Shown: piece after piece, positions 1 to 64,000 of the stretch
How the letters are laid out: every line of letters starts with the position of its first letter
Numbering within the stretch: position 1 is the first letter of the stretch
The notes under the pieces: generated by a model
Told to the model about the DNA's origin: nothing
What the model saw: only the letters and a program-made list of their open reading frames with translations
Database searches by the model: none
Assembly: GCA_025999455.1 (NCBI GenBank)
Contig: AP024683.1
Span: 1,433,501-1,497,500 of the forward strand
Length of the DNA: 64,000 bases
Direction: 5' to 3'
DNA from: Geminicoccaceae bacterium
GTDB taxonomy: Bacteria; Pseudomonadota; Alphaproteobacteria; Geminicoccales; Geminicoccaceae
Made by a program: the position numbers and the translations under genes

Positions 1-84
1 TACGTGGCCGAGACGCTCGTCCCGCTGCTCGGCCTCCCGCCGATCGAACTCGAAGTGCAGGTGGCCGGCTACCGCGACTCCTGA
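1..84 (+). CDS. C-terminal fragment of an unidentified protein
   Basis: The first base of the window lies in an open frame of 27 codons that ends in TGA at 82-84. The tail (YVAETLVPLLGLPPIELEV...) shows ordinary high-GC codon use. The gene starts outside the window. I do not recognise the family from 27 residues. It converges on the next gene with a gap of only 13 bp. Confidence 0.5.
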   Translation, partial: YVAETLVPLLGLPPIELEVQVAGYRDS

Positions 85-97
85 ACGGCGTGCCCGC

Positions 98-1105
98 TCA
101 GCTGCTCGCCCGCTCGAAAGTCGAGCGGTACGCGAAAAGACCGGCCGCCCCGCCCGTGTGCAGGAACAGGACGTTCTCGTCCTTGCCGAAGAAACCCTTG
201 CGGCAGAGGTCCACGAGCCCGGCCGCCGCCTTGCCGGAATAGACCGGGTCCAAGAGGATCCCCTCGTGGCGGGCGAAGAGCTGGACCGCCTCGACCATGG
301 CCGGGGTCGGGATCCCGTAGCCCTCGCCCACATAGTCGCAATTCGCGACCACCGCCGCGCGGTCGACGCCGCCTTTCACGCCGAGCCGTTCGGCCACCCG
401 GCAGGCGAGGGCGTGGACGGTGGCTTCCTGCCGCTCCTTGGGCGCCCGCACACCGATCCCGAGCACCGGGATCCCGGCGTGCATCGCCCGGAGCCCGGCC
501 AGGAGCCCGGCCTGCGTCCCGGCCGAGCCCGTGGCGTGGACGATGTGGTCGATCCGCAGCCCGGCCTCGTCGGCTTGGTGGACGAGCTCCAGCGCGCAGG
601 CCACGTAGCCGAGGGCACCCACCTCGTTCGAGCCGCCGCCGGGGATCACATAGGGCTTGCCACCGGCCCGCCGCACCTCCTCGGCGACCGGCTCCATGGC
701 CGCGTTCATGTCGCCGCCGCCCGCAAGTTCGCGCAGCTCCGCCCCGAACAACCGGTCGAGCAGGACGTTGCCGTTGCGGAGATAGTCCGGATCCTCGGTC
801 GCGACCCGGTGCTCGAGGAGGATGATGCAGCGCAGGCCGAAGCGGGCGGCGGCCGCCGCCGTCTGCCGGCCGTGGTTGGTCTGCACCGCGCCTTGGGTGA
901 TCAGTGTGTCGGCGCCTTTCGCGAGCGCGTCCGCGACCAGGAACTCGAGCTTGCGCGTCTTGTTGCCGCCGGTCGCGAGCCCCGTGCAATCGTCGCGCTT
1001 GATCCAAAGACGCGGGCCGCCCAGGAGTCGGGTGAGGTTGGGCAGGGGCTCGAGCGGGGTCGGCAGATGCGCGAACTTGACGCGCGGGAAGCGGGCGAGG
1101 TGCAT
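98..1105 (-). CDS. dcyD: D-cysteine desulfhydrase / ACC deaminase family PLP enzyme
   Basis: 335-residue fold-type II PLP enzyme, cytosolic, normal length for the family. The PLP lysine is K49 in the motif [10 protein letters not shown]; a Gly/Ser-rich phosphate cup ([12 protein letters not shown]) lies near the middle. Family members eliminate H2S from D-cysteine or deaminate 1-aminocyclopropane-1-carboxylate; the sequence read by eye does not separate the two, and the symbol is a best guess. The ATG at 1105 is preceded by a strong GAGAGGAG ribosome site; the frame stays open far upstream but without family similarity. It lies 13 bp downstream of the racemase-like gene, probably in one transcript with it and the trpF-like gene. 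Together with a racemase it may handle D-amino acids (inference). Confidence 0.85.
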
Positions 1106-1118
1106 CGGGCCTCTCCTC

Positions 1119-1862
1119 TCAGGAGCCGCTGCGGGCGGCGCGAGCCGGAAGCGGCCGTTCGCGTCGCGCGTAGGCGACGATCGCGCGGGCCAGGACCTCG
1201 CTCGCGTCGACGAGCGGCACCGGGCAGTCGGCCGGGCCGAGGACGAGCGGGACCTCGGTGCAGCCGGCGACGACGAGCCGTGCGCCCCGCTCGACGAGCG
1301 TGCGGGCGAGCGCGGCCGTGGCCGCGCGGACCTCGGCGCCCATGTCCCCGGCCTTGATCCGGTAGAGCAGCTCCATGAAGCGCGCTTGTTCGGCCGCGTC
1401 CGGGACGATCGCCGGCCGGTCGATCGCCTCGAGCGCGCGCTCCCAGAGCCGCGCCCGCCGGGCACCCTGGGCGGCCAGGACACCGCAAGGCGTTCCGGGC
1501 GGGACCAGGCGGGCGACTTCGGTCGCCGTCTCCTCGACGATCGACACGAAGGGGATCCCGACCGCGGCACGGATCTCGGCCGCCCAGGCATGCGCGGTGA
1601 TGCAGGCCATGGCGAGGAAGTCGGCACCGGCCGCCTCGAGTCTGCGGGCCATGGCGACGAGCTGCGGGGCGGGGGAGGGGCCGGTGCCGTCGAGCGCCTC
1701 GTTGCGGTTCGGCACTTTGGGGTTGCAGTCGACGATCAGGTGCAGATGGTCCTGATCGCGCACGGCGCCGCTCGAGGCCACGATCTTTTCGAGGAGATCG
1801 ACCGTAGCGGCCGGCCCCATGCCGCCCAGGATGCCGACCACGAGCTCGTCCGGCCGGCTCAT
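1119..1862 (-). CDS. aspartate/glutamate racemase family protein
   Basis: 247 residues, usual for the PLP-independent Asp/Glu racemase superfamily. The N-terminus has the family [10 protein letters not shown] motif. The two catalytic cysteines are visible: C87 in MACITAH and C201 in AGCTEVP. The first motif has Ile where Asn is common, so substrate specificity may differ. The likely role is cofactor-independent racemisation of an acidic amino acid. The ATG at 1862 overlaps the upstream trpF-like stop in an ATGA arrangement, indicating translational coupling. Reported specificity within this family varies widely, so the substrate is unknown. Confidence 0.85.
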
Positions 1863-2512
1863 GCGCGGGCGAGGGCCGCGGTCAGCGCGGCGAGCCGTTC
1901 GGGATCGAGCCGGCCGTCGCGGCGGATACCGCTGCAGATGTCGATCCCGAACGGCCCGACCGAGCGGATCGCGAGGCCGATCGTCTCGGGCCGCAGTCCG
2001 CCCGCGAGGAAGACCGGCACGCGCGCGGACTCGACGATCCGCCGCGCGATCGACCAGTCGTGGGTCCGCCCGGTGCCGCCGAGCTCCGGTACCGGCGCGC
2101 CGGGCCGGCCGCTGTCGAGCAGGAGGGCGTCCGAACCGGCGGTGGCGGCTCGCGCCTCCTCGATCGCTTCCGGTCCCTCGACGTGCACGACCTGGAGGAG
2201 ACGCAGCCAGGGGAAGGCGCGGCGCAGGGCGTAGCGGACCTCGGGCTCGACCCGGTCGACGATCTGCAGTGCCGCGGGCGAGACGATCTCCACCTCGCGG
2301 GCGAGGCCCTCCTCGCTGCGCGCCGAGCTCACCAGCACGCTCGTCACCGGGGGCGGGCACAGCCGGGCGAGCTCGGCAGCCCGTTCGAGCGGGATAGGGC
2401 CCGGGCCGGAGGGCATGGGGCCCACGAGGCCGACCGCGTCGGCACCGGCCGCGACCGCACGTCGCAGCTCGTCGGCATCGGCGATGCAGCAGATCTTGAG
2501 CCGCGTCCGCAC
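1859..2512 (-). CDS. trpF: phosphoribosylanthranilate isomerase (TrpF) or close paralog
   Basis: 217-residue (beta/alpha)8 protein. The start RTRLKICCI matches the TrpF active-site strand (usually KICGI; the catalytic Cys is kept, the following Gly is Cys). The second acid, Asp, lies in LLLDSGRPG, and the phosphate-binding segments [11 protein letters not shown] and LAGGL are present. TrpF isomerises phosphoribosylanthranilate in tryptophan synthesis. No other trp gene is nearby: it is coupled to a racemase-like and a PLP gene, so a paralog acting on another ribosyl-amine is possible. The GTG at 2512 was chosen because upstream residues do not resemble TrpF; the ribosome site there is weak. 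Confidence 0.75.
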
Positions 2513-2606
2513 GAACCCTTCCGCGCGCGATTGCCAGCCCGCGCCCACGCTTCTATCGCTCTCGGAGCAGCCTGTCGCCGGATTTCCGCCGAAGGAGCGC
2601 GTACCC

Positions 2607-3236
2607 GTGGCCGAGCTCGTCGTCGTCGACCATCCGCTCGTCCAGCACAAGCTCGCGCTGTTGCGCATGAAGCAGACGCCGGTCGCCGAGTTCCGGAGGC
2701 TCGTGCGCGAGATCGCGCATCTTTTGGCCTACGAGATCACCCGCGACCTGCCGCTCGCCACCGTGCCGATCGAGACCCCGCTCGTGGCCACCGAAGCGCG
2801 CATGCTCGCCGGCAAGAAGGTCTGCATCGTCTCGATCCTGCGCGCCGGCAACGGCCTGCTCGAGGGCATGCTCGAGCTCATCCCCTCGGCACGGGTCGGG
2901 CACATCGGCCTCTGGCGCGATCCGGCGACGCTCCAGCCGGTCGAATATTACTACAAAGTGCCGACCGACATCGCCGAACGGCCGGTGATCGTCGTCGACC
3001 CGATGCTGGCCACCGCCAATTCGGCGGTCCGCGCGGTCGAGCGGCTCAAGGCCGACGGGGCGCGCGACATCAAGTTCGCTTGTCTCATCGCCGCGCCCGA
3101 GGGGGTGGCGCGGATGCACGCGGCGCACCCCGACGTGCCGATCTACACGGGCGCGCTCGATCAGGGTCTGAACGACCACGGCTACATCCTGCCCGGGCTC
3201 GGCGACGCCGGCGACCGGTTGTTCGGCACGCGCTGA
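2607..3236 (+). CDS. upp: uracil phosphoribosyltransferase
   Basis: 209 residues, as in E. coli Upp. It converts uracil plus PRPP to UMP in pyrimidine salvage in the cytosol. The PRPP loop [12 protein letters not shown] is present (commonly ...ATGGS; here AN replaces GG) and the uracil-binding C-terminal motif [13 protein letters not shown] is intact. The GTG start at 2607 has a clear GAAGGAG ribosome site nine bases upstream. It is divergent from the trpF-like gene; the 94-bp space between them must hold both promoters, but I see no convincing boxes. The slight change in the PRPP loop is noted, but the call is firm. Confidence 0.93.
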
Positions 3237-3294
3237 AGCCACGAACGGGCGGCCGACCGATCCGTCGTTAACCGAACGTCGAGGTTTCGAAGCT

Positions 3295-4656
3295 ATGGAG
3301 CAGAGCGGTCGGGGCCCGATCCCGGCACAGCCGAAGGTCCGCACCGTGCTGCCCTGTCGGATCGTCACGAGCCGTCCCGAGCTCTACGAGGGCCTCGCCG
3401 CGCTGATCGAGGGCTGGCGGCTGCCCTGCCGCGCGCTCGCCACCCCGCGCGCGCTCGCCGAGCCGGTGACCGAGCCGGGTCTCGACCTCTTGGCGCTCGA
3501 AGGCGAACAGCCCGGCCCGAGCCTGCGCCAGGTCATGGCCCGTCGCCACGCCGGCGGTGGGCCGGTCGTGGCTCTGATCCGCCGCGGCCGGCCGAAGCTC
3601 GCCTCGCTCGCCCTCGCCCTCGGCTGCGACGACGCGATCGCCTTCCCCCTGGCCGAGGACGAGCTCCGGCTGCGGCTCGAAGCACAGGTCGGCTACGCGC
3701 TGCTCGGCCGCGAATTCCGCCTGCGCGAGCAGGTCTTGGAGCGCTGGCGCGAGCCGGGCCGATCGACGCCGCTCCCCGTCGTCGGCACCCCCGAAGGCCT
3801 CGTCCTGCTGGTGGGTCCGCCTTCGGCGGTCCAAGTCGAGCTGGCCCGCGCCCTGCCGCTCCAGCGGGTCGTGTTCGTGCGCGCCGTGCGCACCGCCGCC
3901 GCGCGCCTCGCCGAGGATCAGCCGCTCCTCGTCCTGGTGTCGGTCGAGGCCGGGGTCGAGCACGAGCGCGCCGGGCTCGAGCAGCTCGCCGCGGCGGCCC
4001 GGCGGGCCGGGGTGACGGCACTCCTCGCGGCACCGGCCGAGCAGGTCGCGGCGGTCGATGCCGTGCGCCTCGGCTTCGCCGACCGGATCGCCGTCGACGA
4101 CACGCCCGAGGAGCTGCGCCTCCGGCTCGGCCTGTGGCTTCGGCGGGTCGCGGTCCGCCGCGGGCTCTTGCAGCAGCGCCTGGGTGCCGCGGGCGGCCCG
4201 GCGGTCGATCCGGCGACCGGGCTCTGGAGCCGGGCGATGCTGCTCGATTACCTGAACCGCCGCGAATCCTATCCGGCCGGCCGAGAGCGGGCCTGCGTCG
4301 TGATCCGCCTCGGCGGGCTCGACGAGCTCGCCGAACGGCTCGGCCATCTCGGGGTGGAGCGGCTCGTGGTGACCTGCGGCGAACGGCTCGCGGTTCGCGT
4401 CCGCGCCGAGGACCTCGCCGTGCATCTGGGCGAGGGGGTGTTCTGTGTCGTCCTGCCCCCCGCCGTCGCGACCGATCCCGAAGGTCTCGCCCGGCGCTTG
4501 CGCGAAGACCTGGCTTTGCCGCTACCAGCCGAGGCCGGGCCCGTCGTCTTGCCGGTGGCCACGGTCTGCGGCCGGCTCGACTGCCCGGCCGATGCGCCGC
4601 GCGCCCTCGACCGCGCGGTGCGCGACACCGCTCGCCCGCTCGGCCTCGCCGCCTGA
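3295..4656 (+). CDS. receiver-like protein with degenerate GGDEF domain
   Basis: 453 residues. Two receiver-like alpha/beta segments (about 20-130 and 165-280) precede a diguanylate-cyclase-like domain. The domain start VDPATGLWSR (from residue 304) matches the DxLTGLxNR entry motif of GGDEF domains. The catalytic loop is degenerate: HLGEGVF (about 377-383) stands where YGGEEF is expected. It is therefore unlikely to make c-di-GMP and may be a binding or scaffold protein (PleD-like architecture). The receiver phospho-acceptor Asp is not clear. Single gene, ATG start, followed by convergent phaB with a 42-bp gap. Confidence 0.6.
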   Translation: MEQSGRGPIPAQPKVRTVLPCRIVTSRPELYEGLAALIEGWRLPCRALATPRALAEPVTEPGLDLLALEGEQPGPSLRQVMARRHAGGGPVVALIRRGRPKLASLALALGCDDAIAFPLAEDELRLRLEAQVGYALLGREFRLREQVLERWREPGRSTPLPVVGTPEGLVLLVGPPSAVQVELARALPLQRVVFVRAVRTAAARLAEDQPLLVLVSVEAGVEHERAGLEQLAAAARRAGVTALLAAPAEQVAAVDAVRLGFADRIAVDDTPEELRLRLGLWLRRVAVRRGLLQQRLGAAGGPAVDPATGLWSRAMLLDYLNRRESYPAGRERACVVIRLGGLDELAERLGHLGVERLVVTCGERLAVRVRAEDLAVHLGEGVFCVVLPPAVATDPEGLARRLREDLALPLPAEAGPVVLPVATVCGRLDCPADAPRALDRAVRDTARPLGLAA

Positions 4657-4698
4657 AACCTCTGGCTCGACCCGGCGCGCCGGCGCCCGGCCGTCGGC

Positions 4699-5424
4699 TC
4701 AGATCATGTACATCCCGCCGTTCGCCGAGAGGGTCGAGCCCGTGACGAACCCGGCCTCGTCGCTCACGAGGAACAGCACGCAGCGGGCGATTTCTTCGGC
4801 CGTGCCGAGCCGACCGACCGGGATCTGTGGGACGATCTTCTCGGCGATGATCTTGGGGTCGACCGCACGGACCATGTCGGTGTCGATGTAGCCCGGGCAG
4901 ACCGCGTTGACCGTGATCCCGAACTTCGCCCCCTCTTGCGCGAGCGCTTTGGTGAATCCGAGGTCACCCGCCTTGGCGGCCGAATAGTTGACCTGGCCGA
5001 ACTGGCCCTTCTGGCCGTTGACCGAGGAGATGTTGACGATCCGCCCGAACTTGCGCTCGCGCATCCCCGGCCAGACCGGATGCGTCATGTTGAAGAGCCC
5101 GTCGAGATTGGTGCGGATCACCTCGTCCCACTGCTCGCGGGTCATGCGGTGGAACGGCGCGTCACGGGTGATCCCGGCATTGTTGACGAGGATCTCGATC
5201 GGCCCGATCTCGGCCTCGACCCGCTTCACGCCGGCCGCGCAGGCGTCGTAGTCGGCGACACTCCATTTGTAGACGGCGATCCCGCTCTCGTTCTTGAAGC
5301 GCTCGGCCGCCTCGTCGTTGCCGGCATAGGTGGCGGCCACCCGGTAGCCCGCACCCTTGAGGGCGAGCGAGATCGCGGCACCGATGCCGCGGGTGCCACC
5401 GGTGACCAATGCGACGCGTGCCAT
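4699..5424 (-). CDS. phaB: acetoacetyl-CoA reductase
   Basis: 241-residue short-chain dehydrogenase that reduces acetoacetyl-CoA to (R)-3-hydroxybutyryl-CoA with NADPH, the second step of polyhydroxybutyrate synthesis. The cofactor motif VTGGTRGIG is at the N-terminus, NNAGITRD is in the middle, and the catalytic Ser/Tyr/Lys are in SSVNGQKGQFGQ and YSAAK. The end GGMYMI is typical of PhaB. The ATG at 5424 was chosen because upstream residues are unrelated, and a GGAGG site precedes it. It follows phaA on the same strand with an 85-bp gap, so phaAB is probably co-transcribed. No phaC is in the window. Confidence 0.95.
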   Translation of the reverse strand: MARVALVTGGTRGIGAAISLALKGAGYRVAATYAGNDEAAERFKNESGIAVYKWSVADYDACAAGVKRVEAEIGPIEILVNNAGITRDAPFHRMTREQWDEVIRTNLDGLFNMTHPVWPGMRERKFGRIVNISSVNGQKGQFGQVNYSAAKAGDLGFTKALAQEGAKFGITVNAVCPGYIDTDMVRAVDPKIIAEKIVPQIPVGRLGTAEEIARCVLFLVSDEAGFVTGSTLSANGGMYMI

Positions 5425-5509
5425 TTCGGGCCTCCTCCCTGTTCGTCGTCGGGCCGCCCCGCCGAGCGGCCCGGGGTCGCGGCACCCGACCGCGTCGGGT
5501 GCTACGGGG

Positions 5510-6793
<1,284 letters not shown>

Positions 6794-6905
6794 TCACACC
6801 CCGATACCGCGCTTCGGGGCGGTCCCGGGGGCTTCACGAATTCTTAAGGGATGGAGCGCAGAGTGTCCGGCGATGGGGGTTTCCTCTCGCTGGGAGTTAC
6901 GGCTC

Positions 6906-7100
6906 ATGACCTTCCTCCGCTCCTTCCTGCGCGACGAGCAGGGCGCCACGGCGATCGAGTACGGCCTGATCGCGGCGCTCATCTCGGTCGCGATCATCGC
7001 CACCTTGCAAGCGCTCCAGGGGTCTCTGACGGACACTTTCCAAGCCATCCAAGACGCGCTCGACGGCGCCGCCGGCGGTGGCGGTGGTAGTGGCAGCTGA
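6906..7100 (+). CDS. flp: Flp/Fap-type pilin
   Basis: 64 residues. The short basic leader MTFLRSFLRDEQG is followed by ATAIEYGLIAALISVAIIATL, a Flp prepilin signature with Glu-Tyr after the processing Gly, so cleavage is expected after G13. A hydrophobic helix follows, and the tail is Gly/Ser-rich. It is the structural subunit of the Tad adhesion pilus, processed by the CpaA peptidase encoded next. The ATG at 6906 has GGGAG ten bases upstream; a slightly longer start at about 6870 is possible. A stem-loop follows the stop. Confidence 0.93.
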   Translation: MTFLRSFLRDEQGATAIEYGLIAALISVAIIATLQALQGSLTDTFQAIQDALDGAAGGGGGSGS

Positions 7101-7129
7101 GCGGTCCGCACACCGAGGGCGAATTGGTC

Positions 7130-7152
7130 GGGCCGTGGGGACATCCCGGCCC
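7130..7152 (+). terminator. stem-loop between flp and cpaA
   Basis: GGGCC-GT-GGG pairs with CCC-GGCCC around a 5-base loop (GACAT), 30 bp after the flp stop, with no T-run. It may be a partial terminator or RNA-stabilising hairpin that keeps pilin mRNA above the assembly genes; this is a common arrangement, but here it is inferred only from pairing. Confidence 0.35.
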
Positions 7153-7244
7153 GGCCGCGCCCCGCGACTGCCCACAGTGCAGCCCGCCTGCGAGTCTTAA
7201 CCAACCCGCGGGCGGAGCTCTTCACAGGATCGAGCGACCTACCC

Positions 7245-7781
7245 GTGCCGAGCCCTGCCACGCTCCTCGTGGTCCTGCCGCTCCTCGCGGCTCTGGCGCA
7301 CGTCGTCTGGACCGACCTCGGCCAGCGGCGGATCGCCAACCGCACGGTCGCGGTCGTGCTCGCGCTCTTGCCGGTCCAGCTCGCTCTCCGGGGCTTGCCG
7401 GACCCCTGGTGGAGCGGGCCGCTCGCGGGCGGACTCGTCCTCGCGGTCGGGCTCGTCGCCTGGCGGGCAGGGGTCTTCGGCGGCGGCGACGTGAAGCTCG
7501 CGGCGGCCCTCGCCTCGCTCGTGGGGCTCGGCGGGCTCCTCGAGTTTTTACTCGTGACGACGCTCGCGGGCGGCGTCGTGGCGCTGGCGACGCTCCTGGC
7601 CGCACGCTGGGCCCCCATCGTCGCGCTCCTGGCGGCGCGCTTCCTGCCGGTGCCGCTCGCCGTTCGCCTCGGAGAAACGGGGCTGGCCGACCCCGCCGGC
7701 CGGCCGGCCTCGGTGCCCTACGGCCTGGCACTCGCCGCCGGGGGCTTGTGGTGGGCGTTCGCTCTGCTCGGCCGAAGCTAG
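7245..7781 (+). CDS. cpaA: prepilin peptidase CpaA/TadV
   Basis: 178-residue integral membrane aspartic peptidase (A24 family) that removes the leader from Flp pilin. The two catalytic aspartates are D24 in WTDLGQRRIANR and D82 in the family motif GGGDVK. Several hydrophobic helices span the rest. No N-terminal methylase domain is present, as expected for CpaA. GTG start at 7245; a start further upstream has no similarity. cpaB follows after 12 bp. Confidence 0.93.
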   Translation: MPSPATLLVVLPLLAALAHVVWTDLGQRRIANRTVAVVLALLPVQLALRGLPDPWWSGPLAGGLVLAVGLVAWRAGVFGGGDVKLAAALASLVGLGGLLEFLLVTTLAGGVVALATLLAARWAPIVALLAARFLPVPLAVRLGETGLADPAGRPASVPYGLALAAGGLWWAFALLGRS

Positions 7782-7793
7782 GAGGTCGAAGCC

Positions 7794-8642
7794 GTGCGTC
7801 GGATCCTCGTCCTCGCCTTGGCCCTCCTGATCGCGGGCGGTGCCGCCCTCTACGCCCGCAAATGGGTCGAGAGCCGGCAGGTCGCGCCGGCCGCGACGGC
7901 CGCGCCGGCTCCGGTCAGGCAGAAGGCGGTTCTCGTGGCGGCGGTCGACCTCCCGGCCGGGAGCTTCGTCCAGCCCGGCCACCTCCGCTGGCAGACCTGG
8001 CCGGACGTCGACCTGCCTGCCTCCTACTTCGTCAAAGGCGTGCGGGGTGAGGACGAGGTCGTGGGTGCCGTGGTCCGCTACGCCCTCGCCGCCGGCCAGC
8101 CGTTCACCGACGGCGGCCTCGTCAAGCCCGGTGAGCGCGGCTTCCTTGCGGCGGTCCTGGCTCCCGGCATGCGCGCCGTCTCGGTTCCGGTCGACGAGGC
8201 CTCGGCCAATGCCGGGCTCATCTTCCCCGGCGATCGTGTCGACCTCGTCCTCGCCCAGACCCTCACGGCCGAGAGCGGCGAGCGCGGCCGGGCGCGGCGC
8301 GCCGCCGAGACCGTCCTCGAGGATGTCCGCGTCCTCGCCATGGGGCGCCGGCTCAAGGGCGCCGAGGGCGAAGAGGGCTCGATCCAGGCCCGCACCGTGA
8401 CGCTCGAGGTCACGCCGGCCGATGCCGAGCGCGTCGCGCTCGTGACCGAGCTCGGCAAGCTTTCCTTGAGCCTTCGGAGCCTCGCCCGTGGTGACGAGCG
8501 GCCCGCTGCCGGGTCGCCCCGCGTCACCTGGGACCAAGCGGTGAGCCGCGCCCTCGGCGGCGGGTCGGCCGAAAAGGTGCTCGTTCTGCGCGGTAGCCAG
8601 AGGTCCGTCACCGCGACCAGCGGAGGGGAGTCCGCCCGATGA
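7794..8642 (+). CDS. cpaB: Flp pilus assembly protein CpaB/RcpC
   Basis: 282 residues. One N-terminal membrane helix (about 3-20) anchors a periplasmic SAF/RcpC region. The block VAAVDLPAGSFVQPGHL is a typical SAF-domain start, and MRAVSVPVDEASANAGLIFPGD is the RcpC core. CpaB is thought to work with the CpaC secretin in the outer parts of the Tad machine. GTG start at 7794 with AGGAGG just upstream; the stop overlaps cpaC in an ATGA. Confidence 0.92.
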   Translation: MRRILVLALALLIAGGAALYARKWVESRQVAPAATAAPAPVRQKAVLVAAVDLPAGSFVQPGHLRWQTWPDVDLPASYFVKGVRGEDEVVGAVVRYALAAGQPFTDGGLVKPGERGFLAAVLAPGMRAVSVPVDEASANAGLIFPGDRVDLVLAQTLTAESGERGRARRAAETVLEDVRVLAMGRRLKGAEGEEGSIQARTVTLEVTPADAERVALVTELGKLSLSLRSLARGDERPAAGSPRVTWDQAVSRALGGGSAEKVLVLRGSQRSVTATSGGESAR

Positions 8643-10132
8643 GCCGTCACCCCACTCCGTCGGCGCAGAGGGCCGGGGCTGCCGCTACGCGAGATCGAGG
8701 GCCGCGCGCCTCGTCGAGCCCCGCCGCTTTGCTTCTGGCATTCCTGGCCGCGGTCACGGCGCTCGTCCTCGGCCCCTCGGCCGCGCCGTCCGGGTTGCGC
8801 GCGCAGGAGCTCGTGGCCCCCACCGGAGAGCTCCAGCTCGAAGTCAAAAAGGGCCGGCTGCTCCGCCTGTCGACGCCGGTGAGCGCGGTCTTCGTAGCGG
8901 ACCCGGAGATCGCCGACGTCCAGGCCCAGTCGCCCACGCTCCTCTACGTCTATGGACGGCGCGCCGGCACGACGTCGCTCTACGCGGTCGACGACGCCCA
9001 GCAGGTCGTCCTGCGCCGCGAGGTCCAGGTCCGCCACAATCTCTCGCGGCTGCGCCAGGTCCTGGCCGAGGCCCTTCCCGACCATCCGCTGACGCTGCAG
9101 TCGGTCGACGGCGGCCTCATCTTGAGCGGCCGGCTGCCGACGGCCGTCGCGGCGCAGGAGGCGCGCGAGATCGCGGGGCGCTTCCTGGGCGAGGGCGAGA
9201 CCCTCATCAACCGTCTGCAGGTCGCGGCACCCACCCAGGTGAGCCTGCAGGTGCGGGTGGCCGAGGTCTCGCGCGAGGCGGTGAAGCTCTTCGGCATCAA
9301 CTGGGACACGCTCTTCACCCCGGGCGACTTCGTCTTCGGCCTCGCGACCGGCCGTGCTTTCCTCGACCGCACGACCGGTGCCGTGGGGCGGCTCGTCGAT
9401 CCGGCCGGCACGGCGGGCGGGCTCTTCGGCCAATTCTCGTCCGGTGAGAGCAACATCAACACGTTGATCGACGCGCTCGAGCGCGAGGGCCTCGTGACGG
9501 TGCTCGCTCAGCCCAACCTCACGGCCCTGTCCGGCGAGACGGCGAGCTTCCTCGCGGGCGGCGAATTCCCGGTCCCGGTCGGCACCGACGACAACCAGAT
9601 CCAGATCGAGTTCAAGCAGTTCGGCATCAGCCTGGCGTTCACCCCGACCGTGCTCAGCCCCGAGCGGATCAGCCTCAAGGTCCGGCCCGAGGTGAGCGAC
9701 ATCTCCGAAAAAGGCTCGATCCGGGTGCGCGACCTCGTGATCCCGGCCCTCTCGACACGCCGAGCCGAGACCACGGTCGAGATCGGCTCGGGTCAGAGCT
9801 TCGCGATCGGCGGGCTGATCTCCAACAGCACCCGTTCCAACCTGGAGAAGTTCCCGGGGCTCGGCGATCTGCCGGTGCTCGGCACGCTCTTCCGCTCGAC
9901 GAACTTCCAGCGGAGCGAGAGCGAGCTCGTGATCATCGTGACACCCTATCTCGTCCGCCCGGTCGCGGCCGCGTCGCTCAAGACCCCGCTCGACGAGCTC
10001 CGACCGGCGAGCGACCTTGAGCGCATCCTGACGGGACGTCTCGTCCGCGCCGGCACCGTGCCGGGTCCGGGTGGGCCGGGCCAGCCGGGTGGCCCGCGAC
10101 TGCGCGGGGCCGCCGGCTTCGCCCTCGATTGA
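8639..10132 (+). CDS. cpaC: Tad pilus secretin CpaC/RcpA
   Basis: 497-residue outer-membrane channel protein. A hydrophobic export segment lies at about 30-57 after a basic N-terminus. The pilus/flagellum N-domain (about 60-130) is followed by a BON-like stretch and the secretin domain (about 260-440), with VPVGTDDNQIQIEFKQFG and the terminal signature FAIGGLISN...LGDLPVLGTLFRS. A Gly/Pro-rich tail ends the protein. The unusually long N-terminus could mean a later true start, but ATG at 8639 overlaps the cpaB stop and fits coupling. Confidence 0.94.
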   Translation: MSRHPTPSAQRAGAAATRDRGPRASSSPAALLLAFLAAVTALVLGPSAAPSGLRAQELVAPTGELQLEVKKGRLLRLSTPVSAVFVADPEIADVQAQSPTLLYVYGRRAGTTSLYAVDDAQQVVLRREVQVRHNLSRLRQVLAEALPDHPLTLQSVDGGLILSGRLPTAVAAQEAREIAGRFLGEGETLINRLQVAAPTQVSLQVRVAEVSREAVKLFGINWDTLFTPGDFVFGLATGRAFLDRTTGAVGRLVDPAGTAGGLFGQFSSGESNINTLIDALEREGLVTVLAQPNLTALSGETASFLAGGEFPVPVGTDDNQIQIEFKQFGISLAFTPTVLSPERISLKVRPEVSDISEKGSIRVRDLVIPALSTRRAETTVEIGSGQSFAIGGLISNSTRSNLEKFPGLGDLPVLGTLFRSTNFQRSESELVIIVTPYLVRPVAAASLKTPLDELRPASDLERILTGRLVRAGTVPGPGGPGQPGGPRLRGAAGFALD

Positions 10133-10160
10133 CCGCCGCGCCGTGCCGAGGAGACCGTTC

Positions 10161-10853
10161 GTGCCCAGGATCGACCGCCTCGCCTTCGCCACCGTCGGTC
10201 TGATGCTCGCCGGCTGTGCCGGGCTCGATCCGCCGAGCCCGGAACCTTGGACGGCACGGGTGCCGGCGGTCGCCGAAGCGCGCTACACCCACACCGTCTA
10301 TTTCGCGACCGACCGGGCCGAGCTCGCACCGTCGGAGCGTGCGAGCCTCGACGCCTTCCTGGCGGCGCTGCCGGCCGAGGGGCAGTACCGGGCGCTCGTC
10401 ATCGGCCACGCCGACGAGCGGGCGAGCGACGCCTACAACCTCGCGCTGTCCGACCGGCGGGCGCGGCACGTGGCCGAGCTGTTGCGGGCACACGGCCTCG
10501 AGCGGGTCGAGCTCGCGCGCCGGGCGATGGGCGAGAGCCGGCCGGCCGATCCGGGCACCGGCGAGGCCGCCTGGGCCCGCAACCGGCGGGTCGAGATCCT
10601 CGTCCGGCATTGGGTGGCCGAGGCCCCGCGCTGCGGGGAATGGGACCGCAGCCGGTCGCTCCACGGCCAACAGCTCCTGCCCGACCTCGGCTGCGCCACC
10701 GCCGCCAATCTCGTGGCGCAGGTCGCCGATCCGGGCGACCTCGCCGAGGGCCGGCCGCTCGGCCCGGCCGATGGCGTGCGCGAGGCCGAGGCGATCGTCC
10801 GCTACCGCACCGACAAGGTGCGCTCGCTCGCCGAGCCGGGGCAAGCGCCGTGA
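10161..10853 (+). CDS. cpaD: CpaD-type pilus lipoprotein with OmpA-like core
   Basis: 230 residues. The signal peptide has a lipobox LMLAGC, giving a lipidated C19. Residues about 35-150 form an OmpA/peptidoglycan-binding-like domain (VYFATDRAELAPSE ... GHADERASDAYNLALSDRRA ... NRRVEI). The C-terminal part has the CpaD hallmark DLGCATAANLVAQVADPGDL. CpaD is the outer-membrane lipoprotein partner of the secretin. GTG start at 10161 with GAGGAG upstream; the stop overlaps cpaE as GTGA. The clear OmpA-like half is more prominent than in textbook CpaD. Confidence 0.82.
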   Translation: MPRIDRLAFATVGLMLAGCAGLDPPSPEPWTARVPAVAEARYTHTVYFATDRAELAPSERASLDAFLAALPAEGQYRALVIGHADERASDAYNLALSDRRARHVAELLRAHGLERVELARRAMGESRPADPGTGEAAWARNRRVEILVRHWVAEAPRCGEWDRSRSLHGQQLLPDLGCATAANLVAQVADPGDLAEGRPLGPADGVREAEAIVRYRTDKVRSLAEPGQAP

Positions 10854-12064
10854 CCGGGACCGCCGTCGCCAAAGAGACGACCACGACGGAGCGGCTCCAG
10901 CTTCGCGCTTTCGTGGCCGACGACGAGACCCGCGCGGTGGTCGAGCAGGTGGTGAGCGACCTCATGATCCCGGCCGCCGCCATTCACCGCGGCACCGTCC
11001 GGGACGCCATCCAGCTCCTCGGCCGGCAGCGCTCGCCGCGGGTGCTCGTGGTCGACATCTCGGCCTCCGAGCTGCCGCTGTCCGACATCAACGAGCTCGC
11101 CGAGGTGTGCGAGCCGGGAGTGAGCGTCATCGCGGTCGGCGACCGCAACGACGTGGGCCTGTTCCGCGAGCTCATCAACCACGGGATCAGCGACTATCTC
11201 GTCAAACCCTTGACCCCGAGCCTCTTGCAACGGTCGCTCCTGACGGTCGTGGAGGGTGGCGGTGCGCACAGCCGGCAAACCGGCCGGCTCGGTCGGATCG
11301 TGGCGGTCATGGGCTGCCGCGGCGGGGTCGGCGCCACGACCGTGGCGACGAGCCTCGCCTGGGCGATCGCCTCGCGCCGCCACCGGCGGGTCGTGCTCTT
11401 CGACCTCGACGTGCAGTTCGGCAGCGTCGCCCTCGGCATGGACCTCGACCCGGTGCACGGGCTCCGCGACGCGCTCGAGAACCCCGGTCGCATCGACGGC
11501 CTCTACCTCGACCGGACCTTGGTGCGCCATTCCGAGACGCTCTGGGTGTTGAGCGCCGAAGAATCGCTCGACGATCCGGTGCGGGCCGACCGCGACGCGG
11601 TCGGGCTCCTGCTCCACGAGCTGCAGTCCAAGTTCCACTTCGTGGTCGCCGACCTGCCGCGCCAAGTCGGCCCGGCCGTCCAGCAGGTCCTGCAGGCGGC
11701 CAACAACCTCGTGCTCGTGAGCGATCTCTCGCTCGCCGGCATGCGCGACGCCATGCGACTCGTCCAGCTCCTGCAGGCGACCAACGCCTCCTGTTCGATC
11801 ACCCTCGTCGTCAATCGGGTCGGCGAGTACCGTTCCGGCCAGATCCCGAAGGCGGAGTTCGAACGCGGCGTGGGGCGGCCGATCGACCTCGTGCTGCCCT
11901 TCGACGCCAAGCACGTCTTCCCGCTCGTCAACGCCGGCCGGCCGGTGGCGAGTGGCAACGGCCCGGTCGCCGCCGCCCTCTGCCGGCTCGCCGACCAGCT
12001 CTGCGGCGCCAAGCCGCCCGCCCGCAGCGGCTGGCTCGCCAAGCTCTCGGCCTTGTGGAGCTGA
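10850..12064 (+). CDS. cpaE: pilus assembly ATPase-like protein CpaE/TadZ
   Basis: 404 residues. An atypical receiver domain (about 15-140) precedes a ParA/MinD-type ATPase. The Walker A equivalent is CRGGVGATT, lacking the usual signature lysine before the final Thr pair; this deviation is typical of CpaE. FDLDVQFGSVALGMDL gives the next ATPase motif. CpaE localises the Tad machinery at the cell pole. GTG start at 10850 overlaps the cpaD stop; cpaF begins two bases after its TGA. Confidence 0.92.
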   Translation: MTGTAVAKETTTTERLQLRAFVADDETRAVVEQVVSDLMIPAAAIHRGTVRDAIQLLGRQRSPRVLVVDISASELPLSDINELAEVCEPGVSVIAVGDRNDVGLFRELINHGISDYLVKPLTPSLLQRSLLTVVEGGGAHSRQTGRLGRIVAVMGCRGGVGATTVATSLAWAIASRRHRRVVLFDLDVQFGSVALGMDLDPVHGLRDALENPGRIDGLYLDRTLVRHSETLWVLSAEESLDDPVRADRDAVGLLLHELQSKFHFVVADLPRQVGPAVQQVLQAANNLVLVSDLSLAGMRDAMRLVQLLQATNASCSITLVVNRVGEYRSGQIPKAEFERGVGRPIDLVLPFDAKHVFPLVNAGRPVASGNGPVAAALCRLADQLCGAKPPARSGWLAKLSALWS

Positions 12065-12066
12065 GC

Positions 12067-13443
12067 ATGTTCGGCCGACGCCCGCTGCAGCCGCCGGCGA
12101 TCGGCGAGCCGAACGAGCCCCGGCCCGCGCCGGCTGCCCCACCGCCGACCGTCCCGCGCGGGGCCTCGGGGGATCGCCGGACCGACCAGCTCAAAAGCTC
12201 GCTCGCCCGCCTGCAAGCCGCGCTCTACGAGCGGATCGACGCCGCTGCCGCGGCCAAGCTGCCGCGCGAGGAGCTGTTGCGGCAGATCCAGGAGCTGATC
12301 GGCGAGATCGCCCTCGAGGAGCGGCTCACGCTGTCGAGCCGCGAGCAGGAGCAGATCGGGCAGTCGCTGGTCGACGACATGGTGGGGCTCGGCCCGCTTG
12401 AGCCCCTGCTGCGCGACGAGACGATCACCGACATCATGGTGAACGGCCCCTACCAGGTCTACGTCGAACGGCGCGGCAAGCTCGAGCTCACCGACGTGCG
12501 CTTCCGTGACAATGCGCACGTCATGAACGTCGCTCAGCGGATCGCCACCCGCGTCGGCCGGCGGGTCGACGAGACGAGCCCGATCTGCGACGCTCGCCTG
12601 GAGGACGGCTCGCGCGTCAACATCATCGCCCCGCCGCTCGCGATCGACGGCTGCTCGATCTCGATCCGCAAATTCTCGAAGAAGTCGATCACCCTCGACA
12701 CGATGGTCCGCCAGCAGAACGTCGGCGAAGCCGTTGCGAAGGTGCTCAAGATCGCCGCCGCCTGCCGGCTCAACGTGGTCATCTCGGGCGGCACCGGCTC
12801 GGGCAAGACGACGATGCTCAACGCCATGTCGCAGCTCATCGACCACGGCGAGCGGATCGTCACGATCGAGGACGCGGCCGAACTCCAGCTCCAACAGCCG
12901 CACGTCGTCCGCCTCGAGACCCGCCCGCCCAACCTCGAGGGTCAAGGCGAGGTCACGATGCGCGACCTCGTCAAGAACGCGCTGCGCATGCGCCCCGACC
13001 GGATCATCTGCGGCGAGGTGCGCGGGCCCGAGGCCCTCGACATGCTGCAGGCGATGAACACCGGCCACGACGGCTCGATGTGCACGCTGCACGCCAACAC
13101 CCCGCGCGAGGCCATCACCCGCATCGAGAACATGGTCATGATGGCCGCCTCGACCCTGCCCACCAAGGCGATCCGCCAGCAGATCGTGGGCGCGGTCAAC
13201 CTCATCGTCCAAGTCGCCCGCATGCGCGACGGCATCCGCCGGGTCACCCACGTCACCGAGCTCGTCGGCATGGAAGGTGACGTGGTCACGACCCAGGACC
13301 TCTTCACTTACGAATATCAAGGTGAAGGCCGCGACGGCATCTTGATCGGCACCTTCAAGACCCACCCGGTCCGGCCTCACTTCCTGAAACGCGCCGCCTA
13401 TTACGGCCTCGACCGGGCGCTCATGGCGGCGATGAGCGAATGA
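12067..13443 (+). CDS. cpaF: Tad secretion ATPase CpaF/TadA
   Basis: 458-residue type II/IV secretion hexameric ATPase that powers Flp pilus assembly. Walker A is SGGTGSGKTT; Asp/His boxes follow (TIEDAAELQL, CTLHANTPREA), and Walker B lies in RIICGEVRGPEA. A Pro/Arg-rich N-terminal tail of about 45 residues precedes the N1 domain. ATG start at 12067; the stop overlaps tadB by ATGA. Highly conserved; the identification is firm. Confidence 0.96.
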   Translation: MFGRRPLQPPAIGEPNEPRPAPAAPPPTVPRGASGDRRTDQLKSSLARLQAALYERIDAAAAAKLPREELLRQIQELIGEIALEERLTLSSREQEQIGQSLVDDMVGLGPLEPLLRDETITDIMVNGPYQVYVERRGKLELTDVRFRDNAHVMNVAQRIATRVGRRVDETSPICDARLEDGSRVNIIAPPLAIDGCSISIRKFSKKSITLDTMVRQQNVGEAVAKVLKIAAACRLNVVISGGTGSGKTTMLNAMSQLIDHGERIVTIEDAAELQLQQPHVVRLETRPPNLEGQGEVTMRDLVKNALRMRPDRIICGEVRGPEALDMLQAMNTGHDGSMCTLHANTPREAITRIENMVMMAASTLPTKAIRQQIVGAVNLIVQVARMRDGIRRVTHVTELVGMEGDVVTTQDLFTYEYQGEGRDGILIGTFKTHPVRPHFLKRAAYYGLDRALMAAMSE

Positions 13444-14450
13444 GTACGCTCGCCTCTTCGCTCCTGGTCGGCCCGGCCCTGCCCTGGCTCGTCCTCGCAG
13501 CCGGGCTCGTCTTGGCGCTGCTCGCCCTCCTCGCGCCCGCGGGCCCGGACCGCCGCCTGCAGCGTCGCCTCGAGCGGGCACGGCGCGCTGCCGGCGGCAC
13601 CACGGAAGGCGGAAAGGAGGGCTCGCCCACGAGCGTCCGCCGGCAGGAGGAGGTGACCGTCCTCGGCGGGCTCGGGGCCGCGCTTTCGGGCCTGATCCCG
13701 CGCACCGCCGTCCTGCGCGCCCATCTCGACCGAGCCGGGATCCGCCTCGCGGTGGGCGACGTCCTGCTCGCCGCGGCGGCGCTCGGGGCGTTCGTCGCCG
13801 TCTTCGCCTGGCTCGTGCTCGGGCTCGGCGCGGTGCTGGCCTTCGCGCTCGGCGCCGCCGCCGCGGTCGGCGGGCCGATGCTCGTCCTCCGCCGCGCCAT
13901 CGCCCGCCGCGAGGCCCGCTTCCTCGCGGCTTTCCCGGACGCCCTCGACCTCGTCGTCCGCGGCGTCCGCTCGGGCCTGCCGGTCGTCGAGGCCCTGAAC
14001 GCGATCGCCCGCGAGATGCCGGAGCCGGTGGCCTCGGTGTTCGCCGAGCTCGGCGCTCACGTCCGGATCGGCAAGAGCCTGGCCGAGGCTTTCGCGATCG
14101 TCGGCAACCGCGTAGCACTGCCCGAGTTCCGATTCTTCGCCATCAGCCTCGTCGTCCAGCAGGAAACCGGCGGCAATCTCGCCGAGATCCTGCAGAACCT
14201 CGCGACGATGCTGCGCCGTCGTCAGCAGATGCGGCTCAAGGTCAAGGCCATGTCCTCGGAAGCGCGGGCATCGGCGATGATCATCGGCTCCTTGCCCTTC
14301 TTGACCGGAATCGTGATTTCCTGGGTCAATCCGGACTACATGGCCAAGTTGTTCACCGATCCGCGCGGCTGGATCATGCTCGGGGTCGGCGCCTGCAGCA
14401 TGCTCCTGGGGGTGGCCGTCATGGCCAAGATGGTACGGTTCGAGATCTGA
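13440..14450 (+). CDS. tadB: Tad inner-membrane platform protein TadB
   Basis: 336 residues, T2SS-F family. Hydrophobic helices lie near the N-terminus (about 8-35), at about 100-150, and at the C-terminus. The cytoplasmic F domain has FPDALDLVVRGVRSGLPV, QQETGGNLAEILQNLA and RRQQMRLKVKAMSSEARAS. It forms the membrane platform with TadC on which CpaF acts. The start overlaps the cpaF stop; tadC follows after 18 bp. Confidence 0.94.
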   Translation: MSTLASSLLVGPALPWLVLAAGLVLALLALLAPAGPDRRLQRRLERARRAAGGTTEGGKEGSPTSVRRQEEVTVLGGLGAALSGLIPRTAVLRAHLDRAGIRLAVGDVLLAAAALGAFVAVFAWLVLGLGAVLAFALGAAAAVGGPMLVLRRAIARREARFLAAFPDALDLVVRGVRSGLPVVEALNAIAREMPEPVASVFAELGAHVRIGKSLAEAFAIVGNRVALPEFRFFAISLVVQQETGGNLAEILQNLATMLRRRQQMRLKVKAMSSEARASAMIIGSLPFLTGIVISWVNPDYMAKLFTDPRGWIMLGVGACSMLLGVAVMAKMVRFEI

Positions 14451-14468
14451 GGCCGGAGGCACCCCGCC

Positions 14469-15437
14469 ATGAAGCCGGATGTGCTTTTGGGCTCGCCCGA
14501 GACGGCCTTCGCGGTCGTGGTGGGCCTCGCCACTTTCACCTGCCTCCTGATCGCCTGGTGGGCGCTGCTCGAGCGCGATCCGGCGCAGGCCCGCGCCCGC
14601 ATGCTGCAACAGCGGCGGCTCGAGCTCCAGGCGGCGAGCCGAGCCGGCGGGCTCGCCCCACGGCGCCGCGCGATCACCCGCAGCCTCGCCGAGCGGCTCG
14701 TCGCCCAGCTCAAGCTCGCGAGGAGCGGCGCCGACGAGCGCTTGCGCGACCGCCTCCTCCAGGCCGGCCTGCGCTCGCCCCAAGCCCGCCCGCTCTTCCT
14801 CTTGGCCAAGCTCGCGGCCCCCCTCGTCGCCGGCCTCCTGGCCCTCCTGCTCGTCTACGGCGGCAATTTCGCGGGCAAGGCGCCGGGCACCCGCCTGCTC
14901 GTGCTCGTGGGCGCGGTGCTCGGTGGTTTCTACCTTCCCGAACTCTGGCTCTCGAACCGGATCGCCAAACGCCGCCAAGCGCTGCAGCGGGCGCTCCCCG
15001 ACGGGCTCGATCTCCTCGTGGTCTGCGCCGAGGCCGGTCTTTCGCTCGACGCGGCGCTCAACCGCGTCGCCGAGGAGATCGGCTCGACCTCGCCCGAGCT
15101 CGCCGAGGAGTTCGGCTTGACCGCGGTCGAGCTCAGCTTCCTCCCCGAGCGGCGCCAAGCCCTGCTCAATCTCGGCAAACGGGTCGACCTGCCCGCCATG
15201 CGCGGTGTGCTCAACACGCTCGTCCAGACCGAGAAGTACGGCACGCCGCTCTCGCAGTCGCTGCGCGTGCTCTCGGCCGAATTCCGCGATCAACGCATGC
15301 TCAAGGCCGAAGAAAAAGCGGCGCGGTTGCCGGCCACGCTCACCGTGCCGATGATCGTCTTCATCCTGCCGACCCTCTTCATCGTGCTCATGGGGCCGGC
15401 GATCCTCGACGTCTACGACAATCTGATCCGCAAGTGA
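14469..15437 (+). CDS. tadC: Tad inner-membrane platform protein TadC
   Basis: 322 residues, T2SS-F family partner of TadB. One N-terminal helix (about 13-32) and paired helices at about 115-165 precede the F domain (ALPDGLDLLVVCAEAGLSLD, LVQTEKYGTPLSQSLRVL). The C-terminal helix is LTVPMIVFILPTLFIVLMG. It ends the pilus operon. No tadD, tadE, tadF or tadG lies downstream, so those parts must be elsewhere or absent. It converges on gatB. Confidence 0.94.
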   Translation: MKPDVLLGSPETAFAVVVGLATFTCLLIAWWALLERDPAQARARMLQQRRLELQAASRAGGLAPRRRAITRSLAERLVAQLKLARSGADERLRDRLLQAGLRSPQARPLFLLAKLAAPLVAGLLALLLVYGGNFAGKAPGTRLLVLVGAVLGGFYLPELWLSNRIAKRRQALQRALPDGLDLLVVCAEAGLSLDAALNRVAEEIGSTSPELAEEFGLTAVELSFLPERRQALLNLGKRVDLPAMRGVLNTLVQTEKYGTPLSQSLRVLSAEFRDQRMLKAEEKAARLPATLTVPMIVFILPTLFIVLMGPAILDVYDNLIRK

Positions 15438-15495
15438 CCGCTCGCCGTCACGCGGCCGGCGTTCGACCGCGACCGGGTGCGCGTCGGGCCGCGCC

Positions 15496-16953
15496 TCACT
15501 CGAGCCCGAGGGCCTTGCGGACGAGGTCGTTGACGAGGCCCGGATTGGCCTTGCCGCCGGTCGCCTTCATGACCTGGCCCACGAACCAGCCCACGACCTT
15601 CGGGTTCTTCTTGGCGTTCTCGACCTGCTGGGGGTTCTCGGCCACGAGCCGGGCCACGACGGGCTCGATCGCGCCCGCGTCGACCACCTGGCGCAGTCCT
15701 TCGGCCTCGACGATCTCGCGCGGCCCCCGGCCCGTCTCGAAGGCCTTCTGGAAGACGTCCTTGGCGATCTTGCCCGAGATCGTCCCCTCGGCCAAAAGGT
15801 CCAAGAGCTCGCCCAGGGCCTCGGCGGGCAAGGGACAAGCGTCGATCTCGAGGCCGCGGCGGGAAAGCGCCCCGAAGAGCTCGTTGATCACCCAATTCGC
15901 GGCGAGCTTGCCGTCCCGACCGGCCGCCACCTTCTCGAAATAGTCGGCCGCCGCCCGCTCCGCGACGAGCACCCCGGCATCGTAGGCCGAAAGCCCGTAT
16001 TGCCGCACGAACCGTGCCTTCTTGGCATCCGGCAGTTCGGGGAGCTCGGCCCGCAATCGCTCGATCAGCGCCTCGTCGAGCTCGAGCGGCAAAAGATCCG
16101 GGTCGGGGAAGTAGCGATAGTCGTGCGCCTCTTCCTTGCCGCGCATCGAGCGCGTCTCGCCTTTCGTCGCGTCGAACAGCCGGGTCTCCTGCTCGACCAC
16201 GCCGCCCGATTCGAGGATGTCGACCTGGCGCTTCGCCTCGTACTCGATCGCCTTGGCGACGAAGCGCATGGAATTGACGTTCTTGATCTCGCAGCGCGTG
16301 CCGAAATTCGGATCGCCCACCCGGCGGACCGAGACGTTGGCGTCGCAGCGCAGCGAGCCCTCCTCCATGTTGCCGTCGCAGGTGCCGATGTAGCGCAGGA
16401 TCGAGCGCAGCTTCTTGAGGTAGAGAACGGCCTCCTCCGGGGCGCGGATGTCGGGCTCGGAGACGATCTCCATGAGCGCCACCCCGCAGCGGTTGAGATC
16501 GATCAAGGTGACGCCCTCGCGCGCGCCGTGCAGCGACTTGCCGGCGTCCTGCTCGAGATGGAGCCGGGTGATGCCGATCGCCCGCGTGCCGCCGTCCGGC
16601 AGGTCGATGAGGATCCACCCGCGGCCGACGATCGGCTTCTGGTACTGGCTGATCTGATAGCCCTGCGGCAGGTCGGGATAGAAATAATTCTTCCGTTCGA
16701 AGATCGAGACCCGGTTGATCTCGGCCTCGAGGGCGAGCCCGGTCTTGACCGCCTGTTCGACGCAGAAGCCGTTCAGGACCGGCAGCATGCCGGGCATGCC
16801 GGCATCGACCGGCGAGACCTGGGTGTTGGGCTCGGCCCCGAAGGCGGTGGCCGCCGCGCTGAAGAGCTTGGCCTTCGAGATCACCTGGGCGTGGACCTCG
16901 AGGCCACAGACGAGCTCCCACTCGCCGGTCCGCCCGCGGATCGTCCAGCCCAT
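15496..16953 (-). CDS. gatB: Asp-tRNA(Asn)/Glu-tRNA(Gln) amidotransferase subunit B
   Basis: 485 residues, full length. GatB holds the kinase/tRNA-binding part of the GatCAB amidotransferase. The start motif CGLEVHAQV, the conserved core [18 protein letters not shown] and the YRYFPDPDL segment are present, followed by the C-terminal YqeY-like helical tail (from about 340). ATG at 16953 lies four bases after the gatA stop with a GAGAGG ribosome site. Gene order gatC-gatA-gatB on one strand. Confidence 0.97.
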
Positions 16954-16957
16954 CCTC

Positions 16958-18436
16958 TCAGCCCTCCGCGAGAAGGGGCGGCAGGGCGCGGAACTCGGCC
17001 GCCTCCTCGAGCGCCCGGGCGACGTCCAGGATCGTCGCCTCGTCCCAAGGCCGGCCGATCACCTGCAGACCCAGGGGCAGGCCCGAAGCCGAGAGCCCGG
17101 CCGGCACCGAGATCCCGGGCAGGCCCGCGAGATTGACGGTGACCGTGAACACGTCGTTCAGATACATCGCCACGGGATCGTCGCTCTTCTCGCCGATCGC
17201 GAAGGCCGCGGACGGCGCGGTCGGCGTCAACAGCGCGTCGCAGCGCGCGAACGCCGCCTCGAAGTCCTGGACGATCTTGCGCCGCACCTTCTGCGCCTTG
17301 AGGTAATAGGCGTCGTAATAGCCGGCCGAGAGCACGTAGGTGCCGATCAGGATCCGCCGGCGGACCTCCGCACCGAAACCCTCGCCGCGCGTCTTCTTGT
17401 AGGTCTCGACGAGGTCGCGGCCCGGTACCCGGAGCCCGTAGCGCATGCCGTCGTAGCGGGCGAGGTTCGAGGACGCCTCGGCCGGGGCCACGATGTAGTA
17501 GGTCGGGAGCGCGCAGCGGGTGTGCGGCAGCGAGACCTCGACGAGCTCGGCGCCGGCGGCGCGCAGCCATTCGGCACCGCGCGCCCAGAGGGCCTCGATC
17601 TCGGCGGGCATGCCGTCGAGCCGGTATTCCTTCGGAATCCCGATCCGCAGGCCCTTCACCCGGCCGGTGAGCCCACCGACCCAATCGGGCACCGGCAGAT
17701 CCGCGGAGGTGCTGTCCTTGGGGTCGAAGCCGGCCATCGCCTGGAGCAGGAGCGCCGCATCGGCGACCGAGCGGGCGAAGGCCCCGGCCTGGTCGAGCGA
17801 GCTCGCGAAAGCCACGATCCCGAAGCGCGAGCAGCGCCCGTAGGTCGGCTTGATGCCGACGATTCCGCAGAAGCTCGCCGGCTGGCGGATCGAGCCGCCC
17901 GTGTCGGTCCCGGTGGCGGCCGGGCAGAGGCGGCCTGCGACCGCGGCGGCCGAGCCGCCCGAACTGCCGCCCGGCACGAGCGGCGGCTCCTGCCCGGGCG
18001 GCGTCCAGGGATTGATCACGGGGCCGAAGGCCGAGGTCGTGTTCGACGAGCCCATCGCGAACTCGTCGAGATTGGTCTTGCCGAGGAGGACCGCCCCCGC
18101 CGCCCAGAGCTTGGCGGTCACGGTCGATTCGTAGGGCGGGACGAAGTTCGCGAGGATCTTCGACGCGGCGGTCGTGCGCACGCCCTCGGTGCAGAAGAGG
18201 TCCTTGACGGCGATCGGCAGCCCTTCGAGGAGCCCGGCCTCGCCGCGCGCGAGCCGCCCGTCGGCCGCTTCGGCCATGGCGAGCGCCCGCTCCGGCGTCT
18301 CGGTGACGAAGGCGTTGAGCCGCCGGTGCCGCTCCATCGCCTCGAGACAAGCGCGGGTGAGCTCGACGGCCGAGATCTCCCGCCGCGCGAGGAGACGCTT
18401 GGCCTCGACCAGGCCCAGCCGTTCGAGACCGCTCAT
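16958..18436 (-). CDS. gatA: Asp-tRNA(Asn)/Glu-tRNA(Gln) amidotransferase subunit A
   Basis: 492-residue amidase-signature enzyme that releases ammonia from glutamine for GatB. The Ser-cisSer-Lys triad is visible: Lys in [10 protein letters not shown], cis-Ser in [14 protein letters not shown] and nucleophile Ser in [17 protein letters not shown] at 18436 overlaps the gatC stop (ATGA); the frame is open further upstream but into gatC sequence. Confidence 0.97.
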
Positions 18437-18720
18437 TCGACCACCCGAGGGACGACGAAGAAGCCGTTCTCGCGTTCGGGCGCGTTCGCGAGGATCGCCT
18501 CGCGGCAATTGCCGTCGGCGACCTCGTCCGCCCGCCAGGCGCGGCGGATCGGATGGACGCTGCGCAAGGGCTCCACGCCTCCGGTGTCGACCTCGGCGAG
18601 CTGCTCGACCCAGGCGAGGATCTTCGCGAGCTCGCCCACGAGCGGCTCGAGCTGCTCCTCCGGCACGGCGATGCGGGCGAGATCGGCCACCCGTGCCACG
18701 GTGGCCCTGTCGAGGGACAT
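18433..18720 (-). CDS. gatC: Asp-tRNA(Asn)/Glu-tRNA(Gln) amidotransferase subunit C
   Basis: 95 residues, typical GatC. It opens with [17 protein letters not shown] and contains [19 protein letters not shown], the helix and loop that wraps GatA. First gene of gatCAB; its stop overlaps gatA. Only 51 bp separate its start from the stop of the upstream prim-pol gene on the same strand, so read-through from that gene is possible. Confidence 0.95.
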
Positions 18721-18771
18721 GGGCGGGAACCTCGTCGCGACGGCCGGGGCACCCGGCGATGGCGCCGAGAG

Positions 18772-19728
18772 CTACACGGGTGGCTGCGGGCTGGCAACCG
18801 CCGCGGCTCCCTCGCCGCCCGCCTCGGGCAACTCACCCCGCCGCGCCCGGGTCCGGCAGATGCTCGCGACGATCCGCCCGACCTCCTCGGGCGGAAGCGG
18901 CGGCCGACAGCGGCCGAGGTTCCAGCCCTGCAAGAGCTCCTCGACGATCCCGGGCTCGAGCCCGTGCCGGAGGAGAAGGCCCGCGAGCGAGGCGAGCCGG
19001 GTGTTGCGCTCGCCCTCGCGGAGCCCCTCGCGCAAGAGGCGCCGCCACCAGCCGATCGGGTGGCCCGGCCGCCCGCGCGCCTCGGCGAGGAGCGCGAGCA
19101 GCCAGCCCGGGGCCGGGGCCGGGGGCCGATCCGCTTCGTCTTCGAAGCGGTAGACCCGGCCCGTCGGATGGATCGAGGGCGGGGCCACGACGTAGCCGCC
19201 GTCGCCGCGCAGATCGAGCCCGGGCCGCAGCCCGACCGCACAGGCCACGGTCCCGCCCGGATGAGCAAAGTAGAGATGCCGGCCGCCGCCCCCGGTGCAC
19301 ACGACGAGCGTCGCCGGCAGCCGGCCGAAGGTGGTCTCGAGCGCGGCGAGACTCGTCTCACCCCCTTTGTCCGGGTCGACGTCGAGCACGACGAGGCCCG
19401 AGACCGCGCCCGTCACGATCCCGACATTGGCCGCCGGCCAGCGGGCCCGCCAGAGCGCGAGCTCGGCCGATGTGGGTCGACGGTGCCGATAGGGCTCCCA
19501 GGGCAGCAGCGGGCGCTTGTCGCGGGGCCGGAGCGGGATCGGCGCGAAGCCGCGGGCGAGGTACGCCCCCGCCGCCCGGGCGAAGGGCCCCGCCGTCCGG
19601 GCCTCGCGAACCCGCGCCGCCTCGGCCCCGAGCGTGCCCGACTCGGCCGACCGTGTCGGCTCGTCGGGGGAGCTCTTCGGGGCCGATGCCGGGAGAGGCC
19701 GCCGCTCGCGTGGGATCGGATCCGCCAT
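18772..19728 (-). CDS. orphan bifunctional primase/polymerase (prim-pol) protein
   Basis: 318 residues. After a low-complexity N-terminal 45 residues comes a prim-pol domain (AEP superfamily; about 48-220). The metal-binding acids lie in [11 protein letters not shown] and the His motif in [10 protein letters not shown] PriCT-1-like C-terminal helical domain starts at [15 protein letters not shown]. Such proteins usually belong to plasmids, phages or integrated elements, where they prime replication with a helicase; no helicase is next to it here. Of two candidate starts six bases apart, ATG at 19728 has GGAG at the better distance. Base composition matches neighbours, so if acquired it is old. 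Confidence 0.8.
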
Positions 19729-19902
19729 GGGCATCTCCGTTCTCGTTCACCCTTCGTTCTAGTCCCGCGCGGCCGATCCGTCATCCCCCGTGGCATCCGT
19801 TGCGCGATTTCCACCCCTCGCCCGGTGACGGGGTGCGTGCGGAGCAGCTAGTCTCCGCCCGCCTCGGGCGCGGGGGAAGCGCCGAGGGGGCGGGGAACGG
19901 GG

Positions 19903-20370
19903 GTGCCGATCTTCGAGGATGCGCCGAGCTTCGCGGCGGCCCTGCCGGCGCACGGCTCGCTCTTGGCGCTCGATGCCGGCAAGCGGCGGCTCGGGCTCGC
20001 CGGGACCGACCTCGAGCGGCGGCTCGTGACCCCGCTCTTCACGATCTCGCGCGGGCGCTGGCCGGACGATCTCGCCAAGATCCGCCGGGTGGTCGAGGAG
20101 CGCACGGTCGTGGGCCTCGTCCTCGGCTGGCCCTTGAACATGGACGGCAGCGAGGGCCCGGCCTGCGCCGCCGCCCGCCAGCTCGCCGACCAGCTGCTTT
20201 CCGCCTTCGCGCTGCCCCTCCTCCTCCAAGACGAGCGGCTCACGACCTTCGCGGTCGAGCAGGCGATCGCCGAGGGCCGCCTCCCGCCGCCCAAAAAGGG
20301 CCAGCCGCTCGACCACTACGCCGCCGCCGTGATCCTCGAGGACGCGCTCCGCGCGATCGCCGGCCGCTGA
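19903..20370 (+). CDS. ruvX: RuvX/YqgF Holliday-junction-resolvase-like rRNA processing nuclease
   Basis: 155 residues, RNase H-like fold. Motifs in order: LALDAGKRRLGLAGTD, LVLGWPLNMDGSEGP, LQDERLTTFAVEQ and DHYAAAVILED, which carry the acidic active site. Family members act in 16S rRNA 5-prime maturation. GTG start at 19903 follows GGGGAACGGG. The 174-bp gap to the divergent prim-pol gene contains no promoter that I can defend. Confidence 0.93.
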   Translation: MPIFEDAPSFAAALPAHGSLLALDAGKRRLGLAGTDLERRLVTPLFTISRGRWPDDLAKIRRVVEERTVVGLVLGWPLNMDGSEGPACAAARQLADQLLSAFALPLLLQDERLTTFAVEQAIAEGRLPPPKKGQPLDHYAAAVILEDALRAIAGR

Positions 20371-20524
20371 CGCCGATCCGGCGGGGCCCGGTCGCCTCCT
20401 CGGCGATCCGGAGCTCGCTCACGATCGCGTGAGCCGCGCGGACGCCCCGCGGCACGCCGCTTCCGCCCGGCACCGGCTGCCGGTAGCCTCGACCATATTT
20501 CGCAGCGAACTCGGGAGCGGTCGC

Positions 20525-20983
20525 ATGCGCTCCGTGCTCTTCGCTCTGCTCGTCTCCGCCTCCGTCGCGATCCTCGACGCCGGCCCCGCGGCCGCCCAGC
20601 CGATCGCCTCGGGCGAGCTCGAGCCAGGGGTGCGGGTCGAGGTCACGCGCCTGCAGAAACTCCCGGGTGCGGAGATCGTCGAGCTCCGCTTCGACCTCGT
20701 CAACGAGACCGGCAAGCTCTGGAGCCTCGAGAAGTTCGGCGCGGCCACCGCCTATTTCATCACCGACATCGAGCTCCTCGACCTCGTGAACGGTGTCAGC
20801 TACCGCCAAGGCACGTCGGGCGGCGACGGCCTGTCGAGCCGCTTCAAGGACGGCGGTGCCGTGCAGCCCGGCGAGCGGCGATCCTTCTGGATGTGGTTCA
20901 AGGCCCCGCCCGCGGGCGTCGATCGGCTCGCCCTCTTCGTGCGCGGCGCGCCGCCGATCCTGGGCGTGCCGGTGAGCCGCTGA
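20525..20983 (+). CDS. secreted protein of unknown function
   Basis: 152 residues. A clear signal peptide (MRSVLFALLVSASVAILDAGPAAAQ) predicts export with cleavage around residue 26. The mature part is beta-rich with VEVTRLQKLPGAEIVELRFDLVNETG and looks like a single immunoglobulin-like domain. I do not recognise a named family. It precedes the OmpA-like gene by 7 bp, so the two are probably one operon and may act together in the periplasm. ATG at 20525 with GGGAGCGG upstream. Confidence 0.7.
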   Translation: MRSVLFALLVSASVAILDAGPAAAQPIASGELEPGVRVEVTRLQKLPGAEIVELRFDLVNETGKLWSLEKFGAATAYFITDIELLDLVNGVSYRQGTSGGDGLSSRFKDGGAVQPGERRSFWMWFKAPPAGVDRLALFVRGAPPILGVPVSR

Positions 20984-20990
20984 GGCGGCC

Positions 20991-21632
20991 GTGCGGCGCG
21001 CGAGCGCAGGCGGCGGTCGGCCGGCGCGCCGAGCCGCCCGGTGGTTCCGTCGGACCGGACCGTCGTTTCTCGTGCTCCTCCTCGCCCTGCTCTCGCCCGG
21101 ATCCGCCCCGGCCGACGAGCCGCCCGCGAGCCCGCCGCCCGGGGCGCGCTTCGAGACCCGCCGGCTCGACTTCCCGGCCGCGCGGCTCGCTTTCCCGACC
21201 GGCCGCGTGGTGTGGCCGCAGGCGCGCTTGGCCGAGCCGAAGTCGGCCGGGCGCGACGAGCTCCGCTTCGACCTCGCAGCCGACGTCCTCTTCGATTTCG
21301 ACCGCGCCGATCTGCGCCCCGAGGCCGAAGCCGTGCTCGCCGACCTCGCGGCCCAGGTCAAAACGGAGCTCCGCCGGCCGCGCCTCGAGGTCGAGGGCCA
21401 CACCGATTCCCGCGGCAGCGACGAGTACAACCAGAAGCTCTCCGAACGGCGCGCCGAGGCGGTCCGCACCTGGCTCCTGCGCAAAGCCGGCTTCCCCGCC
21501 GCCTCGGTGAGCGCCCGCGGCTTCGGCGAGCGCCGGCCGGTCGCCGCCAACGAGCGGCCCGACGGCAGCGACGACCCGATCGGCCGGCAGAAGAACCGCC
21601 GGGTCGAGATCCTGGCCCGAAGCGGCCGCTGA
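20991..21632 (+). CDS. OmpA-family peptidoglycan-binding envelope protein
   Basis: 213 residues. A basic N-terminus and hydrophobic segment (about 24-40) form a signal peptide or anchor. A Pro/Arg-rich stretch follows, then an OmpA C-terminal domain (about 90-212): DVLFDFDRADLRPEA, EGHTDSRGSDEYNQKLSERR, and QKNRRVEI, with the Asp/Arg pair that binds diaminopimelate. It probably ties the envelope to the cell wall. No lipobox cysteine. GTG start at 20991, seven bases after the upstream stop. Confidence 0.85.
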   Translation: MRRASAGGGRPARRAARWFRRTGPSFLVLLLALLSPGSAPADEPPASPPPGARFETRRLDFPAARLAFPTGRVVWPQARLAEPKSAGRDELRFDLAADVLFDFDRADLRPEAEAVLADLAAQVKTELRRPRLEVEGHTDSRGSDEYNQKLSERRAEAVRTWLLRKAGFPAASVSARGFGERRPVAANERPDGSDDPIGRQKNRRVEILARSGR

Positions 21633-21770
21633 GCGGCACCCCCACGGCCCGCCCCGGCCGCGCGCCGGCCTTCGCGCCCGAGCTCCCCCCTCGCCGAACG
21701 GGCGCGCCCGCGCCATCTTGCCGGCCGCGCGAATGGACGTGGGCCTCCTGCCACCCCCGGAAGAGCCGCC

Positions 21771-23600
21771 ATGATGCCCGACCTCGTCACCCGCACCGCC
21801 GCCGCCCGCAGCTTCCTGGCCAAGCTCTGGCAGCTCGCCCGGCCCTATTGGTTCGCGCCGGAGAAGGCCGAGATCCGCCTTCTGGGCTTCACGCTCCTCG
21901 TCCCCGAACGCTGGATCGCCCGTGGCCTCTTGGCCACCATCCTCGCCATGAATTTCTTCTTGGTCTGGATGAGCAAGCAGCTCAACGCCTGGAACGCGCA
22001 GTTCTTCAACGCGCTCCAGGAGAAGAACGGGCCGCGCTTCTGGGAGCTCCTCTTCTCGGTCGCGAGTTTCGAGGCCTTCTTCTTCTCCTTCTTCGGCCTC
22101 GTCGTGGTGTTCATCGTGATCGCCGTGTACCGGCTCTGGCTGCGCCAGCTCTTGACCATCCGCTGGCGGCGCTGGATCACCGAGATCTATTTCCGCGATT
22201 GGCTCGCCGACCGCACCTATTACCGCATGGAGCTCGTGAACCACGGGACCGACAATCCCGAACAGCGGATCGAACAGGACGTCGCCCAGTTCGCCAACCA
22301 GACCCTCACGATCACCCTCGGCCTCGTCTCCGAGATCGCGACCCTCATCACCTTCACCTTCGTCCTCTGGAACCTCTCGGGCAGCCTCACGCTCCCGCTC
22401 TTCGGCGGGGTCGAACTGCCCGGCTTCATGGTCTGGGTGGCCCTCGTCTACGCGATCGTCGGCTCCTTCCTCACCTGGTTCATCGGCCGCCGGCTCGTGC
22501 GGGTCAACTTCCTGCTCGAGCGTTACAACGCCGATTTCCGCTACCGCATGACCCGGATCCGCGAGAACGCCGAGAGCATCGCGCTCTACGGCGGCGAGCG
22601 CGACGAGCAGCGGCGGCTTTCCGACGCCTTCGCGCGGATCTACGTGACCTGGTGGGAGTACATGAAGCTCAACAAGCGGCTCACCTGGCTCACCGTCTTC
22701 TACAACCAGGTCGCCAACGTCTTCCCGATCGTGGTCCAGGCTCCGCGCTACTTCGCGGGCGAGATCCCGTTGGGCACGCTCACCCAAACGGCCGGCGCCT
22801 TCGGCCAGGTCCAAGGCTCGCTCTCCTGGTTCGTCGACAGCTTCTCCCAGCTCGCCGATTGGAAAGCCGTGGTCGACCGGCTCACCACCTTCGCCGAAGC
22901 CATGACCAAGGCCAAAGCCGCGGTCGAGACCGAGGCCGCCTTCACCAAGACCCGAAAGACCCCGGCCCTGGAGCTCGAAGGGGTCGACGTGGCGCTCCCC
23001 GACGGCCGGATCCTGCTCGAGAACGTCGACCTCGAGATCCGCCCGGGCGAGGCGGTCGTGATCCAAGGCCCCTCGGGCAGCGGCAAGACCACGCTCTTCC
23101 GTGTGCTCGCCGGGCTCTGGCCGTTCGGCCGCGGCCGGATCGACCTGCCGGCCGGGGCGCGGATCCTCTTCTTGCCGCAGAAGCCCTATCTGCCGATCGG
23201 CACGCTCGCCGAGGCGCTCGCCTATCCCGAGACCCCGGACAGCTACGACCCCGGGCAATATCGCGAAGCCCTCGAAGCTTGCCGGCTGCCGCACCTGGTC
23301 GACCGGCTCGACGAAGAGGCCAACTGGTCCATGGTCCTCTCGCCCGGTGAGCAGCAGCGGCTCGCCTTCGCCCGGGCGCTGCTCTACCGCCCCGACTGGC
23401 TCTTCCTCGACGAGGCCTCCTCGGCCCTCGACGAGGCGACCGAGACCGCGATCTACCGGCTGATCCGCGAGCGGCTGCCGGGGGTGACGATCGTCTCGAT
23501 CGCCCACAAGCCCTCGGTGCTGCGCCACCACGAGCGGCGGCTCGTCATCGAACCCCGGACCCGGCGGGTATCGAGCGAGCCCTTGCCCGCCGCCGAGTGA
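21771..23600 (+). CDS. ABC transporter, fused permease/ATPase (SbmA/BacA - ABCD type)
   Basis: 609 residues. The N-terminal membrane domain (about 50-350) resembles ABC_membrane_2 / SbmA-BacA (FFLVWMSKQLNAWN, FNALQEKNGPRFWELL). The ATPase domain (about 400-605) has Walker A GPSGSGKTT, a variant signature LSPGEQQRLAFARALL and Walker B WLFLDEASSALDEAT. YddA/ABCD-like half-transporters work as dimers and move peptides, vitamins or very-long-chain acyl-CoA; the substrate here is unknown. Two ATGs in tandem occur at the start; the first is given. Confidence 0.9.
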   Translation: MMPDLVTRTAAARSFLAKLWQLARPYWFAPEKAEIRLLGFTLLVPERWIARGLLATILAMNFFLVWMSKQLNAWNAQFFNALQEKNGPRFWELLFSVASFEAFFFSFFGLVVVFIVIAVYRLWLRQLLTIRWRRWITEIYFRDWLADRTYYRMELVNHGTDNPEQRIEQDVAQFANQTLTITLGLVSEIATLITFTFVLWNLSGSLTLPLFGGVELPGFMVWVALVYAIVGSFLTWFIGRRLVRVNFLLERYNADFRYRMTRIRENAESIALYGGERDEQRRLSDAFARIYVTWWEYMKLNKRLTWLTVFYNQVANVFPIVVQAPRYFAGEIPLGTLTQTAGAFGQVQGSLSWFVDSFSQLADWKAVVDRLTTFAEAMTKAKAAVETEAAFTKTRKTPALELEGVDVALPDGRILLENVDLEIRPGEAVVIQGPSGSGKTTLFRVLAGLWPFGRGRIDLPAGARILFLPQKPYLPIGTLAEALAYPETPDSYDPGQYREALEACRLPHLVDRLDEEANWSMVLSPGEQQRLAFARALLYRPDWLFLDEASSALDEATETAIYRLIRERLPGVTIVSIAHKPSVLRHHERRLVIEPRTRRVSSEPLPAAE

Positions 23601-23639
23601 CCTTTTTCTCTTCTCGGGCAGGCGGCCCAGGCCCATTGG

Positions 23640-23669
23640 CTTGCGATGCGGCCGGAATCAGAATATAGT
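23640..23669 (+). promoter_or_regulatory. possible sigma-70 promoter
   Basis: CTTGCG (23640-23645), an 18-bp spacer and TATAGT (23664-23669) lie 33 bp before the ATG of the Pro-rich gene. The -35 fits the alphaproteobacterial CTTG core only partly. The stretch is locally AT-richer than the rest. Assignment by eye only. Confidence 0.4.
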
Positions 23670-23702
23670 CCGTGATCAGGACGAACAACCTGAGGGCGCA
23701 CG

Positions 23703-24650
23703 ATGCCCACCGCCGCTCGCCTCACGGCCCGCCTGCCCGACCCGCCGCCCGGGCTCGCCGATCCACCCGCCGCGACCGCGCCCCTGCAACCGCAGGGCGA
23801 GCCCGAGCTCCCGAGCCTCGGCGACGGCCTCGACGCCGAGGAGCGCCGCGCCTTCGAGGCGATCCGCCATGCCTTCGAGGCCCGGCTCGACCCGGTCGAC
23901 GCGGGCGAGCGGCTCCTGGTCGACGCGATCACCGCCTGCCATTTCCGCCGCACCCGGCTCGATGCGATCGAGGCCCGGCTCACGAGTGCCCTCCTCGAGG
24001 GCCGCCCGACCGACGGCCTGCCGAGCCTGGGGGCGCTCGTGCGGGCCCGCTCGGCCCTCGCCAAGGAGCAGATCGCCCTCCATCGCGACCTGGCGCGGCT
24101 CTTCGAGCTCCGCCCGCAGGCGATCCGCTATCCGGGCCTCAACCCGGCGCGGCTGCGCTGGCTCGCCCAGCGGATCGAGGAACGCCGGATGCGGCCCTGG
24201 GCACCGCCCGACGACCCGCGAGCCGCCGCCCCGCCGACCACCGCCGCGCCCGCTCCGGGAACGGCCGCGCCCGAGGGCCGGCCCACGCCCCCACCTGCCG
24301 CCCCGCCGTTGGAAGAAACGCCACCGCGGCACGCGACTCCCGAGCCCACCCCGACCGAGGCCGCCCCGCGGGCCGCCGCCGCGTCCGTACCGCCGAGCCC
24401 CCCGCCGACGGCACCCGGCGCGCCGGAGCCCGCGGCCCGCACCGAGCCGCCCGCCCGGCAGGCGGAACCGCCGCCCACCGCCTCGCCCGGGTCCTCGCCG
24501 CACGCGGCCGCCGCCGCGCCACCCGATCGCCTCGCGCGGCACGGAGCTCCCGAGCCCTCTCGGGCCGACCGTCAGCTCGGCGGCGTGGTCCCGTCGAGCC
24601 AGCGCGAGAGCACGGTGACCGGCTCCTCGCGCCAGCCGAGTGCCTCGTAG
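23703..24650 (+). CDS. hypothetical Pro/Ala-rich protein
   Basis: 315 residues, no recognised family. Residues about 45-170 look helical and charged (DGLDAEERRAFEAIRHAFEA, LRWLAQRIEERRMR). From about 175 onward it is low-complexity Pro/Ala/Glu sequence. No signal peptide. The last 79 bp overlap the convergent GNAT gene, so the true end of translation deserves caution, though no earlier in-frame stop exists. A possible promoter precedes it. Confidence 0.6.
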   Translation: MPTAARLTARLPDPPPGLADPPAATAPLQPQGEPELPSLGDGLDAEERRAFEAIRHAFEARLDPVDAGERLLVDAITACHFRRTRLDAIEARLTSALLEGRPTDGLPSLGALVRARSALAKEQIALHRDLARLFELRPQAIRYPGLNPARLRWLAQRIEERRMRPWAPPDDPRAAAPPTTAAPAPGTAAPEGRPTPPPAAPPLEETPPRHATPEPTPTEAAPRAAAASVPPSPPPTAPGAPEPAARTEPPARQAEPPPTASPGSSPHAAAAAPPDRLARHGAPEPSRADRQLGGVVPSSQRESTVTGSSRQPSAS

Positions 24651-25000
24651 AAGCCGATCACGGCCGCGTTCGCGCGGCGCACCATGAGCTCGATCTTGCG
24701 GATGCCGCGGGCCCGGACCCAGTCCTCGGCGGCGGCGACGAGGGCGCGCCCGAGCCCCTGGCCGCGCGCGCCGGGGTCGACCGCGAGATAGTAGATCCAG
24801 CCGCGGTGGCCGTCCTCGCCGACCATGACGGTGCCGAGGAGTCGGCCGTCCGCCTCGAGGACGAGCACCTCGCTGTTGGGCCGGCCGCGGGCGCGGTCGA
24901 TGTCGGCGCGCGGCGGGTTCCAGGGTCGCGTGAGCCCGCAAGCTTCCCAGAGCGCCAGGACGGCCTCGACGTCGCCGTCCTCGATCGGGCGGATGCGCAT
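24572..25000 (-). CDS. GNAT family N-acetyltransferase (YpeA-like)
   Basis: 142 residues, complete GNAT fold. The N-terminus MRIRPIEDGDVEAVLALWEA, the acetyl-CoA loop VDPGARGQGLGRALV and the C-terminal NAAVIGFYEALGW are typical. It acetylates an unknown amine. It is seven bases after a small gene on the same strand, probably co-transcribed. Its 3-prime end overlaps the convergent Pro-rich gene. Confidence 0.9.
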   Translation of the reverse strand: MRIRPIEDGDVEAVLALWEACGLTRPWNPPRADIDRARGRPNSEVLVLEADGRLLGTVMVGEDGHRGWIYYLAVDPGARGQGLGRALVAAAEDWVRARGIRKIELMVRRANAAVIGFYEALGWREEPVTVLSRWLDGTTPPS

Positions 25001-25006
25001 CCGGGC

Positions 25007-25321
25007 TCAGCCCGCCGGGCCGCCCGCGAGCCGCTCCTCGATCGCGTAGAGCCGGTCGAGTTCGGCGTCGAAGGCGGCGATCAGCGGCCGGGCCTCGTCG
25101 TCCGGCAAGAGGGCCGCGAGCCCGTGGAAGCGCAGTTCGGCGACGGTCGCGCGCGTGATGTCGCCGCCCGGCAGCCGCTCGGCCCGCCGGTGCTCCTCGA
25201 GCAGGAGGCCGAGCTCGCGCCGAACGGCCTCGAGGAAGAGCGGATCGCGCTCCGCCTCCCGCCTCGGTTCCGCCGGGTCGTCGAAGAGATCGAGCTGCCG
25301 TGCCGCCACACCCACCTCCAC
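25007..25321 (-). CDS. small hypothetical protein
   Basis: About 104 residues, mostly acidic and helical (PLFLEAVRRELGLLLEEHRR, AAFDAELDRLYAIEERLAG). Family unknown. The N-terminus is uncertain: the outer start is GTG at 25321, and further GTG codons follow within eight residues (for example just before AARQLDLFDDP). Six bases upstream of the GNAT gene. Confidence 0.6.
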   Translation of the reverse strand: MEVGVAARQLDLFDDPAEPRREAERDPLFLEAVRRELGLLLEEHRRAERLPGGDITRATVAELRFHGLAALLPDDEARPLIAAFDAELDRLYAIEERLAGGPAG

Positions 25322-25444
25322 CCCCGCCGCGCTTCTCTAGCACCGGTTGCACGCGGAGGCAGCTACCGTGGGACGGTCCTCGATCGCTCCACGCCACCGC
25401 CTCCGGCACGCGACGACAGGCGAAACGCTCTTCCGTCGGCAGCG

Positions 25445-26671
25445 CTATCGGTAGCGATCACCTCGTTCTTCGCAATGCCTACACACGACATCGACCCAGC
25501 TCTGGTACCAGTACCAGGTCCCGGCGATCTCGACTCCGTACCCTTTGCCCGGATCCTTTGCGCCTTGAGCCTGCCAGAGAGTGGTATGATCATGCATGCG
25601 GAATTTTCTGTAGCCTTGTTTCCTCATCATTTCCACGATATCCTTCGGCCGGAACTTGGGCTTCTCCCGATCCTTGAATATCATTGCGATTGCCTGACCC
25701 TCGGGCGACCTGGGATCGACGGTCTCGTAGACGTCGTCGGCTTGCCCCCGTCGGTTCACGGTGCACGGAACGATCGCCACTCGATAGGCATAACGAGGAT
25801 CCTTGAGAATGTCTTCGGAGAGGTTTTTCTCGAAGGCGAGGTTGTAGGTTTCGATCACTTTCGGCAGGCTCTTCTGAGCGCTCACCAGACGCCGTTGCAC
25901 CGGGTCGAGACGAGCGAACTGGATCGCGAAACCGATTTCGTGATCGAGCCCGCACCGCGGACCGAAAAACTTCTTGATCGTCGCGTTGAAATTGAGAGCG
26001 CAGGCGTGGAGCTTCGCACTGATGGCGTCGTCGATGCGCTGCGTCCCACGATGCTCGATCTCGTGCCGCAACCCGAGCAGGTACTCGAGATTGGTCTTCT
26101 CGGCCTCGGTCAACGGACATTCCTGTTTCTTCAGAAGGGCACCGAGTTCGAGATATTTGGGTTGTCCATGAGGTGTGGTTTCGGGGTTGCCGTTCTTGTC
26201 GCGATAGACGCAGTCGATCCCACGCTTTCTGTAATGCGCAAGCATGAGATAGGTCCAGGCGATGATCGACAAGACGATGAACGTTTCCGCTTTGAATCGG
26301 ATTGCCGCGCTGTTGTAGCCCTGTACGGCGAGGAGCATCGCTTCCCGCGCCTTGATGACGAGTTCGTCGTCGACGAGATCGAGCCCGGTTCGCGGGTCGA
26401 AGCGCGGTGGTGCCGCGAGGAACGCGTTGATCTCGTCCCGACTGGCGATCGGCTGTGGGCGAAAGCGGTCGATCGCGGGGTTGCCGGTATCGGCCTGAGC
26501 CTCCAGAGCTCTTCGGATCTCGCTCAGCCTGCCGTTGTTGACGGTTCTCCGAGGGTTCGAGAAGTGGGCCAGGATCTCCTGGTCGGTTCCGAAAGCCTTG
26601 TGGTACATCATCCCCTTGATCACGGAAACTTCCCGGTCTTCGAGCCCGCCGAGCTTCCGCTTCGAGGCCAT
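25445..26671 (-). CDS. DUF3644 domain protein, likely acquired
   Basis: 408 residues. The N-terminal 30-60 region looks like a small helical domain. The core (about 105-270) matches my memory of DUF3644: KAREAMLLAVQGYNSAAIRFKAETFIVL and the later GLRHEIEHRG. The R-x-E-x-x-H arrangement recalls HEPN-type helical domains, so an RNase or abortive-infection role is possible, but that is inference. GC content is clearly lower than in neighbours (AT-rich codons such as TTC/TTT, AAG/AAA mixes), a sign of transfer. ATG at 26671. It stands alone between a small gene and an ABC binding-protein gene. Confidence 0.75.
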   Translation of the reverse strand: MASKRKLGGLEDREVSVIKGMMYHKAFGTDQEILAHFSNPRRTVNNGRLSEIRRALEAQADTGNPAIDRFRPQPIASRDEINAFLAAPPRFDPRTGLDLVDDELVIKAREAMLLAVQGYNSAAIRFKAETFIVLSIIAWTYLMLAHYRKRGIDCVYRDKNGNPETTPHGQPKYLELGALLKKQECPLTEAEKTNLEYLLGLRHEIEHRGTQRIDDAISAKLHACALNFNATIKKFFGPRCGLDHEIGFAIQFARLDPVQRRLVSAQKSLPKVIETYNLAFEKNLSEDILKDPRYAYRVAIVPCTVNRRGQADDVYETVDPRSPEGQAIAMIFKDREKPKFRPKDIVEMMRKQGYRKFRMHDHTTLWQAQGAKDPGKGYGVEIAGTWYWYQSWVDVVCRHCEERGDRYR

Positions 26672-26796
26672 CCGAGCGGCTCCCGCTCCTTCGACACGGG
26701 ACCGATCTTACCACCGAGCGGCCGAGCTCGTCAGGGTTTCAGCGACCGGTTCCTCGTGCCACCGCCACGCGAGCTTCGGGTCCGCTCTCTGCCGAG

Positions 26797-26826
26797 CAAA
26801 AAAAGGCCGGCCCGGAGGCCGGCCTT
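26797..26826 (-). terminator. rho-independent terminator of the binding-protein gene
   Basis: Read on the minus strand: AAAGGCCGGCC, loop TCCG, GGCCGGCCTTT, then a T run. The stem is 11 bp and perfect. It lies 29 bp after the stop of the gene at 26855-28189 and fits an intrinsic terminator for it. Confidence 0.85.
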
Positions 26827-26854
26827 TCCCGGGTTCGCCCGGTCGGGTGGAAGA

Positions 26855-28189
26855 TCAGGCGCGTTCGCGGTAGTAACGCTCGGCCCGGCGCGCCGCGGCC
26901 TTCGCCGCGTCCTTGGGGCTCATCTTGCCCGAGGCGGCGTTGGCGAACATCTCGACGACCACGTAGTCGGCGAGCGTGGCGGCCGACGCGTAGCCGAGCG
27001 TGCCCCGCCAGCCGTAATATTGGAGGTTGGCCGGGATCTGCTTGAACGGGGCGAGCTTCGGATCGGCGTCCCAGAAGGGCAATTGCTCGAAGACCTTCAT
27101 GGTCGGCTGCCAATAGCCGATGTTGCCGGTCTGCCAAGCGCCGTACTGTTCGGCCTCCAGCATGTGGACGAGATAGGCCTTGGCGGCGTTCGGATATTTG
27201 CAATGCTTGAAGATGAAGGCGGAGACCACGGCCGCCGTGGCGGTCGGCTTGCCCGACGGCCCGATCGGCGGGATGGCGTGGTCGGTGTCGTCGGCGAGCG
27301 CCTGGACCTTGGGGTCCTTGCTGTTCTTGGCCGCGAAGTAGATCGAAATACCGTTGTGGGTCCAGCTGATTTCGTCGGCCAGGAACGCCTTGTTGTTGTT
27401 CGGGTCGAGCCAGGCGAGCGTGCCCGGGACGAAGGTCTGGTAGAGCTCGCGGGCGTATTCGAGCGCCGCCACGGTCTCCGGGCTGTCGAGGATCACCCGG
27501 TTCCTCTCGTCGACCACGGCGGCGCCGAAGCCCCAGAGGATCCAGTGCCAGGTGTTGCCGTCACCGACCGCGTTGCCGAGGGCGAGGCCGCCGGGCTTGC
27601 CCGCCTCCTTGAGCTTGCGGGCCATGTCGAGCATGCCCGGGAAGTCGGTCGGGAACTTCTCGTAGCCGACCTTCTTGAGCCAGGAGGTGCGGTAGGTCAT
27701 GGCCCCGCCGCCCACGCCCACGGGCACGGCGAGCCAGCGGCCGTCGCGGATGCAATATTTGGTGGGCGTGGGGTACCAGCCGCCGTTCTTCTCGCCCAGA
27801 TACTTGGCGATGTCGTCGAGGGGGATCACTCGGTCGGGGTACTGGTGCGGGTCGTCGTACCAGCCCATGACGATGTCCGGTCCCGAGCCGATGCTCGCCG
27901 CCACCGCCATCTTCGGCCGGATGTCTTCCCAGCTCTCCCAGTCGATCTTGACCTCGACACCGGTCTTCTGGGTGAACTTGGCGGTGTTCGCCTTCCAGAT
28001 GTCCTCGTCCGGCTGGATGAACTTGGACGGCCGCATGAGCCGCAGTGTGGCCCCCCGCTCGATCTTGAGATCGGGTGCAGGCACGTCCTTGATCGGCAGC
28101 TGCGCGAGGACGTCGCGGTTCCAGAAGCCCGTGAGCGCCGCGGCACTCGCGCCCAGGATCAAGGCGTCGCGGCGGGTGTACCTCGTCAT
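26855..28189 (-). CDS. ABC transporter extracellular substrate-binding protein (sugar type)
   Basis: 444 residues. The Tat-like signal has Thr-Arg-Arg-Asp in TRYTRRDALILGASAAAL, with cleavage near residue 30. The mature part matches the family-1 binding-protein fold (WKANTAKFTQKTGVEVKIDW, AVPVGVGGGAMTYRTSWLKKVG). Such proteins deliver sugars, polyols or similar solutes to ABC permeases, but no family-1 permease genes are near, so it is an orphan in this window. It is divergent from livK with 261 bp between, where I see no clear promoter boxes, only an A8 run near 28312. Confidence 0.9.
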   Translation of the reverse strand: MTRYTRRDALILGASAAALTGFWNRDVLAQLPIKDVPAPDLKIERGATLRLMRPSKFIQPDEDIWKANTAKFTQKTGVEVKIDWESWEDIRPKMAVAASIGSGPDIVMGWYDDPHQYPDRVIPLDDIAKYLGEKNGGWYPTPTKYCIRDGRWLAVPVGVGGGAMTYRTSWLKKVGYEKFPTDFPGMLDMARKLKEAGKPGGLALGNAVGDGNTWHWILWGFGAAVVDERNRVILDSPETVAALEYARELYQTFVPGTLAWLDPNNNKAFLADEISWTHNGISIYFAAKNSKDPKVQALADDTDHAIPPIGPSGKPTATAAVVSAFIFKHCKYPNAAKAYLVHMLEAEQYGAWQTGNIGYWQPTMKVFEQLPFWDADPKLAPFKQIPANLQYYGWRGTLGYASAATLADYVVVEMFANAASGKMSPKDAAKAAARRAERYYRERA

Positions 28190-28450
28190 GTTCGATCGCC
28201 CCCCGTGTCCGGTGCGACGGGATCGCCGGCCGGCCCGGCGTCCGTTCGTCGGGCGAACATGGCGCAGCCTCGGCGGCGCAGCAAGTCGCGCGGGGGCGGA
28301 CCCGCGCTCGAAAAAAAATCAGACCGAAGCGCAAGCGCGCCCGCCCGCCGCCCTGGCCGCATCCGGCGCGGCCCGCTATCGGATCGACCGAGACCGGCGG
28401 GGCGGGCCTTCGGATCGGCACGCCCCGGGACGAGCAGGGAGGTCGTGTCG

Positions 28451-29701
28451 ATGAAGAAGATGCTCCTGGCCGCGACGGCGCTCGCCTCGCTCGCCCTCGT
28501 GGCGGCGGCCGAGGCGGCGGAGAAGCTCAAGATCGGCGTCACCGCGACGCTCGAGGGCACCTACACGGTGCTCGGCGAGGACGGCATGCGCGGCTTCGAG
28601 CTCGCGCTCCGCAAATGGAACAGGAAGGCGGGCGGCAAGGATCTCGAGATCGTCGTGGTCTCGACCGACACCACGCCCGATTCGGCGGTCCGGGCGGTCC
28701 GCAAGCTCGTCGAGCAGGACAAGGTCGACCTCGTGATCAGCCCGCTCTCGGGCTCGGAAGGCATCGCGGTCCGCGACTACGCCCACACCCAGCCGCAGAT
28801 GACCTTCGTGAACGCCGCCTCGGGGGCGATGGAGACGACCTTCGTCAACCCGGCGCCCAACTTCTTCCGCTGGAACATGGACGGCGCGCAGTGGCAGGCC
28901 GGCCTCGGCGACTACATCTACAACAACAAGGGCTACCGCAAGCTCGCCACGGTCGGTGAGGACTATTCCTTCGTCTACACCCAGGTGTTCGGGCTCGCGG
29001 TCGAGTTCTGCGGCCTGGGTGGGCAGATCACCCAGCGCTTCTGGGTCCCGCTCGGCACCAAGGACTTCGCCTCGATCATCGCCGCCCTGCCCGACGACGT
29101 CGACGCGATCTATCTGGGCCTGGGCGGGGCCGATGCCGTCAACTTCTTGAACCAGTACGCCCAGGCGGGCGGCAACGCCAAGATCGTGGGCGGCTCGATC
29201 ATGGTCGACCAGACCGTGCTGTCGTCGAAGGGCCGCGCCAAGGAGATCTTGAAGGGCGCGGTCGCGGCCTCGGGCGTGGCCGACACCTGGGAGGACCCGC
29301 GCTGGCAGGCCTTCGTCAAGGCCTACCGGGACGCCTTTCCGCCGGACAAGCGGTTCGCCTCGCCCTCGCTCCTCGCCGTCAACTACTACAATTCGGCATC
29401 CGCGGTCTTCACCACCCTCGATCTGATCAACGGGGATCTGTCCGACGGGCACAAGAAGTTCCGCGAGACCATGGCCAAGCTCGAGCTCGACGCGCCGAAC
29501 GGCAAGATCCGGCTCGATCAGAACCGCCAGGCGATCGGCACGAACTTCGTGACCGAGGTGATCGAGGACGCGCAGGGCAACCTCGTGAGCAAGGTCGTCA
29601 AGGTCGTCGAGAACGTCAACCAGACGCTCGGCCTGCCGCTCGACAAGTTCAAGGCGTTGGGCCTGCCGAGCCGGACCAATCCGGAGTGCAAGAAGTATTG
29701 A
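28451..29701 (+). CDS. livK: branched-chain-amino-acid-type ABC transporter binding protein
   Basis: 416 residues, type-I periplasmic binding protein. Signal peptide MKKMLLAATALASLALVAAAEA. The mature start KIGVTATLEGTYTVLGEDGMRG is typical of LivK/amide-urea-aromatic binding proteins. The ligand is unknown; family members in such clusters bind aromatic acids, amides or amino acids. ATG at 28451 follows GGGAGGT. It heads the long plus-strand cluster and is separated from the rest by a strong stem-loop, an arrangement that usually keeps the binding protein in excess. Confidence 0.92.
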   Translation: MKKMLLAATALASLALVAAAEAAEKLKIGVTATLEGTYTVLGEDGMRGFELALRKWNRKAGGKDLEIVVVSTDTTPDSAVRAVRKLVEQDKVDLVISPLSGSEGIAVRDYAHTQPQMTFVNAASGAMETTFVNPAPNFFRWNMDGAQWQAGLGDYIYNNKGYRKLATVGEDYSFVYTQVFGLAVEFCGLGGQITQRFWVPLGTKDFASIIAALPDDVDAIYLGLGGADAVNFLNQYAQAGGNAKIVGGSIMVDQTVLSSKGRAKEILKGAVAASGVADTWEDPRWQAFVKAYRDAFPPDKRFASPSLLAVNYYNSASAVFTTLDLINGDLSDGHKKFRETMAKLELDAPNGKIRLDQNRQAIGTNFVTEVIEDAQGNLVSKVVKVVENVNQTLGLPLDKFKALGLPSRTNPECKKY

Positions 29702-29714
29702 GCCGGCCGCGCGC

Positions 29715-29741
29715 GGCGGGGCGGTCGCGGGCCGCCCCGCC
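29715..29741 (+). terminator. strong stem-loop after livK
   Basis: Perfect 10-bp stem GGCGGGGCGG / CCGCCCCGCC with a 7-base loop, 14 bp after the livK stop, without a T run. It probably acts as an attenuator or 3-prime stabiliser that raises livK mRNA relative to the downstream genes (inference from position and pairing). Confidence 0.55.
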
Positions 29742-29880
29742 CGCTCCCGGGCCGGGGTTCGAGCGGTCTCGGGTCGCCCCGGACCCGGCGGTTCGCACGC
29801 TCGGCCGGGGACTTGCGCCCGGCCGCCGCCTCGGCGATCCAGGAACGGGTCGTCCGAAGGGGCGGGAACGGGGAGGCGAG

Positions 29881-30750
29881 GTGAGCAGCGCGCTGGCCAT
29901 CTGCCACGGAGCGTTCGGCCGAGCGACGCTCTATCGGCTCGATCGACCGATGGCGACCCACGCCCATCGCGAGGGCCATCTCGTCTTCTTCCTCGACGGC
30001 ACGCCCGCCACGCTTTTGGTCGACGGCGTGCCGCAGCCGACCGGCCGGGGTTGGGCCGTGGCGATCGATCCCTGGGCGCCGCACGCCCACCGCCCGCCCG
30101 CACCGGGGGCCTCGGGCCTCTTCCTCGTCCTCTACGTCCGCCCGGGCTGGTTCCTCGAGGCCAGTCGGTCGAAGGTCGGGGGGCTCCGTTTCGGGGCCCC
30201 GCGGATCGAGCTCGAAGGGGCGCTCGCCCGGCGGGTCGAGCGGGTCGTCGGGCTCTTGGCCGAGCCGCGCGGCGACGGCCGGCTCGAGGACGCGCTCTTG
30301 GAGCTCACCGCCACCTGCTGGGAGCGCTCCTGGCAAGGAGCCGCCCCGCCACCCGCCCGCTTCGGCCCGATCGATTTCCGGGTCCGCCGGGCGATGCGGC
30401 TCATCGGCGAGCGGCTCGGCGAGGACCTGCCCTTCGACCGCATCGCCCGCGAGGCCGGCCTCTCGCGGCCGCATTTCTACGCCATGTTCAAGCGCGAGCT
30501 CGGCATCACCCCGAACATCTATCTCAACCTCCTCAGGGTCGAGGAGGCGATCGAGCGGCTCGTGGCGACCGATCGACCGGTCACCGAGATCGCCTTCGAG
30601 CTGGGCTTTCCCTGCCAGTCGAGCTTCACCCGCTTCTTCACGACCCACGTGGGGCCGACGCCGAGCGAGTATCGGCGCCGGGCGCGGCTCTTGGCCGAGC
30701 GCGATTTCCAGACTCGACGTCATGGCCCGGGCGGCTTCGCCCTCGCATAG
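29881..30750 (+). CDS. AraC-family transcriptional regulator
   Basis: 289 residues. An N-terminal cupin-like sensor (about 5-110; THAHREGHLVFFLDGTPATL) precedes a C-terminal double helix-turn-helix (about 185-285; LPFDRIAREAGLSRPHFYAMFKRELG, VTEIAFELGFPCQSSFTRFF). It likely senses the transported compound or its product and activates the cluster that follows. The GTG at 29881 has GGGGAGGCGAG immediately upstream; longer starts add only low-complexity sequence. It sits between livK and livH. Confidence 0.9.
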   Translation: MSSALAICHGAFGRATLYRLDRPMATHAHREGHLVFFLDGTPATLLVDGVPQPTGRGWAVAIDPWAPHAHRPPAPGASGLFLVLYVRPGWFLEASRSKVGGLRFGAPRIELEGALARRVERVVGLLAEPRGDGRLEDALLELTATCWERSWQGAAPPPARFGPIDFRVRRAMRLIGERLGEDLPFDRIAREAGLSRPHFYAMFKRELGITPNIYLNLLRVEEAIERLVATDRPVTEIAFELGFPCQSSFTRFFTTHVGPTPSEYRRRARLLAERDFQTRRHGPGGFALA

Positions 30751-30804
30751 AGGTGGTGCCGGGCGAGGCGGAAGGACGGCCTGCGGAGGGAGGCGGGATC
30801 GGTC

Positions 30805-31869
30805 GTGGCCGAGACGGGCGGGCAGGTCTGGGGCGGAAGCGGAGAGCCGACGCGCGGTCCGCTCGGCTGGATCGAGCGGCGGCCGCTCGCCGCCCTCCTG
30901 ATCGCCCTCGCGGTGGCACTCCTCCTCTGGCTCGTCCTCGCCGACTGGCCCGAGGAGCTCGAGCGCTGGCTCGGCCGCAAGCGCGTCTTCGTGAGCGCTC
31001 TTTTGAACGGGATCACGCTCGGCGGCCTCTACTTCCTGGTCGCGACCGGTTTCACGCTGATCTTCGGGCTCATGCGCAACGTCAACTTGGCGCACGGCTC
31101 GCTCTATTTGTTCGGCGGCTACCTCGCTTACACGACCGTCCAGGCGACCGGCCTCTGGCTCCTCTCCTACCTCGTGGCCTTCGTCCTCGTCGCGATCGTG
31201 GGGCTCCTCCTCCAGGTCCTGGTCTTCCGCCACATGGAGGGCCAGGAGCTCCGCCAGACCCTCGTCACGATCGGGCTCTCGATCGTCTTCGCCGACCTCA
31301 TGCTCTGGGTCTGGGGCGGCGATTTCTACCAGATCCCCACCCCGGAATGGCTCGCGGGGCCGATCGACACGCCGATCGTCTTGGACGTGCGGTCGAACGG
31401 CGAGGTCGTCTATTTGCGCTACCCGCGCGTCCGGCTCGTGATCTTCCTGGCTTCCGTGGTGATCGGCGTGCTGCTCTGGCTCGCCATCAACAAGACCAAG
31501 GTCGGGATGTTGATCCGCGCCGGGGTCGACGACCGCGAGATGCTCGCGGCCTCGGGCGTGCCGATCCAGCTCCTCTTCGCCCTCGTCTTCGCCTTCGGCG
31601 CCGGGCTCGCCGGCATGGCCGGGGTGGTGGGTGGGACCTTCCAATCGCTCTCCCCGGGCGAGGACACCCGCTTCCTCTTGGCCTCGCTCGTCGTCGTGAT
31701 CGTGGGCGGGCTCGGCTCGATCCCCGGGGCCGCGCTCGGGGCCCTCCTGATCGGGCTCGCCGAACAGTTCGGCTCGGTCTACCTGCCGACCTACGCGATC
31801 GTCTTCAGCTTCTTGATCATGGTCCTGGTCCTGGCGTTCCGCCCGCAGGGCCTCTTGTCGGTGCGCTGA
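30805..31869 (+). CDS. livH: branched-chain-type ABC permease LivH
   Basis: 354 residues, about eight to nine membrane helices. Family motifs include GLYFLVATGFTLIFGLMRNVNLAHG and the EAA-like loop VDDREMLAASGVPI. An N-terminal extension of about 40 residues precedes the first core helix. GTG start at 30805. Forms the membrane channel with LivM, encoded 3 bp downstream. Confidence 0.93.
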   Translation: MAETGGQVWGGSGEPTRGPLGWIERRPLAALLIALAVALLLWLVLADWPEELERWLGRKRVFVSALLNGITLGGLYFLVATGFTLIFGLMRNVNLAHGSLYLFGGYLAYTTVQATGLWLLSYLVAFVLVAIVGLLLQVLVFRHMEGQELRQTLVTIGLSIVFADLMLWVWGGDFYQIPTPEWLAGPIDTPIVLDVRSNGEVVYLRYPRVRLVIFLASVVIGVLLWLAINKTKVGMLIRAGVDDREMLAASGVPIQLLFALVFAFGAGLAGMAGVVGGTFQSLSPGEDTRFLLASLVVVIVGGLGSIPGAALGALLIGLAEQFGSVYLPTYAIVFSFLIMVLVLAFRPQGLLSVR

Positions 31870-31872
31870 GCC

Positions 31873-32922
31873 GTGGCCGTGGCGCGCCCCGGGCTGCCGA
31901 CCGCGACGACGGCCCCGGCCACGGGCGCGGGCGGGATCTCGCCCGCGGCGTGGATCACGGCCCTCGTCCTCCTTTTCATGCCGGCGCTCGCCTCGGACTT
32001 CTTCCTCGTCCAGGTGTTCGGCTGGACGCTGATCTTGGGCACGATCGCCCTCTCGCTGCAGTTCCTCGCGGGCTACGGCGGCATGGTGAGCCTCGTGCAG
32101 ATGACGGTGGCCGGCTTCGCCGGCTACATGGTGGCGATCCTCGGCACCTCGGGCCTCGGCCAGATCAGCCTCGGTTGGCCCTTCTGGCTCGCCGTGCCGG
32201 TCGCGATCCTCCTGGCGGTCGTCTTCGGCACGCTCTCGGGGGCGCTGGCGGTCCGCACCGCGGGCATCTACACGATCATGATCACCCTCGCGATCGCCGC
32301 CGCCTTCTTCTACTTCACCCGCCAGAACGAGACGGTCTTCGGCGGCTTTCTCGGGTTCAACGGGGTCCGCGCCCCGGTCTTCTGGGGGATCGATTGGCGT
32401 TCGCCCGTCCCCTTCTACTATCTCTGCCTGGGCTGGGCGGCGATCGCCTTCGGCCTCGTCACCTGGGTGATCCGCGCCCCCTTCGGTCTGGCGCTTCAGG
32501 GCATCCGCGACAATCCGCGGCGGATGGCGGCGCTCGGCTTCGACGTCACCGCGCACCGCATCGCGGCCTACGCCTTCGCCGCCTTCCTCGCCGCCCCGGC
32601 CGGCATCCTCTTGACCTGGCTCAACGGCCAGATCGCGCCGGGCACGGTCGGGATCGGCCCCGTCATCGACATCCTCGTGATCGCCGTCGTGGGCGGGCTC
32701 GGCCGGCCGATCGGGCCCTTCATCGGCGCCCTCCTCTACGTGCTCTTGCGCCTTTTCGCCCTCGACCTGCTCGTCGCCCTCGGTCTTTCGGGCCAGCGCT
32801 TCCAGCTCCTGATCGGCATCGGCTTCTTGTTGACCGTGCTCTTCTCGCCCGACGGCATCTTGGGCCTTTGGGAGCGCGCCCAGCAGCGCTGGGCCGGCCC
32901 CTCCGGCGGGGGAGGGCGCTGA
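31873..32922 (+). CDS. livM: branched-chain-type ABC permease LivM
   Basis: 349 residues, polytopic. GYGGMVSLVQMTVAGFAGYMV near the N-terminus and the loop ALQGIRDNPRRMAALGFDVT are LivM signatures. GTG start at 31873. The stop overlaps livG in TGATG. Second membrane component of the importer. Confidence 0.93.
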   Translation: MAVARPGLPTATTAPATGAGGISPAAWITALVLLFMPALASDFFLVQVFGWTLILGTIALSLQFLAGYGGMVSLVQMTVAGFAGYMVAILGTSGLGQISLGWPFWLAVPVAILLAVVFGTLSGALAVRTAGIYTIMITLAIAAAFFYFTRQNETVFGGFLGFNGVRAPVFWGIDWRSPVPFYYLCLGWAAIAFGLVTWVIRAPFGLALQGIRDNPRRMAALGFDVTAHRIAAYAFAAFLAAPAGILLTWLNGQIAPGTVGIGPVIDILVIAVVGGLGRPIGPFIGALLYVLLRLFALDLLVALGLSGQRFQLLIGIGFLLTVLFSPDGILGLWERAQQRWAGPSGGGGR

Positions 32923-33707
32923 TGGCCCGCGCGATCGCCGAGCGTCTCCAGGCGACCGGGACGGTCAACGCGCTCGAGCTCCGGGGTGTGACGAAGCAAT
33001 TCGGGGCACTCGTCGCCCTGTCCGACGTCACCTTGAGCGTGCGACCGGGCGAGCGCCGGGCGATCCTCGGCTCGAACGGCGCCGGCAAGACCACGCTATT
33101 GAACTGCATCACCGGCGACTTCCCGGCGAGCTCGGGGACGATCCGCTTCTTCGGCGAGGACGTGACCCACTTCCCCGCCCACGAGCGGATCCGCCGCGGC
33201 CTGCGCCGCACCTACCAGATCTCGCTCTTGTTCGGCGGGCTCACGGTCCTCGACAACGTCTATCTCGCTTGTCTCGGCGTGAGCCGCGGCCGCTTCTCCT
33301 TCCTCCGCCCCCGCCGCGACGACGCGCTCCTCGAGAGTGCCCGCACGCTCGTCCACGCCGTCCATCTCGACGAGGTGGCCGACAAGAAGGTCGCCGAGCT
33401 CGCCCACGGCCAGCAGCGTCAGCTCGAGGTGGCGCTCGCCCTCGCCGGGGCGCCCCGTTTCCTTCTCTTCGACGAGCCGGCGGCCGGCCTCTCGCCCGCC
33501 GAGCGCGCCGACCTCGTGGCGATCCTCCGGGGCCTGCCGGCGCACATCGGCTACGTCATCATCGAGCACGACATGGACGTGGCGCTGCGGGTCGTCGAGA
33601 GCGTCACGCTCATGCACGAGGGCCGGATCTTCAAGGAGGGCACGCCCGAGGAGATCGAAGTCGACCCCGACGTCCAAGAACTCTATCTGGGGCACGGCCG
33701 TGGCTGA
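32922..33707 (+). CDS. livG: branched-chain-type ABC ATPase LivG
   Basis: 261 residues. Walker A LGSNGAGKTT, signature ELAHGQQRQLEVALALAG (variant of LSGGQ, normal for LivG), Walker B RFLLFDEPAAGLSP, switch His in VIIEHDMD. Drives import with the LivF-like domain encoded next. ATG at 32922 overlaps the livM stop; its own stop lies inside the first codons of the next gene. Confidence 0.93.
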   Translation: MARAIAERLQATGTVNALELRGVTKQFGALVALSDVTLSVRPGERRAILGSNGAGKTTLLNCITGDFPASSGTIRFFGEDVTHFPAHERIRRGLRRTYQISLLFGGLTVLDNVYLACLGVSRGRFSFLRPRRDDALLESARTLVHAVHLDEVADKKVAELAHGQQRQLEVALALAGAPRFLLFDEPAAGLSPAERADLVAILRGLPAHIGYVIIEHDMDVALRVVESVTLMHEGRIFKEGTPEEIEVDPDVQELYLGHGRG

Positions 33708-35934
33708 GCCGCGTCGACCCACGGGCCCGGGCGTTCTCACCGTGCGCGGCCTGCACGTCCATTACGGCCGCTCGCACGCGCTGCAGGGCGTCGATCTCGA
33801 CCTGCCGCGCGGGGTCCTGGGCGTGGTCGGCCGCAACGGTATGGGCAAGACCACGCTCTGCAAGGCGATCATGGGCCTCGTGCGGGCGAGCGCGGGCTCG
33901 ATCCGCTTCGAGGGCGAGGAGCTCGTCGGCCGCACGCCCACCGAGATCGCCCGCATGGGCGTGGGTTACGTCCCGCAAGGAAGGCGGCTCTGGCGGTCCT
34001 TGACGGTCGACGAGCATCTCAGGCTCGTGGCCGGGACGGGGCGCGGTCGCGGCCCCTGGTCGATCGAGCGGATCTACGAGACCTTCCCGCGCCTCGCCGA
34101 GCGCAAGAACAACGGCGGCGCCCAGCTTTCGGGCGGCGAGCAGCAGATGCTCGCGATCGCCCGTGCGCTCCTGCGGAATCCCAAGCTCCTCGTCATGGAC
34201 GAGCCGACCGAGGGGCTGGCGCCGGTCATCGTCGAGCAGGTCGAAGAGCTCCTGCACCGGCTCGGCGAGGAGGGCGAGATGGCCATCCTCGTCGTCGAGC
34301 AGAACATCGCGGTCGCGACCTCGGTGGCCGACCGGGTCGCGATCATGGTCAACGGCCGGGTCTTCCGGGTGATGGAGAGCGCCCGGCTGGCGGCCGACCG
34401 CGACCTCCAGCAGCGGCTTTTGGGCGTCGGCCGGCACGCCCACGAGGACATCGAGAGCACACCCACCGAGCCCGCCGAGGAGGCGGCGGTGCCGTCGCGC
34501 CCGGCGGCCGCGGCGCGCGGGCCGCGCAAGGTCTGGATCTCGAACCCGACGCCGCCGACCCGCTGGTCGCAGCCCGCGAGCCTCGCCCGGATCGAGGCCA
34601 CGGCCCGGCTCCTCTCGGCGGGCGAGGGGCTCGCCGCGCTCGAGCGGGCCCGCGAGCCCACGCCCTTGCGGCCGCTCGCGGCCTCGGGCGAGCCGGTCGT
34701 GCTCGTGGTCGGCACGCTCGACACCAAGGGCGAGGAGCTGCGCTTCGTCCGCGACCAGATCCGCGAGGCCGGGCTTTCGACCCGGCTCGTCGACCTCTCG
34801 ACCTCGGGCAAGCCCTCCTCGGCCGACGTGCCGCCGCAGCAGATCGCCCTCTTCCACCCGCAGGGGCCCACCGCGGTCTTCACCGGCGACCGCGGCCGGT
34901 CGGTGGCGGCGATGGCCGAGGCCTTCGTCCACTGGATCCGCCGCCAGGAGGGGATCGCCGGGATCATCGCCGCGGGCGGCTCGGGTGGCACGGCGATGGC
35001 GACCCCGGCCATGCGCGAACTGCCCGTGGGGGTGCCCAAGGTCATGGTCTCGACCATGGTCGCGGGCGACGTGCGCCGCTTCGTCGAGGCGTCCGACATC
35101 GTCCTCGTGCCGGCCGTGACCGACGTCCAGGGGCTCAACCGGGTGAGCCGCGAGATCCTCTCCAACGCCGCCCATGCGCTCGTCGGGATGGTGAAGCACC
35201 GGCTCGAGGCCCGCGCTCGGGCGGCGCGCGGCCCCGCCCGGCCCGATCTGCCGGCGATCGGCCTCACCATGTTCGGGGTCACGACCCCGGCCGTGCAGCG
35301 GATCACCCAGCAGCTGCGCGGCGAGGTCGACTGCCTCGTCTTCCACGCCACCGGGATCGGCGGGATGGCGATGGAGAAGCTCCTCGAGGGCGGCCAGCTC
35401 GTGGGCGCGATCGACCTCACCACGACCGAGATCGCCGATCTCCTGGTGGGCGGGGTGCTCGCCTGCACCGAGGACCGGCTCGGCGCCTTCATCCGGACCC
35501 GGCTGCCCTACATCGGCGCGCCCGGAGCGCTCGACATGGTCAATTTCGGCCCGCCCGAGACCGTCCCGGCGGCCTTCCACGGCCGGCTCTTCTATCGGCA
35601 CAACCCGCAAGTGACGCTGATGCGGACCACGGCCGAGGAGTGTGTCCGGATCGGCCGCTGGATCGCCGACAAGCTCAACCGCATGGACGGCCCCGTGACC
35701 TTCTTCCTGCCCGAGGGCGGGCTCTCGGCGCTCGACGCGCCGGGTCAGCCCTTCCACGACCCCGAGGCGGACCGGGCGCTCTTCTCGACGCTCGAAGCGC
35801 TCGTCCGGCCGACCGGGCAGCGGCGGCTCGTCCGACTGCCGCTCCACATCAACGATCCGGCCTTCGCGGATGCGGTGCTGGCGGCCTTCCGGGCCCAGCA
35901 CGGGGCACTCCTGCGACGCCGGGCGGCGAGGTGA
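33700..35934 (+). CDS. livF: LivF ATPase fused to a Tm-1-like/UPF0261 domain
   Basis: 744 residues in one frame, three times the length of normal LivF. Residues about 10-245 are a complete LivF ATPase (Walker [10 protein letters not shown], signature [16 protein letters not shown], Walker [14 protein letters not shown]). A Pro/Ala-rich linker (about 246-330) leads to a UPF0261/Tm-1-like ATP-binding domain (about 333-744; [51 protein letters not shown]). The tomato Tm-1 N-domain inhibits a viral helicase; bacterial members have no established role. The TIM-barrel gene that follows is a usual partner of UPF0261. GTG at 33700 overlaps the livG end by 8 bp. Confidence 0.88.
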
Positions 35935-35938
35935 GCCC

Positions 35939-36805
35939 ATGGCGAGGATCCCGCGGACCGAGCTCCTCGAGCGGCTGCGCGCGAAGGTGGCGCGCGGCGA
36001 GCCGATCGTGGGCGGCGGGGCCGGCACCGGGATTTCCGCCAAGGCCGAGGAGGCGGGCGGGATCGATCTGATCGTCGTCTACAATTCCGGCCGCTACCGG
36101 ATGGCCGGGCGCGGCTCCTTGGCCGGGCTCATGCCCTACGGCGACGCCAACGCCGTCGTCCTCGAGCTCGCGGCCGAGGTCCTGCCGGTCGTGACGAGCA
36201 CGCCCGTCCTCGCCGGTGTGTGCGCGACCGACCCCTTCCGGAACATGGACCTCTTCTTGGACGAGCTCGCCCGGCTCGGCTTTTCGGGCGTGCAGAACTT
36301 CCCGACCGTGGGGCTGATCGACGGTACCTTCCGGGTGAACCTCGAAGAGACCGGGATGGGCTACGGCCTCGAGGTCGAGATGATCCGCCGCGCCCGCGCG
36401 AAGGATCTCTTGACCACGCCCTACGTCTTCTCGGCCGAGGACGCGGAAGCGATGGCGCGGGCCGGGGCGGATCTGATCGTCTGCCATTTGGGGCTCACCG
36501 CGGGCGGGACGATCGGGGCGCGGACCACGCTGCCGCTCGAGCGGGCCCCCGAGCTCGTCGACCGCTGGGCGGAGGCGGCGCTCGCCGTGCGGCCCGATCT
36601 CCTCGTGCTCGTGCACGGCGGGCCGGTCGCGACCCCCGAGGATGCCCGCTTCGTGCTGGAGCGGTGCCGGCACTGTCACGGCTTCTACGGGGCGTCCTCG
36701 ATCGAGCGGCTGCCCGTCGAGCGGGCGATCGCCGAAGAAGTGCGGAAGTTCAAATCGATCCTCCGACCCGCAGGCCGGGCGGAGAGCGGGAGGCAGGCTG
36801 GATGA
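35939..36805 (+). CDS. PEP-hydrolase-like TIM-barrel protein
   Basis: 288 residues. The whole length matches the TIM-barrel family named phosphoenolpyruvate hydrolase-like: [69 protein letters not shown]. In plants and bacteria this domain is often joined to UPF0261; here it is the next gene, 4 bp away. Substrate unknown; a lyase or hydrolase acting on a small acid is likely. ATG at 35939. The stop overlaps the flotillin-like gene (ATGA). Confidence 0.85.
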
Positions 36806-39800
36806 GCGCGCAGGCTTGGGGCCAACTGATCCTCTGGCTGATCGTCGCGATCATCGTCATCGCGGTCGTCGTCTATCTCTTGAACCTCCTCTACCGGCGC
36901 TCCTCCAAAGAGGTCTCGTTCGTCCGGACGGGTCTCTTCGGCGAGAAGGTGGTGATCAACGGCGGCGCCTTCGTCTTCCCGTTCGTCCACGAAGTGACGC
37001 CGGTCAACATGAACGTCCTGCAGCTGCAGGTCGTCCGCGCCCGCGAGGACGCGCTCATCACCAAGGACCGGATGCGGGTCGACGTGGACGCCGAGTTCTA
37101 CGTCCGGGTCGCCCCGACCAAGGAGGCGGTGGCGCTGGCCGCCGCCACGCTCGGCAGGAAGAGCCTCGAGCCCGAACGGCTGCACGCCCTCTTGTCGGGC
37201 AAGCTCGTCTCGGCGCTGCGTTCGGCCGCCTCCGAGATGACGATGCAGGAGATGCACGAGCGGCGGGCGGACTACGTCGCCCGGGTCAAGGCGGCCTGCG
37301 AGGAGGCGCTCGTGCAGAACGGGCTCGTCCTGGAATCGGTCGCGATCACCGACCTCGACCAGACCGACCTCGAATTCTTCAACCCCTCGAACCGCTTCGA
37401 CGCCGAGGGTCTGACCCGGCTCATCGAGGAGATCGAGGCGCGGCGCAAGCTGCGGAACGACATCGAACAGGAAACGATGATCGCGATCCGCACCCGCAAC
37501 CTCGAGGCCGAAAAGCAGGCGCTCGCGATCGAGCAGGAGAGCGAGGCGGCACGGCTCGAGCAGCAGCGCGAGGTCGAATTCCGCCGCGCCGCCCAGCGCG
37601 CCGAGATCGCCCGCGAGCGGGCGCGCCGCGAGACGGAGGCCGAAGAAGCCGCGATCGCCGCCCGGGAAGCGGTCGAGAAGGCACGGATCGCGCAGGAGCG
37701 GGCGCTCGCCGAAGCGCGGATCGAGGCCGAACGCACCACCCGCGAGCGCGAGATCGAGCGGCAGAAGGCGATCGAGGCGGCCGAGATCGCGGCGCGCGAG
37801 GCCGTGGAGAAGGCGCGGATCGCCCAGGAGCTCGAGCTCACCGAAGCGCGGATCGCCTCGGAAGAGGAGACCCGGCGGCGCGAGATCGAGCGCGAACGCG
37901 CCCTCGAGGCGGCGGCGATCGCCGCCCGGGAGGCGACCGAGAAGGCCCGGATCGCGCAGGAGCTCGAGGTCGAACAGGCCAGGATCCGGAGCGAAGAAGA
38001 GACCCGCCGGCTCGAGATCGAGCGGCAGAAGGCGCTCGAGGAAGCCGAGATCGCCGCCCGCGAGGCGACCGAAAAGGCCCGGATCGCGCAAGAGAAGGCC
38101 GTCACGGACGCGCGCATCGCCACCGAAGAAGCGATCCGCCAGCGCGAGATCGCCCGCCAGCTCGCGATCGAGCAGGCCGAGATCGCGGCACGAGAAGCGG
38201 TCGAGCGGCTCAAGATCGCCGAAGCCGGGGCCGTGGCGGCCGAGCGGATCGCCACCGACCGGCGCACCCGCGAGCTCGAGATCGAGCGGCAGAAGGCGCT
38301 CGAGGAGGCCGAGATCGCCGCTTCCCAGGCGGTCGAGGCGGCGCGGATCGCGCGCGAGAAGCTGCTGGCCGCCGAGCGGATCGCGGCCGAACAGGACACC
38401 CGGACCCGCGAGATCGCCCGCACCCGCGAGCTCGAGCGCGAGCAGATCGCCGCCAAGGAAGCGATCGAGGCCGCCCGGATCGCTCAGGAAGAGAAGGTCC
38501 GCCGGCTCGAGATCGCGCGCAACGAGGCCCTCGACCTCGCCGAAGTCGCGGCCCGCGAGGCGACCGAGAAGGCGCGGATCGCACAAGAGAAGGCGATCGC
38601 GGCGGAGCGCGCGGCGAGCCGCGCAGCGGTCCAGGAAGCCGAGATCGCCGCCGAAGAGGCGGTCGAGGCGGCGCGGATCGCCCAAGCCCAGCGCCTCGCG
38701 GTCGAGCGGATCACGGCCGAGATCGCGACCCGGCTCAAGGAGATCGAGCGGCTCGGCCGGCTCGAGACCGAGGAGGTCGCGACCCGCAAGACGATCGAGA
38801 GCGCCAAGATCGCGGCCGACCGCGAGCTCGCCGCCGAGCGGGTGGCGCGCGAAGAGCACGTCCGCCAGCTCGAGATCGCCAAGAACCGCGCCCTCGACGA
38901 GGCCGAGGTCCTCGCCCGCGAGGCCGTCGAGAAGGCCAGGATCGCCCAAGCGCGCACGCTCGCGGCGGAGCGGATCGCGGCCGAGCAGGACACGCGGGCG
39001 CGCGAGATCGAGCGGCAGAAGCTGCTCGAGGCCGCCGATCTGGCCCGCCGGCACGCGGTCGAGCAGCAGCGGATCGCGGTCGAGCTCGCGCTCGAGGAGG
39101 AGCGGATCGGCTCGGAGCGGACCCGCCGCACGCTCGAGATCGACCGCGACCGGGCGATCGAGGAGGCGCTCGAGGACAAGACCGTGAAGCTCACGGCCAA
39201 GCGCATCGAGCGCAGCGAGGCCGAGCGCAAGGTCAAGGAGGCCGAGCTCGGCACGCGGCGCGAGATCGCCAAGCTCGAAGTGGGCGTCGAGCAGGCCGTG
39301 GAGGCGGCGCGGATCGAGCGCAAGCGGGCCCTGGAACAGCTCGAGGTGGCGCGCAGCCAGGCGCTGCAAGAGGCCGAGATCGCCGCCCGCGAGGAGGTCG
39401 AACGGGCCCGGATCGCGGCCGAGCGCGGGCTCGACGAGGCGCGGGTCGCGCGCGAGCGGGATCTCCGCAAGCTCGAGATCGCGCGCGAACGCGAGGTCGA
39501 GCTCGCGCAGAAGGAAAAGGCGATCGTGCTCTTCATGAAGGCGGTCGAGGAGGCCGCGGCCAAGATCGAGGCCGAAGCCGCGCTCGCCCGGGCGGCCGAG
39601 GCGGAGGAGCGGACCAAGACGGTGCGCGAGACCGAGGCGGCACGCCGCAAGCGTACGGTCGACCTCCTGATCGCCGAGCTCGAGGCCGAGGCCAAGAAGA
39701 TCGCGGCGGATGCCGATCGGGTCCGGGCGGAGGTCGAGGCCGAGGCGCAGCGGCTCATGAACGAGGCCGAGAACGTCTTGACCGACGGGGCCCGCCAGTC

Positions 39801-40179
39801 GCTCTTCCGCCGCCGCCTCCTGGATCGGATCGAGGGGATCGTCCGCGAGAGCGTGCGCCCGCTCGAGAAGATCGAGGGCATCAAGATCCTGCAGATCGAC
39901 GGGCTCGGCGGCTCGGGCCACGGTGGCGAGCGGCGCAACACGACCGACGAGGTCATCGACGCGGCGCTGCGCTACCGGGTCCAAGCGCCGATGATCGACA
40001 CGCTCTTGAAAGACATCGGCATCGAGGGGGGCTCTCTCGCCCGCATGGGCGGGCTCATCCGCGAGGCGCGCGACATGGATGCGATCCGCCGCGAGGCGGA
40101 GAAGGACAAGGCCCGGCGCGAGGCCGCCGAACGCGAGAGCGGCGGCGGCGGTGGTGCGGGCGGCGGGCAGGGGCCCTGA
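36802..40179 (+). CDS. giant flotillin/SPFH-like protein with hendecad coiled coil
   Basis: 1125 residues. A membrane helix lies at about 9-30, then an SPFH/band-7 domain (about 35-215; [46 protein letters not shown]). A very long coiled coil runs from about 215 to 980. From residue 285 to about 790 it is built of 12 near-identical units, ten of 44 and two of 33 residues, all multiples of 11; another 44-residue unit lies at about 855-898. The C-terminal part (about 1000-1080) resembles the flotillin oligomerisation region; the tail is Gly-rich. Flotillins are usually 450-700 residues. Flotillins scaffold membrane microdomains. ATG at 36802 overlaps the upstream stop; the gene lies inside a transport/hydroxylase cluster. 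Confidence 0.88.
37654..39171 (+). repeat. 132-bp (44-codon) tandem repeats in the flotillin-like gene
   Basis: Twelve in-frame units start with a version of [14 protein letters not shown]. Lengths in order: 44 x6, 33 x2, 44 x4 codons. The 33-codon units lack exactly 11 codons. Units diverge at the DNA level but keep the phase, so the array grew by old duplications and is held by selection for an 11-residue period. Confidence 0.85.
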
Positions 40180-40182
40180 GCC

Positions 40183-40629
40183 GTGGCGCGCGTCTACGTC
40201 TCGAGCGTGATCGACGCCCCGGTCGGTCGGGTCTGGGCGCGGATCCGCGACTTCAACGGCCTGCCCTCCTGGCATCCGGCGATCGCCGAGAGCCGGATCG
40301 AGAACGGCGAGCCTTCGGATCGGGTGGGCTGCGTGCGCGACTTCCGGCTCCGCAACGGCGAGCGGATCCGCGAGCGGCTCCTGGGGCTCTCGGACTACGA
40401 ATATTTCTGCACCTACAGCATCCTCGAGAGCCCGATGCCGCTTTCCGACTACGTGGCCACGCTGCGGCTCACGCCCGTGACCGACGGCGATCGGACCTTC
40501 GCCGAATGGTCGGCCGAGTTCACCTGCGATCCGGCGCGCGAGGCCGAACTCGTCGCGATGATCGGGCGGACCGTCTTCCAGGCGGGCTTCGACGCCTTGA
40601 AGCGCCAGCTCGGGGGCCGGAGCGCGTGA
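40183..40629 (+). CDS. SRPBCC (CoxG/polyketide-cyclase-like) protein 1
   Basis: 148 residues, one START/SRPBCC domain: IDAPVGRVWARIRDFNGLPSWHP at the start, FAEWSAEFTC near the end. Homologous to the next gene (shared segments such as ESRIE.GEPSDRVGCVR). SRPBCC proteins bind hydrophobic ligands. CoxG, of the same fold, recruits Mo-hydroxylases to the membrane in cox clusters, which fits the genes that follow. GTG start 3 bp after the flotillin stop; the stop overlaps the next gene. Confidence 0.85.
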   Translation: MARVYVSSVIDAPVGRVWARIRDFNGLPSWHPAIAESRIENGEPSDRVGCVRDFRLRNGERIRERLLGLSDYEYFCTYSILESPMPLSDYVATLRLTPVTDGDRTFAEWSAEFTCDPAREAELVAMIGRTVFQAGFDALKRQLGGRSA

Positions 40630-41075
40630 TCGAGGTCGCGACGAGCACGATCCTCGCCGCCCCGACCGATCGGGTCTGGGAGATCGTGCGCGACTTCAAC
40701 GGCCACGACCGCTGGCATCCGATCGTCGCCGAAAGCCGGATCGAACGCGGCGAGCCCGCCGATCGGGTCGGCTGCGTGCGCCGGTTCGTGCTGCAGGACG
40801 GCTCGGAACTGCGCGAGCAGCTCCTCGCCCTCTCCGACCTCGAGCAGAGCTTCACCTATTGTCTTTTGGACACGCCGGTGCCGCTCTTCAATTACGTCGC
40901 GACCGTGCGTCTTCTGCCGGTGACCGACGGGGATTTGACCTTCGCGCTCTGGCGGGCACGCTTCACGACCCGGCCGGGGGACGAGGCGGCGATGCGCCGG
41001 CTCGTGCAGGAGGAGGTGCAGATGGCCGGGTTCCGGGCGATCCGGGCGATCGTCGAAGGGCCCGGGGAGGGCTGA
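40626..41075 (+). CDS. SRPBCC (CoxG/polyketide-cyclase-like) protein 2
   Basis: 149 residues, tandem paralog of the preceding gene (APTDRVWEIVRDFNGHDRWHP; LFNYVATVRLLPVTDGD). GTG at 40626 overlaps the upstream TGA (GTGA). The two may form a pair or bind different ligands. Same contextual link to the Mo-hydroxylase. Confidence 0.85.
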   Translation: MIEVATSTILAAPTDRVWEIVRDFNGHDRWHPIVAESRIERGEPADRVGCVRRFVLQDGSELREQLLALSDLEQSFTYCLLDTPVPLFNYVATVRLLPVTDGDLTFALWRARFTTRPGDEAAMRRLVQEEVQMAGFRAIRAIVEGPGEG

Positions 41076-41079
41076 GGCC

Positions 41080-41898
41080 GTGCCGCTCGAGGTCCGCACG
41101 ACAGCGACGCTCGCCGAGGCCGCGAGCCTCTTGCAGGCCGATCGGAGCGCCCGGTTCCTCGCCGGCGGCACGCTCTTGATGCGCGCCGTCAACGAGGGCG
41201 ACGTCTCCTTTTCGACGATCGTGCGCACGACCGATCCGGCGTTCGCCCGGATACGCGCCGCGGGGGGACGGATCGAGCTCGGCGCCGGGGTCACGATGGC
41301 GCAGATCCTGGCCTCGCGCGAGCTCGCCTTCCTCCACCCCGTGGCCCGGGCGGTGGGAGGCCCCGCGGTCCGGACCATGGCGACGGTCGGCGGCAACCTG
41401 TTCGCCGCCCATCCCTACGGCGACTTCGCCGCGGCACTCCTCGCCCTCGACGCGCGGGTCCAGCTCGCCTCGGGCTTCGGTGCCCGCGAGGTGGCGCTCG
41501 ACGAGTTCCTCGCGAGCCGCGATCGCACGCCGCGTCCCCTCGTGACCGCGCTGAGCTTCGAGCGGCCGTCCGATCCGGCCGCCTTCCGCTTCCGCAAGAT
41601 GACGCGGACGCACCCCAAGGGTGCGGCGGTCGTGACGATCGCGGCCCATGTGCCGACGAGCGGCGGGCGGGTCAGCGGCGCGCGGGTGGCGCTCGGCGCC
41701 ATGGCCGGCCGGCCGATCCGGGCGCGCGGGATCGAGCGCGCCCTCGAGGGGCGGCCGCTCACCGCCGAAGGTGTCGCACCCGCGGTCGCCGCGGCGGCGC
41801 GCGAGGGCGATCCGCCGACCGACGCGCTCGCCTCGTCCTGGTACCGGCGGCGGGTCGTGGGTGTGGTGCTGCGCCGCCTCTTGCTCGGGGAACCGTGA
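41080..41898 (+). CDS. molybdenum hydroxylase FAD-binding medium subunit (CoxM-like)
   Basis: 272 residues, slightly short for the family (about 285). FAD-binding motifs FLAGGTLLM, LGAGVTMAQIL and TVGGNLFAAHPYGDFAAALLALDA are present; the CoxM C-terminal domain follows. It passes electrons from the FeS subunit to an external acceptor. GTG start at 41080, 4 bp after the SRPBCC stop. Confidence 0.92.
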   Translation: MPLEVRTTATLAEAASLLQADRSARFLAGGTLLMRAVNEGDVSFSTIVRTTDPAFARIRAAGGRIELGAGVTMAQILASRELAFLHPVARAVGGPAVRTMATVGGNLFAAHPYGDFAAALLALDARVQLASGFGAREVALDEFLASRDRTPRPLVTALSFERPSDPAAFRFRKMTRTHPKGAAVVTIAAHVPTSGGRVSGARVALGAMAGRPIRARGIERALEGRPLTAEGVAPAVAAAAREGDPPTDALASSWYRRRVVGVVLRRLLLGEP

Positions 41899-41929
41899 GG
41901 TCGGGGGACGCGAAGGTGAGGACGGGACC

Positions 41930-42409
41930 ATGACGCGGGCGGTCCGGCTCGAGCTCAACGGGGTCGAGGTCGCGGCCGTCGCCGAGGGTGGCGAGAACCT
42001 GCTCACCCTCCTGCGCGAGCGGCTCGGCGACACCTCGCCCAAGGCCGGTTGCCTGCAGGGGACCTGCGGGGCCTGCACCGTGCTGGTCGACGGCGAGCCC
42101 GTGCTCGCCTGCCTGATGCTCGCCGAGGCGGCCGACGGGAAGCGGGTGACGACGGTCCGCGGGCTCGCCGACGGGCCGCGGCTCCACCCCTTGCAAGAGG
42201 CCTTCATGGACGGCTTCGCCGCCCAGTGCGGCTTCTGCACGCCGGGGATGCTCGTGGCCGCCAAAGCCCTCCTCGACCGCGAGCCGCGGCCGACCCGCGA
42301 GCAGGTGATCGAGGCGATCGCCGGCAACGTCTGCCGCTGCACCGGCTACACGCCGATCGTCGAGGCGGTCCTCGAGGCCGCGCGGCGGATGGCCGGCCGG
42401 CGCGGCTGA
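41930..42409 (+). CDS. molybdenum hydroxylase [2Fe-2S] small subunit (CoxS-like)
   Basis: 159 residues. Plant-type [2Fe-2S] cysteines C41, C46, C49 and C61, and the helical-domain cluster C100, C103, C135 and C137 (QCGFCTPGML, NVCRCTGYTPI) are all in place. Carries electrons from the Mo site to FAD. ATG at 41930; the 31-bp gap before it contains GAGGACGGG. Confidence 0.95.
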   Translation: MTRAVRLELNGVEVAAVAEGGENLLTLLRERLGDTSPKAGCLQGTCGACTVLVDGEPVLACLMLAEAADGKRVTTVRGLADGPRLHPLQEAFMDGFAAQCGFCTPGMLVAAKALLDREPRPTREQVIEAIAGNVCRCTGYTPIVEAVLEAARRMAGRRG

Positions 42410-42423
42410 GCGGAGGGACGGGG

Positions 42424-44085
42424 ATGCGGATCCGCAAGGAGCTCTTCGCCGACGAGCGCGACGACGATCTGCGCCTCGTCGGCCGACCGGTCCGCCGCCA
42501 GGACATCGAGGGCCACGTCACCGGCCGGTCGACCTTCTTCGCCGACCATCCGGTGAGCGGGCTTTTGCATCTGCGCTGCGTGCGCTCGACCGAACACCAC
42601 GCCCGGATCCGGTCGATCGACACGACCGCCGCCGAGCGCGTGCCGGGGGTGCGGCGGATCCTGCGCTGGGCCGATCTGCCCAAGAAGGCGCACAACATCC
42701 TGACGATCTTCAATTTCGGGATCGACGACGAGCCGGCGCTCGCCGACGGCAAGGTCCGCTACCTGGGCGAGCCGATCGTGGCCGTGCTCGCCGAAAATCC
42801 GCGCGCGGCGGCCGAGGCGGTGGCGAAGGTCCGGGTCGACTACGATCCCTTGCCGGCCGTGTTCGACGTCGAAGAAGCGTTGAAACCGGGGGCGCCCCTC
42901 GTCAACGAGTACATCGGCCGCAACTGGTTCCGCTATTGGGGCGATTACGACTGCCAGCAGATCCGCTTCGGCGACGTCGAGGCGGCGCTTCGTTCGGCCG
43001 ATCTCGTCGTGAGCGGGCGCTACCAGATGTCGCCGATCGAACACGCGCCGCTCGAGACCAACGGCTGCATCGTCGTGCCGGCCGAGGACGGCCGCTTCAC
43101 CGTCTACACCTGCACCCAAGGGCTCTTCTTCTCGCTCGACAACACGGCGGCGCAATTGAAGATCGAGAGCAACCGGCTGCACTTCATCGGCGGCACGGTG
43201 GGCGGCGGCTTCGGCGGCAAGGTCGACACGGTGGTCGAGCCCCTGGCCGTGCTCGCCGCCATGCTCACCGGCCGGCCCGTCCGCTACGTCTTCTCGCGCG
43301 CCGAGGAGATGCAGGTCTCGAGTCCGCGTGGGGCCGAGCGGATCTACATCGAGGACGGGGTGATGCGCGACGGGCGGATCGTCGCCCGCAAGATCATCCA
43401 CTATCACGACGCCGGGGCCTATTCGCGCCTTTCCACCTACGGCACGATCAAATCCGCGGCCCACCATCCGGGTCCCTATTACATTCCGAATGTCTGGGTC
43501 GATTCCTGGTGCGTCTTCACGAACCGCACGCCTTCTTCGGCGATGCGCGGCTTCGGCGTGACGGGCGGCGACTTCGCGCTCGAATCGCACATGGACGTGG
43601 TCGCCCGCGCGATCGGCATGGACCCGATGGAGTTCCGGATCGTCAACGCCTACCGCGACGGCGACATGAAGGCGCACCGCAAGCTCACCCAGGGAGCGGC
43701 ACTGATCGAGTGCGTCCAGGTAGCGGCCGAGCTCGCGGGCTGGCCGCTTTCCGAGGAGGCGCGGCGGGCCTCCTCGCGGGTGGGCGGCGGGGGCGAGCGG
43801 GCGCGGATCCCGCCCACGCCCCAAAGCCGCACCCGCGCTCCCGCGGCCGCCGGTCGCGGCGAGCCGCTCCGGGCCGGTGTGGGCGAGGCACGGCGGGGGA
43901 TGACCCCACCCCCTTCCTGGACCGGCGGGCAGCCGGCGACGGCCCCGGCGGCCGCCGAGCCCGGTCGCCGCGAGCCGCCGCTGCGCGAGTCCGAGCGCCG
44001 CGAACCGCCGAGCGAGCCGCCGCGGTCGGGGAGCGGGCACGGGGCGATCCGGTTCTCGTCCGTGTTCGGCAGTCGGAGGCGGTGA
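42424..44085 (+). CDS. molybdenum hydroxylase large subunit, N-terminal half (split)
   Basis: 553 residues carrying the aldehyde/xanthine-dehydrogenase a/b hammerhead domain (about 15-150) and the first Mo-cofactor domain (about 170-445), with GGTVGGGFGGK and SSAMRGFGVTGGDF. The CO-dehydrogenase loop AYxCSFR is absent, so it is not a form-I CO dehydrogenase. After about residue 445 it runs into a roughly 108-residue Pro/Arg/Gly low-complexity tail and stops. The second Mo-cofactor domain is the next gene. A comparable large/medium split is known in Eubacterium barkeri nicotinate dehydrogenase. The substrate is unknown. Confidence 0.9.
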   Translation: MRIRKELFADERDDDLRLVGRPVRRQDIEGHVTGRSTFFADHPVSGLLHLRCVRSTEHHARIRSIDTTAAERVPGVRRILRWADLPKKAHNILTIFNFGIDDEPALADGKVRYLGEPIVAVLAENPRAAAEAVAKVRVDYDPLPAVFDVEEALKPGAPLVNEYIGRNWFRYWGDYDCQQIRFGDVEAALRSADLVVSGRYQMSPIEHAPLETNGCIVVPAEDGRFTVYTCTQGLFFSLDNTAAQLKIESNRLHFIGGTVGGGFGGKVDTVVEPLAVLAAMLTGRPVRYVFSRAEEMQVSSPRGAERIYIEDGVMRDGRIVARKIIHYHDAGAYSRLSTYGTIKSAAHHPGPYYIPNVWVDSWCVFTNRTPSSAMRGFGVTGGDFALESHMDVVARAIGMDPMEFRIVNAYRDGDMKAHRKLTQGAALIECVQVAAELAGWPLSEEARRASSRVGGGGERARIPPTPQSRTRAPAAAGRGEPLRAGVGEARRGMTPPPSWTGGQPATAPAAAEPGRREPPLRESERREPPSEPPRSGSGHGAIRFSSVFGSRRR

Positions 44086-44086
44086 G

Positions 44087-45091
44087 ATGGCGAAGCACCG
44101 CGGACGGGGCATCGCCTCGGTCAACTACCCGATCGGGATGAACCTGGGCGGCGATCCGAGCCAGGCCCTCGTCCATGCGACGCCCACCGGGAAGTTCGTC
44201 GTCACCCTCTCCTCGATCGATCTCGGCCAGGGAATGAAGTCCGTCACCCGCCAGCTCGCCGCCGAGACACTCGGCGTGCCGATCGAGGACGTGTTCGTGG
44301 ACACGGCCGATTCCGACACCGGGCCGCACTGCATGGGGAGCTTCGCCTCGCGCGGCACGCACCGGGCCGGCAACGCGGTGATCGCCGCCGCCAAAGAGGC
44401 CAAGGAAGTCCTCCTCGAAGTCGCGGCCGAAGAGCTCGAAGTGGACCCGAAGGACCTGGAGCTCGACGGGCGCGGCAACGTCCAGGTCAAAGGCGCGCCG
44501 TCGCGGGCGATCAGCGTCCGCGACGTGGCCCAGCGCGCGCATTTCAAGCGCGGCAAGTCGATCTCGGGGCGCGGCATGTTCCTCGTCCCGCCCTCCGACG
44601 TCGATCCCGAGACCGGCGAGATGAACCCGGTCACGACCTACGCGCACGCCTGCATGGTGGCCGAGGTCGAGGTCGACGACGAGACGGGCGAGGTGACCGT
44701 GCTCTCCTTGAAGGCGGCCTACGAGATCGGCCGGGCTTTGAACGTGAAGCTCGTCGAACAGCAGCTCGTGGGCGGGGCCTGGATGGGGATCAGCCACGCG
44801 CTCTACGAGACACCGGAGCCCTATTATCCCGACCGTTCGCACGGGCCCACCGACTTCAACGAATATTTGATGCCGGGGCCCGGCGACATGTGCCCGGTCG
44901 AGATCGAGCTCCTCGAGCGGCCGGCCCTCGACGGGCCCTACGGGGCGAAGGGCATCGGCGAGATGTGCGCGACCCCGCCCATTCCGGCGATCGCCAACGC
45001 GATCTTCGACGCGGTCGGCGTGCGGATCACCGAGATGCCCTTCACGCCCGAGAAGATCCTCCGTGCCCTCGACGCCAAGGCGGGGCGCTGA
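44087..45091 (+). CDS. molybdenum hydroxylase large subunit, C-terminal half (split)
   Basis: 334 residues, the second Mo-cofactor-binding domain. It has the Gln of LSSIDLGQGMKSVTRQLAAE and the catalytic base E292 in GAKGIGEM, both needed for the active site that the upstream half lacks. ATG at 44087, one base after the upstream stop, in a different frame. The high quality of both halves and the ribosome site (GGAGGCGGTGAG) argue for a true two-gene enzyme rather than a recent frameshift. Confidence 0.9.
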   Translation: MAKHRGRGIASVNYPIGMNLGGDPSQALVHATPTGKFVVTLSSIDLGQGMKSVTRQLAAETLGVPIEDVFVDTADSDTGPHCMGSFASRGTHRAGNAVIAAAKEAKEVLLEVAAEELEVDPKDLELDGRGNVQVKGAPSRAISVRDVAQRAHFKRGKSISGRGMFLVPPSDVDPETGEMNPVTTYAHACMVAEVEVDDETGEVTVLSLKAAYEIGRALNVKLVEQQLVGGAWMGISHALYETPEPYYPDRSHGPTDFNEYLMPGPGDMCPVEIELLERPALDGPYGAKGIGEMCATPPIPAIANAIFDAVGVRITEMPFTPEKILRALDAKAGR

Positions 45092-45094
45092 GGC

Positions 45095-45976
45095 GTGCCG
45101 GCCAAGCGCAACCTCTACGGGCTCGACAGCCCCGAGGCACTCGCCCGGGCGCTCGAGGACGCCTTCTATCTGGCCGATCCGGAGCTCGCGACCGCGGCCT
45201 GGCTCGCCCTCGCCCTCGGCAAGCCGCTCCTCCTCGAAGGTGCTCCCGGCGTCGGCAAGACCGAAGCCGCCAAAGCCCTCGCCGGCATCCTCGGCCGGCG
45301 GCTCGTCCGCCTCCAATGCTACGAGGGGATCGACGCCGCCCACGCGCTCTACGAGTGGAACTATCCCCGCCAGCTCCTGGCGCTCCGCCAGGCCGGTGAC
45401 AAGCCGGTCGACATCTGGGCGCGCGAGTTCCTGATCGAACGGCCGCTCCTCCAGGCCCTCGAGGCCCCGCACGAGGTCCTCCTCCTGATCGACGAGGTCG
45501 ACCGCTCGGACCAGGAATTCGAGGCGTTCCTCTTGGAGTTCCTCTCCGACTTCTCGATCTCGATCCCGGAACGCGGCACGCTCAAAGCCGCCGAGCGGCC
45601 GGTCGTGATCTTGACCTCGAACCGCACCCGCGAGCTCCACGAGGCCTTGCGGCGGCGCTGCGTCTATCACTGGATCGACTATCCGAGCCCCGAACAGGAA
45701 GCCCGGATCGTCATGCTGCGCGCGGCGGGGGTCGCCGAACGGACCGCCAAGGCGGTCGCCCGGGCCGTCGCCCGTCTGCGCCAGGAGCCGCTCGTCAAGC
45801 CGCCCGGGATCGCCGAGGCGGTCGAGTGGGCGCAGGCGGTCGACCTCTTGATCGCCGGCGGGACACCCTGGCCCGAAGCCTTCCGCCGCTCGCTCGGCGT
45901 CGTCATCAAGGACGAGGACGACCTGCCGCACGTCCGCGCCCGGCTCGATTCGATCCTCGAGGAGGCCCGGGCTTGA
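45095..45976 (+). CDS. MoxR-type AAA+ ATPase (CoxD-like)
   Basis: 293 residues. Walker A EGAPGVGKTEAAKALA, Walker B LLLIDEVDRSD, sensor-1 region VILTSNRTRELHEALRRRC. MoxR ATPases partner with VWA proteins; in cox clusters CoxD/CoxE insert the sulfur/copper or otherwise mature the Mo centre. GTG at 45095, 3 bp after the hydroxylase; the stop overlaps the VWA gene. Confidence 0.9.
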   Translation: MPAKRNLYGLDSPEALARALEDAFYLADPELATAAWLALALGKPLLLEGAPGVGKTEAAKALAGILGRRLVRLQCYEGIDAAHALYEWNYPRQLLALRQAGDKPVDIWAREFLIERPLLQALEAPHEVLLLIDEVDRSDQEFEAFLLEFLSDFSISIPERGTLKAAERPVVILTSNRTRELHEALRRRCVYHWIDYPSPEQEARIVMLRAAGVAERTAKAVARAVARLRQEPLVKPPGIAEAVEWAQAVDLLIAGGTPWPEAFRRSLGVVIKDEDDLPHVRARLDSILEEARA

Positions 45977-47112
45977 GCTGGCCGCCGCCGCTCCCGCCCG
46001 CCGCCCGGCCGTTCCTGGGCTTCGCCCAGCTCCTGCGCGCCCACGGTTTCGCGGTGGCGCCCGAGCAGGTCGTGGCCTTCCTCGAGGCCGTGGAACTCCT
46101 GGGCCCGCGGCACCTGACCGACATCCGCCGGGCCGCGGTCGCCACGCTCGCCCCGCCGCGCGAGCGGATCGAGGAGTTCCTGGCGCTCTTCGCCGCGCAT
46201 TTCGAGGGCCGCGGCCGGACCGTGCCGGGCACGGGCGAGGAGGGCGAGGCCGAACCCTTGCGCGTCCAGGAGGAGGCGGCCGGCGAAGAGGAGCTCCTCC
46301 TCGAGGTCGTGGGCGAGAGCAAGGGCGAAGCCGCGAGCCCGGCCGAGGCGCTCGGCCTGCGCCGCTTCGGGCCCGCCGCCCCGGCCCGTGCCCTCGACCG
46401 CTTCCGCCGCGAGGCGCCGCGCCGCCTGCCGCGCCGGCGGGCGGCCGGGCTCGTGCGGGCGAAGCGCGGGCCGGTGGTCGACCTCGCCCGCTCCTTGCGC
46501 CGGGCGGCGACACGCGAGGGCGAGGTCCTGGAGCTCGCTCTCCGCCGCCGCCGGGTCCGCCAGCGCCGGCTCGTGCTCCTGATCGACGTCTCGGGCTCGA
46601 TGAAGGAGCAGAGCGAGCTCCATCTGCGCTTCGCCCACGCCCTCGCCCGGGTGGCCGAGCGGCTCGAGGTCCTGACCTTCGGGACCCGGCTCACCCGCGT
46701 CACCCCGGCGCTCCGCCTGCGTTCGGTCGACCGCGCGCTCGAGCGGGCGGCGCGCACGGTACGCGACTGGGACGGCGGGACGCGGATCGGCGAGGCGCTC
46801 GCGGCCTTCCTGCGCGTGCCGCGCCTTCTGGGCTTCGCCCGAGGGGCGGTCGTGCTGATCCTCTCCGACGGGCTCGAGCGCGGCGATCCCGAGCTCATGG
46901 TCCGCGCGGTCGAGCGGCTCTCGCGGCTCGCCCATCGGCTCGTCTGGGTGAGCCCGCTCGCCGCGACACCCGGCTACGAGCCGCGCACGGCCGCGCTTTC
47001 GGCCGCGCTCCCCCATCTCGACGCCTTGTTGCCGGGCGGGTCGACCGAGCGGCTCTGCCGTAGCGTGCTCGAGCTCGCCCGGATCGAACCCGGACGGAGG
47101 CTCGCCGCATGA
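45973..47112 (+). CDS. coxE: VWA domain protein CoxE-like
   Basis: 379 residues. The N-terminal helical part (about 10-150) is typical of CoxE. The VWA domain (about 198-370) has a full MIDAS start D205-V-S-G-S and LILSDGLERGDPE. Partner of the MoxR ATPase in enzyme maturation. The start is TTG at 45973 overlapping the upstream TGA (TTGA); no better ATG/GTG is near the start of similarity. The stop overlaps the amidohydrolase gene (ATGA). Confidence 0.85.
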   Translation: MSWPPPLPPAARPFLGFAQLLRAHGFAVAPEQVVAFLEAVELLGPRHLTDIRRAAVATLAPPRERIEEFLALFAAHFEGRGRTVPGTGEEGEAEPLRVQEEAAGEEELLLEVVGESKGEAASPAEALGLRRFGPAAPARALDRFRREAPRRLPRRRAAGLVRAKRGPVVDLARSLRRAATREGEVLELALRRRRVRQRRLVLLIDVSGSMKEQSELHLRFAHALARVAERLEVLTFGTRLTRVTPALRLRSVDRALERAARTVRDWDGGTRIGEALAAFLRVPRLLGFARGAVVLILSDGLERGDPELMVRAVERLSRLAHRLVWVSPLAATPGYEPRTAALSAALPHLDALLPGGSTERLCRSVLELARIEPGRRLAA

Positions 47113-47996
47113 GCGGCATCGTCGACGCCCATTTCCACATCTGGCGGCAGGCCGACCTGCCCTGGCTCCTGGGCCCGATGCAGCCGCGCATCTTCGGGCC
47201 CTACGAGCCGCTGCGGCGCGACTACCCGATCGAGGAGTATTTGGCCGACCTCGCCGGCACGGGGGTGGAGCAGGCGGTCTACGTTCAGGCCAACTGGGCG
47301 CCGGATCGGGCGATGGACGAGGTCGCCTGGGTCGCGGGCGAGGCGGCGCGGGTGGGCTTCCCGGTCGCGATCGTGGCCTACGCCGATCTTTTGGCCGAGG
47401 ACGCGCCGCGCCGGCTCGAGGCGCTGGCCCGACATCCGGCCGTGCGCGGCGTGCGCCAGCAGCTCCATTGGCACGAGGTCGACGAGTACCGCTTCGCCGC
47501 GCGGCCCGACCTCGCTTCCGACCCGCGGTTGATCGAGAGCTGCCGCAAGCTCGGCGAGCTCGGCCGGGTCTTCGAGCTCCAGGTCTTTTCCGGCCAGGTC
47601 GAAAGCGCGCTCACGCTCCTGCGCGCCTGCCCCGGCACGGGCTTCGTCCTCGTCCACGCGGCCATGCTCGAAGACCCGAGCGAAGTGGGCTTCGCGCGCT
47701 GGAAAGCGGCCCTTTCCCGGCTCGCGGCCGCGCCCAACCTCGCCTGCAAGCTCTCGGGGCTGAACACCTTCGTCCGCCGGCTCGACCCCGACCTCGTGCG
47801 GCGGATCTGTTCGACGGCGCTCGAGCTCTTCGGCCCGAAGCGCTGCCTCTTCGGCTCGAACTTCCCGATCGAGAAGCTCTGGTGCGGCTACCGCGATCTC
47901 TTGGCGGCCTATCGGGCCGGGATCGCGCATCTTTCGGAGGCCGATCGCCGCGCCGTGCTCTCGGACAACGCGCGACGCATCTACCGACTGGATTGA
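47109..47996 (+). CDS. amidohydrolase-2 family metal hydrolase
   Basis: 295-residue TIM-barrel hydrolase. The metal motif H-x-H is in VDAHFHIWR; LHWHEVDEYR, HAAMLEDP and FGSNFPIEKLW carry other metal and catalytic positions. Relatives hydrolyse lactones such as pyrone dicarboxylate or decarboxylate aromatic acids. In this cluster it would act on a product of the Mo-hydroxylase (inference). Start overlaps coxE. Confidence 0.88.
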   Translation: MSGIVDAHFHIWRQADLPWLLGPMQPRIFGPYEPLRRDYPIEEYLADLAGTGVEQAVYVQANWAPDRAMDEVAWVAGEAARVGFPVAIVAYADLLAEDAPRRLEALARHPAVRGVRQQLHWHEVDEYRFAARPDLASDPRLIESCRKLGELGRVFELQVFSGQVESALTLLRACPGTGFVLVHAAMLEDPSEVGFARWKAALSRLAAAPNLACKLSGLNTFVRRLDPDLVRRICSTALELFGPKRCLFGSNFPIEKLWCGYRDLLAAYRAGIAHLSEADRRAVLSDNARRIYRLD

Positions 47997-48010
47997 GGGG
48001 AGGCCAGCCC

Positions 48011-48859
48011 GTGCCGCTCGAGATCAAGATCTTGGACTATGGCGACATCGAGCTCGAATCGAGCTTCCTCGTGCTCGGCCGCGACTGCGGCCGGACCCGG
48101 CGGGTGCCCACGCTCGGCTTCTTGATCCTGGGCGGGCCCTGGCCCGTGCTCGTGGACACGGGCTACCGCTCGAACGCGATCATGGAGACCCTCGGCATGC
48201 GCGGGCTCCAGTTCCACGAGAACCTGATCGAGAACCAGCTCGCCCGGCACGGCCTCAAGCTCGGCGACGTCCGCTACATCCTCCACACCCATCTGCACAT
48301 CGACCACGCCGGGAAGGACGATCTCTTCCCGATGAACACGACGGTCGTCGTCAATCGCCGCGAGCTCGAATATTCGGTCTCGGGCCTCATGCACCCGCAA
48401 TATCCGGCGCCCGACATCAAACACCTGATCGATCGGCTGCACACGAAGAACGCGCTGCGTTTCCTCGACCTCGAGATCAGCGGCCCGATCGAGATCTTCC
48501 CCGGGCTCTATTGCGAGGCGGCGGGGGCGCACACCGAAGGCTCGATGAACGTCCACGTTCACACCGCCGACGGGGTGGCGACGATCTGCGGCGACGTGAT
48601 CTACGACTTCAACGACCAGATCATCGAACCCTTCCGCATCACCCAGGAGATGGAGCCGCAGGTCACCGGCAATCACGGGACGACCAAGCGGCAGGAGAAG
48701 GCGGCGATCAAGAAGCTCCTTTCGAACGCCCGCTACCTCCTCCCCGTCCACGACCGGCCGGCCAAGGTCGAAGGCGGGCGGATCGTCGGGCGGCTGTTCG
48801 ACCAGGTGCCGGGGCCGATCGTCTCCTCCTTGCCCTCGCGCCCCTGGTTCCCGGCCTGA
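48011..48859 (+). CDS. metallo-beta-lactamase-fold hydrolase (lactonase-like)
   Basis: 282 residues. The zinc motif HTHLHIDHAG gives H94-x-H96-x-D98-H99; the further His and Asp are in GAHTEGSMNVHV and ICGDVIYD. Closest in style to AttM/AiiA-type N-acyl-homoserine lactonases, but cluster context favours a catabolic lactone or cyclic imide substrate. GTG at 48011 after GAGGGGAGG. Confidence 0.85.
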   Translation: MPLEIKILDYGDIELESSFLVLGRDCGRTRRVPTLGFLILGGPWPVLVDTGYRSNAIMETLGMRGLQFHENLIENQLARHGLKLGDVRYILHTHLHIDHAGKDDLFPMNTTVVVNRRELEYSVSGLMHPQYPAPDIKHLIDRLHTKNALRFLDLEISGPIEIFPGLYCEAAGAHTEGSMNVHVHTADGVATICGDVIYDFNDQIIEPFRITQEMEPQVTGNHGTTKRQEKAAIKKLLSNARYLLPVHDRPAKVEGGRIVGRLFDQVPGPIVSSLPSRPWFPA

Positions 48860-48871
48860 GCGGGGGCGGCC

Positions 48872-50488
48872 GTGGCGCACGAGATCCTCCGGCCCGAGGC
48901 GCGCGAGCTCGTCGATCCCGACTCGGCGGTCGAGCAGCTCGCCACGGGCTTCACCTTCACCGAGGGGCCGGTCTGGCACCCGGTGGAACACCACCTCCTG
49001 TTCTCCGACATGCCGGCCGACGTGCGCCGCCGCTGGACCCCCGGGGTCGGCATCGAGGAGGTCATGCGGCCGTCGAACAAGGCGAACGGCCTCACCTACG
49101 ACGCGCAATTGAACCTCCTCGCCTGCGAGCACGCGACTTCCTCGCTCGTCCGCTTCACGCGGGACGGCAGGCGCGAGGTGCTCGCGAGCCATTTCGAGGG
49201 CAAGGAGCTCAACAGCCCGAACGACGTCTGCGTCCGCTCCGACGGCTCGATCTACTTCTCGGATCCCTGGTACGGGCGCATGCCGGTCTACGGGGTCGAA
49301 CGGCCGCGCGAGCTCGGCTTCCAGGGGGTCTACCGCATCCCGCCCCAGGGCGGGCCGCCGCAGCTCCTGGTCGAGCGCTACCTCTTCGACCAGCCGAACG
49401 GGCTCTGCTTCTCGCCCGACGAGAAGATCCTCTACGTCAACGACACGGTCCAGGCGCTGATCCGCGCCTTCGAGGTCAAGCCCGACGGCTCGCTGGGCGC
49501 GGGGTGGATCTTCGCATCCGGCATCCGCTCGGAGCTCGAGCCCGGGGTGCCCGACGGGATGAAGTGCGACGAACGCGGCAACGTCTGGTGCACGGGGCCC
49601 GGGGGGGTCTGGGTCTTCGACCGCGAAGGCCGCCACGTCGCCACGGTCCGGGTGCCGGAGCTCGTCGCCAATCTCGCCTGGGGTGGCGAGGACTGGCGCA
49701 CGCTCTTCTTGACCGCGTGCCGCTCGCTCTACGCGGTGCGCACCAAGGTCGGCCCGCGGCGCGAGCCCTACATGCGGGCGGCGACCGCCGCGGCCGCGAG
49801 CGCGGCCGGCCGGACCGCTTCGAGCCGCACGAGCTCGGGTGGCGCCCGCGAGCCGGCCCGGGCGATCGAAGCGGTCGAGGGCTTCCGGCTCGATCCGGCC
49901 CGCTGCGCCCTTCTGATCCAGGACATGCAGAACGACGTCGTCATGGAGGGTGGGGCCTTCGCCGCCTCCGGCTCGCCGCAGCATTGCAAGGAGCAGAACG
50001 CGATCGCCAACATCGCCCGGCTCGCCGAGCATTGCCGGCGGGTGGGGGTGCCCGTCATCCACATCTGGTTCGTGGTCGAGCCCGGGGCGCCGGGTGTCAC
50101 CTTGAACTGCCCGCTCTTCGAAGGGCTCGTCGAATCGAAGGGCCTGGTACGGGGCACCTGGGGGGCGGCGCCGGTCAAGGGGCTGGAGCCGCAGCCCGGC
50201 GATCTCGTCGTCGAGAAGATGCGGATGAGCGCCTGGGAGGGGACCAAGCTCGAGATCGTCTTGAAGGCGCTCGGCCGCGACATCCTGATCGACACGGGTG
50301 CCTGGACGAACATGTCGATCGAGCACACGGCCCGGACCGGCGCCGACAAGGGCTACGTGATCGTCGTGCCCGAAGATGCCTGTTCGACCATGAACGCCGA
50401 TTGGCACCGGGCCTCGATCGACTATGCGATGCGCAACGTCGCGGCGGTCACGACCACGGACGCGGTGATCCGCGCCCTCGGCGGCTGA
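48872..50488 (+). CDS. SMP-30/gluconolactonase - isochorismatase-like fusion
   Basis: 538 residues. Residues about 15-295 are an SMP-30/gluconolaconase-type beta-propeller (FTEGPVWHPVEHHLLFSDM, NSPNDVCVRSDGSIYFSDPW). An Ala/Ser/Arg-rich linker (about 297-340) leads to a cysteine-hydrolase domain (about 343-538) with the acid D351 (IQDMQND) and K449 (VEKMRMSAW). The position of the catalytic cysteine holds Ser482 (TGAWTNMSIEHTAR; usual ...TNVCVESTAR). The second domain may thus be inactive or changed in chemistry. Would open a lactone and then an amide. GTG start 12 bp after the upstream gene. Last gene of the long cluster. Confidence 0.87.
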   Translation: MAHEILRPEARELVDPDSAVEQLATGFTFTEGPVWHPVEHHLLFSDMPADVRRRWTPGVGIEEVMRPSNKANGLTYDAQLNLLACEHATSSLVRFTRDGRREVLASHFEGKELNSPNDVCVRSDGSIYFSDPWYGRMPVYGVERPRELGFQGVYRIPPQGGPPQLLVERYLFDQPNGLCFSPDEKILYVNDTVQALIRAFEVKPDGSLGAGWIFASGIRSELEPGVPDGMKCDERGNVWCTGPGGVWVFDREGRHVATVRVPELVANLAWGGEDWRTLFLTACRSLYAVRTKVGPRREPYMRAATAAAASAAGRTASSRTSSGGAREPARAIEAVEGFRLDPARCALLIQDMQNDVVMEGGAFAASGSPQHCKEQNAIANIARLAEHCRRVGVPVIHIWFVVEPGAPGVTLNCPLFEGLVESKGLVRGTWGAAPVKGLEPQPGDLVVEKMRMSAWEGTKLEIVLKALGRDILIDTGAWTNMSIEHTARTGADKGYVIVVPEDACSTMNADWHRASIDYAMRNVAAVTTTDAVIRALGG

Positions 50489-50497
50489 GCCCGGGGC

Positions 50498-51550
50498 TCA
50501 GATCCGGGCCGTCGGCCGGGCCGGGTCGAAGGGGCGCGGATCGAGCTTCGGTGCGCGGCCGAGGACGAGATCGGCCAGGAGCTCGCCCGTGGCCGGGCCT
50601 TCGAGGATCCCCCAGGGACCGTGGCCGGTCGCGAGCCAGAGGCCGGGGTGGCCGGGAAGCGGGCCGAGATGCGGGGTGCCGTCGGCGCTCACCGGCCGGA
50701 GGCAGGCGCGCGGCTCGACCCGCCGGGCCCGGGCGAGCGCGGGCAGGACCGCTCGGGCGGCCGCTGCGAGCAGCTCCGCTGCGCCCGGATCGGGGCGGAC
50801 CGCGGTCGGGTCGGCGGGCGGACGGGCGGGCCGCGAGAGCCCGGCGACGACGACGCTGCCGTCGGCGCGGGGGTAGATCTCGAGCTCGTCGAGCCCGTGG
50901 CGGGCAGGATCCAGCCGGACGAAGAGCACGGTCGGCGGGAGCGGCTCCTCGAGCTCGAAGCGCAGGCTGTGGCCGAGCAGCGAGCGGACCGGCGGCAGCG
51001 GCACCCAGCGCCGCGCCGTCTCGGTCCAGGGGCCGAGGGCGAGCACGACCGCCTCGGCGTCGAGCGTCGCCCCGGCGAGGTGGAGCCGCCAGCCCGAGCC
51101 CGCGGGCTCGAGCTGCTCGGGCGTGCCGATCACGAGCCGCACGCCCGCGCCGAGCGCCCGATCGACGAGCCAGCGGGTGAGCCGGGCCGGATCGACGAGA
51201 GCGGTCGTGGTCGGTTCCCCGAGCCGCTCGAGGACCCGGAACCCGGCGCCGAGCCAGGGGGCGGGCGCACCCTCGCCCCGCGTGGCCACGAGCAGCGTCT
51301 CGACCGGCCGGAAGCCCACCGCCCCGCCGGCCTCGCGGGCGAGCTCGGCGTGGAGGGCGAAGCTCCGGCGCGACAGGGCCGCGCGGGCGAGGCCGTCGCA
51401 CCAATCGAGCGCCAGGAAGCCGCCCGCCTTGCCGGAGGCGGCGCAGGCCGGCTCGGTGCGCTCCACGAGCACGGTTTCGGCGCCGGCGCGGGCGAGAAAA
51501 AAGGCCGTGGCCGCGCCGATCACTCCGGCGCCGAGGACGAGGACCTTCAT
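50498..51550 (-). CDS. FAD-dependent oxidoreductase (DAO family)
   Basis: 350 residues. The N-terminal dinucleotide fold VLGAGVIGAATAFFLARAGA is followed by ASGKAGGFLALDWCDG, a segment typical of the DAO subgroup that includes yeast Tda3-like proteins. The C-terminal FAD part is ACLRPVSADGTPHLGPLPG...GHGPWGI. Likely oxidises an unknown amine or amino acid. ATG at 51550; upstream open frame is unrelated. Convergent with the cluster on its left, 9 bp apart. Confidence 0.88.
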   Translation of the reverse strand: MKVLVLGAGVIGAATAFFLARAGAETVLVERTEPACAASGKAGGFLALDWCDGLARAALSRRSFALHAELAREAGGAVGFRPVETLLVATRGEGAPAPWLGAGFRVLERLGEPTTTALVDPARLTRWLVDRALGAGVRLVIGTPEQLEPAGSGWRLHLAGATLDAEAVVLALGPWTETARRWVPLPPVRSLLGHSLRFELEEPLPPTVLFVRLDPARHGLDELEIYPRADGSVVVAGLSRPARPPADPTAVRPDPGAAELLAAAARAVLPALARARRVEPRACLRPVSADGTPHLGPLPGHPGLWLATGHGPWGILEGPATGELLADLVLGRAPKLDPRPFDPARPTARI

Positions 51551-51742
51551 CACCGACCCTCTCGAACGGCCGGACCGCAGGGCCGTTCCCGGGCCGGATG
51601 CTGGCGTGCCCTCGGCCGCCTGCCAACCGGCGGGCGCGGGGCCGTGCGGATCGGCGGGGTCGGCTCGCCGTCGGGCGGGCTCGACAGGCCCGAGGGCCCG
51701 GCCTAGCGGTCGAGGCCCTGGGCAGCGATCGGGGAGGGACGG

Positions 51743-52516
51743 ATGCAGCGGCCTTGCGTGCGCGAGCGGATCCTCGCGGGTGAGCCGGTGTACGGCACGA
51801 TGGTCTTCGAGTTCTTCACGCCGGGATTGCCGGCGATCCTCGCCGCCGCCGGCTTCGACTTCGTGATCCTCGACACCGAGCACAGCGGGGTCGGGATCGA
51901 CACGTTGAAGACCGTGATCGCCTGCGCCCGCGGCCTGCCGATCGAGGTCTATGTCCGCGTGCCGGAAAAGTCCTACGCGGCGGTCGCGACCGTGCTCGAT
52001 GCCGGGGCGCAGGGGATCATGGTGCCGATGCTCGAGACGGCCGAGCAGGCGCGCGATCTCGTCGAGTGGGTGCGCTACCGGCCGGAAGGCAAGCGCGGCT
52101 GCGCCTTCGGTATGGCGCACGACGGCTACCGGGCGCAGGACGTCGTCGCCTACATGGCCGAAGCGAACCGCCGCAACCTCGTGATCGGCCTCCTCGAAAC
52201 GCGCCGGGCGATCGACAACGCCCCCGCGATCTGCGCCGTGCCGGGCTTCGACGTCGCGTGGCTCGGCCATTTCGACTTGACGAACGACATGGGGATCACG
52301 GCCCAGTTCCAGCATCCCGACTTCTGGGCGGCGGTCGACCGGCTCGTGGCGGCGGCCGAGGCCCACGGCAAAGCCCTCGGCGCGGCGGACGGCGATCTCG
52401 CCTATCTCGCGAAGCTGCGGGCCAAGGGCTTCAAGGTGCTGGGCTACGGGACGGACATCGCGGTCCTGCGTAACGGCTTGGCCGAGGGCCGGGCGCGGCT
52501 TTCCGCCCTCGGCTGA
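51743..52516 (+). CDS. HpcH/HpaI-type aldolase/citrate-lyase family protein
   Basis: 257 residues, class II metal-dependent aldolase TIM barrel. VYGTMVFEFFTPGLPAILAAAG, DFVILDTEHSG, VPMLETAEQA and YGTDIAVLRNG match the family; the metal-binding Glu is in LETAE. Cleaves 4-hydroxy-2-oxo acids to pyruvate plus an aldehyde in aromatic catabolism. May finish a pathway started in the preceding cluster (inference). ATG at 51743 with GGGAGGGACGG upstream. 229 bp to cmr1. Confidence 0.9.
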   Translation: MQRPCVRERILAGEPVYGTMVFEFFTPGLPAILAAAGFDFVILDTEHSGVGIDTLKTVIACARGLPIEVYVRVPEKSYAAVATVLDAGAQGIMVPMLETAEQARDLVEWVRYRPEGKRGCAFGMAHDGYRAQDVVAYMAEANRRNLVIGLLETRRAIDNAPAICAVPGFDVAWLGHFDLTNDMGITAQFQHPDFWAAVDRLVAAAEAHGKALGAADGDLAYLAKLRAKGFKVLGYGTDIAVLRNGLAEGRARLSALG

Positions 52517-52689
52517 GGGGCGCGGCGGCCGAGGGTTGGGCGGGCGTCGGGAGGGCCGGACCGGTCCCGGAAGTGCCCGGGGGCGGCTGCGCCCGTGCTC
52601 GGACCCGTGCGCCCGCAGCCTAAAACTAGCAATCGCCGTGCCGACTCTCGCCGTCACGCGGGCGGCGCCGAGGCGGCCGCAACTCCGCA

Positions 52690-52717
52690 TTGCATCGTCG
52701 GGGTGGCGCGATTAATC
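52690..52717 (+). promoter_or_regulatory. weak candidate promoter for the cmr operon
   Basis: TTGCAT (52690-52695), 16-bp spacer, TTAATC (52712-52717), in a locally AT-richer stretch 28 bp before the cmr1 ATG. Match to consensus is modest. Confidence 0.25.
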
Positions 52718-52745
52718 GGAAAGCATTTTCGGGGGAGGCCAACGC

Positions 52746-54140
52746 ATGACCGCCCGGACGGCCCCGACGATCGCCGAACTGCCGCCGAGACGGGCACGGG
52801 CCACGCCGGCCGGGCCGACGCGCGAGAAGCTCGAGCTCCCGCTGCGGATCGTGACGCCGGTGCTCGGCGGGGCGGCGGTGCCGCGGACGATCGACGAGGT
52901 CGACGTCGTGCGGGTGCCCTCGATCCGCGGCCAGCTCCGCTTCTGGTGGCGGGCCCTCCACGCCCATCTCCACCCGACGCCGCGCGCGCTCCACGAAGCC
53001 GAGAGCGCGCTCTTCGGCCGTGCGGCGGACGAGGGCGGCGGCCGCTCCGCCGTCGACGTGCGGATCTCGGGCGTCACGGCCGGCAGTGTCGATCGGACCG
53101 AGGTCAGACTTTACGGGGCCCAGGCCACGCCGGGGGCCTACGCGGTCTTCCCCGCGCGTGCCGAAGCCGGCGGCACACCGACGGCACCGCGGCGCCTGCC
53201 GGGCACGAGGTTCACGCTCGAGCTCCTCGCGCCGACGGACCGGCTCGAGGAGCTCCAACACGTCGTCCGCGCCTGGATCCTGTTCGGCGGCTACGGCAGC
53301 CGGACGCGGCGCGGGCTCGGCTCGCTCACCGTCGAGGGCGCCGAGCGGTCGCGCTGGCTGCCGAACGAGGCCACGTGCGCCGAGTTCACGCGGCTTTTCG
53401 GGCGCGACCCGTTCGCGGCCGCGGGCCCGCCGAGCGAGACACCGCGGCTCGCCGGGGCGTCGCTTCTCGTGGGCGAGCCCGTTGCGCAGGCGGAACAGGC
53501 CTGGACGACGGCGCTCCACTGGCTGCGCGACTTCCGCCAGGGCACGAAGACGGGGGCGCGGGAGTCGGGGGAGGGCAAGCCAGAGCCGGCCCGTCCCTCG
53601 ATCTCGAATTGGCCCGAGGCGGACAAGATCCGGCATCTCACCGGCAAGACGAGAAGTCATCCGCCGCGTCACGGCCCGGACCCGGCTTGGCCCCGGGCCG
53701 CCTTCGGCCTGCCGATCGTCGGGCAATTCCAGACGGCTGCCCGCGGGGGCGGTCGTTACGACGAGCCGGGGCCGTTCGAGCTCACTTGGAAGGACGGCGA
53801 CGGATTGCACAACCGCCTCGCGAGCCCGCTGATCGTCAAAGCCATGCCGCTCGCGACCGGAAAATTCGTGCCGATCGCGCTCTGGCTCGAACGGGCTTGG
53901 CCCGAGGGTGGCGAGGTCTTCTTGAAGACCGCCAGCAAGCTGCATGGCGATCCTGCCGCTCCCTTCGACAAACTCCTCGGCAAGGGCGACCGCGCCTACT
54001 TCCCGCCGCTCGACCGGGGCGGCCCGGCGCTCGAGCCCTGTGACGGGGTTTTCCGGCGGGACGGCAGCCCAACGATCCCATTGAGCAGTGGAGCAAACGC
54101 CAACCTACCGCCGGCAAAAGTACGCATCTTCCTCAAATAG
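52746..54140 (+). CDS. cmr1: type III-B CRISPR RAMP protein Cmr1
   Basis: 464 residues. The N-terminal RAMP fold has the Cmr1 signature LPLRIVTPVLGGA and VRVPSIRGQLRFWWRALHAH (residues about 55-75), then ESALFGRAADEGGG and the Gly-rich loop FGGYGSRTRRGLGSL. Cmr1 caps the crRNA backbone of the Cmr complex. It appears full length, although the last 15-20 codons fall where base composition starts to drop, so a small 3-prime replacement by the insert is not excluded. ATG at 52746 with GGGGGAGG. First gene of the operon; cmr2 should follow but does not. Confidence 0.92.
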   Translation: MTARTAPTIAELPPRRARATPAGPTREKLELPLRIVTPVLGGAAVPRTIDEVDVVRVPSIRGQLRFWWRALHAHLHPTPRALHEAESALFGRAADEGGGRSAVDVRISGVTAGSVDRTEVRLYGAQATPGAYAVFPARAEAGGTPTAPRRLPGTRFTLELLAPTDRLEELQHVVRAWILFGGYGSRTRRGLGSLTVEGAERSRWLPNEATCAEFTRLFGRDPFAAAGPPSETPRLAGASLLVGEPVAQAEQAWTTALHWLRDFRQGTKTGARESGEGKPEPARPSISNWPEADKIRHLTGKTRSHPPRHGPDPAWPRAAFGLPIVGQFQTAARGGGRYDEPGPFELTWKDGDGLHNRLASPLIVKAMPLATGKFVPIALWLERAWPEGGEVFLKTASKLHGDPAAPFDKLLGKGDRAYFPPLDRGGPALEPCDGVFRRDGSPTIPLSSGANANLPPAKVRIFLK

Positions 54141-54211
54141 AAATATCTCTGACCATCGCCTAGTGGGCGGTTGAGGCCGAAACTCGTCTGTGCGAACGGC
54201 CGTGCCCACGG

Positions 54212-55540
54212 TTACGACGTGTTGGGTGAGGTAGCTTCGATTGATTTCAGCTTTTTTATCTCAGCTAGTGCAGCTTTCTCGAACCTTTTTACCTGCCTTA
54301 GAATCTTCGATCCATCATCAAATGACTTTGCGCTATGACGCGCGTACGAGCAAAAGTTCCGCACCGTATCTATCGTGGTTCCCTTTTGCACCCTGATGTA
54401 TGAGAATCTGCGGTAGAGCTTTCTCGTGAAAACCTTAGTCGCCTGACCGGTTGCGATTTTCTGCTGTGCCTTGCGCCGCGTTTTGCGAATTGCGCGTCGC
54501 ATTTTTCTCCATGCTCGCGCAAGAGACTTCTCGCGTATCGTTGGTCCCGTCGGAGCGAGTTTAAAGCCAAGATATTGTGCAGAATTGGCAAAAAGGTCAG
54601 CTTTGTTTTCAAGATCAAAAAGTGTACGCTCGGTTTTGGAGTCTTCGATTGAAAGCTTTACTTTTTCAATCTGCTGCTTGATGAAAGTCTCCGCATCGTT
54701 CGCTTTTGCAGGATCGCAAATAACAATAACGTCGTCAGAATAGCGGCGGTAAAAACCACCAATTCTTTCACAATAACGTTTGACATCTAAATCGAAGTCT
54801 ATCATGTAAAGGTTTGAAAGAACTGCGCTGATCGGTGTTCCTTGGGGGATGCCACGTGTTGCCTCGGGATTGGCTTTGAAAGATATCCCCTCTCTTTTTA
54901 ACTCGGCAACGGTTGCAATCAAGGGAAGGCGACGGTTTCGTAAGTTGGGTCCAAATGTCGGATGTTCTTTCAGTTTATCCAAATCAACGTAGTGATATCG
55001 CGTGACGCTTTTAAAAACGGCAAACCAGTCCTTTGGGAGTGACTCGAGGCCAAGCACCGTCTTCAAGCATTTCTTGAGAATTTTGTGATCAAGCGTGTCA
55101 AAGAACAATTTTATATCTAAAGCGATTATTGTCACGGGTGCGTGACACTTTGCATATTCATAAGCAGCAGCTGCAAAATCGTAGTTACTTTTTCCGAGTG
55201 CCCGATAAGCGATGACGTTGTCGCTCAGCCCATTTTGACGATAAAAATCTTCGAGACGAAGGCTCAATTGGTGCGCATACCAAGAATAAATGCATGCGTC
55301 CTTGTGAGAAGCATATTTGATTGGGCGTCTTTTGCGTTCGACGCGGCGTTCGACGAGGTTCGTGCCGTGGGCGGATATTGAAGAAGTCTTTTTGTATCGA
55401 GGTTCGACTTTTTCGTAATGTATCAGTGGACAAAACGAATGCCGAGCTACGAGGGCGGGCCCGTGCGTCGGACACATGACACGCCGCGCAAAATCTTCAC
55501 CTACCGGGACGTCGAAATGCCGATAACGTCGGACCCGCAT
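54212..55540 (-). CDS. anti-phage-type reverse transcriptase (DRT2/UG2-like)
   Basis: 442 residues from the ATG at 55540 (similarity starts at RRYRHFDVP; longer starts add unrelated sequence). RT motifs: entry segment RRPIKYASHKDACIYSWY (71-88), motif A DIKLFFD (142-148), motif B RGIPQGTP (229-236), motif C YSDD (267-270) and YLGF (323-326). A basic tail ends the protein. No maturase, endonuclease or Cas1 domain is fused, and it lacks retron features that I could recognise. The N-terminal RHFD...HSFCPLIHY block followed by the SHxD and AYR motifs recalls the DRT2 class, whose RT copies an upstream ncRNA into concatemeric cDNA in phage defence. GC is much lower than around it: a recent arrival. 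Opposite strand to the cmr genes it interrupts. Confidence 0.85.
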   Translation of the reverse strand: MRVRRYRHFDVPVGEDFARRVMCPTHGPALVARHSFCPLIHYEKVEPRYKKTSSISAHGTNLVERRVERKRRPIKYASHKDACIYSWYAHQLSLRLEDFYRQNGLSDNVIAYRALGKSNYDFAAAAYEYAKCHAPVTIIALDIKLFFDTLDHKILKKCLKTVLGLESLPKDWFAVFKSVTRYHYVDLDKLKEHPTFGPNLRNRRLPLIATVAELKREGISFKANPEATRGIPQGTPISAVLSNLYMIDFDLDVKRYCERIGGFYRRYSDDVIVICDPAKANDAETFIKQQIEKVKLSIEDSKTERTLFDLENKADLFANSAQYLGFKLAPTGPTIREKSLARAWRKMRRAIRKTRRKAQQKIATGQATKVFTRKLYRRFSYIRVQKGTTIDTVRNFCSYARHSAKSFDDGSKILRQVKRFEKAALAEIKKLKSIEATSPNTS

Positions 55541-55910
55541 CCAGCTTAAGGAGGGATCGCGCTGCTGCACGCTGGAGCTTGATGTACGAACGTAGGTCAT
55601 CATTCCACCAGGCAGAGTTCGGGAAGCTAACCCCGACCCTGGGTCCCGGCAAATGCCGGACGCTTCACGAACGCACGCCACCATCTGCCGGGGGAAATAC
55701 CGACGCAACATGCCCGGACACCCACCGGCACGGGTCGATCAACGCCAAGTGGCATATACGAGCCGAGGAGGTGAGAACTATGCTCTCGATCGCAGTCCAG
55801 GTCGGCGCCGCGTTGACGATGCAAATCGTCGGCGCGGTGACGCTGAGCCTTGACATCTTCAACGGCCCCACGGCCGAGCCGTTCCTCGGCCGCGCAACCA
55901 TACGTCGAGA
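55541..55910 (-). other. non-coding region upstream of the RT, candidate template ncRNA
   Basis: 370 bp between the RT start and the cmr3 remnant. On the RT strand it contains a hairpin at 55643-55661 (GTCCGGCA TT TGCCGGGAC with one bulge) and a TATATG box at 55752-55757 that could serve a transcript running toward the RT. DRT2 systems keep a structured RNA of some 250-300 nt just here. I cannot fold it by eye in full. One small plus-strand reading frame overlaps it. Confidence 0.4.
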
Positions 55911-55914
55911 TTGA
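55780..55914 (+). CDS. small open reading frame with strong ribosome site
   Basis: 44 codons, MLSIAVQVGAALTMQIVGAV... A near-perfect GAGGAGGTGAGA lies six bases before the ATG, unusual for chance. The N-terminal 23 residues are hydrophobic. The stop overlaps a TTG (TTGA) that would open the cmr3 remnant frame. No family recognised. It may be a leftover of the inserted element, a leader peptide, or noise inside an ncRNA locus. Confidence 0.35.
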   Translation: MLSIAVQVGAALTMQIVGAVTLSLDIFNGPTAEPFLGRATIRRD

Positions 55915-56252
55915 ATGGGGCGACGTCAAGGGGGCGCATCGAGAATTCCCTCGGGCAGAGCTCGTTGAGAGGAAGTTATGCGCATAAGGACGGCGCCGGC
56001 AAGCTCGTGCTGCGCGCGGCCTTCGTCGACCGGCCGATCGCGGTCTCGGGTTGGGATCTCGCCGAGGGCAGGCCGAAACGGACCGACCGGATGGCGCCGG
56101 CGGGCTCGGTTTTCTTCGTCGCGCGCCGCGACGGCGGCACGTTCGGCGAACAGGACGCCCGGGCCCTCTGGCTCGCCGCGATCGGCGGGCGGACCGAGGA
56201 GGGCTTCGGGCGGGTCGTCCCCGGCATCTGGACAGCGGAGCGAGCGGCATGA
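55911..56252 (+). pseudogene. cmr3: C-terminal remnant of cmr3
   Basis: About 90 residues at the end of this frame match the Cmr3 C-terminus: LRAAFVDRPIAVSGWDLAEG (the conserved GGWD region), RMAPAGSVFFVAR, and GFGRVVPG. The N-terminal RAMP part of about 250-300 residues is missing. Similarity starts near 55980, close to the change from the low-GC insert to high GC. The frame is open back to 55854 but without Cmr3 likeness; TTG at 55911 is only a formal start. The stop overlaps cmr4 (ATGA) as in an intact operon. Confidence 0.85.
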
Positions 56253-57121
56253 GGACGCGGCCTTTCCTGTTGCACGCCCTTTCGCCCCTGCACGCCGGCA
56301 CGGGGCAGGCGGCCGGCATCGTCGATCTGCCGATCGCCCGCTACCGGGCCTCGGGCATCCCCTTCGTGCCCGGCTCCTCGATCAAGGGCGTGCTGCGTGA
56401 CGTCCGGCGCGCAGCGGTGGGCGAGAAGGACCCGGGTCTGCTCGCCGTGTTCGGTCCCGAAACGGGCAACGCGTCGGAGCACGCCGGGGCGCTCGTCGTG
56501 GGCGACGCCCGGCTCTTGGCCCTGCCGGTCCGCAGTTTCCGCGGCACCTTCGCCTGGGTGAGCTCGCCGCTTCTTCTGGAGCTCGTCCGGCGCGATCTCG
56601 GGGAGGGTGCGCCCGAGCTCCCGATCCCGCAGCTCGCCGGCCGCGAGGCCCTCGTGACCACGGGCTCGGCCTGTCTTCATGAACGGAAGCTCTACCTCGA
56701 GGACCTCGATCTGCCGGCCAAGGAGGATCCGGCTGCGGATGCTTGGGCGAGGTTCCTGGCACCGCACGTCTCACCCGGTGAGGACATCTTCACCAAGCGG
56801 TTCGCCCTGGTCGACGACGACACGATGAGCTTTCTTTCCGACAACGCGATGCAGCTCGACGCTCGCGTGCGGCTCGACTCCGCGACCCGGACGGTGGCGA
56901 AAGGCGCCCTCTGGCTCGAGGAAAGCCTGCCGCCCGAGAGCCTGCTCGTGGGGCTCCTCGCCGCCGATCGGAGCCGGCGGAACGGGATCGTGCTCGGCCC
57001 CGAGCAGGTCCTCGACCTCGCGCTCGCGACGGCGGAGGTGCTGCAGTTCGGCGGCAAGGCCTCGGTCGGCCGCGGCCGCTGCCGGATCGTGCCGATCGGT
57101 GGTGCGGCGGGAGGCGCGTGA
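56249..57121 (+). CDS. cmr4: type III-B CRISPR RAMP nuclease Cmr4
   Basis: 290 residues, normal length. Cmr4 forms the backbone that cuts target RNA every six bases. The start HALSPLHAGTGQAAGIVDLPI has the catalytic Asp at residue 26, as in characterised Cmr4. IPFVPGSSIKGVLRD, VVGDARLLALPVRSFRGTFAW and the C-terminal QFGGKASVGRGRC are family marks. So the target-RNA slicing residue is kept even though cmr2 is gone. Start overlaps the cmr3 remnant; stop overlaps cmr5 in TGATG. Confidence 0.95.
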   Translation: MRTRPFLLHALSPLHAGTGQAAGIVDLPIARYRASGIPFVPGSSIKGVLRDVRRAAVGEKDPGLLAVFGPETGNASEHAGALVVGDARLLALPVRSFRGTFAWVSSPLLLELVRRDLGEGAPELPIPQLAGREALVTTGSACLHERKLYLEDLDLPAKEDPAADAWARFLAPHVSPGEDIFTKRFALVDDDTMSFLSDNAMQLDARVRLDSATRTVAKGALWLEESLPPESLLVGLLAADRSRRNGIVLGPEQVLDLALATAEVLQFGGKASVGRGRCRIVPIGGAAGGA

Positions 57122-57618
57122 TGGGCAAGAAGAAGGGCAAGCCGAGCGCTTTCACGCGGGCGCCGGGTGCGGCGGCGACCGCGCCCCCGGCCCCGCAGTC
57201 GCCCGCGAAGCCTTCGCCCGCGCAAATGTCGCTGCGCGCTGCACCCGCACCGTCCCGCCCGGTCGTGCTGCGCGACCAGCAACGGGCCCGCTTCGCCTAC
57301 GAGCGGGTGGCGGCGGTGCCGAAAGAAAAGCGCAAGGACTACGAGAACGCGGTCCTGAGCCTCGGCGCCGACATCCTGCGCGTGGGTCTTTTGGCGGCAC
57401 TCGCGGCGGTCCAGCGGCTGGGCGAGCGCGGCAGAGATCTCCTCGACGATCTCGCGAAGGCGAAGATTCCGGGCCTCGAGGTCGAGAACGGCACCGAGCT
57501 CGTCGCGAAGGCGCGCGAGCTGCCCGTCGACGGCTACATGATCGCCACGCGGGAGACCCTGGCCGTCGTCTCCTGGCTGCGGCGCGCCTGCCAGGCGACC
57601 TTCGGCGAGGCGGCTTGA
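57121..57618 (+). CDS. cmr5: type III-B CRISPR protein Cmr5
   Basis: 165 residues. A Lys/Pro/Ala-rich N-terminal tail of about 50 residues precedes the all-helical Cmr5 domain (about 52-165; RDQQRARFAYERVAAV, VDGYMIATRETLAVVSWLRR). Cmr5 is the small subunit that stacks along Cmr4 and binds target RNA. The tail is longer than in typical Cmr5. ATG at 57121; stop overlaps cmr6 (TGATG). Confidence 0.92.
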   Translation: MGKKKGKPSAFTRAPGAAATAPPAPQSPAKPSPAQMSLRAAPAPSRPVVLRDQQRARFAYERVAAVPKEKRKDYENAVLSLGADILRVGLLAALAAVQRLGERGRDLLDDLAKAKIPGLEVENGTELVAKARELPVDGYMIATRETLAVVSWLRRACQATFGEAA

Positions 57619-58727
57619 TGCGCGCCGCGCTGCCGCGCTTCGACGGCACGGCGAAGACCTTGCCGGATCACGCGGGGCTCGCCTACGAGGTCTGGGCACC
57701 TTTTGCTCCTGCCGACGGCAAGATACCGGACGGCGACCGCCCGAATTGGCTCACCGCCGTCGCCGGGATCGCGCCCTCGCCCGACTACCCGAAGGCCTTC
57801 GAACGCTGGAAACAAAGCTTCGAGCGGCCGGGCGACGTCACGGTCGTGGTCGAAGCGGCCTCGCGGCTGCTCGTGGGCCACGGGCTCGGGAGTGCCACCG
57901 ACGTCGGGCTCACCCTGCACCGGACCTGGGGCGTGCCGCTGATCCCGGGCTCGGCCCTGAAGGGCCTCCTCGCGCATTGGGTCGAGGCCACCTTCGGACC
58001 GGCTCCGGGTGACGTGGACGAGAAGCGGCTGCCCTTCGCCGGGGTCGTGTGGGACGGGCGGCGGATCGCCGAGGGTCCGGGCGAGGTCTACCGGGCGCTC
58101 TTCGGCGCGCCCGAGGCGGACGAGGCGGTCCTTGGGCGGCCGAACCTGGCGGCGGCCGGGCTCGTCACCTTCCACGACGCGCTCTGGGTGCCGGATACAC
58201 CGGGCGCCGGGTCGCCCCTCGCGGTCGACGTGCTCACCGTCCACCAGAAGCGCTACTACGACTCCACGGGCGGCGCGCCGCCGGTCGACTGGGACGATCC
58301 GAACCCCGTCTCGTTCCTGTCGGTGAGGCCCGGCGCGCGTTTCCTCCTGGCGCTCTCCGGCCCGCGCGATTGGGCCGCGCTCGCGAAGGACCTGCTCCTC
58401 GAAGCCCTCGCCGATTGGGGCGTCGGCGGCAAGACGAGTGCCGGCTACGGGCGGTTCCGGCGGTGGGAAGGATCGAACGCGGCGAGCACGGGGAGCGCGT
58501 CGGGGACCGCGGAGGCGCCGCAGCTTCCCGCCGAGGGCTCGACGGTGGAGTGCGTGCTGGTCGACCGCCTCCGCAGCGGGCAATGGCGGGCCCGGCACGA
58601 ACCCTCGGGGCTGCAAGGGCCGATCACGAACTCGAACAAGGTACCGGCCGAGCTCGAAGAGGGAGCGTCGCTCCGGCTGAAGCTCGTCAAGGCGAACGGC
58701 AAGGACAGCCGGTTCGAGGTGCCGTGA
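57618..58727 (+). CDS. cmr6: type III-B CRISPR RAMP protein Cmr6, extended
   Basis: 369 residues. The RAMP core (about 65-285) has LLVGHGLGSATDVGLTLHRT, IPGSALKGLLAHW, FHDALWVPD, LTVHQKRYYD and GVGGKTSAGYGRF. A linker (about 286-305) leads to a C-terminal segment of about 65 residues (TVECVLVDRLRSGQWRARHE...LRLKLVKANGKDSRFEV) that looks like a small OB-type nucleic-acid-binding domain not found in minimal Cmr6. Caps the 3-prime side of the crRNA complex. Last cmr gene; 85 bp from the tRNA. Confidence 0.93.
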   Translation: MRAALPRFDGTAKTLPDHAGLAYEVWAPFAPADGKIPDGDRPNWLTAVAGIAPSPDYPKAFERWKQSFERPGDVTVVVEAASRLLVGHGLGSATDVGLTLHRTWGVPLIPGSALKGLLAHWVEATFGPAPGDVDEKRLPFAGVVWDGRRIAEGPGEVYRALFGAPEADEAVLGRPNLAAAGLVTFHDALWVPDTPGAGSPLAVDVLTVHQKRYYDSTGGAPPVDWDDPNPVSFLSVRPGARFLLALSGPRDWAALAKDLLLEALADWGVGGKTSAGYGRFRRWEGSNAASTGSASGTAEAPQLPAEGSTVECVLVDRLRSGQWRARHEPSGLQGPITNSNKVPAELEEGASLRLKLVKANGKDSRFEVP

Positions 58728-58812
58728 GGGCGTCGCGGGCTCGCCGCGCCGGCCCGGTGTCAGCCCGCGCCTCGCCGACCCTACCCGCTCTTCCGCTAAG
58801 CCTTTGATTTCG

Positions 58813-58888
58813 TGGTGCTGCCGACTGGAATCGAACCAGCGACCCCGTCCTTACCAAGGACGTGCTCTACCGACTGAGCTACGGCAGC
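58813..58888 (-). tRNA. tRNA-Thr (anticodon GGT)
   Basis: 76 nt including encoded CCA (58813-58815, shown as TGG on the plus strand). Acceptor GCTGCCG/CGGCAGC pairs fully, anticodon stem CGTCC/GGACG with loop TTGGTAA, T-arm GCTGG-TTCGATT-CCAGT. Reads ACC (and ACT) threonine codons. Its 3-prime end faces the cmr operon. Confidence 0.97.
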
Positions 58889-58969
58889 GCCGGCGGCCCC
58901 GGGGCCGCTTGCCGGCGGCGCAGCATTGCCATAAGCGCCGGGCCGTCGCAAGCGCTGCGGGTGACGGGG

Positions 58970-59170
58970 GTGGCGAAGCCGGACGAGGACACGGACGGGG
59001 CAGCGGAGAGGCCACGGCGGACCGTGCCGGACCGGGCGGCCGAGCGCGCCGAACGGCTCGCCCGGGCCCTGCGGCTCAACCTGCGCAAGCGCAAGGAACA
59101 GGCCCGCGCCCGCCGCACGGGCGAGGGCGAACCCCCCGCGACGCCCGGTCGCCCGACCGGCGACGGTTGA
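58970..59170 (+). CDS. small basic conserved hypothetical protein
   Basis: 66 residues, strongly charged: RAAERAERLARALRLNLRKRKEQARARR. Similar small proteins with this helix often sit near murA/dcd in alphaproteobacteria, from memory. Function unknown; possibly RNA-binding. GTG at 58970 was preferred; GTG at 58961 is also possible. 56 bp before dcd. Confidence 0.6.
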   Translation: MAKPDEDTDGAAERPRRTVPDRAAERAERLARALRLNLRKRKEQARARRTGEGEPPATPGRPTGDG

Positions 59171-59226
59171 GACCCGCGCAGGCCCGGCTTATCTGAGGGC
59201 GAGCGCGAGCGAGGTGTGCGCCGACC

Positions 59227-59781
59227 ATGGCCATCATGCCCGACCATTGGATCCGCCGCATGGCGGTCGAACACGGCATGATCGAGCCGTTCGTCGACCG
59301 CCAGACCCGCGAGGGCTGCATCAGCTACGGGCTCTCCTCCTACGGCTACGACGCTCGCCTCGCCCCCGAGTTCAAGGTCTTCACCAACGTCGACAACGCG
59401 CTCGTCGACCCCAAGGCCTTCTCGGCCCAGAGCTTCGTCGAGCGCGAAGGGCCCTCCTGCGTGGTGCCACCGAACAGCTTCGCGCTCGCCCGGACGATCG
59501 AATATTTCCGGATCCCGCGCGACGTGCTCGTGATCTGCCTCGGCAAGAGCACCTACGCCCGCTGCGGCATCATCGTGAACGTCACGCCGCTCGAGCCCGA
59601 ATGGGAAGGTCACGTGACCCTCGAAATTTCCAACACCACGCCCTTGCCGGCGCGGATCTACGCCCACGAGGGGATCTGCCAGTTCCTGTTCTTGAAAGGC
59701 GAGAGCCCACCCGAGGTGTCCTACAAGGACCGCGGCGGCAAATACATGCGCCAGCTCGGCGTGACACTGCCGAGGCTTTGA
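59227..59781 (+). CDS. dcd: dCTP deaminase
   Basis: 184 residues, trimeric dUTPase fold. Deaminates dCTP to dUTP for thymidylate synthesis. The start [19 protein letters not shown], the [13 protein letters not shown] segment, [19 protein letters not shown] and the catalytic Glu in [19 protein letters not shown] are intact. ATG at 59227 or the in-frame ATG three codons later. 13 bp before murA. Confidence 0.96.
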
Positions 59782-59794
59782 GCGGGCCCGCACG

Positions 59795-61060
59795 ATGGAT
59801 CGTCTCCTCATCACGGGTGGGGTGCCGCTCGAGGGCGAAGTGCGGGTGAGTGGCGCCAAGAACGCCGCTCTGCCGCTGATCGCCGCCGCACTCCTGACCG
59901 ACCGGCCGGTCGAGCTCGACCAGGTCCCCGAGCTCGCCGACGTCACCTCGATGCTCCGGCTCGTCCAGCGGATCGGCACCTCGGCCACCTACGTGGGCGG
60001 TGCCCCGGGCCGGATCCGGCTGCACACCCCGGAGCTCCTCTCCCACGAAGCGCCCTACGACCTCGTGCGCAAGATGCGCGCCTCGGTCCTGGTCCTGGGC
60101 CCGCTCCTCGCCCGCGCCGGGCGAGCCCGCGTCTCGCTGCCGGGTGGCTGCGCGATCGGGCCGCGGCCGATCGATCTGCATTTGAAGGGCCTCGAGAAGC
60201 TCGGTGCCGAGATCGACCTCGTCGACGGCTACGTCGAAGCCCGGGCACCGCGGGGCCTGCACGGCGCCGAGATCGAGTTCCCGCAGCCCTCGGTGGGCGC
60301 CACCGAGAACCTCTTGATGGCCGCATCGCTCGCCTGCGGCACGACACGGATCGTGGGGGCCGCGCGCGAGCCCGAGATCGTCGATCTCGCGCTCCTCTTG
60401 CGGGCGATGGGGGCGAGGATCGCGGGCGAGGGCACGGACGTCCTCGAGATCGAGGGCGTGGAGCGGCTCGACGGGGCCGTCCACTCGATCATGCCCGACC
60501 GGATCGAGGCCGGCACCTACGCCATGGCGGCGGCGATCACGGGCGGCAGCTTGCGGATCCGCAACGCCTCGCTCGAGCTCCTGGGCGCGGCGCGCGAGAA
60601 GCTCGTCGAGGCCGGGGTCGAGCTCGTCGAGACCGAGGACGGATTCCTCGCCCGGCGGGCCAACGGCATCCTCGAAGGGGTCGACGTGATGACCCGACCC
60701 TATCCGGGCTTCGCGACCGATCTCCAGGCCCAGTTCATGGCGCTCATGAGCGTGGCGCGCGGCGCCGCCATGGTCACCGAGACGATCTTCGAGAACCGCT
60801 TCATGCACGTGCCGGAGCTCGTGCGGATGGGCGCTCGGATCACCGTCCACGGCGGCTCGGCGCTCGTGCGCGGGGTCGAGCGGCTCAAGGCCGCCCCCGT
60901 CATGGCGACCGATCTGCGCGCGTCGGTCTCGCTCGTCCTCGCGGCCCTCGCCGCGGAGGGGCGGACCGAGATCAACCGCATCTATCATCTCGACCGCGGC
61001 TACGAGCATCTCGAGAAGAAGCTCGCCGCGGTCGGCGCCCGCATCGAGCGGGTGCCGTGA
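59795..61060 (+). CDS. murA: UDP-N-acetylglucosamine 1-carboxyvinyltransferase
   Basis: 421 residues, complete. First committed step of peptidoglycan synthesis, transferring enolpyruvyl from PEP. K22-N23 in [10 protein letters not shown] and the fosfomycin-target cysteine C119 in [12 protein letters not shown] are conserved; [18 protein letters not shown] and [14 protein letters not shown] follow. A fosfomycin-sensitive type by this residue. ATG at 59795. Confidence 0.97.
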
Positions 61061-61073
61061 AGCGGAGGGGCCG

Positions 61074-61562
61074 ATGAGGGACGAACGGCTGCGCCTCAAG
61101 GCGGCGGATCCCGAAGACCTCGCGGTGATCGCCGCCTGCCTGCAGGATGCCCGGATCCCGATCCGGGAGATGGCCTTCATGCCCGGCGAGCAGCGCTTCG
61201 CCGCCGCCTTCGTGCGCTACCGACGCGAGCTCCTGCCCGATCCGACGAGCTGTGTCGGGCTCACCGAATGCCCCTCGGCCTTGACCTTCGAGGGCATCGC
61301 CGAGGTCAAATACCGCGGTCTCGACCCGAGCGATCTCGATCGCGAGCTCTCGCTCTTGACGATCGCCACCGAGCCCGGCCGGCAGCATCTCATCCACATC
61401 GACCTCGTCTTCGAGGGCGACGTTTGGATCCAGCTCCGGACCGACCGGATCGCCTGCCGGCTCGAGGATTTCGGCGAGGCGGTCCCCTGCAAACGCACGC
61501 CCTGCGATCATTTCGCCCAGGCGAGCTACGCCGATCTGGCCGGCGATGCCGCTCCGACTTGA
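61074..61562 (+). CDS. DUF2948 family protein
   Basis: 162 residues. The whole protein matches the alphaproteobacterial family DUF2948 that usually sits between murA and hisD (RLKAADPEDLAVIAACLQDA, AAAFVRYRRE, HLIHIDLVFEGDVWIQLR). Function unknown. Overlaps the start of hisD by 17 bp. Confidence 0.88.
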   Translation: MRDERLRLKAADPEDLAVIAACLQDARIPIREMAFMPGEQRFAAAFVRYRRELLPDPTSCVGLTECPSALTFEGIAEVKYRGLDPSDLDRELSLLTIATEPGRQHLIHIDLVFEGDVWIQLRTDRIACRLEDFGEAVPCKRTPCDHFAQASYADLAGDAAPT

Positions 61563-62847
61563 CGCCCGCGCGCCCGGCTTCGCCGAAGCCTTCGCCCGGC
61601 TGGTCGAGGCCCGCCGCGAGGAGACCGCCGACCTCCGCGCAGCCGTGGCCGAAATCCTGGCCCGGGTGCGCGCGGAGGGCGATGCGGCGCTGCTCGAGCT
61701 CACCCGCCGCTTCGACCGGCTCGAGGTGCCGAACGTCGCGGCGCTCGCGATCGACCGGGCGAGGCTCGAGCGCGCCCGTGCCGCGCTCGATCCCGAGCTC
61801 GCCTCGGCGCTCGAGCTCGCCGCGGAACGGATCCGTGCCTTCCACGCCCGGCAGATGCCGGCCGACCTCGACTGGACCGACGAGGTGGGCGTGCGGCTCG
61901 GCCTGCGCTGGCAGCCGATCGAGTCGGTCGGGCTCTACGTGCCCGGCGGCAAGGCCGCCTATCCCTCCTCGCTCCTCATGAACGCGATCCCCGCCAAGGT
62001 CGCCGGCTGCCGGCGGCTCGTCGTGGCCGTGCCGACCCCGGAGGCCGTGGTGAACGAGGCCGTCCTCGCCGCGGCGGCGATCGCCGGGGTCGACGAGGTC
62101 TGGCGGATCGGCGGGGCGCAGGCGATCGGGGCGCTCGCCTGGGGAACCGAGACGATCGCCCCGGTCGACAAGATCGTGGGCCCGGGCAATGCCTGGGTGG
62201 CGGAAGCGAAACGCCAGGTCTACGGCCGGGTCGGGATCGACATGATCGCCGGGCCCTCCGAGGTCGTCGTGGTGGCCGACGCCTCCGCCGATCCGGATTG
62301 GATCGCGGCCGACCTCTTGGCCCAGGCCGAGCACGACGAACGCGCGCAGTCGATTCTCGTGACCGACAGCGCCGAGCTCGCCGATGCCGTGGAGCGAGCC
62401 GTCGCGGCCCAGCTCGCCACGGCACCGCGGGATGCGATCGCGCGGGCTTCCTGGGGCGATCACGGCGCGATCCTCTTGGTCCGTGAGCTCGACGAGGCGC
62501 CCGAGCTCGTCGATCGCCTGGCCCCGGAGCATCTCCAGCTCGTCACGGCCGAACCCGAGCGGCTCGCGGCGCGGATCCGCCGAGCCGGCGCGATCTTCTT
62601 GGGTGCCCACACGCCGGAAGTGATCGGCGACTACGTGGGCGGGCCGAACCACGTCCTGCCCACGGGGCGGACGGCGCGCTTCGCCTCGGGGCTCTCGGTC
62701 TTCGACTTCCTCACCCGCACGACGATCCTGGGTTGCGACGCCCGGGCCCTCGCCCGGCTCGGGCCGGCGGCGGTGGCGCTCGCCCGCGCCGAGGGCCTCG
62801 CCGCGCACGCCCGGGCGGTCGAGCTCCGGCTCGGAGCCTCCGGGTGA
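61546..62847 (+). CDS. hisD: histidinol dehydrogenase
   Basis: 433 residues. Oxidises L-histidinol to histidine with NAD in the last two steps of histidine synthesis. YVPGGKAAYPSSLLMNAIPAKVAG, VDKIVGPGNAWVAEAKRQV and GPSEVVVVAD are family motifs; the catalytic Glu-His lies in LAPEHLQL. Zinc-binding residues are in QAEHDE. Start ATG at 61546; the stop overlaps the UPF0262 gene (GTGA). Confidence 0.97.
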   Translation: MPLRLDARAPGFAEAFARLVEARREETADLRAAVAEILARVRAEGDAALLELTRRFDRLEVPNVAALAIDRARLERARAALDPELASALELAAERIRAFHARQMPADLDWTDEVGVRLGLRWQPIESVGLYVPGGKAAYPSSLLMNAIPAKVAGCRRLVVAVPTPEAVVNEAVLAAAAIAGVDEVWRIGGAQAIGALAWGTETIAPVDKIVGPGNAWVAEAKRQVYGRVGIDMIAGPSEVVVVADASADPDWIAADLLAQAEHDERAQSILVTDSAELADAVERAVAAQLATAPRDAIARASWGDHGAILLVRELDEAPELVDRLAPEHLQLVTAEPERLAARIRRAGAIFLGAHTPEVIGDYVGGPNHVLPTGRTARFASGLSVFDFLTRTTILGCDARALARLGPAAVALARAEGLAAHARAVELRLGASG

Positions 62848-63320
62848 AGGGCGAACGCGACATCGTCGCGATCGAACTCGACGCCAAGAGCATCGTCCGC
62901 TGGTCGCCCGAGGTCGAGCACGAGCGGGCGGTGGCGGTCTTCGACCTGCTCGAGGGCAACCGCTTCCGGCTGCGCGACGGCCCGCCCGGACCCTATCGGC
63001 TGGTCCTGGGCTTGCGCGACGGCACGCTGATCTTCGCGCTCGAGCCGCAGGAGCAGGCGGCCGAGCGGCTCGAGATCGAGCTCCCGGTGCGCCCGCTGCG
63101 GCGCGTCATCAAAGACTATTTCTTGATCTGCGAGAGCTATTTCCAGGCCATCAAGACGGCCACGCCGTCCAAGATCGAGACGATCGACATGGCACGGCGC
63201 GGCGTCCACGACGAGGGCGCGGGGCTTCTGCGCGAGGCGCTCGAGGCGCGGGTCGAGATGGACCACGACACCGCCCGGCGGCTCTTCACCCTCGTCTGCG
63301 TGCTGCACATCCGTGGCTGA
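62844..63320 (+). CDS. UPF0262 family protein
   Basis: 158 residues. Matches the UPF0262 family, largely restricted to alphaproteobacteria (EVEHERAVAVFDLLEGNRF, KDYFLICESYFQAIKTATPSKIE, DTARRLFTLVCVLHIRG). Function unknown. GTG at 62844 overlaps the hisD stop. Order hisD-UPF0262-phosphatase is common in this group. Confidence 0.93.
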   Translation: MKGERDIVAIELDAKSIVRWSPEVEHERAVAVFDLLEGNRFRLRDGPPGPYRLVLGLRDGTLIFALEPQEQAAERLEIELPVRPLRRVIKDYFLICESYFQAIKTATPSKIETIDMARRGVHDEGAGLLREALEARVEMDHDTARRLFTLVCVLHIRG

Positions 63321-63334
63321 GGCCGGCCCGTGCG

Positions 63335-63778
63335 ATGGCCGAGCTCCCGGGTAGCGTGCTCTTCGCCTGCTCGATGAACGCGATCCGCTCGCCGATGGCG
63401 GAGGCGATCCTCAAATTCCTGCACGGCCGACGGATGTTCGTCGACAGCGTGGGGGTGCGGAAAGGCGAGCTCGACCCGCTCGCGGTCGAGGTGCTCGACG
63501 AGATCGGGATCGACCTCTCCCGCCACCGCCCCAAGACCTTCGAGCAGCTCGAGGACGGCTTCTTCGACCTGATCGTGACCTTCTCGCCCGAGGCCCATCA
63601 CCGCGCCCTCGAGCTCACCCGCGAGAGTGCCTGCGAGGTCGAGTTCTGGCGGGTGCCGGATCCGAGCCTGGTCGAAGGGACCCGCGAGCAGCGGCTCGAG
63701 GCCTACCGGGCGCTGCGCGATCTGTTGCTCGAGCGGATCCGCGCCCGCTTCCCGCCACCCGCCGCGCCGAGCCTATGA
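63335..63778 (+). CDS. low-molecular-weight protein-tyrosine-phosphatase family protein
   Basis: 147 residues. The P-loop CSMNAIRS fits C-x5-R-S, and the general-acid Asp is likely in WRVPDPS near residue 109. The family includes LMW-PTPs and arsenate reductases; substrate unknown. ATG at 63335. The last 6 bases overlap the end of the convergent truncated gene. Confidence 0.88.
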   Translation: MAELPGSVLFACSMNAIRSPMAEAILKFLHGRRMFVDSVGVRKGELDPLAVEVLDEIGIDLSRHRPKTFEQLEDGFFDLIVTFSPEAHHRALELTRESACEVEFWRVPDPSLVEGTREQRLEAYRALRDLLLERIRARFPPPAAPSL

Positions 63779-64000
63779 GGCGCGCACCGCCGGTCGGCCG
63801 TCGCGCCCCGGTCCCGCGGGCGGGAGATCGACCGGTCGCCCGGCGAGCCAGCGGCCGACCGTCTCGGCGACCGTGACCCCGAACAGCCGGGCGAGGTCGA
63901 TCAGCCCTTGCGCGCTGAAGGCCGCCACGCCCGGGCCGCCAGCGTAGCGCTGGCGACCGACGAAGCGCTGCAGCACCGCTCCGTCCGGGCCCACGAGCTC
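63773..64000 (-). CDS. C-terminal fragment of an unidentified protein
   Basis: 75 residues in frame to the right edge of the window, stop TAG at 63773-63775. Readable parts: VLQRFVGRQRYAGG and AAFSAQGLIDLARLFGVTVAETV. I do not recognise the family; the gene starts beyond the window. High-GC codon use in keeping with the chromosome. Confidence 0.55.
   Translation of the reverse strand, partial: ELVGPDGAVLQRFVGRQRYAGGPGVAAFSAQGLIDLARLFGVTVAETVGRWLAGRPVDLPPAGPGRDGRPAVRAS

Follow-up and report, generated by a model that had tools for sequence, protein, structure and literature searches.

In the published DRT2 ncRNAs, the jump takes place at an ACA repeat (PMC11100668, PMC12039810), and PMC11100668 leaves open whether divergent DRT2 clades build neo genes via another mechanism. 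The locus described here lies in a window of 64,000 nucleotides, the whole stretch of DNA that we analysed. Its reverse transcriptase (RT) belongs to the same family as that of KpnDRT2 (Klebsiella pneumoniae DRT2/UG2; PMC11100668, PMC12039810), and together with an ncRNA it forms a module inside a type III-B operon (Table 1). We consider it very likely that this DRT2 module was recently acquired into the operon, killing the III-B effector, and that it is a probably active module that makes Neo.

Table 1. Features of the DRT2 module and the disrupted type III-B operon (positions in the window)
Feature	Position	Strand	Evidence
cmr1, 3′-truncated (~residues 1-422 kept)	52746-54011	+	PF03787/TIGR01894/PADLOC Cmr1
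cmr2 scrap (~codons 48-89), in-frame fusion behind cmr1	54000-54110	+	tblastn vs L016 cmr2, DNA alignment
Inserted DRT2 module	54111-55993	.	Homology to L015/L016 ends on both sides; GC shift
DRT2 reverse transcriptase, probable start	54212-55603	-	NF041746, PADLOC Drt2, PDB 9c0i
DRT2 ncRNA: 5′ hairpin, template, 3′ scaffold	55612-55895	-	Rfam RF03017 and covariation; ends inferred from conservation
Predicted neo repeat unit, 120 nt, 40 aa	55744-55863	+	Complement of RNA template
TTGACA, -35 half of junction-made predicted promoter	55850-55855	+	
Weak -10 half of predicted promoter	55753-55760	+	
AGGAGG (55766-55771) and ATG (55780-55782) of predicted neo	55766-55782	+	
cmr3, last ~85 codons	55994-56252	+	PF09700 positions 294-367; alignment to L015/L016
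cmr4	56249-57121	+	TIGR02580, 209.8 bits; start and stop verified
cmr5	57118-57618	+	PF09701; TIGR01881, 22.3 bits, under its cut-off of 27.9
cmr6	57618-58727	+	TIGR01898, 124.3 bits
tRNA-Thr (GGT), edge of variable locus	58813-58888	-	

The RT was identified as DRT2 by NF041746 (395.7 bits, curated cut-off 390), by the PADLOC Drt2 model (449.5 bits) and by PDB entry 9c0i, named Drt2 (E-value 4.4e-66). Its reading frame is open throughout and the catalytic YSDD is kept. The start given in the ORF list (55711) falls inside the ncRNA; judging from relatives, the RT likely starts around 55603, right behind the ncRNA end, and no strong ribosome-binding site was seen by eye ahead of this position. 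GC3 of the RT is 0.48, compared to 0.88-0.89 in cmr1 and cmr4, and the GC content of the inserted module is 43-63% in 400-base windows versus mostly 64-77% in its surroundings. Three pattern matches to viral relatives of the RT were found, none of which was confirmed.

Directly upstream of the RT, on the same strand, is a structured ncRNA. It matches the Rfam family RF03017 (RT-13) at 55612-55678 with 77.3 bits over 67 of 67 model positions; this model corresponds to the 3′ part of the ncRNA, spanning its 3′ 67 nt only, with the template outside it. Our literature search found no link between RT-13 and DRT2, and RT-13 is absent from PMC11100668. Covariation among 16 sequences comprised 54 pairs, 35 of them with changes on both sides. 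Pairing was present in 94.9% of cells, whereas slid controls reached 45.4% at best; none of 500 shuffles did as well. This locus has 52 of the 54 pairs.

Two of five same-genus genomes hold cmr1-cmr2-cmr3-cmr4 in the standard order without the RT (G001/L016 and G004/L015, the former operon being interrupted within cmr4 by a contig end). The preliminary description had proposed a comparison with such relatives; it allowed us to map the extent of the deletion, and it supported the earlier suggestion that cas10 and the first part of cmr3 gave way to a defence RT module that brought its own flank. Almost the whole of cmr2 and roughly three quarters of cmr3 are missing, with ~2.4 kb lost and ~1.9 kb put in its place. 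The 3-4 kb first estimated was too large, since this operon has a short Cas10 (the relatives encode versions of 582 and 604 aa). Nor is cmr1 intact, as had been thought. It tracks its orthologues up to about residue 422-429, and those of L015 and L016 continue to their own Cmr1 C-terminus. Alignments to the relatives and tblastn showed that residues 414-455 of the ORF, which ends at a verified stop at 54140, instead match cmr2 codons ~48-89 of L016 (47.6% over 42 aa, E-value 6.7e-6). The last ~20-25 cmr1 codons and the cmr2 start have therefore been deleted and the two genes fused. The rest of the layout was as first described: after cmr1 comes a low-GC RT on the opposite strand, next the 3′ end of cmr3, the only part of that gene left (~85 codons, PF09700 positions 294-367), and then clean, overlapping cmr4-cmr5-cmr6. 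Cmr4, Cmr5 and Cmr6 are all encoded, Cmr5 scoring above the Pfam cut-off and below the NCBIfam one. Cas10/Cmr2 is represented at the locus by the fused scrap only, and a complete Cmr3 is missing. The deletions in cmr2, cmr3 and the cmr1 border probably killed the III-B effector, and we regard the type III-B operon at this locus as dead.

The borders of the module are approximate (left 54079-54111, right 55931-55994), and the aligned sequence of the relatives picks up again at the tRNA-Thr gene (blastn). The sharp GC shift would also be expected if two loci had been wrongly joined during assembly. We consider such an artefact extremely unlikely, as the genome is a single 3.76-Mb contig (99.69% complete), the flanks are syntenic with relatives, and a simple misjoin would have left the cmr1-cmr2 border undeleted. 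A 9-bp direct repeat, CGCCGGCAA, occurs at both insertion borders (54109-54117 and 55994-56002), with a broken inverted repeat immediately inside them. These border repeats were not significant (330 and 219 of 1000 shuffles were equally good), and the genome contains no second full copy of either insertion flank (short partial matches only, E-value 0.2-0.7). On both grounds, we rejected a transposon-borne entry.

A cmr2 or full cmr3 elsewhere in the genome had been named beforehand as evidence that would count against the replacement. We searched the 3.76-Mb genome and found no second copy of either: the sole TIGR02577 match, which falls short of the cut-off, is Csm1 from a separate type III-A locus, and the cmr3 remnant is the sole PF09700 match. 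Near the III-B operon, no CRISPR array was found within the 64-kb window, nor in L015. The type III-A locus comprises Csm1-5 together with an array of 46 or more repeats, which could provide crRNA to a retained hybrid system, the alternative that the preliminary description had raised. In such a hybrid, Cmr4-5-6 and the truncated Cmr1 would still work alongside DRT2, perhaps as a crRNA-bound filament or by borrowing crRNAs or Cas10 from the type III-A system of this genome. The clean cmr4-6 frames, their dN/dS of 0.28-0.37 and the lack of a significant surplus of changes along this branch are consistent with this. However, the complex would have to do without Cas10 or the body of Cmr3, and its Cmr1 is truncated. 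Moreover, neither 85 other DRT2 loci nor 7 other cmr4 places (6 genomes) showed the cmr-RT arrangement; the flanks covered spanned up to 7 kb at the RTs (4 kb or 2 kb where the locus was on a plasmid, shorter at contig ends) and down to 1.5 kb at some cmr4 places. Within the loci searched, a recurrent cmr-RT system thus found no support, and we regard a retained hybrid as very improbable.

Clean cmr frames had also been taken to argue against pure decay. The frames are indeed clean, but the argument is weak, since their dN/dS resembles that between relatives (cmr1 0.40, cmr6 0.25 and cmr3 tail 0.31, where comparable) and a recent event fits equally well. Neither dN/dS nor the changes on this branch gave a significant sign of relaxed selection on the remaining cmr genes: cmr6 had 41 changes versus 28, an excess that is not significant (p 0.15), and cmr4 had a nominal excess of 12 versus 7, both being points against recency. 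This test has low power because most of the divergence is probably older than the insertion. The result is compatible with a recent event, and we infer that the DRT2 module was acquired recently and that cmr4-6 are relics.

Read on the opposite strand, the ncRNA template forms a 120-nt stop-free unit that can be repeated endlessly across its junction. The unit is edged by GUU (CGUUGA here, in RNA sense), the template repeats match, the length is a multiple of three, and one frame is open over the junction while the two others hold stops. A blind scan for repeat and promoter preferred a 117-nt GAT junction over the 120-nt CGTTGA junction at this locus, both of which are in frame and open. In the 120-nt concatemer, the candidate -10 elements are CATATA (17 nt from the -35) and TATACG (19 nt). 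The predicted junction promoter has a perfect -35 and three mismatches at 17-nt spacing, all in the weak -10 half; at this spacing, each of the 16 clade relatives shows 0-3 mismatches. Since this -10 half is further from the consensus than in all 16 relatives (0-2 mismatches) and the translation signal before the RT is weak, the DRT2 module might be dead or dying too, making the locus a defence graveyard. We think this unlikely: the RT is fully open with YSDD, nearly all ncRNA pairs are retained, only the Neo frame is free of stops, and the promoter as a whole ties with that of the weakest relative, L040. By analogy with KpnDRT2, the module is probably active.

Similar units were found at other DRT2 loci. 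In all 17 loci taken (15 distinct units), the unit measured 120-132 nt, always a multiple of three, with one frame open across the junction and the other two closed. The blind scan used repeat and promoter as its only criteria and compared 85 loci to 1700 shuffles. Allowing at most one promoter mismatch, 36 loci passed, of which 28 had an in-frame open unit and eight had none, compared to 62 passing shuffles, three of them in frame and open. Altogether, 33 of the 85 loci lacked an in-frame open unit, including most Bacteroidota and the Pseudomonas loci L055 and L056, which had 125-nt candidates. Failure in Bacteroidota is expected if their promoters differ. Six further loci comprised five DRT2 places with E-values below 1e-60 besides the window (the split RT of G388 counted once) and L119 from G002. 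Three of these had a clear in-frame open unit with 0-1 promoter mismatches and repeats of GGT (L162), CGT (L163) and CGTT (L190). L161 (44% identical) had only an AAT unit of 117 nt with two promoter mismatches, L164 has a broken RT and yielded no unit, and no good promoter was found in L119.

The template-end repeat is GUU in the alphaproteobacterial clade of this locus and AUUG in a clostridial clade. Both types of unit are in frame and open, so some divergent DRT2 clades, at least, probably share the neo mechanism with a different repeat, judging from sequence. We further think it likely that gene synthesis is family-wide in DRT2 and that the jump repeat has been swapped between clades (ACA in Klebsiella-like, GUU in alphaproteobacterial and AUUG in clostridial systems), selection acting to keep the two copies identical, the promoter rebuilt and the frame intact rather than to preserve the letters. 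If true, the swapped repeats would support the realignment model with evidence from nature, and would account for the difficulty of annotating Neo beyond the KpnDRT2 clade. For both alphaproteobacterial and clostridial DRT2, they supply concrete predictions of the template and the Neo protein, and they hint that matching repeats are the true sequence constraint on the jump.

In the scenario that we favour, the DRT2 module would have recently entered the III-B operon at a variable site beside the tRNA-Thr gene, at the expense of the cmr1-cmr2 border, the bulk of cmr2 and some three quarters of cmr3; the operon damage and the RT-free relatives are observed. The RT would bind the ncRNA transcribed just upstream and copy its 120-nt template. 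At the template 5′ end, the cDNA end would re-pair with the matching GUU-containing repeat at the 3′ end, and copying would restart. The resulting concatemer would unite the -35 and -10 elements over every junction and encode Neo, a stop-free repeat protein that would arrest the infected cell. RT family, ncRNA structure, matched repeats and open in-frame unit were observed at this locus; cDNA synthesis, transcription, toxicity and the phage trigger would be as in the published work on KpnDRT2.

As we read it, the locus shows clearly how one defence system can wreck another, at a tRNA-linked variable site and with RT-free relatives for comparison. Compared to known type III-B (Cmr) systems, cmr1′, cmr3′, cmr4, cmr5 and cmr6 are in standard order, but Cas10/Cmr2 and a full Cmr3 are absent and Cmr1 is truncated. 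Compared to KpnDRT2, the RT is divergent (the best solved DRT2 chains score 227 bits over ~430 residues), the -10 is weaker, and the template ends carry the GUU-type repeat CGUUGA instead of ACA. Like KpnDRT2, the module has an ncRNA of ~280 nt close upstream on the same strand with a 120-nt template, a stop-free, in-frame neo unit, a ribosome-binding site and ATG after the candidate -10 half, and the candidate -35 half close to the opposite end.

In the window, the interval between an HpcH/HpaI aldolase gene and a tRNA-Thr gene holds cmr1, an opposite-strand reverse transcriptase (RT) gene, the end of cmr3 and then overlapping cmr4, cmr5 and cmr6 of a type III-B CRISPR-Cas operon, as in the preliminary description. 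GC content drops to 43–53% over the RT region, and GC3 is 0.48 in the RT versus 0.88–0.89 in cmr1 and cmr4. The interval is a variable site. By alignment, it measures 6.3 kb in the window (region 51743–58888), is nearly empty (~250–275 bp) in same-genus genomes G001 and G003, holds transglutaminase, amidoligase and ATP-grasp genes in G002 (~7 kb) and includes cmr in G004 (~18 kb). In G005, its aldolase and tRNA sides lie on separate contigs. Elsewhere in the window, a very long ORF (36220–40179) has what we read as a putative SPFH/flotillin-like start and a coiled-coil region with eight copies of a 132-nt period.

Features of the window locus and the type III-A locus of the same genome
Feature	Coordinates	Strand	Remarks
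HpcH/HpaI aldolase gene	51743-52516		one flank of the cmr/RT locus
Rfam RT-13 (RF03017)	55612-55678	RT strand	whole-model match, 77.3 bits
ncRNA	55612-55895	RT strand	alignment with 15 relatives
neo unit	55744-55863	plus	complement of template
tRNA-Thr	58813-58888	minus	other flank of the cmr/RT locus
type III-A locus (L014)	L014 8938-19999 = own genome C1:2.889-2.900 Mb		Csm1, Csm2, Csm3, Csm4, Csm5, CARF-HEPN Csx1, then array (cas6 and cas1 outside this search)

The operon occurs in two of the five same-genus genomes, in neither case with an adjacent RT. That of G004 spans cmr1 to cmr6, and that of G001 occupies a 4,364-base contig with cmr1 lacking its start, cmr2, cmr3 and the start of cmr4. 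The Cmr2 proteins of these relatives are short (604 and 582 aa) and possess a GGDD motif. G003 has the C-terminal part of Cmr6 alone, at a contig end, and a Cmr6 search found none in G002 or G005. Comparison with the RT-free operons, which the preliminary description had proposed, defined what the window lacks of cmr2 and cmr3. Window cmr1, described there as intact, loses its match to relatives at about residue 422–429, and residues 414–455 of the ORF are a fused scrap of cmr2 (codons ~48–89; E 6.7e-6). From there cmr2 is absent through its end, and cmr3 picks up again at 55994. The proposed replacement by an RT module is supported by these relatives, although its size is not: ~2.4 kb was lost, with ~1.9 kb in its place, rather than 3–4 kb. 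No second copy of the missing genes was found, and the refuting conditions named in the preliminary description left the replacement standing. The one TIGR02577 match in the rest of the genome is part of a type III-A locus, and the remnant in the window is the only match to a genome-wide Cmr3 search. The array following the type III-A genes has at least 46 repeats. In the csm3 of this locus, 31 amino-acid changes are lineage-specific versus 5 in G004 (p 1e-5), which might reflect replacement or a different selection regime.

We next looked at constraint on the remaining cmr genes. Compared pairwise with G004, the window genes had dN/dS values of 0.30 for cmr1, 0.31 for cmr4, 0.37 for cmr5, 0.28 for cmr6 and 0.33 for the cmr3 tail. 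Lineage-specific amino-acid changes in the window and G004 numbered 26 and 28 for cmr1 (p 0.89), 41 and 28 for cmr6 (p 0.15), and 12 and 7 for cmr4 with distant outgroups. Neither measure showed significant relaxation. Since the divergence probably mostly predates the insertion, these values fit recent loss and retention alike.

A search for recurrence, also proposed earlier, returned no second case. In the flanks of 85 other DRT2 loci (80 from genomes and 5 from plasmids; 7 kb at most, less near contig ends), nothing matched Cmr1–6 at E ≤ 0.01. The RTs of these loci all hit the Drt2 model at E ≤ 1e-30, a level that no other NCBIfam model reaches. The identical search detected Cmr4 at 30% identity in control loci. 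Conversely, DRT2 was found near none of seven cmr4 places in six other genomes (13 loci, flanks examined), while the window's own DRT2 was recovered. Cmr4 exceeds its curated cut-off in just three of 385 class genomes, including this one. A near full-length RT match occurs in two of 60 relatives: the window itself and G002, whose RT is 36% identical and sited elsewhere. The combination is so far unique within the loci searched. Our preferred reading of the locus is that its III-B effector was recently lost to a DRT2 module that looks intact, an event ordinary in kind and unusual in geometry.

The RT scored 395.7 bits against the curated Drt2 model (cut-off 390) and 449.5 bits against PADLOC Drt2, and its closest solved structures are DRT2-type chains (9lje, 9c0i). 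In the ncRNA alignment, both sides changed in 35 of 54 predicted pairs, and 94.9% of cells were paired, against at most 45.4% for slid partners; none of 500 shuffles matched this. The window retains 52 of the 54 pairs.

In KpnDRT2, a 120-nt template between ACA repeats is copied into a concatemer, rebuilding a promoter and the stop-free neo ORF; the consulted portions of PMC12039810 and PMC11100668 describe this, the former drawing on 42 close homologues between ACA motifs. We fixed template ends in 17 loci (the window, two rhizobial plasmids and 14 genome loci; 15 distinct units) from an aligned motif: a GTT preceding the -35 complement, and a GTT or GTA preceding a conserved CCCG/CTCG. Reading frame played no part, and every locus was retained, including the genome locus L037 with its interrupted RT. 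All units are 120, 123, 126, 129 or 132 nt long, hence divisible by three, and each has exactly one junction-spanning open frame, identical across loci. Relatedness among the loci, and a length of 129 nt in 12 of the 17 units, mean that these are not independent trials. The 5' GTT and 3' GT are invariant and the final T exceeds 90% in 16 rows (L035, a near copy of L033, omitted). The window neo has an ATG at 55780 preceded by AGGAGG and translates as MLSIAVQVGAALTMQIVGAVTLSLDIFNAKWHIRAEEVRT. Two annotated 'hypothetical proteins' antisense upstream of plasmid DRT2 (L026 3665–3793 and L027 3659–3793, minus) start as the neo unit as it stands in the genome and then continue onward; existing annotation therefore hides neo genes.

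A blind scan was run on 85 DRT2 loci, one of them the window's, across their ncRNA regions (L109, without upstream sequence, dropped). Ignoring frames, it chose direct repeats of ≥3 nt, 90–159 nt apart, with the best promoter across. Because the scan requires a repeat, matched ends are no result; frame and within-clade sameness are. In 52 of 85 loci the best junction proved open and in frame. Allowing no more than one promoter mismatch left 36 loci, 30 with a length divisible by three and 28 of those also open, against 62 of 1,700 dinucleotide shuffles (22 divisible, 3 open). Three of six further loci had a clear in-frame open unit. One DRT2-like RT (L164, G388) has internal stops and lacks any template unit that we could recognise, making it a naturally decayed DRT2. 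At the window locus, the blind scan picked GAT/117 nt (TTGACA-16-TATACG) over CGTTGA/120 nt (TTGACA-17-CATATA), both open and in frame; alignment with relatives favours the latter.

The repeat tracks a quick RT tree (85 rows; L037 omitted as too short). An alphaproteobacterial clade (16 rows, support 100) has a GTT-containing repeat in 14 of 15 non-window rows, L038 having CGT. All six rows of a clostridial clade (support 98) have ATTG, with open units of 138–159 nt and promoters rebuilt with 0–1 mismatches (L079, L080, L084, L094, L099 and L110). In a mainly gammaproteobacterial clade (14 rows, support 94), six have ACA, two CAA and six are out of frame, closed or ambiguous. This makes it probable that the template-jump repeat has been exchanged between DRT2 clades, which we consider a more valuable result than the III-B loss.

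Other DRT2 junctions may already be in print. Among the papers that our literature search covered, none dealt with them. The words GTT, GUU, ATTG and AUUG are absent from the main text of PMC11100668, PMC12039810 and PMC12596737; in the portions consulted, PMC12596737, PMC12483538 and PMC12632851 concern KpnDRT2 structure, DRT9 and DRT10. Compared with KpnDRT2, whose template is flanked by ACA repeats, the window template carries GUU at its ends. The predicted Neo of the window is hydrophobic like the published one.
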